DNA of 41,206 nt from Acidimicrobiaceae bacterium (lineage in GTDB: Bacteria > Actinomycetota > Acidimicrobiia > Acidimicrobiales > Ilumatobacteraceae): assembly GCA_947467375.1 (NCBI GenBank), contig CANIHL010000008.1:1-41206 (forward strand). Direction: 5' to 3'. Positions 1 through 41,206 of the stretch are shown here, one piece after another. How positions within the stretch are numbered: position 1 is the stretch's first letter; each line of letters begins with the position of its first letter. A program made the position numbers and the translations under genes. Under the pieces are notes generated by a model. It worked only from the letters and a program-made list of their open reading frames with translations, had not been told where the DNA came from and ran no database searches.

Positions 1-354
1 ACGTTGCAAAAATTTGGCCATCAGCTAGCTGACGACATTTTGGTATCGGTACGTGGGCGCCTCGATAAGCGAGATGACAGCAGGGTTGGATTCATGGCAA
101 TGGACATCACCGTGTTGGAAGGGTTGCGTGCTTTCCAAGACTCGCTGCACCTAAAGATCGCTGCTCAGGTGTTGTCTGAAGCCACCATTGAATCGCTGAA
201 ATCAACGCTGCTGGAGTACCCAGGAACATCGCCTGTGTATTTGCATCTCGGACCAGAGAATGTGTTGCGACTCAGTTCTGAATTCAATGTCAACCTTGAT
301 CGGGCGATTGGCGTGTTGCGTACGGAGTTTGGCGAAAACGCCTATATCGAATAG
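1..354 (+). CDS. dnaE: DNA polymerase III alpha subunit, C-terminal fragment (truncated by window start)
   Basis: Open reading frame enters at base 1; C-terminal OB-fold-like segment 'ILVSVRGRLDKRDD...VYLHLGPENVLRLSSEFNVNLD' resembles DnaE C-termini. Confidence 0.75.
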   Translation, partial: TLQKFGHQLADDILVSVRGRLDKRDDSRVGFMAMDITVLEGLRAFQDSLHLKIAAQVLSEATIESLKSTLLEYPGTSPVYLHLGPENVLRLSSEFNVNLDRAIGVLRTEFGENAYIE

Positions 355-427
355 GCACTACTCGAGCACATAGGGCGGTGCAGTATTGGCCCGTCGCAAA
401 CCACATTTTTGCTGGCAGACTGTAGTC

Positions 428-1093
428 ATGTCAGTTGAGGTTGAAACGCGTGATTGTGCGTCCCTTACAGATATCGAGATCGAAGAATTGGCTGCCATGG
501 GTGGCTTTTTCTCCCAAGAGGTAATTACCAAGGCCAAAGAGGACTGGGTGTTGTTTACCAGTGCCAAAATCAGCGGCAAGGTTCATGGTTTCACATTTTC
601 AACGCTTGAGCGCATCGGTGGAACTCCATGTGTGTTGCTCGGCATGATGAGTGTGAAGCGCACGCCAAAGCGTGATTCAGTGCTCAAAGGCTTGATGACT
701 GAGGCGTATCACCGTGCGCTTATGGCTTTCCCAGACGAAGATGTTGTTGTCGGTTCGCGTTTTTTGAACGCTGAAGGGCTCGAGTCGTTTAAGGCGCTGA
801 CTGAAATGATTCCTCGTCCAGGACATCGTGCTGTTGGCGAAGAGCGTGCATGGGGCAAACGTCTTGCTCGTAGATTCGGCGTTGAATCCACATACGACGA
901 ACAGAGTTTCATTGTGAAGACAAACGGACACAGTGGATTCCTCGATCATGAATCAACGAAGCCGGAAAAAGTGAACCCCGATGTTGCAGCGCAATTTAAG
1001 GGCGTAACAAAGGCCAAGGGTGGAGCGCTCATCGTTCATGGTTGGACCATGGCAGAGTCACTTGCCAAGCTTGGCAAACTCGAAAAGCACTAA
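428..1093 (+). CDS. Conserved hypothetical protein, possibly GNAT-like
   Basis: ORF with ATG at 428; no catalytic motif recognised with certainty. Confidence 0.7.
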   Translation: MSVEVETRDCASLTDIEIEELAAMGGFFSQEVITKAKEDWVLFTSAKISGKVHGFTFSTLERIGGTPCVLLGMMSVKRTPKRDSVLKGLMTEAYHRALMAFPDEDVVVGSRFLNAEGLESFKALTEMIPRPGHRAVGEERAWGKRLARRFGVESTYDEQSFIVKTNGHSGFLDHESTKPEKVNPDVAAQFKGVTKAKGGALIVHGWTMAESLAKLGKLEKH

Positions 1094-1104
1094 CGGTTAC
1101 CGCG

Positions 1105-1704
1105 GTGAAATTCACCGATCTTGTTCGTTCCCGTCGAATGACGCGGGCTTTTCTACCTCAACCAATTGGCGAAGATGTTTTACATTCGCTTATTGACTTG
1201 GCACTTCGCGCTCCTTCGGCTGGAAAAACGCAAGGCACACATTTCGTAGTGCTCACGGGCGAAGATGTTGCTGCCTTTTGGAACGACACGCTGCTAAACG
1301 AAAAACGAACGACATTTCGTTGGAAACATCTACTTGATGCACCCGTGATCATTCTTCCGTTTGTCGACCCACTTGCATATGTTGCTCGGTATGCCGAGGC
1401 TGACAAGGCAGCAACTGGGCTTGGTGAGGGCCTAGACGTATGGCCAACTCCGTATTGGACGGTTGATGGATCGTTTGCGGTCATGTCGTTGTTGTTAGCA
1501 GCGCATGATGTCGGACTAGGCGCATTGTTCTTTGCGGTGTTTAACGGTGAACAACAACTGCGCACTCGATTGGGTGTTCCCGAGCACATGCAGTTGCTTG
1601 GCGCAATTGCCTTGGGCCATGCTGCACAAGATGGTGAAAAGGGCAGAAGTTCTGTTCGACCACGAATGCCGCTACAGGAAGCGATTCACCAATCGCATTG
1701 GTAA
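1105..1704 (+). CDS. Nitroreductase family protein
   Basis: N-terminal 'RSRRMTRAFLPQPIGEDVLHSLIDLALRAPSAGKTQG' and 'AAHDVGLGALFF' are typical of the family; likely GTG start at 1105 rather than 1042. Confidence 0.8.
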   Translation: MKFTDLVRSRRMTRAFLPQPIGEDVLHSLIDLALRAPSAGKTQGTHFVVLTGEDVAAFWNDTLLNEKRTTFRWKHLLDAPVIILPFVDPLAYVARYAEADKAATGLGEGLDVWPTPYWTVDGSFAVMSLLLAAHDVGLGALFFAVFNGEQQLRTRLGVPEHMQLLGAIALGHAAQDGEKGRSSVRPRMPLQEAIHQSHW

Positions 1705-1708
1705 ATAG

Positions 1709-3703
1709 TTACGCGAGTGCGACGCGTAGGGTTTCCACCAATTCGTCAGGTGATGTGGTTGGCTTCATGCACGCGTATTCTTTGCACACGTAGGCAGAGT
1801 GTTGATTGCGGTCAGTCCACAATGGGGAGTCATACGGCTCGCCCCATGCAAGCACCACGGTCGGCAACCACCGTTTGCGGAGTTCGCGCAACATGTCGGG
1901 TTGATTACCGGGTAGTGCGACTTCGGTAATTCCTGCGTGGCACAGGTGAACAGATGCGAGCAAATTGCCGAATGCAGATGGAGCGCTAGTCGCAATGCGT
2001 GCAAGAAGGCGCAATATTTGTTCGGCATGGTGGGTGTATCGGCTGTTGCCAGTGAGAGCGCCAAGTCGGTACAACGCAAGCGCTGCGGTTGAGTTTGCTG
2101 ATGGAGTCGCATTGTCCATCACATCTTTTTGACGAACGATGAGCTGTTCGCCATTGTCGGGGGTGGTGAACAGTCCGCCATTGACGGCATCCCAGCATTG
2201 AGTGAGCATTTCGTCGGCTGCTTCTTGTGCGTAGGTAATCCAGCGTGCTTGACCACTTGCTTCACCAAGCCGAGTGAAGGCGTCAACCAATTGCGCAAGG
2301 TCGGCTGCAAGGGCTCGGTGTCGTGCCTGTGGTAAGCCCGATTCCTGCCAACTGCGGTGCCAATTGGCTTGCGCAGTGCGAAGTTCGCGCACGAGAAATT
2401 CGCCGTTACGAATTGCTGCTTGCAGCCATTCGTCAGATTCAAAAAAGAAAGCAGCCTCGGCAAGTGTTGCCAGCATCATGGCGTTCCACTCGGTAAGTAC
2501 CTTGTCGTCGAGAAGTGGTCGCTTGCGAGATTCTCTGTGCTGATACAGAAGCTGTCGGGCCTCTTCCACGTCAGGTGGACGCGAGAGATCTCCTCGATGA
2601 TGAAGCCTCACGGGAATGTTTTTGCCTTCAAAGTTTCCTGGGACGGTTATTTCGTACCAAGTGAGTGCTGCTTCGTGAAGATGCGCAGGGAGGGCGTTGA
2701 TGATTTCATCGCGACTCCAGACATAGAAGTGACCCTCGTGGCTGTGGCCGCTGTCATCGAGTGAGTCTGCGTCTTCAGCGCTAAAGAATCCACCGTCGCG
2801 GTGCGTGAGGTCGCGCAGCACATATTCGATGGTTTCGCGTGCAACTTGTTTCCAAGTTTCATTGCCGAACAGCATTCCTGCGTGCAAATACACACGTGCA
2901 AGCAATGCCTGGTCGTACAACATTTTTTCGAAGTGGGGGACTAACCACATTTCATCCACGCTGTATCGCGAGAATCCGCCACCAATGTGGTCGTACATGC
3001 CGCCACTAGCCATGGCATCAAGCGAGGTGGTCACGATGTTTTCGAGATCACTATCTTCGCCAGCAAGCAGTTGGCGCAGCAATACTTCCAGGTTCATCGT
3101 GCTTGGGAACTTCGGTGCATTACCAAATCCACCCCACGTTGCATCGAAGCTTGCGCGTAGTTGGGTAACAGCAAGTTCAAACGTTGAAAATTCGGCAATG
3201 GTTGAATGCTGTTCAATCTTTGCCGTGCGTTCAAGTGCTTCCATCAAGGCATCAATGTTGTTGTTGATGTCGTCGCGACGGTTGTTCCAAGCCTCGGTGA
3301 TTGCGTTCATCAGTTGCAGGAACGAAGGCTTCGGGAAATAGGTTCCGCCAAAGAATGGTTTTCCATCTGGAGCAAGAAAGACCGTCATTGGCCATCCGCC
3401 TCGGCCAGTCATTGCCTGAACTGCATCCATATAGATCGCATCAACATCTGGGCGTTCTTCACGATCAACTTTGATATTGACGAACAGCTTGTTCATGACC
3501 GTTGCCGTCTCGAGGTCTTCAAAACATTCATGGGCCATGACGTGGCACCAATGACATGCCGAATAACCCACGGACAACAGGATCGGAACGTTGCGTTCGC
3601 GAGCCAGAGCAAATGCCTCTTCTCCCCATGGGAACCAATCCACAGGATTGTCGGCGTGCTGACGAAGGTATGGACTGGTTTGATCGGCCAAACGATTGGT
3701 CAT
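1709..3703 (-). CDS. DUF255/YyaL-type thioredoxin-domain protein
   Basis: '[63 protein letters not shown]', CxxC thioredoxin motif followed by a glycosidase-like toroid. Confidence 0.92.
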
Positions 3704-3724
3704 GTGTTTGCCTTTACGTTGCAG

Positions 3725-5200
3725 TTATAGAACGGTGATGTCGCCAACAACGGTCAGTTTTGGAAATGGCGAGCGCGCAGCAACGGTCATTCGTACTCGG
3801 CACACAGAAGGCGCTGAAGGAGCGATCAACTTCACGCCACTGACGCGACATGTACCAGCAACAACTTTGTACGTTCGGCTTCCCGATGAGGATGAATTGA
3901 ACAGTTTTGTCAATTCGGTGGTACTCGCTGGCTTTACAGTGTTCGTAACTTGCCAGATCGGAAAAAATGGCCCGGCTGCACCCGAGATCACAAACTGTTT
4001 TGTGCCGCCTCGCGTGTAGGTGATGCCCACACGAATAGTGTGTCGCGCATCGGTTTGGGTGGTGAGGTATTGACGCTTAGTGGCTTTAGCAATTGCAACG
4101 CAATCTGCAGGTATTTCGGTGACAACAGGACCGCTTAAATCACAGCGGAACCACTTCACGCTGGAAACGTCTGTGATGGATTCAAGGTTGGCAACGAGTA
4201 ATTCACTCACATGGCCAACTGCTGCGATTTGAGGAGCGGCTATGGGCGGGAACATACGTTGTAGTTCAGCTAACGCTGCAACCATGTTGATGAGCCCAAC
4301 GCCAAACGTGAGGTCGCGCCCCGGTTCTCCAATGTCTGTTGCCGTGCGCAACAAGATGTCGCGAACTTGGGTATTCGTAACCCGTGGTTCAGCAGCAAAC
4401 AACAATGCCGCCGCGCCGGCAACAAAACCTGCAGCCATGCTGGTGCCACTGAGCGAGACGTAATCACCTTTTGCGGTAGAGACAATGTTGGAACCTGGCG
4501 CCGCAATGTCGATGTAGTCGCCACGTTGATCGAACGCAGTTGCGCTATTTGACTGGTCGACTGCGGTGACAGCAAGTGTGAGGTCAAGCGATGCAGGCCA
4601 TTTCGGTTTATCAATAGCACCGCCGTTGCCAGCGGCAGCAACAACTAGGACGCCCTTGTCGTTGGCATAGGTAATTGCTTGGGTCAAACTGGAGCTTTCA
4701 TTTGTGCCACCAAGTGACAAGTTGATGACCTTTGCACCGTTATCGGCTGCGTAGCGAACTCCAGCGGCGACGTCTCGTGCGTCGCCTTGTCCCGCTTGGT
4801 CAAGTACTTGAATCGGCAAAATTTTTGCTCGTGGGGCAACACCGGAACCACCAATGCCGTTATTGGCAGCAGCAGCGATGATTCCTGCAACGTGTGATCC
4901 GTGTCCACTGGCATCGATATCGGATCCATCTAGTGACTCAACTGATCCGAAGAACGAGTGACCGGTCAATAAATTCTCTGCAAGGTCAGGATGTGGGCCG
5001 CTGCCGCTATCGACAACAGCAACAATGACACCTTGTCCAGTAGTTGTAGTCCAAACACGATCTGCGCCAATGGCAAAAATTCCCCATTGTTGCGCAAGCA
5101 GTGGGTCGGTCGCCGCGGCCTGAACATGTGACGTCAGTGTCAAGCAAGAGGCAACGAGTGCAGCGAAACAAATCGCGAGAGTAGTAAGGGGTTTACGCAA
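3725..5200 (-). CDS. Secreted S8 (subtilisin-like) serine protease
   Basis: Signal peptide; catalytic D (VAVVDSGSGPHPDL), H (ASGHGSHVAGI) and S (LSGTSMAAGFVAG) motifs. TTG start. Confidence 0.92.
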   Translation of the reverse strand: MRKPLTTLAICFAALVASCLTLTSHVQAAATDPLLAQQWGIFAIGADRVWTTTTGQGVIVAVVDSGSGPHPDLAENLLTGHSFFGSVESLDGSDIDASGHGSHVAGIIAAAANNGIGGSGVAPRAKILPIQVLDQAGQGDARDVAAGVRYAADNGAKVINLSLGGTNESSSLTQAITYANDKGVLVVAAAGNGGAIDKPKWPASLDLTLAVTAVDQSNSATAFDQRGDYIDIAAPGSNIVSTAKGDYVSLSGTSMAAGFVAGAAALLFAAEPRVTNTQVRDILLRTATDIGEPGRDLTFGVGLINMVAALAELQRMFPPIAAPQIAAVGHVSELLVANLESITDVSSVKWFRCDLSGPVVTEIPADCVAIAKATKRQYLTTQTDARHTIRVGITYTRGGTKQFVISGAAGPFFPIWQVTNTVKPASTTELTKLFNSSSSGSRTYKVVAGTCRVSGVKLIAPSAPSVCRVRMTVAARSPFPKLTVVGDITVL

Positions 5201-5211
5201 GCAATATTGGT

Positions 5212-5979
5212 CTACACGCCCATTGCGTGGAAGCCACCATCAACGTGCACAATTTCTGCCGTGGTGCACGGGAACCAATCGGAAAGCATGGCCACGCATG
5301 TGCGGGCTACCCCGCTCGAGTCGTTGACATCCCACCCAAGGGGAGCGCGGTCATCCCACACATCTTCAAATTTTTGAAAACCAGGAATCGATTTTGCAGC
5401 CATCGTGCGAATTGGTCCAGCAGCAACAAGATTGCAGCGAATTTGTTTGCTGCCAAGTTCTTTTGCGAGGTAGCGATTCGTCGATTCGAGTGCCGCCTTC
5501 GCAACGCCCATCCAGTTGTACGCAGGCCATGCAACGGTGTTGTCGAAATCCAAACCGACAATCGTTCCTCCATTAGTCATGAGTGGAACGAAAGCATCCG
5601 CCAAGGTTTTTAGCGAGTACGCGGATATTTGCATCGCGACCGAAACGTCGGACCACTGTGCAGCCATGAAATCGTCGCCGAGGCATACAGCTGGTGCGAA
5701 TCCAATGGCATGCAGTACGCCGTCTACTCGCCCAAATTGGGCTTTGGCGGCTTCGCGAGCAGAAACGATGTGTTCGTCAACAGTGACATCGAACTCCACA
5801 ACTTTGATTTCGGTGCTCAGCTTGCGCGCGGTTCGCTCCGTGATGGAAAGGCCACGTCCTGCTCCCGTGAGCATGACCTGGGCACCTTCCTCAAGTGCAA
5901 GCTTTGCGACCCCGAAGGCGAGTGAGGCGTCGGTCAGCACGCCGGTGACGACAATGTTTTTCCCATTCAAAATTCCCAT
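5212..5979 (-). CDS. fabI: Enoyl-[acyl-carrier-protein] reductase (NADH), InhA-like
   Basis: 'GILNGKNIVVTGVLTDASLAFGVAKLA', 'YNWMGVAKAALESTNRYLAKELG', 'NLVAAGPIRTMAAKSIPG'; ATG at 5979. Confidence 0.93.
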   Translation of the reverse strand: MGILNGKNIVVTGVLTDASLAFGVAKLALEEGAQVMLTGAGRGLSITERTARKLSTEIKVVEFDVTVDEHIVSAREAAKAQFGRVDGVLHAIGFAPAVCLGDDFMAAQWSDVSVAMQISAYSLKTLADAFVPLMTNGGTIVGLDFDNTVAWPAYNWMGVAKAALESTNRYLAKELGSKQIRCNLVAAGPIRTMAAKSIPGFQKFEDVWDDRAPLGWDVNDSSGVARTCVAMLSDWFPCTTAEIVHVDGGFHAMGV

Positions 5980-5986
5980 GCCTATG

Positions 5987-5992
5987 ACCGTA
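5987..5992 (-). promoter_or_regulatory. Putative leaderless -10 (TACGGT), 7 nt before fabI ATG
   Basis: Minus strand TACGGT-cataggc-ATG. Confidence 0.5.
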
Positions 5993-6025
5993 GTTCCCGA
6001 GTGTGGTTTGTGTAAGGCTTCACGT

Positions 6026-6718
6026 ATGCGGATTGGAATTATTGGCGGCACCGGGCCAGCAGGAAGCGGGTTAGCCCTGCGAATGAGCGTTGCCGGTCAT
6101 CAGGTGCTTATCGGGTCTCGGTCAAAAGAGCGTTCAGAAGAAAAGGCCGCTGAGCTGATTGCTCAATGGCCCGAACACAAGTTGAAATTCGACACTGGCA
6201 CGAATGAAGCCGCTGCCAATTGTGACTTGATTGTTGTCGCAACGCCTTGGGATTCAACTGCCACCATTGTTGGCGAACATGCCGAAGCATTGCGCGGCAA
6301 GGTTGTGGTCACTATGGCGAACGCTCTAGTGAAGGTTGGTAAAGAGTTTCAACCATTGGTTCCACCGCGGGGAAGTATTGCTGCGCACGTACAAGCTGAA
6401 ATTCCTGGCAGTCGCGTCGTCGCAGCAATGCAGCATCTTCCTGCAAAGGAACTTGGCAATCTGAATCATCACGTTGATTCCGATGTGTTGATTTGTTCAG
6501 ACTTTCCCGAAGCGATCGAAATTGTCAGCGATCTGGTTGCACAAATTCCTGGCTGCAGACCACTGAGCACAGGTCGCTTGTCAAATGCACTTGCGCTCGA
6601 GGCATTCACCGCAGTGTTGTTGCAGTTGAATGTGCGCTACAAAACACGAGTGGCTCCACGGCTTACCGGAATTCCAGACGTTGACCCGATTAGTGGTCGC
6701 AATATGAAGTTGGACTAA
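6026..6718 (+). CDS. npdG: NADPH-dependent F420 reductase
   Basis: 'MRIGIIGGTGPAGSGLALRMSVAGHQVLIGSRSKERSEEKAAEL' Rossmann motif typical of Fno/NpdG; ORF 5516-6718 is over-extended. Confidence 0.85.
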   Translation: MRIGIIGGTGPAGSGLALRMSVAGHQVLIGSRSKERSEEKAAELIAQWPEHKLKFDTGTNEAAANCDLIVVATPWDSTATIVGEHAEALRGKVVVTMANALVKVGKEFQPLVPPRGSIAAHVQAEIPGSRVVAAMQHLPAKELGNLNHHVDSDVLICSDFPEAIEIVSDLVAQIPGCRPLSTGRLSNALALEAFTAVLLQLNVRYKTRVAPRLTGIPDVDPISGRNMKLD

Positions 6719-6729
6719 TCAACTTGACG

Positions 6730-7860
6730 ATGAAGTTGTTTGATACCGCGCAGCAAGAGATAGTCGAATTTGCTCCGAACCCAACGGTGCTGATGTACAC
6801 GTGCGGAATTACTCCGTACGACGCGACACACTTAGGTCATGCCTTCACCTTTATCTCTTATGACGTACTACAGCGTCGGCTGATCGATATGGGCCATCAA
6901 GTGAAGTGCGTGCGCAACGTCACCGACGTAGATGACCCACTGTTTGCCAAAGCTCGCGAACTTGGAGTTCATTATCTCGATCTTGCAGCAGGTGAAGAGG
7001 CGCGTTTCGAATCGGACATGACTGCGTTGAACGCACTGCCTGTGCACAGCACTCCGCGCGCATCTTCGGCGATTCCCGACATTCGCGGATTCATCGGCAT
7101 GGTGATTGACCGCGGGTTTGCTTATGAATCTGGTGGTTCGGTGTATTTCGACGTGGAGAAGTTTCCACAGTTTGGCAGCGTGTCGCATTACAGCCGCGAA
7201 ACCATGATTGCGCTTGCTCGTGAGCGCGGCGGCAATGTTGACGACCCGCATAAACGAAACCCACTCGACTTTGTGTTGTGGCATCCATCAGCATCTGACG
7301 AACCATCGTGGGACACCATGTGGGGAGCGGGCCGACCTGGTTGGCACATCGAATGTTCCGCCCTTGCACTTCGCGAACTTGGAACCACAATCGACCTGCA
7401 CGGTGGCGGAAGCGACTTAATTTTCCCGCATCACGAATGCGAGCGAGCCCAATCTGAAGCTGCAACTGGCCAACAGTTTGTGAAGCACTGGATGCACGTG
7501 GCGATGGTGTCGATGGACGGCCACAAGATGTCGAAGAGCCGTGGCAATTTGGTGTTCGTCGATAAGTTGCGTACCCAACATGACCCGATGGCAATTCGAT
7601 TGGGACTGATTGAGCACCACTACCGCACGGAGTGGGAATGGGACGACCAACTCATGGCGCGTAATGAGGCGCGACTTGCGCAATGGAAGTCAGCGGCACA
7701 AGTAGGAAACTCGCAAGGTGACTCTGGGTTGCTTGCAGAGGTGCGCTCGGCTCTAGACAATGATCTCGATACGCCTACGGCTGTAGCACTCGTCGATGCT
7801 GCAGCAAAAAATGGAGTAGCAGTAGGAGACAGTGCACGCCTACTAGGGGTCGTTATCTGA
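6730..7860 (+). CDS. mshC: L-cysteine:1D-myo-inositol 2-amino-2-deoxy-alpha-D-glucopyranoside ligase (mycothiol biosynthesis)
   Basis: 'MYTCGITPYDATHLGHAFT' and 'VRNVTDVDDPLFAKARE' are MshC rather than CysS signatures; KMSKS loop 'GHKMSKSRGNLVFV'. Confidence 0.88.
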   Translation: MKLFDTAQQEIVEFAPNPTVLMYTCGITPYDATHLGHAFTFISYDVLQRRLIDMGHQVKCVRNVTDVDDPLFAKARELGVHYLDLAAGEEARFESDMTALNALPVHSTPRASSAIPDIRGFIGMVIDRGFAYESGGSVYFDVEKFPQFGSVSHYSRETMIALARERGGNVDDPHKRNPLDFVLWHPSASDEPSWDTMWGAGRPGWHIECSALALRELGTTIDLHGGGSDLIFPHHECERAQSEAATGQQFVKHWMHVAMVSMDGHKMSKSRGNLVFVDKLRTQHDPMAIRLGLIEHHYRTEWEWDDQLMARNEARLAQWKSAAQVGNSQGDSGLLAEVRSALDNDLDTPTAVALVDAAAKNGVAVGDSARLLGVVI

Positions 7861-8603
7861 TGTCGACGCGGGTCGATGACTTGTATTCGGGTGCTACCGA
7901 ACTGCAGTCGCGAATTCGACCTGCTGTGCGAATAGTTGCTAATCGACTGTGGCGTTTCGACCTTCAAGGGTTTGAGCAACTTCCCGAAACCGGCCCAGCA
8001 ATTTTGTGTGCCAACCACGTCAGTTTTTTGGACTCAGCGTTTCTCATCATCCAAGCACCACGCAATATTTCTTTTGTCGGTAAGAGCGAATATCTCGATT
8101 CCTGGAAGACGCGACGATTATTTCCCGCGCTTGGCATGATTCCCATTGATCGCGAAGGTGGGGAGAAGGCGCAGGTTGCACTTGATGCGGCAGAAAATGT
8201 CTTGCAACGTGGAGAACTGTTTGGCATTTTCCCAGAGGGAACACGAAGTCGAGATGGGATGTTGTACAAAGGCAAAACCGGCGCTGCACGATTGGCCGTC
8301 AAACTTAATTGCCCAATTTTTCCCGTTGGCATTGTTGGCACACGTGAAATTCAGCCACCCGATGCAAAACTGCCTCGCGTCGGTGGGCGAGTCAGCATCA
8401 CGATCGGCAAAGCAATTTTGCCCGAACGATATGCACAGCGCAGTGACGATCATTTCGTGTTGCGAGAAATGACTGATGAAGTGATGTTTGAAATACAGTC
8501 CATGACTGGCCAGCAATATCGAAATGTCTATGCCAGTAAACGGCAGGACGAGCAGTTGCCATTGGGGGAACAACAGAGAGTGCCAGTCGCCACGGGCAAA
8601 TAG
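7860..8603 (+). CDS. plsC: 1-acyl-sn-glycerol-3-phosphate acyltransferase family protein
   Basis: 'CANHVSFLDSAFL' (NHX4D) and 'FGIFPEGTRSRDG'; start overlaps mshC stop. Confidence 0.88.
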   Translation: MSTRVDDLYSGATELQSRIRPAVRIVANRLWRFDLQGFEQLPETGPAILCANHVSFLDSAFLIIQAPRNISFVGKSEYLDSWKTRRLFPALGMIPIDREGGEKAQVALDAAENVLQRGELFGIFPEGTRSRDGMLYKGKTGAARLAVKLNCPIFPVGIVGTREIQPPDAKLPRVGGRVSITIGKAILPERYAQRSDDHFVLREMTDEVMFEIQSMTGQQYRNVYASKRQDEQLPLGEQQRVPVATGK

Positions 8604-8629
8604 GGCGGTCCGTGTAAGGCTCGCGAACC

Positions 8630-8635
8630 TAGACT
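8630..8635 (+). promoter_or_regulatory. Putative leaderless -10 (TAGACT), 9 nt before thrS ATG
   Basis: TAGACT-gaagacgcg-ATG. Confidence 0.6.
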
Positions 8636-8644
8636 GAAGACGCG

Positions 8645-10630
8645 ATGAATGCAGCAACTCTTGATGTCACACTGCCAGATGGTTCTGTACGGACACTGCC
8701 GGCTGGTTCGACAGGGCTTGACTTAGCTCAATCCATTGGGTCACGGTTGGCTAAGGCGGCGCTCGCAGCGGTTGTCGATGGCAACGAAGTGGATATTTCG
8801 GTGCCATTGCGCGATGGGGCACAGGTCGCGATCATCACTGCGGATTCAGAAGCAGGTCGTCATGTGCTGCGTCACTCAACTGCTCACGTGCTTGCACAAG
8901 CGGTGCTGCAACATTTTCCTGGCGCCAAATTCACTATTGGCCCAGCCATTGAAGATGGCTTTTATTACGACTTCGAACTACCTGATGGCAAAACATTCAG
9001 CGATAACGATTTAGAAGCAATTACCGAGCGCATGCGCGCAATTGTAAAAGCCGATCAACCGTTTGTTCGCTCGGAAATGAGCGCGGCAGAAGCGCTTGCA
9101 TTATTTGTTGACCAACCGTACAAGTGCGAAATTATTGAGCGCGTAACAACTGGCGCAGCCGATGGATCGGATGCGAGCGAGGTTGCTGGCGATGGATCTG
9201 TCAGCGTGTATCGCAACACCGAAAGTTTTGTTGACTTGTGTCGTGGACCGCACGTTCCAAGTACTGCACGTCTTGGTCATTTTGCGTTGATGAAAGTTGC
9301 CGGCGCGTACTGGCGCGGAAATGAAAAGGGTCCGATGCTGCAGCGCATTTATGGCACTGCATGGGAGTCGAAGGCTGCACTCGAAGAGCACATCACGCGA
9401 ATTGCTGAAGCTGAAAAGCGCGATCATCGTCGTCTTGCAACCGAAATGGACCTGCTGTCGTTTCCATCTGAACTAGGCGGCGGTCTTGCGGTATGGCATC
9501 CAAAGGGTGCGATCGTGCGCAAAATCATGGAGGACTACAGCCGATATCGCCACCAAAACGGCGGCTATCAATTTGTGTTTACTCCGCACATTGCAAACGC
9601 GCAGTTGTTCGAAACTTCTGGTCACCTGCATTTCTACAAAGACGGCATGTATCCGCCAATGGAAATGGACAACGGCACGTACTACCCGAAGCCGATGAAC
9701 TGTCCGATGCACTGCTTGATCTATCGCGATCGCCAACGCAGTTACCGCGAACTCCCACTTCGCTTATTCGAACTGGGAACGGTGTACCGCTACGAACGCG
9801 CAGGAACGCTGCACGGCCTGTTACGCATTCGCGGATTTACTCAGGATGACAGTCATATTTTCTGCACCGAAGACCAAATGGCAGACGAAATTACGTCGTT
9901 GCTTGATTTTGTGCTGTCGGTGCTTCGCCAATTTGGGTTTGAAGACTTCGAATTCAAATTGTCCACTCGTGACTTGGAGAAGTCAGTGGGATCGGATGAA
10001 ATTTGGGATAAAGCAACAACCGCTCTGCGCGAAGCGTTGAATCGCCATGGAGTGAAGTACTCCGTAAAGGAAGGCGATGCTGCGTTTTACGGACCAAAGA
10101 TTGACATCGATGTGCGCGACGCGATCGGCCGCAAGTGGCAGCTCAGCACCATTCAATGTGACTTCAACTTGCCAGAGCGCTTCGGCTTGGAATACATCGG
10201 AAGCGACAACAGTCGCCATCGTCCAATTATGTTGCACCGCGCACTATTTGGATCTGTTGAGCGATTCTTTGGTGTGTTGTTAGAGCATTACGGCGGAGCA
10301 TTCCCAGCTTGGCTTGCCCCAGTACAAGTGCGCGTCTTGGCGGTTACCTCGCAACACGAGGAATACGCGCAGTCGCTTGTGAAACGCATGCGTGCCGAAG
10401 GGTTCAGAGTCGATACTGCTGAAGCCGATGAACAATTGGGCAAGCGCATTCGTAGCGCCAAGCTTGAACGCATTCCGTTTGTACTTGTTGTCGGCGACGA
10501 CGACGTGAAGAACAACACGGTTGGTGTGAACCCACGGGGAGGCGACGTGATTCGCGATGTGAAGGTGGACGCATTTATTGCGCAGCTGCACGACGAGACT
10601 CGTACAGAAGCCACAGCTGGAAACCTGTAA
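8645..10630 (+). CDS. thrS: Threonyl-tRNA synthetase
   Basis: TGS domain, 'HVLRHSTAHVLAQAV', 'YYPKPMNCPMHCLIYRDRQRSYRELPLRLFELGTVYRYE'. Confidence 0.97.
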   Translation: MNAATLDVTLPDGSVRTLPAGSTGLDLAQSIGSRLAKAALAAVVDGNEVDISVPLRDGAQVAIITADSEAGRHVLRHSTAHVLAQAVLQHFPGAKFTIGPAIEDGFYYDFELPDGKTFSDNDLEAITERMRAIVKADQPFVRSEMSAAEALALFVDQPYKCEIIERVTTGAADGSDASEVAGDGSVSVYRNTESFVDLCRGPHVPSTARLGHFALMKVAGAYWRGNEKGPMLQRIYGTAWESKAALEEHITRIAEAEKRDHRRLATEMDLLSFPSELGGGLAVWHPKGAIVRKIMEDYSRYRHQNGGYQFVFTPHIANAQLFETSGHLHFYKDGMYPPMEMDNGTYYPKPMNCPMHCLIYRDRQRSYRELPLRLFELGTVYRYERAGTLHGLLRIRGFTQDDSHIFCTEDQMADEITSLLDFVLSVLRQFGFEDFEFKLSTRDLEKSVGSDEIWDKATTALREALNRHGVKYSVKEGDAAFYGPKIDIDVRDAIGRKWQLSTIQCDFNLPERFGLEYIGSDNSRHRPIMLHRALFGSVERFFGVLLEHYGGAFPAWLAPVQVRVLAVTSQHEEYAQSLVKRMRAEGFRVDTAEADEQLGKRIRSAKLERIPFVLVVGDDDVKNNTVGVNPRGGDVIRDVKVDAFIAQLHDETRTEATAGNL

Positions 10631-10635
10631 TCAAC

Positions 10636-11139
10636 ATGTTGGATCGTTTGTGGAACGGCTGGCGTGCACAGTATGTGCAACGCGATTCGCACGGTAAGCA
10701 TTCTGACGAATCGGTGTTCACCGAGATATTGAAATCCAATCGTCCTGACGAAGAAACGTTCATCGTGCATCGTGGTGAAACGTGCTTCGTCATCATGAAC
10801 GCATTCCCGTATTCATCGGGACATGTGCTGGTTATTCCATATCGAGAAGTTCCCGATTTAGAAATGCTCACCGCGCAGGAGACAAGCGAAATTTGGTCGA
10901 CTGTTACAAAGGCTGTGCAAGTTCTGAAAGCTGAGTACAAGCCACAGGGAATGAACGTAGGAATTAATTTGGGCCATGCCGCAGGTGGAAGCGTTGCGCA
11001 ACACCTGCATATTCACATCGTTCCGAGGTGGGGTGGCGATTCCAATTTCATGGTTGCAGTAGCGACGGCGAAAATTTTGCCGGAAGCGCTAGATGTGACA
11101 GCGCAGCGAATTCGAAATCGATGGAAGGAAATGCAGTGA
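10636..11139 (+). CDS. HIT family protein (AP4A phosphorylase-like)
   Basis: 'VAQHLHIHIVPRWGGDSNFM' histidine triad. Confidence 0.9.
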   Translation: MLDRLWNGWRAQYVQRDSHGKHSDESVFTEILKSNRPDEETFIVHRGETCFVIMNAFPYSSGHVLVIPYREVPDLEMLTAQETSEIWSTVTKAVQVLKAEYKPQGMNVGINLGHAAGGSVAQHLHIHIVPRWGGDSNFMVAVATAKILPEALDVTAQRIRNRWKEMQ

Positions 11140-11636
11140 ACGATGTAAACAGCAACGAGATTCGTGACCAACTTCCGAGCGACCTTGACGTTTCGGCATT
11201 TGTTGGGCCGTATCAGTTTCCCGATAACAGTCGTCGTCGCATACCTGGCTATCTGTATTTAGGAATAGCTGCGCTGAGTCTGTTGCTGTGGCTTGTCAGC
11301 GATCAGTCTTCAGGATTAGTTAATGACGGGTTCCTTGTGTTTGCTATTGCGCTTGCCGCCTTTGCGGTATTCGTGTTGACTTCATCGTGGAAGATGACCA
11401 TCAACGAACGAGATGCACTGGTGCACGCTTCACGTGCAGTCGAATTTGCCGTCGGTCATGCTTCGGCGCAGCAGGTGTGGCGAGGTGTTCGCAGTCGTCC
11501 TACCTGGCGAGTGTTTTGCTACAGCGCGCAGGAACCACCAACTCATCGTGGTTTGGTGTTAGTCGATGCGGTTAACGGCGAAATTGTTGAATGCCTGGTT
11601 GAAATCAACCCAGATAACGCTGCGACTTCGAAGTAA
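11136..11636 (+). CDS. Hypothetical membrane protein
   Basis: GTG start overlapping the HIT gene stop; two hydrophobic segments (YLYLGIAALSLLLWLV; GFLVFAIALAAFAVFVLTSSW). Confidence 0.75.
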   Translation: MNDVNSNEIRDQLPSDLDVSAFVGPYQFPDNSRRRIPGYLYLGIAALSLLLWLVSDQSSGLVNDGFLVFAIALAAFAVFVLTSSWKMTINERDALVHASRAVEFAVGHASAQQVWRGVRSRPTWRVFCYSAQEPPTHRGLVLVDAVNGEIVECLVEINPDNAATSK

Positions 11637-11660
11637 GCGACATTCACTAGTATTTAGCCA

Positions 11661-12350
11661 ATGTTCGACGGCCAGTTCAAAACTCAAATCGAACGCTATG
11701 TTCGACCGGTAGGGGAATCCCTTCGTCGCACTGGTCTGTCGCCGGATCACTTCACCATCCTTGGGCTTTGCGTTGCGGCTGCGTCTGCGGTTGCCATTGG
11801 CGCCGGCAAGATGCAGCTTGGCTTATTGCTCGTTATTTGTTCTGCACTTCCCGACTTGCTTGATGGGGCGCTTGCAAAAGCATCCAACTCGGCCAGTCAG
11901 CGTGGAGCGTTCTTCGATTCTGTAGTTGACCGCGTGAGTGACTCATTCCTCTTCGGAGGAGTTGCCTGGTTCTATGCCAGCTCAAATTCTCCGAAGTTTT
12001 CCATTGTTCCATTCGCCATTCTTGGCGCATCGCTCATCATTTCTTATGAGCGCGCAAAGGCAGAGTCACTTGGGCTGTACGCCAAGGGTGGGCTTATGGA
12101 ACGTGCAGAGAGAATCATCTTGTTGTGCTTCGGATTACTTTTTGACTCGCTGTTGAAGTGGGTTATGGTGGTCATGTTGGTTCTCGTGGTGATGACAGCC
12201 GTGCAACGTTTCGCCAAAGTATGGAAGCAAGCTGCCGTTGCTCCTGTAACAGCAGAGAAGCAAGCAATTCGTCGATCGCGTCGTGCGTCGCGCAGAGCTC
12301 GCCGCGATGATTACCGCGCACGTTTTCAGCGTCGACGTCGCCTTCAGTAA
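11661..12350 (+). CDS. pgsA: CDP-alcohol phosphatidyltransferase (probable phosphatidylinositol phosphate synthase)
   Basis: 'DLLDGALAKASNSASQRGAFFDSVVDRVSD' CDP-alcohol motif (AK instead of AR); synteny with HIT and acyltransferase. Confidence 0.88.
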   Translation: MFDGQFKTQIERYVRPVGESLRRTGLSPDHFTILGLCVAAASAVAIGAGKMQLGLLLVICSALPDLLDGALAKASNSASQRGAFFDSVVDRVSDSFLFGGVAWFYASSNSPKFSIVPFAILGASLIISYERAKAESLGLYAKGGLMERAERIILLCFGLLFDSLLKWVMVVMLVLVVMTAVQRFAKVWKQAAVAPVTAEKQAIRRSRRASRRARRDDYRARFQRRRRLQ

Positions 12351-12359
12351 TTCTCAGTT

Positions 12360-13283
12360 ATGGCCGATCCTCGCGACACCGGCTTTGATGCATTAACACT
12401 TGCCGGATATCGTGCGGCTTCGTTATTTGCGAAACTCACTCCGGCTCCATTGGCGTTAGGAACATCACTTGCACTTGGTGCGCCGCTCGCTTTGGGTTTT
12501 CGTGACAAGCGAGAAATGATTGAACGACATTTACAGCGAGTAAGCCCTTCGCTACGCGGATTCGCATTGCGTCAGGCTGTGCAAGAAGCGTTTCAGAGCT
12601 ACACGCGTTACTACTTGGAGACATTTCGGTTAGGAACGCTGTCCAAGAAACAAATTCAGGCAGGGTTCACGGTTGACGGTTTTGAACATATCGAAAAAGG
12701 CATTGCAGATGGCAAGGGAGTGGTGCTTGGTCTGCCACACCTGGGCGGATGGGAATGGGCTGGCCGATGGCTTGTTGATCAGGGTTATGGGCTGACTGCA
12801 GTGGTTGAACGTTTAGACAATGACGAACTCTTTGAATGGTTTCGCGACATGCGCAGCAGGGTTGGGGTGAATGTCATTCCGCTCGACGACAACGCTGGTC
12901 TGCGAGTGAGTGCGGCGTTGAAAGACAATCAAGTGGTTTCGTTGTTGTGCGACCGAGATATTCCACGTGATGGTGTGAGGTCGGGGGTTGAAGTCGAATT
13001 CTTTGGAGAGCGAACCACGGTTCCTGCAGGCCCAGCGTTCTTTGCTTTGCGAACGGGCGCGGCACTGTTGCCGCTTGCCACGTATTTCACTCGCAAGTCC
13101 GATGGGCATCATGCAGTGGTGCGCCCACCAATTCCTGTTGAGCGACAGGGGAGTTTGCGCGAAGATGTTGCGCGTATTACGCAACTTCTCATGATTGAAG
13201 TCGAGGGTCTCATTCGTCGTGCCCCAGAGCAGTGGCACTTGTTCCAGCCAAACTGGCCGAGCGACCCAGGGTTTAATTCTTAA
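12360..13283 (+). CDS. Phosphatidylinositol mannoside acyltransferase (LpxL/PatA family)
   Basis: 'GVVLGLPHLGGWEWAGRWLV' HX4E motif, 'SLLCDRDIPRDGVRSGVEVEFFGERTTVPAGPAFFALRTGAALLP'; synteny with pgsA/pimA. Confidence 0.87.
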   Translation: MADPRDTGFDALTLAGYRAASLFAKLTPAPLALGTSLALGAPLALGFRDKREMIERHLQRVSPSLRGFALRQAVQEAFQSYTRYYLETFRLGTLSKKQIQAGFTVDGFEHIEKGIADGKGVVLGLPHLGGWEWAGRWLVDQGYGLTAVVERLDNDELFEWFRDMRSRVGVNVIPLDDNAGLRVSAALKDNQVVSLLCDRDIPRDGVRSGVEVEFFGERTTVPAGPAFFALRTGAALLPLATYFTRKSDGHHAVVRPPIPVERQGSLREDVARITQLLMIEVEGLIRRAPEQWHLFQPNWPSDPGFNS

Positions 13284-13645
13284 GCCAGCAGTGTGCGCAG
13301 TTCGTTTAAGCGCTCGTGATTAACGCGATACCAGACCCAGGTTCCACGCTTCTCGCTCAGTAGTAAGCCAGCTTCGCGCAACACTTTGAGGTGGTGACTC
13401 ACTGTTGGCTGTGATCGACCTGTTGGCTTTACCAAATTGCATGCGCATGTCTCGGTGTTCGGAGATGCAGCGATCAAGCTGAACAACTTGAGGCGAACCG
13501 GGTCGGCAAGTGCGGCAAACCCAACGGCCAAACCTGCCGCTTGCTTCGTGGTCAGTGCAGCGTCCGAAACAGGGCCACAGCAATCTTGTGGGGTGGCGAT
13601 GAATCGCTTCGGCTTTGGGGTCTTTGTTATATTGATGGTTATCAA
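13280..13645 (-). CDS. arsR: ArsR family metalloid-responsive repressor
   Basis: 'FAALADPVRLKLFSLIA...SQPTVSHHLKVLREAGLLLSEKRGTWVWYRV' winged HTH; CC (QDCCGP) and CxC (ETCACN) cysteines. Start codon uncertain (TTG at 13645). Confidence 0.9.
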   Translation of the reverse strand: MITINITKTPKPKRFIATPQDCCGPVSDAALTTKQAAGLAVGFAALADPVRLKLFSLIAASPNTETCACNLVKPTGRSQPTVSHHLKVLREAGLLLSEKRGTWVWYRVNHERLNELRTLLA

Positions 13646-13654
13646 TATAACAAA
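13623..13654. promoter_or_regulatory. Putative ArsR operator: perfect 14-bp inverted repeat, 4-nt spacer
   Basis: TTTGTTATATTGAT-GGTT-ATCAATATAACAAA, located between divergent arsR and the VOC gene; candidate -10 TATATT (13628-13633) lies in the left arm. Confidence 0.85.
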
Positions 13655-13669
13655 TGAAAGAGGCCAATG

Positions 13670-14098
13670 ATGTCACGAGTACAGCTGGCGCTGAATGTGA
13701 GCAATCTTGAAGACGCAATTGAGTTCTATTCAAAGATGTTTAATGCCAAGCCGGCAAAGGTTCGCGAAGGATACGCAAACTTCGCTATCGCCGAACCACC
13801 GCTGAAGTTGGTGCTCATTGAACGCGCTGCTGGTGACACGAGTGAGTTCCACCACTTGAATCACCTTGGGGTCGAACTCGAAGATTCAAATCAAGTTGAC
13901 CAATCCATCGAGCGTTTCGAAAATCTTGGTCTTGTAGAGAAAATCGAAAAAGACACGGTGTGTTGCTACGCGAAGCAGGACAAAGTGTGGGTGCAATCGC
14001 CAGATGATGCTCCTTGGGAGTTCTACACCGTGTTGGCAGACTCGCCATCATTTTTTATCAAAGTAGATGGTGTTGAAGGATCGGCGTGCTGCTCATGA
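13670..14098 (+). CDS. ArsI/CadI-family VOC (glyoxalase-fold) protein
   Basis: 'MSRVQLALNVSNLEDAIEFYSKMFNAKPAKVREGYANFAIAEPPLKLVLIE' and 'DTVCCYAKQDKVWVQSPDDAPWEFYTV'; C-terminal CC. RBS GAAAGAGG 13656-13663. Confidence 0.9.
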   Translation: MSRVQLALNVSNLEDAIEFYSKMFNAKPAKVREGYANFAIAEPPLKLVLIERAAGDTSEFHHLNHLGVELEDSNQVDQSIERFENLGLVEKIEKDTVCCYAKQDKVWVQSPDDAPWEFYTVLADSPSFFIKVDGVEGSACCS

Positions 14099-14751
14099 TG
14101 CGGCGTTTAAGTGCTGAGGCTCTGGGCACCGGTTTATTGATCGTTGCCGTAATTGGCTCCGGAATCATGGCCGAACGTTTGACACAAGATGTAGCGCTGC
14201 AGTTGCTGTGCAATGCAGTGGCAACGGGTGGCGCGCTCGTTGCGCTGATTCTCATTTTTGCTCCAGTGTCTGGTGCATCGTTTAACCCAATCGTTGGAAT
14301 TGTTGGCACGTTGCTTGGAGAGGGAAGTTGGAAAGACACAGCCTTGTATGCAATTGCGCAAACGATTGGTGGTTGCATCGGTGCGGTTGTTGCCAACGTG
14401 ATGTTCGATCTAGATGCAGTCAACTTGTCGGAAAAAGTTCGTACAGGATCCAACATCTGGATTTCTGAAGTTGTTGCCTCGGTTGGATTACTCGTCGTGA
14501 TTTACGGAACCATTCGCGCCAAGCGCGCAAACTTGGTTCCTTTCACTGTTGCCGCGTGGATCACTGGTGCGTATTTCTTTACATCGTCTACATCAATTGC
14601 GAATCCGGCAGTAACCGTTGCTCGCACTCTCAGCAACACGTTTGCTGGTATCGCCCCAGAGTCAGCACCAATGTTTATCGTCATGCAGCTCATCGGTGCG
14701 GTTATTGGGTTTGGCATCATTCGTTTCGTATTTGAAGAGAGTGCAGCATGA
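14095..14751 (+). CDS. MIP/aquaporin family channel, ars-linked (AqpS-like)
   Basis: Hydrophobic six-helix protein with paired NPA boxes 'GASFNPIVG' and 'SIANPAVTVAR'; ATGA overlap with upstream gene. Confidence 0.87.
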   Translation: MMRRLSAEALGTGLLIVAVIGSGIMAERLTQDVALQLLCNAVATGGALVALILIFAPVSGASFNPIVGIVGTLLGEGSWKDTALYAIAQTIGGCIGAVVANVMFDLDAVNLSEKVRTGSNIWISEVVASVGLLVVIYGTIRAKRANLVPFTVAAWITGAYFFTSSTSIANPAVTVARTLSNTFAGIAPESAPMFIVMQLIGAVIGFGIIRFVFEESAA

Positions 14752-15158
14752 GCGAACCACGTATTCCGGGTGTGTTGTTCCTGTGCGTGCACAACGCAGG
14801 TCGAAGCCAGATGGCCGCCGGGTTCACGCGTTCACTTGGCACCAGTAATGTTCGTGTGTTCTCTGGTGGTTCCGAACCTGCTTCGAAAGTGAATCCTTCG
14901 GCTGTTGAAGCCATGCATGAAGTTGGCATCGACATTGCCGACTATGTGCCGCAGAAGTGGTCGATGGAAATGCTGCACGAAGTTGATGTCGTCGTCACCA
15001 TGGGCTGTGGAGACACCTGTCCGTACATTCCGGGCAAGCGCTACGTGGACTGGCCGTTAGATGACCCTGCTGGCCAAGGTGTTGATGCAGTGCGTCCAAT
15101 TCGCGATCAAATTAAGACACTCGTTGAATCGTTGTTAGAAGAACTCGGCGTTCGTTAA
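14748..15158 (+). CDS. arsC: Arsenate reductase, low-molecular-weight phosphatase type
   Basis: P-loop 'CVHNAGRSQMAAGF', 'TMGCGDTCPYIPGKRYVDWPLDDPAGQ'; ATGA overlap with channel gene. Confidence 0.92.
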   Translation: MSEPRIPGVLFLCVHNAGRSQMAAGFTRSLGTSNVRVFSGGSEPASKVNPSAVEAMHEVGIDIADYVPQKWSMEMLHEVDVVVTMGCGDTCPYIPGKRYVDWPLDDPAGQGVDAVRPIRDQIKTLVESLLEELGVR

Positions 15159-16090
15159 CTTTCGAACGCAGCAAATAATTCTGCAACTGCTTTTGCTTGT
15201 CCGCCGCTAGTCGATGACATCACGGCAATCGGGAGCACACCTGCTTTCGCCCAAGCGGCAAATTGATCCCGAACCTGAGATGCATTTCCCGAAATGGTGC
15301 AATCACGTAGCCATTCGTCGGTCATTGCTTGTTGCAATTGTTCTGCGAGCGACTCCTTTGGAGTGTTTGCGATGATCGATTCGATGTTGTCCATTTCTTT
15401 GTCGTATCCAGCGACTCGCCAGTAGTTGCGGTAGTTGGGGAGCGATACATAGCCAGTCAACGTCTTGCGATGAATGGCATACGCAGCGTCAAGGTCTTCG
15501 CTCACCACTGTTGGCACCATGTTGGACATGAAGAACTGATCACGTTGAGCTACTGGAATAGATGCAACCTGTCGGCTGATGTCGCGTAGTGAAGCGTTTG
15601 CCCAAATGGCACCTTGTGAAATTTCGGAAGATAACGCAAGCATCTTGTCGCGCAACGTTGCGAGAAAAATCTGGGGAAGTTGTCCAGAAAATCGTTCGTT
15701 GGATCGCATCGCCTGAACGTAATTGGCGATATCGGAAAGCGGTTTGCCTGTTGCAACTCCAAGTCGCTGCACGACTGGGCCATGGCTCACTCCAATGCCA
15801 AGACCAAATCGACCACCTGAAATTTCATGAATATGTGCTGCAGTGTTTCCTAGTTCAACCGGGTGGCTGTAATACATCGGTTGAATTGACGTCCAAAATG
15901 GAATGGTCGATGTTGCATGCGCAAGGGACACACATAAACCAAGCGTTCCCCCCAAACTTGGGCACGCGATGCCTGCAAAGCCGCGACGCTCGGCCTCAAC
16001 CGCAATGTCCAATATGGCCTGACGCTTCGTTGGAGATGCAACGAGTGAAATCGCAGGAAGTGTGTATGAAGATGGCGTGAAAGTGATCAT
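15155..16090 (-). CDS. LLM-class (probably F420-dependent) flavin oxidoreductase
   Basis: 'PVELGNTAAHIHEISGGRFGLGIGVSHGPVVQRLGV' luciferase-like signature. Confidence 0.88.
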   Translation of the reverse strand: MITFTPSSYTLPAISLVASPTKRQAILDIAVEAERRGFAGIACPSLGGTLGLCVSLAHATSTIPFWTSIQPMYYSHPVELGNTAAHIHEISGGRFGLGIGVSHGPVVQRLGVATGKPLSDIANYVQAMRSNERFSGQLPQIFLATLRDKMLALSSEISQGAIWANASLRDISRQVASIPVAQRDQFFMSNMVPTVVSEDLDAAYAIHRKTLTGYVSLPNYRNYWRVAGYDKEMDNIESIIANTPKESLAEQLQQAMTDEWLRDCTISGNASQVRDQFAAWAKAGVLPIAVMSSTSGGQAKAVAELFAAFES

Positions 16091-16115
16091 GGCTTGAATG
16101 CTCCTTGTATGCGCC

Positions 16116-16122
16116 TACCGTA
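16116..16122. promoter_or_regulatory. Putative bidirectional -10 heptamer TACCGTA between the LLM gene and pimA
   Basis: Plus strand TACCGT-atatgcc-GTG (pimA); minus strand TACGGT about 26 nt upstream of the LLM ATG, with AAGGAG in between. Confidence 0.4.
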
Positions 16123-16128
16123 TATGCC

Positions 16129-17319
16129 GTGAACATGTTGCGCATCGCCATGGTGAGTCCGTACAGCGTTTCGGTTCCGGGTGGCGTGCAGGCACAGGTG
16201 CTTGGATTGGCTCGCGAGTTGCGCAGGATTGGTCACGAAGTTCGCGTGTTGGCGCCTTGTGATGGCCCGCCGCCGGAGCCGTTTGTAACTCCGCTCGGTA
16301 ACAGCCTGCCTACCGCGGCCAATGGTTCGGTTGCGCCACTTGCACCAGACCCATCTGCAGCAATGCGCACTATTCGTGCATTAAACGACGAAGCGTTCGA
16401 TGTCATTCACTTGCACGAACCAATTGTTCCTGGTCCGACAGTGACGGCACTGCTCCTCAAGCTTGCGCCAACTGTTGGCACGTTTCATGCTGCAGGGGAC
16501 TCCACTTCGTATCGCGTGTTGAATAAAACTGCCCGTTGGGCTGCAGAGCATTTGAGTGTTCGAGTTGCGGTGAGCGAATCGGCGAAAGAGTTGGCGAGTA
16601 GATACTTAGACGGCGAGTACACCGTATTGTTCAACGGCATTGAAGTTCAGCGGTACATGAGACCTGCAACACCTCGCGAAACGTCCCCCACGATTTTCTT
16701 TTGTGGTCGCTACGAACCACGTAAAGGATTAGAAGTGCTGCTGCAGTCGATGGCGCACTTGCCAAAGAACGTCAAACTGTGGATTGCATCTGATGGTGCA
16801 GGAATTGATGATCTGCAAAACACCTATGGCGCCGACGAACGAATTAATTGGCTTGGCCGCATTACTGAAGAAGACAAACTCGACAGGCTGGCCAGGTGTA
16901 CAGCTTTTTGTGCGCCATCGTTACGGGGAGAGTCGTTTGGCATCGTGTTGCTTGAGGCAATGGCCGCTGGGGCAGCACTCGTGGCTAGCAACATCAGCGG
17001 GTACAACAATGTGGCAACACATGATAAGAATGCATTGCTCGTAGAACCAGGAAATCCTGTTGCGCTCGCCGAAGCATTACATGAGGCCACAACAAACGTC
17101 ACGACCCGTGAACAATTGGTTGCAGGTGGGCATGCACGAGCACAAGATTTTTCAATGCAGCGGCTGGCAGAGTCGTATGTAGAGATGTACAACAAACTGT
17201 TAAACGATGAAGCGCAACGTCTGCTCGAGATAGCTCCAAACCGATTTGTTGCGATGTTTGAAGACAGGGTGTTGCGTCGTCCGAAGTTTCTTAACAATCG
17301 CCATAACACGCACTCATGA
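16129..17319 (+). CDS. pimA: Phosphatidylinositol alpha-mannosyltransferase (GT4)
   Basis: 'MLRIAMVSPYSVSVPGGVQAQVLGLARELRRIGHEVRVLAP', 'FCGRYEPRKGLEVLL', 'APSLRGESFGIVLLEAMAAG'; start GTG 16129 or ATG 16135. Confidence 0.9.
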   Translation: MNMLRIAMVSPYSVSVPGGVQAQVLGLARELRRIGHEVRVLAPCDGPPPEPFVTPLGNSLPTAANGSVAPLAPDPSAAMRTIRALNDEAFDVIHLHEPIVPGPTVTALLLKLAPTVGTFHAAGDSTSYRVLNKTARWAAEHLSVRVAVSESAKELASRYLDGEYTVLFNGIEVQRYMRPATPRETSPTIFFCGRYEPRKGLEVLLQSMAHLPKNVKLWIASDGAGIDDLQNTYGADERINWLGRITEEDKLDRLARCTAFCAPSLRGESFGIVLLEAMAAGAALVASNISGYNNVATHDKNALLVEPGNPVALAEALHEATTNVTTREQLVAGGHARAQDFSMQRLAESYVEMYNKLLNDEAQRLLEIAPNRFVAMFEDRVLRRPKFLNNRHNTHS

Positions 17320-17348
17320 GCTGATCTCTGCGTCTTGGACTGGTGCCG

Positions 17349-17354
17349 TAGACT
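17349..17354 (+). promoter_or_regulatory. Putative leaderless -10 (TAGACT), 6 nt before lemA ATG
   Basis: TAGACT-gcatat-ATG. Confidence 0.6.
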
Positions 17355-17360
17355 GCATAT

Positions 17361-17915
17361 ATGAGCACAACTTTGGTAGTAATTCTCGTCCTTGCGTTTC
17401 TTGGACTTGTCGTTGGCGCTATGTACAACTCGCTCGTTCGTCGACGGAACGAAGTGGATAATGCTTGGAGCCAAATTGACGTGCAGCTAAAGCGCCGCTT
17501 AGATCTCATCCCTAACCTCGTCGAGACGGTGAAGGGGTATGCAGCGCATGAAAAGACAGCGCTTGAAGCCGTCATTGCCGCACGCAACTCGGGCATGGCC
17601 GCATCGGCAAACCCTCACGCTCAAGCTTCTGCCGATAACGCGATGACTGGTGCATTGCGTCAATTGTTTGCATTGTCGGAGTCATACCCAGACTTGAAGG
17701 CAAACCTTGGGTTTGTTTCGCTTCAAGAAGAACTCGCAAATACCGAAAGTCGCATTGCATATGCTCGACAGTTCTACGGTGATGCTGTTTCAACGTTTAA
17801 TACAGCAATCCAAAAGTTTCCCACCGTGTTGCTCGCGGGCATGTTCGGTTTTTCTGCAAGAGATTTCTTTGAAGCAGAAGACGCTGCACGTGTTGTTCCG
17901 GAAGTGAAGTTCTAA
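17361..17915 (+). CDS. LemA family protein
   Basis: 'YNSLVRRRNEVDNAWSQIDVQLKRRLDLIPNLVETVKGYAAHEK'. Confidence 0.95.
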   Translation: MSTTLVVILVLAFLGLVVGAMYNSLVRRRNEVDNAWSQIDVQLKRRLDLIPNLVETVKGYAAHEKTALEAVIAARNSGMAASANPHAQASADNAMTGALRQLFALSESYPDLKANLGFVSLQEELANTESRIAYARQFYGDAVSTFNTAIQKFPTVLLAGMFGFSARDFFEAEDAARVVPEVKF

Positions 17916-17917
17916 CT

Positions 17918-18823
17918 ATGAATGATCTCATTGCATCAAATAAGCGTCGAACATTTTTCTTGATGTTCGGTTTTGTGCTTGTGCTTGTGTTGGTGGGTTT
18001 GGCAGTCGGCACACTCATAGGAAACGGAGTAACCGGCACCATTGTCGCGCTGGTGATTTCTGCGGTAATGGCTGTCACGTCGTATTGGAAGTCAGACAAA
18101 ATTGCGCTTGCGGTAAGTCGCGCAGTTCCAGCTGACGTCAATGAGTATCGACGCCTACACAACCTCGTGGAAGGTCTGTGCATCGCGGGCGGGCTTCCAA
18201 AGCCACAGGTGTACATCATTCATGACGATGCTCCGAATGCATTTGCTACGGGCCGCAACCCGAAGAACGCAGCAATTGCCATCACCACCGGATTGCTCAA
18301 TCAAATGAACCGTGTAGAGCTTGAAGGCGTCGTTGCGCACGAACTGTCGCACATTAAGAACTACGACATCCTTGTTTCCACATTGGCGGTCACGTTGGTT
18401 GGGTCAATTGCTTTGATCACCGACATGACATTGCGCATGATGTGGTGGAACGGTGGGCGAGTGAGCCGCAGCGGTGATCGAAATGATCGTGGCAACCCGT
18501 TGGCCATCATTGGGTTCGTACTGTTGTTGGTATCACCAATCATTGCGCGTGCAATGCAGGCTGCGGTGAGTCGTCGCCGTGAAACACTTGCCGATGTTTC
18601 GGCTGTGCGAATGACGAGATACCCGCCAGGACTGATCTCGGCATTAGAAAAACTTCAGGCAGATAACACCGAAACACATTCGGCCAGCATGGCTACCGCT
18701 CATATGTGGATTGAACAACCGTTGTCGGGCGTGAAAGACGCGGGCAGGTTAGGTATGTGGCATAAACTTTTTAATACCCACCCGCCTCTATCCGAGCGAA
18801 TTGCTTTGCTCAGGGAGATGTAA
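17918..18823 (+). CDS. htpX: M48 zinc metalloprotease HtpX
   Basis: HEXXH in 'VVAHELSHIKNYDILVST'; N-terminal TM segments; 'FNTHPPLSERIALL'. Confidence 0.93.
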   Translation: MNDLIASNKRRTFFLMFGFVLVLVLVGLAVGTLIGNGVTGTIVALVISAVMAVTSYWKSDKIALAVSRAVPADVNEYRRLHNLVEGLCIAGGLPKPQVYIIHDDAPNAFATGRNPKNAAIAITTGLLNQMNRVELEGVVAHELSHIKNYDILVSTLAVTLVGSIALITDMTLRMMWWNGGRVSRSGDRNDRGNPLAIIGFVLLLVSPIIARAMQAAVSRRRETLADVSAVRMTRYPPGLISALEKLQADNTETHSASMATAHMWIEQPLSGVKDAGRLGMWHKLFNTHPPLSERIALLREM

Positions 18824-18826
18824 ATC

Positions 18827-19876
18827 ATGAATCGTCGAATAACTGTTTTAGGTTCCCGTTCACTGGTCATTGCAGCAGTCGTAGCGCTGTCTGCATGTGG
18901 AGGATCAAGCGGGTCATCCACAGCATCAACCGACTCGGTTCCAACCACCGATGTGGCAAGTGATGTTCCGGTTAACCCACTACTTGGAACTCCTCTAGAA
19001 GATCCGACAACAGCCACACGTCCCGCAATGGTGGTCAAGATCGACAACCATCCAGGTGCCCGTCCTCAGGCAGGAATCAATCAGGCTGACATTATTTTTG
19101 AAGAGAATGTTGAAAAACTCACTCGCTATGCCGCGGTGTTCCAAAGTTTGGGTTCAGATCCAGTTGGACCAATTCGCAGTGGTCGCTTCCAAGACATCAA
19201 CTTGCTCGGTTCGCTGAACAAGCCATTGTTCGTATGGAGCGGTGGTAACAGCAAGGTGTCCGCAGCGATTGCTAAATCAGATCTCACCGATCTCAGTTAC
19301 TTAAAAGTAAATACTGATGGTGGATTCAAGCGCAGCGAAGACTACAAAGCTCCACACAACTTGTTCGCAGAAACCACGAAGCTATGGACGCTTGCTCCTG
19401 CAGGTTCATCAGCCCCGTCAACTCAGTTTGCGTATCGCACCGTGAGCGATGCAAATGCTTCAACATCTAAAGAGGCCATTGGTCTGAAGGTGTCGATGGA
19501 CGGCGTCAAAGCGCAATGGGATTGGGATGCAACTACAAAAGAGTGGGCACGCACGCAAGACGGCACACCAGTTGTTGACACTGCCGATGTTGCTTTGTCG
19601 GTTCCTAACGTGATTGTTCTTGAAGTGGAGTACACCAACTCATACAGCCCAATTTCTAAGACTCTTGGTTCGGGGAAGGCATACGTCTTCACCAATGGTG
19701 TGATGTACGAAGGCACTTGGACACGCACCGATCGTTTGAAGCCATTTGAGCTGAAGGATTCTGCTGGAGGCGTAATTAAGTTGACGCCCGGCCAGACATT
19801 TGTTGAAGTTGCGCGTGCTGGTAAAACCGCAGTGGTTGCTCCTGGCATGACGCAAGACGAGGTCAAATTCCCGTAA
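18827..19876 (+). CDS. DUF3048-type lipoprotein (YerB-like)
   Basis: Lipobox 'VVALSAC'; 'RPAMVVKIDNHPGARPQAGINQADIIFEENVE'. Confidence 0.88.
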   Translation: MNRRITVLGSRSLVIAAVVALSACGGSSGSSTASTDSVPTTDVASDVPVNPLLGTPLEDPTTATRPAMVVKIDNHPGARPQAGINQADIIFEENVEKLTRYAAVFQSLGSDPVGPIRSGRFQDINLLGSLNKPLFVWSGGNSKVSAAIAKSDLTDLSYLKVNTDGGFKRSEDYKAPHNLFAETTKLWTLAPAGSSAPSTQFAYRTVSDANASTSKEAIGLKVSMDGVKAQWDWDATTKEWARTQDGTPVVDTADVALSVPNVIVLEVEYTNSYSPISKTLGSGKAYVFTNGVMYEGTWTRTDRLKPFELKDSAGGVIKLTPGQTFVEVARAGKTAVVAPGMTQDEVKFP

Positions 19877-19942
19877 TTCGCGATCGGGATTTCCCCGAGT
19901 TGGCTTATGGGTCACGCAAGGCTGGTCGGTACGCTTATTGCT

Positions 19943-20839
19943 ATGACTACTAGCAAGGGCAATTCGGCTTCTGGGCCAATGAGGGTAAATCGTGGCTTGG
20001 CAGAAATGCTCAAGGGCGGCGTCATTATGGACGTAGTCAACCCAGAGCAGGCAAAGATTGCCGAAGATGCTGGCGCAACCGCGGTTATGGCACTAGAGAG
20101 AGTTCCAGCCGACATCCGTCGAGACGGCGGAGTTGCTCGCATGAGTGATCCAGAAATGATTGAGGGCATCAAAGCTGTTGTCACCATTCCAGTCATGGCA
20201 AAAGCTCGCATTGGTCACTTCGTTGAAGCACAGATTCTTGAAGCACTCGGCGTCGACTTTATTGACGAGTCTGAAGTGCTCACACCGGCCGACGAAACGC
20301 ACCACATCGATAAATTCGCATTCACATCTCCGTTTGTGTGCGGTGCAACAAATCTCGGTGAGGCCCTTCGTCGCATTAGCGAAGGCGCTGCACTCATCCG
20401 TTCTAAAGGTGAAGCAGGAACGGGAAACGTTGTCGAAGCAGTTCGTCACTTGCGCAGTATTTTTGGTGATATTCGCCGCATTACACAGGCCGATTCTGCA
20501 GAGTTGTTTGATTGGGCGAAGAAGCTTGGTGCACCATTGCCACTCGTGCAAGAGATTGCAGAGACGGGCAAGTTGCAGGTACCGATCTTTTGTGCTGGCG
20601 GAATAGCCACACCTGCAGACGCAGCATTGGCAATGCAGCTTGGCGCAGAAGCGGTGTTCGTAGGGTCAGGCATTTTCAAGAGCGATGATCCGTCGCCACG
20701 CGCGAAAGCAATTGTTCAGGCAACTGCGCACTTCCGCGATGCTCATGTGTTGGCAAAAGTAAGTCGCAATCTTGGCGCGCCGATGACCGGTATCGGAATG
20801 GACAAGATCAACGAGCGCTACGCCGACCGCGGCTGGTAA
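19943..20839 (+). CDS. pdxS: Pyridoxal 5'-phosphate synthase lyase subunit
   Basis: '[40 protein letters not shown]'. Confidence 0.97.
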
Positions 20840-20850
20840 AGCAGCACCAC

Positions 20851-21432
20851 TTGTCTCGCGTAGTTGGCGTTCTTGCATTGCAGGGCGCTTTCGAAGCTCA
20901 TCAACATGTTTTGCGCGAACTTGGGTTCGAAACAGTTCAAGTTCGAACACCAGCAGAATTGGAATTGGTCGATGCGTTAGTTATGCCTGGCGGTGAGTCC
21001 ACCACGATGTCGCATTTGCTGGTGACTTCGGGATTATTCGAATCTATTGATGCACGGCTGAAACAGGGGATGCCAGTGTTTGGTACGTGTGCCGGAATGA
21101 TCTTGCTTGCACAGGGTGTGCTTGATGGCCGATCGGATCAAAAGAGTTTTGGGGCCATCGATATTGATGTGAAGCGCAATGCGTACGGTCGTCAAATCGA
21201 TAGTTTCGAAACCGATATTGCCGTTGATGGATTTGTCGATGATTTCCACGCAGTTTTCATTCGTGCGCCACAGATTGCACGATATGGCGATGGCGTAACG
21301 GTTTTGGCTCGACATGGTCAAGACGTTGTCCTCGCGCGACAGGGTTCAGTGATGGTTGCATCATTTCATCCCGAGCTCACAAGCGATATGCGCATTCATT
21401 CTTTGTTCACAGGTTTACTTCAGGAGGTATAG
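20851..21432 (+). CDS. pdxT: Pyridoxal 5'-phosphate synthase glutaminase subunit
   Basis: 'VGVLALQGAFEAHQHVLRELG', 'MPGGESTTMSHLL', 'GTCAGMILLA'; TTG start. Confidence 0.95.
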   Translation: MSRVVGVLALQGAFEAHQHVLRELGFETVQVRTPAELELVDALVMPGGESTTMSHLLVTSGLFESIDARLKQGMPVFGTCAGMILLAQGVLDGRSDQKSFGAIDIDVKRNAYGRQIDSFETDIAVDGFVDDFHAVFIRAPQIARYGDGVTVLARHGQDVVLARQGSVMVASFHPELTSDMRIHSLFTGLLQEV

Positions 21433-21434
21433 AG

Positions 21435-22184
21435 ATGTCCGGTCACTCCAAATGGGCAACCATCAAGCGCAAGAAGGGCGCTATTGATGCTGCACGCGGA
21501 AAGATTTTTGCGAAGATGTCGCGTCAACTTGAAGTAGCCACGCGTGAAGGCGGCGGAGATCCATCGAGCAATGCAACGCTGCGAACCATTATTCAAAAGG
21601 CCAAAGCAGCTCACATGACAAACGACGCAATTGATCGTGCTGTAAAGCGTGGTCTTGGAGAACAAACCGGAGCAGCATTTGAATCCGTGACGTACGAGGG
21701 TTATGCACCAGGTGGAGTAGCCATGTTGGTCGATGCGCTGACGAATAATCGAAATCGCACCGCAGCAGACGTGCGCATGGCATTCAGCAAATCGGGTGGC
21801 GCGTTGGCTGAACCCGGTGCAGTGGCTTGGCAGTTTTCACGAAAAGGCATCGTGCAAATTGAAAAGAACATCAGTGAAGACGACGTAATGCTCGTTGCCT
21901 TAGACCACGGTGCAGAAGATGTTGCTGATGACGGCGATTCATGGCGTGTAACGTGCGAATCAACCACAGTGTTCGAACTGAAAACTGCGCTCGAGGGTGC
22001 GGGAATGAATGTAGTGTCGGCTGCAAGCACCATGGTGTCGTCAATGAGCGTTGCCGTAACGGGCGCTGATGATGCAAAAGCAATTTTGAAAATTATGGAT
22101 GATCTTGAAGACAACGACGATGTACAAGATGTGTACGCAAACTTTGACATTTCAGACGAACTATTAAACGAGGTAGCACAATGA
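21435..22184 (+). CDS. yebC: YebC/PmpR family regulator
   Basis: '[35 protein letters not shown]'. Confidence 0.97.
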
Positions 22185-22642
22185 CAATCAACGTTGGAGA
22201 TCAAGCACCGCAGTTCACACTGCCGGGCACAGGCGGCAAGTCATTCTCACTTTCCGACTTCACAGGCAAGCCAGTGGTGTTGGTGTTTTATCCGGGCGAC
22301 AACACGCCGGTGTGCACCAAACAGCTGTGCTCGTACAACAATGAAATGAGTGAGTTCGATTCTGTCGGCGCTCAAGTGGTGGGAATTTCCTCGCAAGATG
22401 TGGCCAGCCATGACGAGTTTTCGGGTAAGCACGGGTTCTCGTTTCCGCTTCTTGCCGATGTTGATAAATCAGTTTCCAAGCAATACGGCATTCTCGGACC
22501 ACTTGGGATACCTCGCCGCAGCGTGTTCGTCATTGATGGATCCGGGGTAGTCCGCTACGTTCACCGTGCTCTTGTGGGGCTTTCCTTCCGCCCAGTAGAG
22601 GAACTAGTGGCTGCGGTAGAAAAGGCCAAACTCGGTCAGTAG
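22181..22642 (+). CDS. bcp: Peroxiredoxin (BCP/AhpC-TSA)
   Basis: '[24 protein letters not shown]'. Confidence 0.92.
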
Positions 22643-22649
22643 GCCCAAC

Positions 22650-22655
22650 TAGGCT
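22650..22655 (+). promoter_or_regulatory. Putative leaderless -10 (TAGGCT), 7 nt before ruvC ATG
   Basis: TAGGCT-tgaacat-ATG. Confidence 0.6.
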
Positions 22656-22662
22656 TGAACAT

Positions 22663-23196
22663 ATGTTCGCCCCGTCGTCCACCGTGGTACTGGGTATAGA
22701 CCCTGGCCTCACGCGGTGCGGGTATGCGGCACTGGCCCCAATCGCGGGCGGATCTATTGAAGCCATTTCAATGGGCGTGTTGACTTCGCCCAAAGAGGAC
22801 TCCCTTCCGCGACGGTTGGCATTGTTGCAGTGTGATCTTGAGGCATTGATCGCTGAAGTGAAGCCGACCGCCATTGCAGTAGAGCAAGTGTTTTTCCAAA
22901 ACAATGTGCGCACCGCAATGAGCGTTGGGCAGGCAAGTGGCTTGGTGTTAGCACTTGCTTACAAATTGGGCATCGAGGTGGTGCAGTACACGCCGAGTCA
23001 AGTGAAGAGTTCAGTTGCTGGTTCTGGCACTGCAAATAAATTGCAAGTGCAAAAAATGGTGCAACGGCGCCTGGGGCTCAGTGTGTTGCCAACACCTGCT
23101 GACGCAGCTGATGCTGCAGCAGTTGCGTTGTGTCATCTGGCGGTTGCTCCATTAGCGAACAGTGTGAAGCGTGCAACAACAGGTGCCAAATCATGA
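22663..23196 (+). CDS. ruvC: Holliday junction resolvase RuvC
   Basis: 'VLGIDPGLTRCGYAAL', 'AVEQVFFQNNVRTAMSVGQASG'. Confidence 0.96.
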   Translation: MFAPSSTVVLGIDPGLTRCGYAALAPIAGGSIEAISMGVLTSPKEDSLPRRLALLQCDLEALIAEVKPTAIAVEQVFFQNNVRTAMSVGQASGLVLALAYKLGIEVVQYTPSQVKSSVAGSGTANKLQVQKMVQRRLGLSVLPTPADAADAAAVALCHLAVAPLANSVKRATTGAKS

Positions 23197-23786
23197 TTGG
23201 CTCGCTGCGTGGAATAGTTGTGGAGCGCAATGCTGATTCAACGGTGTTATTCGAAGTTGGTGGTGTTGGCTATTTGGTGCACGTCACTCCACGTACGCTT
23301 GCCGAACTTGAGCCAACCTCGAATGCATTCATGCACGTGTACCACCACATTCGTGAGGATGCACAAACGCTGTTTGGTTTTCTTGAAAAGGAAGAACGCG
23401 TTGCATTCGACACGTTGATCGCAACACATGGCATTGGGCCAAGCATGGCCATGTCTATCTTGGCCACTCATTCACCTCGGGCACTGATCGATATTGTTGC
23501 CACCAACGATCACGGTGCTCTCACGTTGGTACCTGGTGTGGGTAAAAAAACTGCCGAGCGTTTGCTCATTGAATTGCGCGGCAAACTGCAGCTGCCAGTA
23601 CTTGATGCAATGGTGGATGGAAAATCTGTTGGGACGTCGGTAATGACCGACGTCCGCGAAGCACTTACAGGTCTCGGTTACTCAAGCGAAGAAATTCGCG
23701 AAGTGTTGCGTGATCTTTCTGCAACCGACACTGCTGAAAATGTATTACGTCAAGCCTTGAATGCGTTAGGAGTACGACGTGCGTGA
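23193..23786 (+). CDS. ruvA: Holliday junction helicase subunit RuvA
   Basis: '[13 protein letters not shown]', '[21 protein letters not shown]'; ATGA overlap with ruvC. Confidence 0.96.
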
Positions 23787-24807
23787 AGAATTTGTAGACC
23801 CGCAGTATCGCCCAGAGGATCACATTGAACAAGCCGATGAAACGGGATTGCGTCCCAAGTCGCTCGACGAATTTGTTGGGCAGCGAGAACTGAAAGAACA
23901 TCTCGGCATTGTGCTTGAAGCCGCTCGCCGTCGCGGGCAAGCAGCAGACCATATTTTGTTGGCTGGCCCTCCAGGACTTGGCAAGACAACGATGGCATCC
24001 ATCGTTGCTTCAGAAATGAATGCCCACATTCACATCACCTCTGGCCCAGCACTTGAGCGCGCTGGAGATCTCGCTGCAATTCTGACGAAGCTAGAGCCCA
24101 ACGACGTGTTGTTCATTGATGAAATTCATCGTCTATCGAGAACAGTTGAAGAGATTTTGTATCCAGCCATGGAGGACTTTCAGATTGACATCGTTGTTGG
24201 TAAGGGTCCAGCTGCCTCGTCCATTCGCCTAACTCTTCCGCGTTTTACTTTGATTGGCGCCACCACGCGTACGGGAATGATTACAGGACCATTGCGAGAC
24301 CGCTTCGGTCTTGTTGCCAGACTCGATTACTACGACGACGAAGAACTGCAACGCATTGTTCGACGCGCTGCCGGAATATTGGATGTCACCATTGACGATC
24401 AAGGTGCAGCAGAAATTGCCCGACGTTCGCGTGGCACTCCGCGCATCGCCAACAGGTTGCTGCGTCGCGTTCGCGATTTCGCGGAAGTCAGAGGCAATGG
24501 AAAAGTGAACAAAGCATCTGCGCGCGAAGCGTTGTCGGTGTTTGGCGTTGACGACCTCGGCCTCGACAAAGTTGACAGAGCAGTGCTCGGTGCAATTTGT
24601 AATCAGTTCAATGGTGGACCTGTTGGGCTTTCCACGCTTGCCATCAGCGTCAGCGAACAAACCGAAACCATTGAAGACGTCTATGAACCGTTCCTCATTC
24701 AGCAGGGGCTCATCGCGCGCACGCCGCGTGGTCGAGTGGCAATGCCTTCTGCATGGACGCATTTAGGTCTTGTCGCACCAGCGCAAGATCCTCACCTGTT
24801 TTCCTGA
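23779..24807 (+). CDS. ruvB: Holliday junction helicase subunit RuvB
   Basis: '[19 protein letters not shown]', '[21 protein letters not shown]'. Confidence 0.97.
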
Positions 24808-24840
24808 CAAACGTACATTTCGAGATGTAGGTTTTTGATC

Positions 24841-25878
24841 TTGGATATTTCACATATCGACTACGTGTTGCCAGACGAGCTCATTGCTCAAACGCCCATT
24901 GAGCCACGGGACTCTGCTCGGCTTCTTGTAGATGCTGCGGATGAAATCGAGCATCGACAGGTAAGCGACATTATTGAATATTTGCGCGCAGGAGACGTTC
25001 TCGTTGTGAATCACACTCGTGTGCTGCCTGCTCGGCTCAAACTAAAGCGACGCACTGGAGGAGCGGTGGAAGTGCTGTTGCTGGAAGAACGTGACGCAGA
25101 CCAGATGCAGTGGGAAGCGCTCGTTCGTCCTGGCGGGAAGCTTTCGCTCGGCGAAGAACTGATTGATAGTACAGGCGATGTGATGTTGCGAATAGGAGAT
25201 CGGACACAGGCGGGGGACACGTTCTTCGTTCAATTTGTGGCGCGCACCCACGAAGAGGCAATGCAGAAGATTATGGATACAGGTGAGATGCCGCTGCCTC
25301 CGTACATCACAACTGCGCTTGCAGATCAGAGCCGTTATCAAACGGTGTTCGCACATGACCAGAAATCATCGGCCGCGCCAACGGCGGGCTTGCATTTCAC
25401 TCCTGAATTGCTTGCACGAATTCGTGAGGCCGGAGTGGAGATTTGCGAAGTTGAACTTGTTGTTGGGCTCGACACGTTTAAGCCTATTTCAGTGGAAAAC
25501 CCTCTTGACCACGTCATCCATACCGAGTCGTATCGCGTACCAGCAGACACGATTGATGCATGTAAACGTGCACGAGAAAGTGGTGGGCGAGTGATTGCCA
25601 TAGGTACAACAGCAACGCGAGCGTTAGAGAGTGCTGCAACATTTGGCGAGTTGCAAGGACGCACGAACTTGTTTATTACTCCTGGATACCAATGGAAAGT
25701 TGTGGACATGATGATGACCAACTTCCACATGCCGAGAACAACACTGTTACTGATGGTGGAATCTTTCATCGGTGTGAAATGGCGAGCAATATATTCAGAA
25801 GCAATTGAGCAGCGTTATCGCATGTTGTCGTTTGGCGATGCGATGCTGCTGTACCGTGGAACAAATGTTTCCAGTTGA
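24841..25878 (+). CDS. queA: tRNA preQ1(34) S-adenosylmethionine ribosyltransferase-isomerase
   Basis: 'DISHIDYVLPDELIAQTPIEPRDSARLL', 'PTAGLHFTPELL'; start proposed at TTG 24841 (ORF track 24835). Confidence 0.93.
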   Translation: MDISHIDYVLPDELIAQTPIEPRDSARLLVDAADEIEHRQVSDIIEYLRAGDVLVVNHTRVLPARLKLKRRTGGAVEVLLLEERDADQMQWEALVRPGGKLSLGEELIDSTGDVMLRIGDRTQAGDTFFVQFVARTHEEAMQKIMDTGEMPLPPYITTALADQSRYQTVFAHDQKSSAAPTAGLHFTPELLARIREAGVEICEVELVVGLDTFKPISVENPLDHVIHTESYRVPADTIDACKRARESGGRVIAIGTTATRALESAATFGELQGRTNLFITPGYQWKVVDMMMTNFHMPRTTLLLMVESFIGVKWRAIYSEAIEQRYRMLSFGDAMLLYRGTNVSS

Positions 25879-26986
25879 ATTCACCGAGATCGCACGCGAT
25901 GGTGGCGCGCGTGCAGGAATTGCGGCAACACACAGGGGAACGTATTCCACTCCATGTTTCATGCCCGTTGGTACGCGTGGTGCAATCAAATATCTGAGCG
26001 CGTCAGATTACGAACAGATAGGCGCGCAAATTGTGTTGGGCAATACGTATCACCTGATGTTGCGCCCCGGGGCAGAGACCGTCGCTCACTTTGGTGGTCT
26101 GGGTGCATTCGCAGGTTGGGGTGGCCTTACGCTCACCGACTCTGGTGGCTTCCAGGTGTTTTCACTAGACCCTGATGTTGATGATGACGGTGTCACGTTT
26201 AAGTCGACCTATGACGGTTCGAAGCATCGATTCACTCCTGAGTCCGCAGTGCATACTCAACAGCTTCTTGGTGCCGATATTCAGATGGTGCTCGATGTGT
26301 GCCCACCACTTCCTTCGCCTCCACATGTTGTGCGCTTAGCGCTGGAACGAACGTCTGCGTGGGCTGAACGAGCAAAGGTCTCGCACACGCGTGAAGATCA
26401 ATCGCTGTTCGGAATCGTTCAGGGCGGTATTGATGAGAACATGCGTACAGAAAGCGCGCAGCGCACTGCGGCATTGAATTTTGACGGTTATGGAATTGGT
26501 GGTTTGTCTGTTGGTGAAACTCGCGATGAAATGATTCCTGCCCTCGCAGCCGCAGTTGCGCACCTTCCAGCAAATCGGCCGCGATATTTAATGGGTGTTG
26601 GTGACCCTGCATCACTCGTTGAGGCTGTGAATCTTGGGGTGGATCAATTTGATTGCGTTTTGCAAACTCGCTTAGGTCGACATGGAACTGCACTCACATC
26701 TACTGGCCGAGTGAATTTGAAGCGCGCAGAGTTTGTGTTGAGCGATGAACCAATTGACGCTCAATGTTCATGCATGGTGTGTCGGCGTCATTCACGCGGT
26801 TACATCCGTCACCTGTTTCAAGTCGGTGAGCCAACGGCTTCGCGTCTTGTTTCGATTCACAACGTGGCCTGGACCATCGAGCTCATGAATCAGATGCGCA
26901 GGGCAATTGTCGATGGCTCGTTTGCCTCACTTCGAGAGGAAATACTTGCTGTGTGGGGGGACGCGATGGGATCAGCGGCCTCCTAG
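25865..26986 (+). CDS. tgt: tRNA-guanine transglycosylase
   Basis: 'GGLTLTDSGGFQVFSL', 'CSCMVCRRHSRGYIRHLF' zinc-binding cysteines. Confidence 0.96.
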   Translation: MFPVEFTEIARDGGARAGIAATHRGTYSTPCFMPVGTRGAIKYLSASDYEQIGAQIVLGNTYHLMLRPGAETVAHFGGLGAFAGWGGLTLTDSGGFQVFSLDPDVDDDGVTFKSTYDGSKHRFTPESAVHTQQLLGADIQMVLDVCPPLPSPPHVVRLALERTSAWAERAKVSHTREDQSLFGIVQGGIDENMRTESAQRTAALNFDGYGIGGLSVGETRDEMIPALAAAVAHLPANRPRYLMGVGDPASLVEAVNLGVDQFDCVLQTRLGRHGTALTSTGRVNLKRAEFVLSDEPIDAQCSCMVCRRHSRGYIRHLFQVGEPTASRLVSIHNVAWTIELMNQMRRAIVDGSFASLREEILAVWGDAMGSAAS

Positions 26987-27016
26987 CGTTGCGTTAGGCG
27001 AGTAGAGTCATTGCCT

Positions 27017-27352
27017 ATGTTCCACGTCATTTCAGTCCTCGCTGCATCTAGTTCATCTTCAAGTTCGCCGCTCAGTTTTTTACCGATCGTTGCCATTTTT
27101 GGAGCGATGTACTTCGTGCTCATTCGCCCACAGCGCAAGCGCGCTAAGGAGCAAAAGGATCTTCAGGGTGCCCTCGCCGAAGGAGATCACGTTCTCTTGA
27201 ATTCGGGTATCTATGGCTACATCTCGCAAATCGAAGAAGACAAGCCGTACATCTGGTTTGAAGCCAACACCGGAGTCGAATTCCGTATTAACCGTTCGGC
27301 TGTAGCTGGAAAGACTCCAGATCCTGCCAACCCATCAGCAGAGCAGAAGTAG
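27017..27352 (+). CDS. yajC: Preprotein translocase subunit YajC
   Basis: 'FGAMYFVLIRPQRKRAKEQKDLQ'. Confidence 0.93.
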   Translation: MFHVISVLAASSSSSSSPLSFLPIVAIFGAMYFVLIRPQRKRAKEQKDLQGALAEGDHVLLNSGIYGYISQIEEDKPYIWFEANTGVEFRINRSAVAGKTPDPANPSAEQK

Positions 27353-27364
27353 TAGTTCGCGCAC

Positions 27365-28900
27365 ATGGTTCGTCGTCTCGTTGTTTCTTTGGTCGGAGTG
27401 ATCGTTGTTGTATTTGGCCTACTTGTAGGCAACCTCGTTGCAGGAAACGTTCCTGCACTCGGGCTTGACCTTCAAGGTGGCGCATCGGTGACGCTGCAAC
27501 CCGAAGGAACATACGATGCGAAAGCACTCGATGTTGCGCTCACCATCATTCGCGCTCGCGTTGACTCCATTGGCGTATCAGAGCCAGAAATTATTCGTCA
27601 GGGTGACACTGTGGTGGTCAACCTTCCTGGTGTTCAAGATCAGCAACGAGCACTGGACATCATCGGTAAGCAGGGTCAATTGTTGCTCCGTCCGGTATTG
27701 CAAGCTGAAACAATCAACACAGGCACCGACACAACTGTGCCTGGCGCAACGACAGTTGTTGACTCAACGTTGCCAGCTTCCAGTGGACCAGGAAGCTCAC
27801 GACGTGTTGCAGCAACAACAGTTCCGCCAACTACTGCAACTCCAGTTTCAACTTCGCCATCGACAGTTGCAGCGACACCAAGTTCGACTCCATCGCTTGC
27901 TGAAGTGTTGGCAAGTCAAGATGCCAACGACCCGAATGCAACTGTGGTGTTGCTCGGCAAGAACGGCGATGTGTTCTCGGCAGGTCCTGCTGGAGCATCT
28001 GGTTTGGTGTTTAGCAACGATGCCACTGCCGAAGTGAACAACGGATCATGGAGCGTTGTAGTTGGTCTGCTGAAAGGCTCTGCCGGAGAAGACATTTGGA
28101 ATGCATTGTCCACACGCTGCTTTAACAAAGACGCAACGTGCCCAACCGGTCAAATTGCCATTGTGCTCGACGGTGAAGTCATATCGGCACCCGTTGTGCA
28201 ACAGGCTGTGTTCACCGGTGGCAATGTGCAAATTTCGGGAAGCTTCGATGAGGCTGAGGCTCGTGACTTGGCCAAGATCCTTGAGTTCGGTGCTGTGCCA
28301 GTGAAATTTTCTGTCGCCACCGTACAAACAGTTTCACCAACTCTGGGCAAAGACTCATTACGAGCAGCAATTATCTCCGGGCTTGTTGGCGTGCTGTTAG
28401 TGATGCTGTTCTTCTTCTTTTACTATCGATTGCTCACCATCGTCGTGGTCGGTGGACTCTCTATTTCAGGTGCATTCCTGTGGAGCATCATTGCGTATTT
28501 GTCGAAGACCAACGGCCTAGCGCTCACGCTTTCAGGTGTTGCTGGAATCATTGTGTCCATTGGTGTCACTGTTGACTCCTATGTGGTGTTCTTCGAGCGA
28601 CTGAAGGACGAATTGGTCAGTGGTAAGACCATGCGTGGAGCGGCTCAACGCAGCTTTGCTTCGGCATGGCGCACCATTTTGGCTGCCGACACGGTGTCGT
28701 TTATCGGCGCAATCATCCTGTGGAGACTCACCGTTGGTTCAGTTCGCGGATTCGCGTTCTTCCTCGGCCTCTCCACATTGGCGGACGTTTTTGTTGCCTA
28801 CTTGTTCACTCGGCCAGCAATTCTGTTGCTTGCACGATCGAAGTTCATGGCAGGTCGCAACGTACTCGGCGTAGTAGTTGCAAAGGAGGTGACGGCATGA
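27365..28900 (+). CDS. secD: Protein translocase subunit SecD
   Basis: 'LGLDLQGGASVTLQP', 'RARVDSIGVSEPEI', C-terminal SecD/F TM domain; Thr/Ser/Pro-rich insertion. Confidence 0.95.
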   Translation: MVRRLVVSLVGVIVVVFGLLVGNLVAGNVPALGLDLQGGASVTLQPEGTYDAKALDVALTIIRARVDSIGVSEPEIIRQGDTVVVNLPGVQDQQRALDIIGKQGQLLLRPVLQAETINTGTDTTVPGATTVVDSTLPASSGPGSSRRVAATTVPPTTATPVSTSPSTVAATPSSTPSLAEVLASQDANDPNATVVLLGKNGDVFSAGPAGASGLVFSNDATAEVNNGSWSVVVGLLKGSAGEDIWNALSTRCFNKDATCPTGQIAIVLDGEVISAPVVQQAVFTGGNVQISGSFDEAEARDLAKILEFGAVPVKFSVATVQTVSPTLGKDSLRAAIISGLVGVLLVMLFFFFYYRLLTIVVVGGLSISGAFLWSIIAYLSKTNGLALTLSGVAGIIVSIGVTVDSYVVFFERLKDELVSGKTMRGAAQRSFASAWRTILAADTVSFIGAIILWRLTVGSVRGFAFFLGLSTLADVFVAYLFTRPAILLLARSKFMAGRNVLGVVVAKEVTA

Positions 28901-30015
28901 GCGGAAGTCTTGGTCGTCTGTATCGCGGTGAAACAACGTTCAATTTCTTTGGACGCAGGTGGTGGGGTTTTGGTATTTCCATAGCGCTCATGGTGATCAC
29001 CGTGCTCTCGTTATTCACACGCGGGCTGAATCTTGGAATGGATTTTGAGGGTGGAGTGGCGTGGGAAGTTCCAGCGAAGTCGCTAACTGTCGACGACGTA
29101 AAAACAATTTTGGATGCCAATGGCGTGTCCTCTTCTGACGCAAAGATCCAGGTGCTCAATGGATCCGATGGTGATCGCATTCGTGCTCAAGTTGGTGCTG
29201 AATCGGAATCAGTGAAGACTGCGGTTCAGAATGCACTTGCTGAAAAAGCAGGAGTGAAATCCGACGACGTGAGTGTTGCGTTGGTCAGTTCGTCGTGGGG
29301 TCGCAGCATTACGGAAAAGGCAGCACGAGCATTGCTGGTGTTCTTCCTTGTGGTGTCGCTGTTCATCGCTTGGCGTTTTGAATGGAAAATGGCAATCTCC
29401 GCAATTGCGGCCATGGCACACGACGTGTTAATTAGCGTTGGTGTGTATTCGGTAACTGGCCTTTCGGTCACTCCAGCAACTGTTATCGCGTTCCTCACCA
29501 TCCTGGGGTTCTCGTTGTATGACACCATCGTGGTATTCGACAAAGTGCACGACAACACGAAGCGATTCTCGGCATCGCGCGTGTCGTACGGAGACATCAC
29601 GAATGTTTCCATGAACCAAGTGCTCATGCGCTCGATCAACACTTCGCTGGCTGCAGTGTTGCCGGTACTTTCACTGCTTGTACTCGGATCATGGATCCTC
29701 GGAGCGGTTGCACTGCAAGAGTTTGCTCTTGCGTTGCTCGTTGGCTTGATGCTCGGGGCATACTCATCGATTTACATCGCAACGCCGTTGCTCGGAATTT
29801 TGAAGAGCCGTGAAACAAAGTTCAAGCCGATGGCAAACGAATTACATTTAGGCGAAGACATGGCGCGAATCGCCAGTTCAGGAAAGAAGCCAACTCGTAT
29901 TGTCGCTGCAGAACCTGGAAATTTGGCAAGTGCAGAAAATGCCACTCGTGAAGTCGCTTCAGTTGCGGCTGCACTGAGCCACCCACCACGGCCGCGCAAA
30001 AAACAACGCAGATAA
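28897..30015 (+). CDS. secF: Protein translocase subunit SecF
   Basis: 'LGMDFEGGVAWEV', 'GFSLYDTIVVFDKVHDN'; strong SD AAGGAGGT. Confidence 0.95.
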   Translation: MSGSLGRLYRGETTFNFFGRRWWGFGISIALMVITVLSLFTRGLNLGMDFEGGVAWEVPAKSLTVDDVKTILDANGVSSSDAKIQVLNGSDGDRIRAQVGAESESVKTAVQNALAEKAGVKSDDVSVALVSSSWGRSITEKAARALLVFFLVVSLFIAWRFEWKMAISAIAAMAHDVLISVGVYSVTGLSVTPATVIAFLTILGFSLYDTIVVFDKVHDNTKRFSASRVSYGDITNVSMNQVLMRSINTSLAAVLPVLSLLVLGSWILGAVALQEFALALLVGLMLGAYSSIYIATPLLGILKSRETKFKPMANELHLGEDMARIASSGKKPTRIVAAEPGNLASAENATREVASVAAALSHPPRPRKKQRR

Positions 30016-30027
30016 GGATCGCTCCAG

Positions 30028-32259
30028 ATGAGCACGACGTCGCGAGTTCTTCCATGGCGAAGGAATCATTCTGCGGTTGTCGAAGATCTCGTGCCGTTGC
30101 TGTCGGCATACAAGCGACGTAACCCAAAGGGCAACGTTTCGCTCATCAACGCTGCCTATGAAATGGCGAGCGCAGCACATAGCCATCAATCGCGCATGAG
30201 CGGCGAGTTGTACATCAGCCACCCAATTGCAGTTGCCCGAATTGTTGCTGAAATTGGGCTCGACGAAGTTTCCCTCGTTGCCGCTTTGTTACACGATGCG
30301 GTTGAAGACACGGAAATCACGCTTGCCGATGTTGAGGCCCGTTTCGGGGCAGAGGTTGCTGGCATCGTTGACGGTCTCACCAAGCTTGAGCGACTGCAGT
30401 TTGATTCACGCGAAGCGCAGCAAGCAGCAACAATGCGCAAAATGCTGGTGGCAATGGCCAAGGACATGCGTGTGCTCATCATCAAACTGTCCGATCGCAT
30501 GCACAACATGCGCACGATCGCGTCAGCTCCCGTCGACAAGCAGCGTCGCATAGCGCAGGAGACACTCGACATTTACGCGCCGCTTGCTCATCGATTAGGC
30601 ATGCAGGAAATGAAACAGCAGCTTGAGGACTTGTCTTTTGCTGCCTTGTTCCCGAAGCGATATGCCGAGCTTGACTATTTGGTGTCCATTCGTGCGCCCG
30701 AGCGAGATGTGTATCTGGCGAAGGCTTTGGGTCAGGTGAACACCTGGCTGTCTGCAGTGAACATCAACGCCGAGCTCACCGCGCGCGGCAAGCACTTGTG
30801 GAGCCTGTACGAAAAAATGGTGCAGAAGGGTAGAGACTTCGACGAAATTTTTGACCTCATGGCTATTCGCATCGTTGTGGACTCGGTCAAAGATTGCTAC
30901 GGAGCACTGGGTGCCATTCACGGCAAATGGAAACCCGTAGTGGGTCGCTTCAAGGACTACATCGCCATGCCGAAGTTCAACTTGTATCAGTCGCTGCACA
31001 CCACAGTGATTGGTCCGGGTGGCAAACCAATTGAAGTGCAAATTCGTTCGCGTGACATGCACCAGCGCGCCGAATGGGGAGTGGCATCACATTGGTCGTA
31101 TAAAGACGGTGTCGCAAGCACTGATATCGACTGGCTCAATCGAATTATCGATTGGCAAGACGAGGTGTCGGACCCGCGGCAATTCCTCGAAAGCCTGAAG
31201 ACCGACCTCGAACAAGATGAGTTGTTTGTCTTTACGCCAAAGGGCCGAGTAATTGCGCTTCCGCTCGATGCAACGCCAATCGATTTCGCATACGGCGTGC
31301 ACACCGAAGTTGGGCACACCTGTATTGGTGCACGGGTGAACGGTCGACTCGTTTCGTTGGACTCACGCCTGAATTCTGGAGATACCTGCGAGATTCTCAC
31401 TTCGACTGCAGAAGATGCCGCGCCGTCTGAAGAGTGGGCAAATTTTGTTGTCTCACCAAAAGCGAAGAGCAAGATTAAGCAGTGGTTCTCACGTGAGCGT
31501 ATGGAAGATCTCGTTGACACGGGCCGTGATGATCTTGTTGAGCACATGCGTAAACACGGCTTGCCCGTGCAGCGAGTGTTGACGTCTGAAGTATTTGCGC
31601 AAGAGCGTGAAGCAATGAACTACGCAGACGATGTAACACTGTTCCGAGCAATAGGTGAAGGACATGTGTCAGCGGAAACGATGGCAGGTCGCATTAGTCG
31701 ACTGATGCGCGATGGTGGCTTTGGCGAACAGCTTTCTGTTGGCATGCGCCTCGATGCTGGCAATACCACCGAGCAGATTTCGGGTGTTCATGTAGAGGGA
31801 ATGTCGGGCACCATTGTTCGCCTGTCAAAGTGCTGCACACCGGTGCCGGGTGACGAAATTATTGGCTTCCTCACCACCGATCTCGTGGTCAACGTTCACC
31901 GCGCCGACTGCTCGAATGCCATTTCGGCTGCAAGCCAAAATATTGGTCGAATGGTTGATGTTGAGTGGGCAGGAAGCGTCCACAACGCAACCTATGTTGC
32001 CGCCGTTGAGGTTGTTGCAATTGATCGGTCACGCCTCTTGCGGGATGTGGCAAATGCTCTCAGCGAAGAGCATGTCAACATCGTTTCGTGTTCTACGAAT
32101 ACGGGAGCCGACAGAGTGGCCCGCATGCGTTTTGAATTTGAGTTTGCGGATCCGAGTCATTTGCAGTCTGTGCTTCGCACGATTAAACGCATCGATTCGG
32201 TGTATGACGCATACCGTGTCATGGCGGGGGATCATCCAGCGTCTAATGTTCTCGCGTGA
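30028..32259 (+). CDS. rel: Bifunctional (p)ppGpp synthetase/hydrolase Rel
   Basis: HD motif 'LLHDAVEDTEI', 'RFKDYIAMPKFNLYQSLHTTVIGP', TGS and ACT domains. Confidence 0.97.
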   Translation: MSTTSRVLPWRRNHSAVVEDLVPLLSAYKRRNPKGNVSLINAAYEMASAAHSHQSRMSGELYISHPIAVARIVAEIGLDEVSLVAALLHDAVEDTEITLADVEARFGAEVAGIVDGLTKLERLQFDSREAQQAATMRKMLVAMAKDMRVLIIKLSDRMHNMRTIASAPVDKQRRIAQETLDIYAPLAHRLGMQEMKQQLEDLSFAALFPKRYAELDYLVSIRAPERDVYLAKALGQVNTWLSAVNINAELTARGKHLWSLYEKMVQKGRDFDEIFDLMAIRIVVDSVKDCYGALGAIHGKWKPVVGRFKDYIAMPKFNLYQSLHTTVIGPGGKPIEVQIRSRDMHQRAEWGVASHWSYKDGVASTDIDWLNRIIDWQDEVSDPRQFLESLKTDLEQDELFVFTPKGRVIALPLDATPIDFAYGVHTEVGHTCIGARVNGRLVSLDSRLNSGDTCEILTSTAEDAAPSEEWANFVVSPKAKSKIKQWFSRERMEDLVDTGRDDLVEHMRKHGLPVQRVLTSEVFAQEREAMNYADDVTLFRAIGEGHVSAETMAGRISRLMRDGGFGEQLSVGMRLDAGNTTEQISGVHVEGMSGTIVRLSKCCTPVPGDEIIGFLTTDLVVNVHRADCSNAISAASQNIGRMVDVEWAGSVHNATYVAAVEVVAIDRSRLLRDVANALSEEHVNIVSCSTNTGADRVARMRFEFEFADPSHLQSVLRTIKRIDSVYDAYRVMAGDHPASNVLA

Positions 32260-33524
32260 GTTCATTTTCTACTAGCCCCGGAACACGGGACATTTTGACT
32301 CCCGATGCAGCCCGTTGGCGCAAGTTTCAAGATGTGTTTGCTGGGGTGGTGGAAGCGGCTGGGTATGGACTCATCATTCCGCCAATGTTTGAAGACCTTG
32401 GTGTGTTCTTGCGACTTGGTGAAGCAACCGATGTCGTAACCAAAGAGATGTACGACTTTGAAGACAAAGGTGGTCGGCGAGTTGCATTGCGACCAGAGCA
32501 GACGGCGAGCGTATGCCGAGCATTCGTTCAGCACCGTCCAACCACACCATGGAAGGTGTGGTACGCGGGTCCAAACTTTCGTTACGAAAAACCACAACAG
32601 GGTCGGTATCGACAGTTCGATCAGGTTGGGCTTGAAGTTCTTGGAGTAGAAGATCCGTATCTCGATGCCGAAGTCATCGCACTCGCTGCACAGTTTTACG
32701 ACAGGCTTGGATTGAAGGAAGTGCAGTTGTCGGTGAACTCGCTTGGAGACGCAGGAGATCGCCAACGATTTACCGATGTGTTGCGCGCGTATTTCGAAGC
32801 GCACCTCAGCGAATTGTCTGAAGATTCACAAGTCACGCTCACGAAGAATCCACTTCGCGTGCTCGATTCAAAGCGGCGCGAAGATCAAACGATTATTGCG
32901 AACGCTCCTCGTATTCGCGATTACCTGAGTCCAACGGCTGGTGAGCACTTTGCGGCAGTGCTTGCTGCATTAGACGCGCAAAATATTAAATACGTCATCG
33001 ACGATCGTCTGGTGCGTGGCCTCGACTATTACCGCCGCACTACTTTCGAATTTGTCAGCACCGCGTTGCAAGCAGCGCATACCGCAATTGGTGGTGGCGG
33101 AAGATATGACGGCCTCGTAGAAGAACTTGGTGGACCGGCAACTGCTGGTATTGGTTTCGCCCTCGGACTTGACCGAACATTGTTGGCATGCGATGCAGAA
33201 AATGTGTTTCCCGCACCTAACACCGATGTGTTTGCGTTCGTGGTGGATACAACAGGGGGACATGAGGCTGCGCTGGTGTGCAATCAGCTACGGATGGCTC
33301 GCGTTGGCGCAGATCGTGCGTTCGACAATCGCAGCATGAAGGCACAGATGAAAGCTGCCGATCGCAGCGGAGCACAGGTCGCCATCATTATTGGGTCAAA
33401 CGAATTGGAAGCCGGACAGGCCGTCATTAGACCGATGAATTCGGGCGAGCAATACAGTGTGAATCGTGCTGATCTGCTTACCGCAATTCAAAATGAGGTC
33501 AGCAAATTTCAATCTGCAAACTAG
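32256..33524 (+). CDS. hisS: Histidyl-tRNA synthetase
   Basis: 'PGTRDILTPDAARW', 'LRPEQTASVCRAFVQH', 'LVRGLDYYRRTTFEFV'; GTG start overlapping rel stop. Confidence 0.96.
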   Translation: MSSFSTSPGTRDILTPDAARWRKFQDVFAGVVEAAGYGLIIPPMFEDLGVFLRLGEATDVVTKEMYDFEDKGGRRVALRPEQTASVCRAFVQHRPTTPWKVWYAGPNFRYEKPQQGRYRQFDQVGLEVLGVEDPYLDAEVIALAAQFYDRLGLKEVQLSVNSLGDAGDRQRFTDVLRAYFEAHLSELSEDSQVTLTKNPLRVLDSKRREDQTIIANAPRIRDYLSPTAGEHFAAVLAALDAQNIKYVIDDRLVRGLDYYRRTTFEFVSTALQAAHTAIGGGGRYDGLVEELGGPATAGIGFALGLDRTLLACDAENVFPAPNTDVFAFVVDTTGGHEAALVCNQLRMARVGADRAFDNRSMKAQMKAADRSGAQVAIIIGSNELEAGQAVIRPMNSGEQYSVNRADLLTAIQNEVSKFQSAN

Positions 33525-33527
33525 GCT
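33522..33527 (+). promoter_or_regulatory. Putative leaderless -10 (TAGGCT) for aspS, sharing TAG with the hisS stop codon
   Basis: TAGGCT-gaaagcctc-ATG; hisS stop is 33522-33524. Confidence 0.55.
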
Positions 33528-33536
33528 GAAAGCCTC

Positions 33537-35324
33537 ATGTCGTCTCCATTGCAGCCTTTAGGCGAATCAACTTCACTTCGTACTCAACTATGCGGCGGTC
33601 TTCGTGCCGAGCACATAGGCAATACCGTCACCGTGTGTGGCTGGATCGCACGCCGTCGTGAGCACGGCGAGCATCTCGCCTTCCTCGACGTTCGCGACTA
33701 CAGCGGAGTAATCCAATGTGTAGTCGACAACGAAACCGATGTTCGATCCGAATGGGTAGTGCAAGTTACTGGTCGAGTACAGGCCCGTCCGGATGGCACC
33801 GTGAACACGAACTTGGCAACCGGTGACGTTGAATTGACGGACTGCAAAGTGGTTGTCCTGAACTCGGCAGAAGCACCTCCATTTCCGATCGATGCCCGTG
33901 CAGACGATGTAGACGAAAATGTTCGTTTGAAGTATCGCTATCTCGACATTCGTCGCGAGCGCATGCAGCGCAACTTACGAATTCGCGCCAAGGTCAACTC
34001 TGCAATTCGTCGCGCCATGGAGTCGCAGAGTTTTGTTGAAGTAGAGACTCCGTTCCTCATGCCAAGCACTCCAGAAGGAGCTCGCGAATTCTTGGTTCCT
34101 TCACGTAAAGAGCCTGGTTCGTTCTATGCGTTACCGCAGTCGCCGCAGTTGTGGAAGCAGTTGCTGATGGTGGCGGGTATCGATCGCTATTACCAAATTG
34201 CTCGCTGCTTACGCGACGAGGACTTGCGCGCCGATCGTCAGTACGAATTCATGCAGCTCGATGCTGAAATGAGTTTCGTCACCAAAGACGACGTACTTGG
34301 CGCAATCAGCGAAGCCGTCATGGCTGCCGCAGAAGCGGTGTTGGGCGAACGTCCACCACAAATCGAGCAGATCACGTGGCTCGATGCAATGAATCGCTTT
34401 GGCCTCGATAAACCCGACATGCGTTTTGGTATGGAACTTATTGAACTCACCAGCGTGTTTGTCGGCACCGAGTTCAAAGCATTTTCACAAGCGGAATCCA
34501 TCAAGGGCATTCGTGTAGATGGTGCAACGTATCCAGACGCTGCCGCTTACGGCAGAAGCAAACTTGACGCACTCACCGATCGCGCAAAACAAATCGGCGC
34601 TAAGGGCTTGGTGTGGATGAAGGTGGGCGAAGGACTTGCTCTCGATTCGCCAGTTGCCAAGTTCTTGTCAGATGCCGAGCGTGCTGCACTTGTTGCGGCA
34701 ATGGGAGCACAACCTGGGGACCTGTTGTTGCTCGTTGCCGACACATGGTCAACAACGTGCGATGTGCTTGGCACATTGCGTAATGACATCGGTCGTCCAC
34801 CAGTACACGAAGGTCCATATCGATACGTGTGGGTTATTGACTTTCCGTTGTTCGTTGGCATCAACGCCACAACAGGGAAGCCACAGCCGGGCCATCATCC
34901 GTTCTGTCAGCCACACCCAGAAGACATTGAACGACTTGAATCAGATCCAATGTCAGTGCGCGCACTCGCGTACGACTTGGTCTTGAACGGTTGGGAACTG
35001 GGATCTGGTTCGATTCGAATTCACGAGCCAGAAATGCAACGTCGTGTGTTCCGTCAATTGGGCATTTCCGATGAAGACGCAGATCGTCGCTTTGGTTTCT
35101 TCTTGCAACCGTTTAAATACGGCGCGCCGCCACACGGTGGTTTCGCTTTTGGCACCGACCGTCTTGTTGCAATTCTCGCTGGCGAAGAAAACATTCGTGA
35201 AGTCATTGCTTTCCCGAAGACCCAATCGGGTAGCGATCCAATGACGAATGCTCCTACACCTGTTGGTGCTGCTCAACTCAACGAGCTGGGCATTCGACTG
35301 CTTCCTCCACCGGCGAAGAGTTAG
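33537..35324 (+). CDS. aspS: Aspartyl-tRNA synthetase
   Basis: 'VTVCGWIARRREHGEHLAFLDVRDYSGVIQ', 'RYYQIARCLRDEDLRADRQYEFMQLDAEMSFV'. Confidence 0.97.
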   Translation: MSSPLQPLGESTSLRTQLCGGLRAEHIGNTVTVCGWIARRREHGEHLAFLDVRDYSGVIQCVVDNETDVRSEWVVQVTGRVQARPDGTVNTNLATGDVELTDCKVVVLNSAEAPPFPIDARADDVDENVRLKYRYLDIRRERMQRNLRIRAKVNSAIRRAMESQSFVEVETPFLMPSTPEGAREFLVPSRKEPGSFYALPQSPQLWKQLLMVAGIDRYYQIARCLRDEDLRADRQYEFMQLDAEMSFVTKDDVLGAISEAVMAAAEAVLGERPPQIEQITWLDAMNRFGLDKPDMRFGMELIELTSVFVGTEFKAFSQAESIKGIRVDGATYPDAAAYGRSKLDALTDRAKQIGAKGLVWMKVGEGLALDSPVAKFLSDAERAALVAAMGAQPGDLLLLVADTWSTTCDVLGTLRNDIGRPPVHEGPYRYVWVIDFPLFVGINATTGKPQPGHHPFCQPHPEDIERLESDPMSVRALAYDLVLNGWELGSGSIRIHEPEMQRRVFRQLGISDEDADRRFGFFLQPFKYGAPPHGGFAFGTDRLVAILAGEENIREVIAFPKTQSGSDPMTNAPTPVGAAQLNELGIRLLPPPAKS

Positions 35325-35327
35325 GGT
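35322..35327 (+). promoter_or_regulatory. Putative leaderless -10 (TAGGGT) for rarA, sharing TAG with the aspS stop codon
   Basis: TAGGGT-cgcattcg-GTG; aspS stop is 35322-35324. Confidence 0.5.
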
Positions 35328-35335
35328 CGCATTCG

Positions 35336-36604
35336 GTGGGCAACGCCGAAGATCTTTTCACTGCAGCGGTGAACGAACGCTTGCGTGGTCAAGCTCCGCT
35401 TGCTGCTCGCTTGCGTCCAAAGAGCCTTGACGAAATAGTCGGACAGCAACACTTAGTTGCACCTGGTGCACCGCTACGCAAACTGATTGAGGCCGATCGT
35501 TTGTCGTCGGTCATTTTGTGGGGCCCACCGGGAACGGGGAAGACCACACTTGCCGAAGTGGTTGCACTGACAACGAATCGTGCTTTCGAACGACTGTCTG
35601 CAGTGACATCGGGCGTCAAGGATGTTCGTGAAGCAATTGAGCGGGCAACCGATCGCCTTGGCCAACATGGAAAGTCAACAATCGTGTTTGTTGATGAGAT
35701 TCATCGATTCTCCACATCGCAACAAGATGCGTTGCTGCCTTCTGTTGAAAGTGGAATCATCACGCTGATCGGAGCGACCACAGAAAATCCGTATTTTGAA
35801 GTGAACGCACCGTTGCGCAGTCGCAGCACGCTGTTTCGTTTAGAGCCATTACAAACGCAAGATATTCGTGTGCTCTTGTTACGCGGTCTGGGAGCAGAAG
35901 CATTGAGTGCAACCGATGAAGCATTGAGCAAGCTGATGCAACTCTCTGGGGGAGACGGTCGTCAAAGTTTGACGGCGCTTGAAGTTGCATGTGCACTCGC
36001 ACGCCCGCAACAGGTCACGCTCGATCATGTGGAAGCCGCACTTGGTGTGAGCTCGCTTCGTTATGGCCGCGACGATCACTACGACGTGGTGTCGGCGTTT
36101 ATTAAATGCATGCGCGGTAGCGATGTTGATGCATCGGTTTTTTGGCTTGCTCGCATGCTTGAAGCAGGCGATGATCCGCGATTCATTGCTCGTCGAATGA
36201 TTATTTTTGCATCTGAAGACATTGGCGTGGCCGATTCACAAGCTCTTGTGATTGCGGTTTCAGCAGCCCATGCTGTCGATCATGTTGGGCTTCCCGAAGC
36301 GCAACTCAATCTTTCGCAGTGCGCCATTTATCTGGCGCGTGCTCCGAAGAGCAATAGCTCGGCGCAGGCCATTTGGAACGCCAGGGCCGACATTCGAAAC
36401 GGCGTGGATGTGGAAGTTCCGGCGCATCTACGCGACGCGCATTACTCGGGTGCACAAGAAATTGGCCATGGGGCGGGGTACCAATCACCTCATAATGCTC
36501 ATTTGCAGGACGAAAAGGTGGAACAGGGCTATTTACCTGCGCAAACTGAAGGGCGGGCTGTTCCACAGATTCCGTACTATCGGCCGTCAAACAACGACCG
36601 TTAG
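35336..36604 (+). CDS. rarA: Replication-associated recombination protein A (AAA+ ATPase)
   Basis: '[22 protein letters not shown]', 'ILWGPPGTGKTTLAEVVA'; GTG start. Confidence 0.93.
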   Translation: MGNAEDLFTAAVNERLRGQAPLAARLRPKSLDEIVGQQHLVAPGAPLRKLIEADRLSSVILWGPPGTGKTTLAEVVALTTNRAFERLSAVTSGVKDVREAIERATDRLGQHGKSTIVFVDEIHRFSTSQQDALLPSVESGIITLIGATTENPYFEVNAPLRSRSTLFRLEPLQTQDIRVLLLRGLGAEALSATDEALSKLMQLSGGDGRQSLTALEVACALARPQQVTLDHVEAALGVSSLRYGRDDHYDVVSAFIKCMRGSDVDASVFWLARMLEAGDDPRFIARRMIIFASEDIGVADSQALVIAVSAAHAVDHVGLPEAQLNLSQCAIYLARAPKSNSSAQAIWNARADIRNGVDVEVPAHLRDAHYSGAQEIGHGAGYQSPHNAHLQDEKVEQGYLPAQTEGRAVPQIPYYRPSNNDR

Positions 36605-36637
36605 GGCAAAGCCCATTGGCGTTGGAGGGTTATCACC

Positions 36638-36883
36638 ATGATGAAGCGACTGTTTTGGTTTGTGCTTGGCGCATTCGCCGGCGTGTTTGGTGTTCGCTAC
36701 GCAAAAAATAAAGCTCGTGTTGCAGCAGAGCAATTGACCCCTGGTCAGATTGCAGCCGATGTTCTTGAAGGTGCCGTGAAACTGGCACAACAGGGCATGG
36801 AAATTGTGCGTAATTTGCGTAAGGACGAAGAAGGCATTCATTTTGAGTCCGAATCGGTAACGGTCACTCAAAATCAGAATTAG
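36638..36883 (+). CDS. Small membrane protein, DUF6167-like
   Basis: 'RLFWFVLGAFAGVFGVRYAKNKARVAAEQLTPGQIAADVLEGAVKLAQQGMEIVRNLRKDE'; position between rarA and alaS; SD GGAGGG. Confidence 0.7.
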   Translation: MMKRLFWFVLGAFAGVFGVRYAKNKARVAAEQLTPGQIAADVLEGAVKLAQQGMEIVRNLRKDEEGIHFESESVTVTQNQN

Positions 36884-36902
36884 CCAGTACGTGGTGCCGA
36901 AC

Positions 36903-36908
36903 TAGACT
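36903..36908 (+). promoter_or_regulatory. Putative leaderless -10 (TAGACT), 8 nt before alaS ATG
   Basis: TAGACT-gttcgtaa-ATG. Confidence 0.6.
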
Positions 36909-36916
36909 GTTCGTAA

Positions 36917-39547
36917 ATGTCTACCTCGCGGCCCCCAATTTCCTCTGCTAATGATCTGCGAGAGTCGTTCTCTGGATACTTTGCAGACAAAGGGCATACG
37001 CGAGTTAAATCCGCCAGTCTCATTCCCCATGACCCAACCGTGTTGTTCACCGTTGCGGGCATGGTTCCGTTCAAGCCATATTTTGTAGGTGACGAACAGG
37101 CGCCGTATAGCCGAGCAGTCACCGTGCAGAAATGCGCACGTGCTGGCGGCAAACATAATGACTTAGACGACGTTGGCCGCACGAAGCGTCACCTGGTGTT
37201 CTTCGAAATGATGGGCAACTTTTCCTTCGGCGACTACTTCAAGAGTGATGCCATCCCATGGTCTTGGGAGCTCGTAACAGAAGTGTTTGGTTTTGATGGT
37301 GATCGACTATGGATCACCGTTCATGAAAGTGACGATGAGGCTGAGGCAATTTGGCACGAAGAGGTTGGCGTGCCAATGGATCGCATTCAGCGCCTTGGCG
37401 ACAAAGACAACTTTTGGCAAATGGGTGAGACGGGTCCATGTGGTCCATGTTCGGAAATTCATATCGATCGTGGACCATCCTTCGGACCAGAAGGCGGACC
37501 GCTGAACGATCCGCAAGGAGATCGCTTTCTCGAGTTTTGGAACTTGGTGTTCATGCAGTTCAACCAAGCAAAAGATGGAACGCGCACGCCGTTGCCTAAA
37601 CCATCTATCGACACGGGTGCTGGTCTCGAGCGAATTCTTGCGTTGATGCAAGGAACTGACTCCGTTTGGGAAACCGATGTGCTGTTCCCGCTCATTGAGC
37701 AAGGTCAGTCGCTCACCAGTCGCAAATATCAAATTGGCAACTACGAAGATCGCGACAGCTTTAGTTTGCGAGTGCTTGCAGAACACGCGCGCTCGGCAAC
37801 GATGCTCATTAATGATGGTGTATTCCCATCGAATGAAAACCGCGGGTATGTGTTGCGACGCATCATTCGTCGCGCGGTTCGCCATGCGTATTTGTTGGGC
37901 ACTGAAAAGCTGGTCATGCCAAAGCTCTCCGAGACTGCAATCGACATCATGTCGGCTGCGTATCCAGACTTGCTTGGCAACAAGGACTTCATCCTTGGTG
38001 TCATGACGAAGGAAGAAGAACGTTTCCGCCAAACATTGAAGACCGGTCTCACCATTTTGGAAGATGAACTATCGAGCGGTTCGCAAGAACTCGCCGGCCC
38101 ATCAGCGTTCTTATTGCACGACACCTATGGCTTTCCGCTCGAGCTCACTCAAGAAATTGCAGGAGAACGAAACGTTCGCGTTGACGTGGCTGGTTTCGAG
38201 CAGGAAATGGGCGCTCAACGCGATCGCGCGAAGAGTGCGCGTAAGGGTGCAAAAGTAGGCGAGGCAACTATCGAGGCGTATCGCCACGTGATGGAAACCC
38301 ATGGCATCACCGAGTTTGTTGGTTACGAAGAAACTGCGTGCGAAGCAAACGTGCTAGCAGTAATCCCGGTACAAGATGGCGAACAAGAAGACGTTGATGT
38401 GTTCCTTGATGTCACTCCGTTCTACGCCGAAAGCGGAGGACAGGTCGGTGACGTCGGCACCATCACTACGTCTACGGGAGAAATTGAAGTACTCGACACC
38501 ATGTTCGCGCTCCCAGGACTGCGCAAGCACATTGGCAAGATTGTCCGCGGTTCCGTTACAGCAGGACAAAGTGCTCGTGTAGCAATCAATGTTTCAGACC
38601 GCGATGCAACGCGCCGTAATCACACGGCTACTCACATTTTGCACTGGGCGTTACGCGAAGTGCTCGGCGAGCACGTGAAACAGGCTGGGTCGTTGGTTTC
38701 CCCTGACCGCTTGCGTTTTGACTTCAGTCACTACGCAGCAGTGAGCGCAGAAGAGATCGAACGCATTGAGCGACTGGCTAATGAGCAAGTGTTTGCTAAC
38801 TCAGCAACCAAAAACTATGAGACGTCAAAAGACGAAGCAACAGCAGCCGGGGCAATTGCCTTCTTTGGTGACAAGTACGGAGACCTCGTGCGCGTTTTGG
38901 AAGCTGGAAAGACTTTTGAATTGTGCGGAGGAACGCACGTGAAAGCAACTGGCGATATCGGAATCATCAAAGTTGTCTCTGAATCGTCCATTGGTTCTAA
39001 CTTGCGTCGTATTGAGGCAGTGACAGGCGAGAACACGTTTAACTATTTGCTCGAGACCACCCGCACATTGTCCAATGCAGCCGAACTTCTTGGAACACAA
39101 CCGAGCGACATCATGTCTACGGTGCAGCGCAAACTAGATGAAGTGAAATCGTTGTCCGACGAAATTAAGCAACTGCGTTCTGCTCAGGCAAGGTCGCGAG
39201 CAGGGGAATTGGTGGCAGAAGCGTCTAACGGGCATGTTGTTGCCCGCATAGACGGCATTTCACCAAATGACTTGCGTGAACTGGCACTTGCAATTCGCCA
39301 GAGCCCAACAGTTCAAGCCGTTGTTCTCGGCGGAGTCACTGATACGGGTGGTGTTGCCTTGGTTGCTGCTGTTGGTAATGGACTTGACGTAGCTGCTGGT
39401 GAACTCATTAAGGATGCCGCAAAGGCTGTTGGCGGCGGTGGTGGTGGAAAGGGCGACATCGCTACTGCTGGTGGAAAAAATCCGGCGGCACTTGATGAGG
39501 CATTGAATTTGGCACGCGCTGCCTTGGGCAGGGTGTCTGGTTCATAA
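36917..39547 (+). CDS. alaS: Alanyl-tRNA synthetase
   Basis: 'GHTRVKSASLIPHDPTVLFTVAGMVPFKPYF', 'RNHTATHILHWALREVLG', 'FELCGGTHV'. Confidence 0.98.
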   Translation: MSTSRPPISSANDLRESFSGYFADKGHTRVKSASLIPHDPTVLFTVAGMVPFKPYFVGDEQAPYSRAVTVQKCARAGGKHNDLDDVGRTKRHLVFFEMMGNFSFGDYFKSDAIPWSWELVTEVFGFDGDRLWITVHESDDEAEAIWHEEVGVPMDRIQRLGDKDNFWQMGETGPCGPCSEIHIDRGPSFGPEGGPLNDPQGDRFLEFWNLVFMQFNQAKDGTRTPLPKPSIDTGAGLERILALMQGTDSVWETDVLFPLIEQGQSLTSRKYQIGNYEDRDSFSLRVLAEHARSATMLINDGVFPSNENRGYVLRRIIRRAVRHAYLLGTEKLVMPKLSETAIDIMSAAYPDLLGNKDFILGVMTKEEERFRQTLKTGLTILEDELSSGSQELAGPSAFLLHDTYGFPLELTQEIAGERNVRVDVAGFEQEMGAQRDRAKSARKGAKVGEATIEAYRHVMETHGITEFVGYEETACEANVLAVIPVQDGEQEDVDVFLDVTPFYAESGGQVGDVGTITTSTGEIEVLDTMFALPGLRKHIGKIVRGSVTAGQSARVAINVSDRDATRRNHTATHILHWALREVLGEHVKQAGSLVSPDRLRFDFSHYAAVSAEEIERIERLANEQVFANSATKNYETSKDEATAAGAIAFFGDKYGDLVRVLEAGKTFELCGGTHVKATGDIGIIKVVSESSIGSNLRRIEAVTGENTFNYLLETTRTLSNAAELLGTQPSDIMSTVQRKLDEVKSLSDEIKQLRSAQARSRAGELVAEASNGHVVARIDGISPNDLRELALAIRQSPTVQAVVLGGVTDTGGVALVAAVGNGLDVAAGELIKDAAKAVGGGGGGKGDIATAGGKNPAALDEALNLARAALGRVSGS

Positions 39548-39548
39548 C

Positions 39549-39986
39549 GTGCGCGCACTCGGGATTGATCTCGGGAGTAAGCGGATTGGTGTCGCAACAA
39601 GCGACCGAAGTGGAACTATTGCAACTCCATTAACGGTGTTGAAGCGATCGGGTTCGCTTGAAACCGATTATCGGGCAATTGCCAATTTGGTGACTGAATA
39701 TGAAATTGAATGCGTGGTTGTCGGACTTCCACTACACATGAATGGAAACTACGGCGATGCGGCGAAGTCTGCCGTCGCCGAAGTGCAGCAGTTGACTAGC
39801 GTGTTGAGTGTGCCAGTTCTCACCTTTGATGAACGTCGCACGACAGTAACTGCAGACAATATTTTGATGGAACAAAACATGAACGCGCAAGAACGTCGCA
39901 AAGTGATCGACAAGGTTGCCGCCGCAGTCATGCTGCAATCATGGCTAGACGGCAGAAAGATGACGGAAGCCCGTAGTCGTGATTGA
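39549..39986 (+). CDS. ruvX: Holliday junction resolvase-like RuvX/YqgF
   Basis: 'RALGIDLGSKRIGVATSDRSGTIATPLTVL', 'VVVGLPLHMNG'. Confidence 0.94.
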   Translation: MRALGIDLGSKRIGVATSDRSGTIATPLTVLKRSGSLETDYRAIANLVTEYEIECVVVGLPLHMNGNYGDAAKSAVAEVQQLTSVLSVPVLTFDERRTTVTADNILMEQNMNAQERRKVIDKVAAAVMLQSWLDGRKMTEARSRD

Positions 39987-41178
39987 TCCACTCATCAAGA
40001 TTCGCAAGACCGAAGAACAACCCGCCGAAAACTGGTACGACGACCCGTGGGATAGCCCGGAAGCACTGCGCCGCTCAGAACAATTAGAAGCTGATGTAAT
40101 GCCGAATGATTTTCGTGGGCTGTCTCGGCCATTCCAAATTGTCGCTGCAGCAGTTGCAGTGGTCACCCTATTTATGGGTGCCATTGGCATGTGGTACGTG
40201 CACCAAGTCAATCCATCGGGCAAAGGCGACCCACAATCGTTCACCGTTGTTGAAGGCGACACCATCTCGTCGGTAAGTCAGCGGCTTGCAGATGAGGGTT
40301 TTGTATCAAGTGCAAGCGTGTTCGATTGGTATGTGTCGCGTAAAGGTGGGGTTGAGTTAATCCCCGGTTACTACTTCATTGCGCCAAAAGATCACATGGG
40401 CAACATCATGGCAGTGCTGAAAACTCCACCATCAGCCACGTATCAGAAGGTGACATTTCCAGAGGGCTACACCATTGCGCAAATGGCGGCGCGACTAGCC
40501 GAGAAGACATTGCGGCTCAACGCCGAGCAATTCATCGCAATGGCTAATGATCCAACAATCGAATCTCCGTATCGTCCTGAGGGCCAAGCTTCTTTAGAGG
40601 GTTTGCTGTTCCCCGACACGTATCAAATTTCTAACGATCAAAACGAGAAGCAAGTGGTGCAACAACTTGCCAAGCAAATGGTCAGGGTCGCATCTCAAGA
40701 GGGGATTAAGGATTCACAAGCAAAAGTTGGGCTAACTCCATACCAAGTGTTGATCGTCGCATCAATGATTGAGCGAGAAGCAAAAGTTGGCGCCGATCGA
40801 GCCAAGATCGCACGTGTCATCTACAACCGTCTTGAAATTAAGATGCTCCTGCAAATAGATGCAACGTTGTTGTATAACGCTCCTGCAGATGCAGATTTCG
40901 CAACATTGAAGGCGGCTGACACGCCGTACAACACCTACATCAACAAAGGTTTGCCTCCAACGCCAATCGCCAATCCTGGCCGTGCGTCAATCATTGCTGC
41001 ATTGAACCCTGCGCCAAACCCTGCTGGCACCGATCCGTTGTGTGCAAATGTGCCAAAACCATGTCGCTATCTGTATTACGTGTTGTCAGATAAAGAAGGC
41101 GGACATGCTTTCGCTGTCACGCTCGCACAACATGAAGCAAACGTTGCAGCAGCGCGTCAAGCTGGCCTGCTGCCGTGA
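39979..41178 (+). CDS. mltG: Endolytic transglycosylase MltG (YceG)
   Basis: Single TM, LysM-like domain, 'ASMIEREAKVGADRAKIARVIYNRL', 'SPYNTY...GLPPTPIANPG'-type segment. Confidence 0.93.
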   Translation: MIDPLIKIRKTEEQPAENWYDDPWDSPEALRRSEQLEADVMPNDFRGLSRPFQIVAAAVAVVTLFMGAIGMWYVHQVNPSGKGDPQSFTVVEGDTISSVSQRLADEGFVSSASVFDWYVSRKGGVELIPGYYFIAPKDHMGNIMAVLKTPPSATYQKVTFPEGYTIAQMAARLAEKTLRLNAEQFIAMANDPTIESPYRPEGQASLEGLLFPDTYQISNDQNEKQVVQQLAKQMVRVASQEGIKDSQAKVGLTPYQVLIVASMIEREAKVGADRAKIARVIYNRLEIKMLLQIDATLLYNAPADADFATLKAADTPYNTYINKGLPPTPIANPGRASIIAALNPAPNPAGTDPLCANVPKPCRYLYYVLSDKEGGHAFAVTLAQHEANVAAARQAGLLP

Positions 41179-41206
41179 AACTAAAAACCATTGCAGCGGT
41201 TATTGG
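41175..41206 (+). CDS. Start of next gene, probably shikimate dehydrogenase (truncated by window end)
   Basis: GTG in GTGA overlap with mltG stop; 'MKLKTIAAVIG' fits AroE N-terminus and usual gene order. Confidence 0.5.
   Translation, partial: MKLKTIAAVI

Follow-up and report, generated by a model that had tools for sequence, protein, structure and literature searches.

The window, by which we mean the whole 41,206-nucleotide stretch that was analysed (contig C8), belongs to a 1.68 Mb draft assembly of an Acidimicrobiaceae bacterium in 101 contigs, estimated to be about 92.3% complete. Profile searches identified in it a four-gene cassette in which arsR, on the minus strand, diverges from arsI/cadI, a MIP channel gene and arsC, all on the plus strand. 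The features of the locus and its flanks are as follows:

12360-13283: phosphatidylinositol mannoside acyltransferase, flanking gene (profile search)
13280-13645, minus strand: arsR, ArsR/SmtB-family repressor (HTH_5, E 1.4e-11; start codon uncertain)
13623-13654: perfect inverted repeat TTTGTTATATTGAT-N4-ATCAATATAACAAA in the divergent promoter region, probable ArsR operator
13667-14098, plus strand: arsI/cadI, VOC-fold metalloenzyme, putative C-As lyase (NF041414, 182.6 bits)
14095-14751, plus strand: AqpS-type MIP channel (PF00230, 82 bits; AqpS homology)
14748-15158, plus strand: arsC, arsenate reductase of the LMW-PTP type (PF01451, 67.7 bits)
15155-16090, minus strand: luciferase-like F420-type oxidoreductase, flanking gene (profile search)
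16105 onward: GT4 glycosyltransferase, flanking gene (profile search)

Two ATGA stop/start overlaps can be read directly in the sequence, one joining the VOC and channel genes (14095-14098) and one joining the channel gene and arsC (14748-14751); the VOC gene itself starts at 13667 or 13670. A preliminary description of this DNA had given the same gene order and the same two overlaps, and both stand. The divergent arsR gene that it had noted was also recovered, with a start that we consider doubtful because the mechanical one (TTG, 13645) falls inside the perfect 14-bp inverted repeat.

The arsR product scores above the cut-off of the NCBIfam model HTH_metalloreg and, with 96.2 bits, below the curated cut-off of 155 for the Rv2640c-family model NF041413. 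Its closest solved relative is the C. glutamicum ArsR 6j0e, an arsenic-responsive repressor, with which the vicinal cysteine pair C22-C23 is aligned; further cysteines are present at C67 and C69. This aligned N-terminal pair suggests a CgArsR-like, arsenic-sensing repressor with a putative As(III) binding site. A palindrome related to the inverted repeat was found in 12 of the 13 congeneric loci examined, and the repeat is predicted to be the site at which ArsR binds. Elsewhere in the window, positions 3725-5200 on the minus strand encode a Mycosin-like subtilase (TIGR03921, 253.4 bits against a cut-off of 278.75).

Enzymes of the cassette

The arsC product lies well above the PF01451 cut-off of 23.2 bits, and its closest solved relative is 3t38, entitled 'Arsenate Reductase' (E 1.1e-32). 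Because its CX5R loop (C13-X5-R) and two further cysteines, C87 and C91, are placed as in 3t38, a three-cysteine, thioredoxin-type catalytic cycle is suggested. The protein misses both of the NCBIfam arsenate-reductase equivalogs, with 95.2 bits against 157.6 for TIGR02689 and 84.4 against 174.3 for TIGR02691, and we therefore assign it to neither subtype. At 6724-7860 the window also holds a gene resembling MshC, which reaches 443.8 bits against a cut-off of 485.1 and scores above the cysS cut-off as well. Since a second CysS-like gene sits on contig C60 of the same genome, the gene at 6724-7860 may encode a mycothiol ligase, which hints that mycothiol could also be available.

The VOC protein exceeds the curated cut-off of 116 bits for NF041414 (ArsI_CadI_VOC), a model that takes in both ArsI and CadI, and it matches the 5c4p/5d4f series in the PDB with an E value of about 1e-41. 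In the alignment to 5c4p it keeps Q5, H65 and E117, which we take to be the three metal ligands of ArsI, and C98-C99, presumably its vicinal cysteine pair; a C-terminal CC is kept too. ArsI activity and a cadmium-related CadI function cannot be told apart from the sequence. This one component of the cassette could then be a cadmium-inducible metal-binding protein of the CadI type, or an enzyme acting on thiol conjugates, and not a C-As lyase: the model spans both families, a role with thiol-arsenical complexes has been proposed by the authors of the Frankia study (PMC4531530), and the profile search of the host genome found no ArsM above the curated cut-off, the matches being to generic methyltransferases below it (at most 33.8 bits against 263). 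Against this stand the close match to the 5c4p series with its metal residues and cysteine pair retained, and a genetic linkage that is to arsenic genes. We consider such a function unlikely, with an appreciable chance of being correct, and prefer to read the protein as a putative C-As lyase.

Pump genes and conservation

Searches of the host assembly (92.3% complete) revealed no Acr3, ArsB, ArsP or ArsJ and a single MIP gene, that of the cassette channel, and control genomes gave matches in each of these searches. The absence of a pump that had been reported for the cassette and the window thus extends to the assembly as a whole, for Acr3, ArsB and ArsJ and for ArsP in addition. An exporter might nevertheless lie in an assembly gap, the genome being some 92% complete and broken into 101 contigs, or belong to a family other than the four covered, such as ArsA or the generic MFS pumps; the channel would then be an accessory. 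Acr3 is however missing from all 22 congeners as well, including genomes that are 90-98% complete, so that loss of a pump to the incompleteness of the draft is unlikely, and ArsB, ArsP and ArsJ are likewise absent from the host genome. Taken as a whole, an overlooked pump seems to us very improbable, and we retain the reading of a cassette that operates through its channel.

Of 61 related genomes, 39 have a channel of the same clade (E below 1e-40), and among these are 20 of the genus's 22 other members. The block formed by the acyltransferase, arsR-arsI-channel-arsC and the oxidoreductase occupies the same place in most of the genus, which makes a chance assembly of the four genes untenable, and the same syntenic block is found in another genus of the family (genome G023, locus L029). 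Together, these observations point to vertical inheritance of the cassette. Other Acidimicrobiia have the four genes in exactly this order as well. Three genomes of the genus (G004, G019 and G021; loci L021, L025 and L026) have no syntenic cassette and carry instead an arsC-arsC-channel arrangement with a divergent channel (52-60% identity), which suggests that the cassette was replaced there. In the congener G009 (L008, 2145-2561; also L059 and L075) a stop divides the arsC frame in two in an otherwise intact cassette, which may reflect either a sequencing error or decay.

Acr3 was found above the cut-off in 10 of the 61 related genomes, and only one of the 39 channel-bearing genomes (G035) has both genes (Fisher test, p 2e-4 across genomes and 3e-3 when genera are counted). 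Two genomes (G048 and G052) have Acr3-like matches below the cut-off, and counting these together with two fragmentary ones gives p 3e-4. In a second set of 178 Actinomycetota genomes, drawn evenly and sharing few members with the first, the channel is present in 27 genomes, Acr3 in 57 and both in one (p 2e-4 by genome and 0.048 by genus); in these tests related genomes count as independent, the genus-level count being the sole adjustment for kinship. The channel and Acr3 are seldom present in the same genome, within the order and across the phylum, a pattern of near-exclusion.

The channel and its relatives

The channel scores far above the PF00230 cut-off of 25 bits and aligns over 99% of its length, at 49.1% identity, with the protein annotated as AqpS in S. 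meliloti. The structure predicted for the channel, with a pLDDT of 90.9, has the standard aquaporin fold, with AqpZ as the closest match. The pore filter departs from that of GlpF: in the alignment, Thr44 takes the place of the GlpF tryptophan and Val173 that of the ar/R arginine, and Ser167, whose placement against GlpF Phe200 hinges on one alignment gap, directly precedes the second NPA motif. AqpS carries the same residues at these three positions, where GlpF differs. Across 82 channel sequences Thr44 is found in all, Ser167 in 81, and position 173 is valine in 74, isoleucine in seven and alanine in one. Arg177 (window positions 14623-14625), one helical turn beyond the canonical position of the filter arginine and one turn past the second NPA, is invariant in the same 82 sequences and may compensate for its loss. 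A filter that is wider and less cationic, as this one may be, would suit As(OH)3.

We surveyed the neighbourhoods of the best 80 channel loci in GTDB species genomes, some of which are cut by contig ends so that the counts are lower bounds. In at least 71 of these 80 the retrieved stretch contains an ars gene, and in at least 67 the channel lies within 400 bp of an arsC, of either the LMW-PTP or the glutaredoxin type. ArsI is present in at least 24, and the exact arrangement arsR (minus strand), arsI, channel, arsC in at least nine. With E. coli GlpK as query, no glycerol kinase was found near the channel in any of the best 80 loci, some truncated by contig ends. Sampled channels that have no ars genes around them neighbour genes unrelated to glycerol metabolism, for example those for ALAD, a ROK kinase, an M20 peptidase and PGDH. 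MIP-ArsC fusions, at which long open frames had hinted, resolved into separate genes in the loci examined. The only fusions that turned up there were ArsR-ArsC proteins near the channel, in Cryobacterium (L101, 2250-3233, minus strand) and in Bradyrhizobium (L136, 1245-2171).

A common water or glycerol channel placed in an ars operon by chance, as the best solved-structure matches (AqpZ and AQP3) might suggest, is a hardly credible reading of a protein that is about half identical to AqpS and shares its altered filter, whose relatives adjoin arsC in at least 67 of 80 cases and glpK in none of the 80, and whose sampled relatives lacking ars neighbours stand among unrelated genes.

Discussion

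A near counterpart of the cassette is the S. meliloti operon arsR-aqpS-arsC-arsH, which shares with the present one a homologous channel, an overlap of the channel gene with arsC, control by ArsR and the lack of a pump within the operon. It differs in that its arsC is annotated as being of the glutaredoxin type, arsH stands in the place of arsI, and arsR is co-directional. In the cadI region of M. tuberculosis, arsR and cadI presumably accompany an arsenite exit route and ArsC in the form of an Acr3-ArsC fusion; the exit there is a pump, whereas here it is a channel. Proteins in which MIP and ArsC are fused, from Salinispora and other actinobacteria, were reportedly described by Wu et al. in 2010. 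They too couple an AqpS-like channel to an arsenate reductase, in one polypeptide where we find two overlapping genes, a comparison that we draw through citing papers, according to which actinobacterial aquaglyceroporin-ArsC fusions confer arsenate resistance (PMC6205960, PMC12838822). In Frankia, a 2014 report places arsR, arsC2 and cadI in the neighbourhood of an aqpS orthologous to the S. meliloti gene, and gives the organism as resistant to arsenate and not to arsenite (PMC4531530). The same four gene types are thus brought together in another actinobacterium, although one of a different order of Actinomycetota, and the likeness drawn here is one of gene content. The kind of cassette is already described in other bacteria, actinobacteria included. 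The earlier suggestion that the combination may be little characterised does not hold: given the Frankia neighbourhood and the actinobacterial fusions, the locus is a further, well-conserved example of a known scheme. What the present analysis adds is that the scheme is conserved in freshwater Acidimicrobiia, that the channel and Acr3 almost exclude one another, and that a filter signature runs through the whole channel clade.

We propose the following mechanism. ArsR would repress the divergent promoter through the palindrome and be released when As(III) binds its cysteines. Arsenate would enter by phosphate uptake and be reduced by ArsC to As(OH)3, which would leave down its gradient through an AqpS-type channel that lacks the usual filter arginine. 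Methylarsenite taken in from outside would probably be demethylated to As(III) by ArsI/CadI and use the same exit. Being passive, such a system should protect against arsenate, and not against high external arsenite.

The predicted channel-mediated release of arsenite after ArsC is well supported by homology and gene neighbourhoods. The preliminary description had proposed just this, an ArsC and a channel in place of a pump with an ArsI/CadI protein added, and the proposal keeps its footing, because AqpS, from an operon of similar make-up, is closely related to the channel, searches of the genome for acr3, arsB, arsP and arsJ gave no pump, and the channel clade stands beside arsC and not beside glycerol genes. 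We conclude that the cassette is very probably a vertically inherited, AqpS-type arsenate-detoxification operon of a freshwater, Ilumatobacteraceae-like actinobacterium. More tentatively, and as a possibility that we hold somewhat short of an even chance, it may serve as a full detoxification route without a pump, for arsenate and for methylarsenite from the environment alike, in which MAs(III) released by neighbours would be converted to As(III) by ArsI and leave, with the As(III) made by ArsC, through the arginine-less channel.

The known picture is unchanged by these findings, and the cassette should be a convenient system in which to test arsenite-selective aquaporins. The co-occurrence counts provide a quantitative sign that AqpS-type channels and Acr3 replace one another. 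If the dual route is true, a streamlined freshwater bacterium would resist arsenic without an energy-driven exporter. Our results extend the AqpS-type system firmly into the streamlined freshwater Acidimicrobiia, where it is kept across a genus that has no Acr3 gene.
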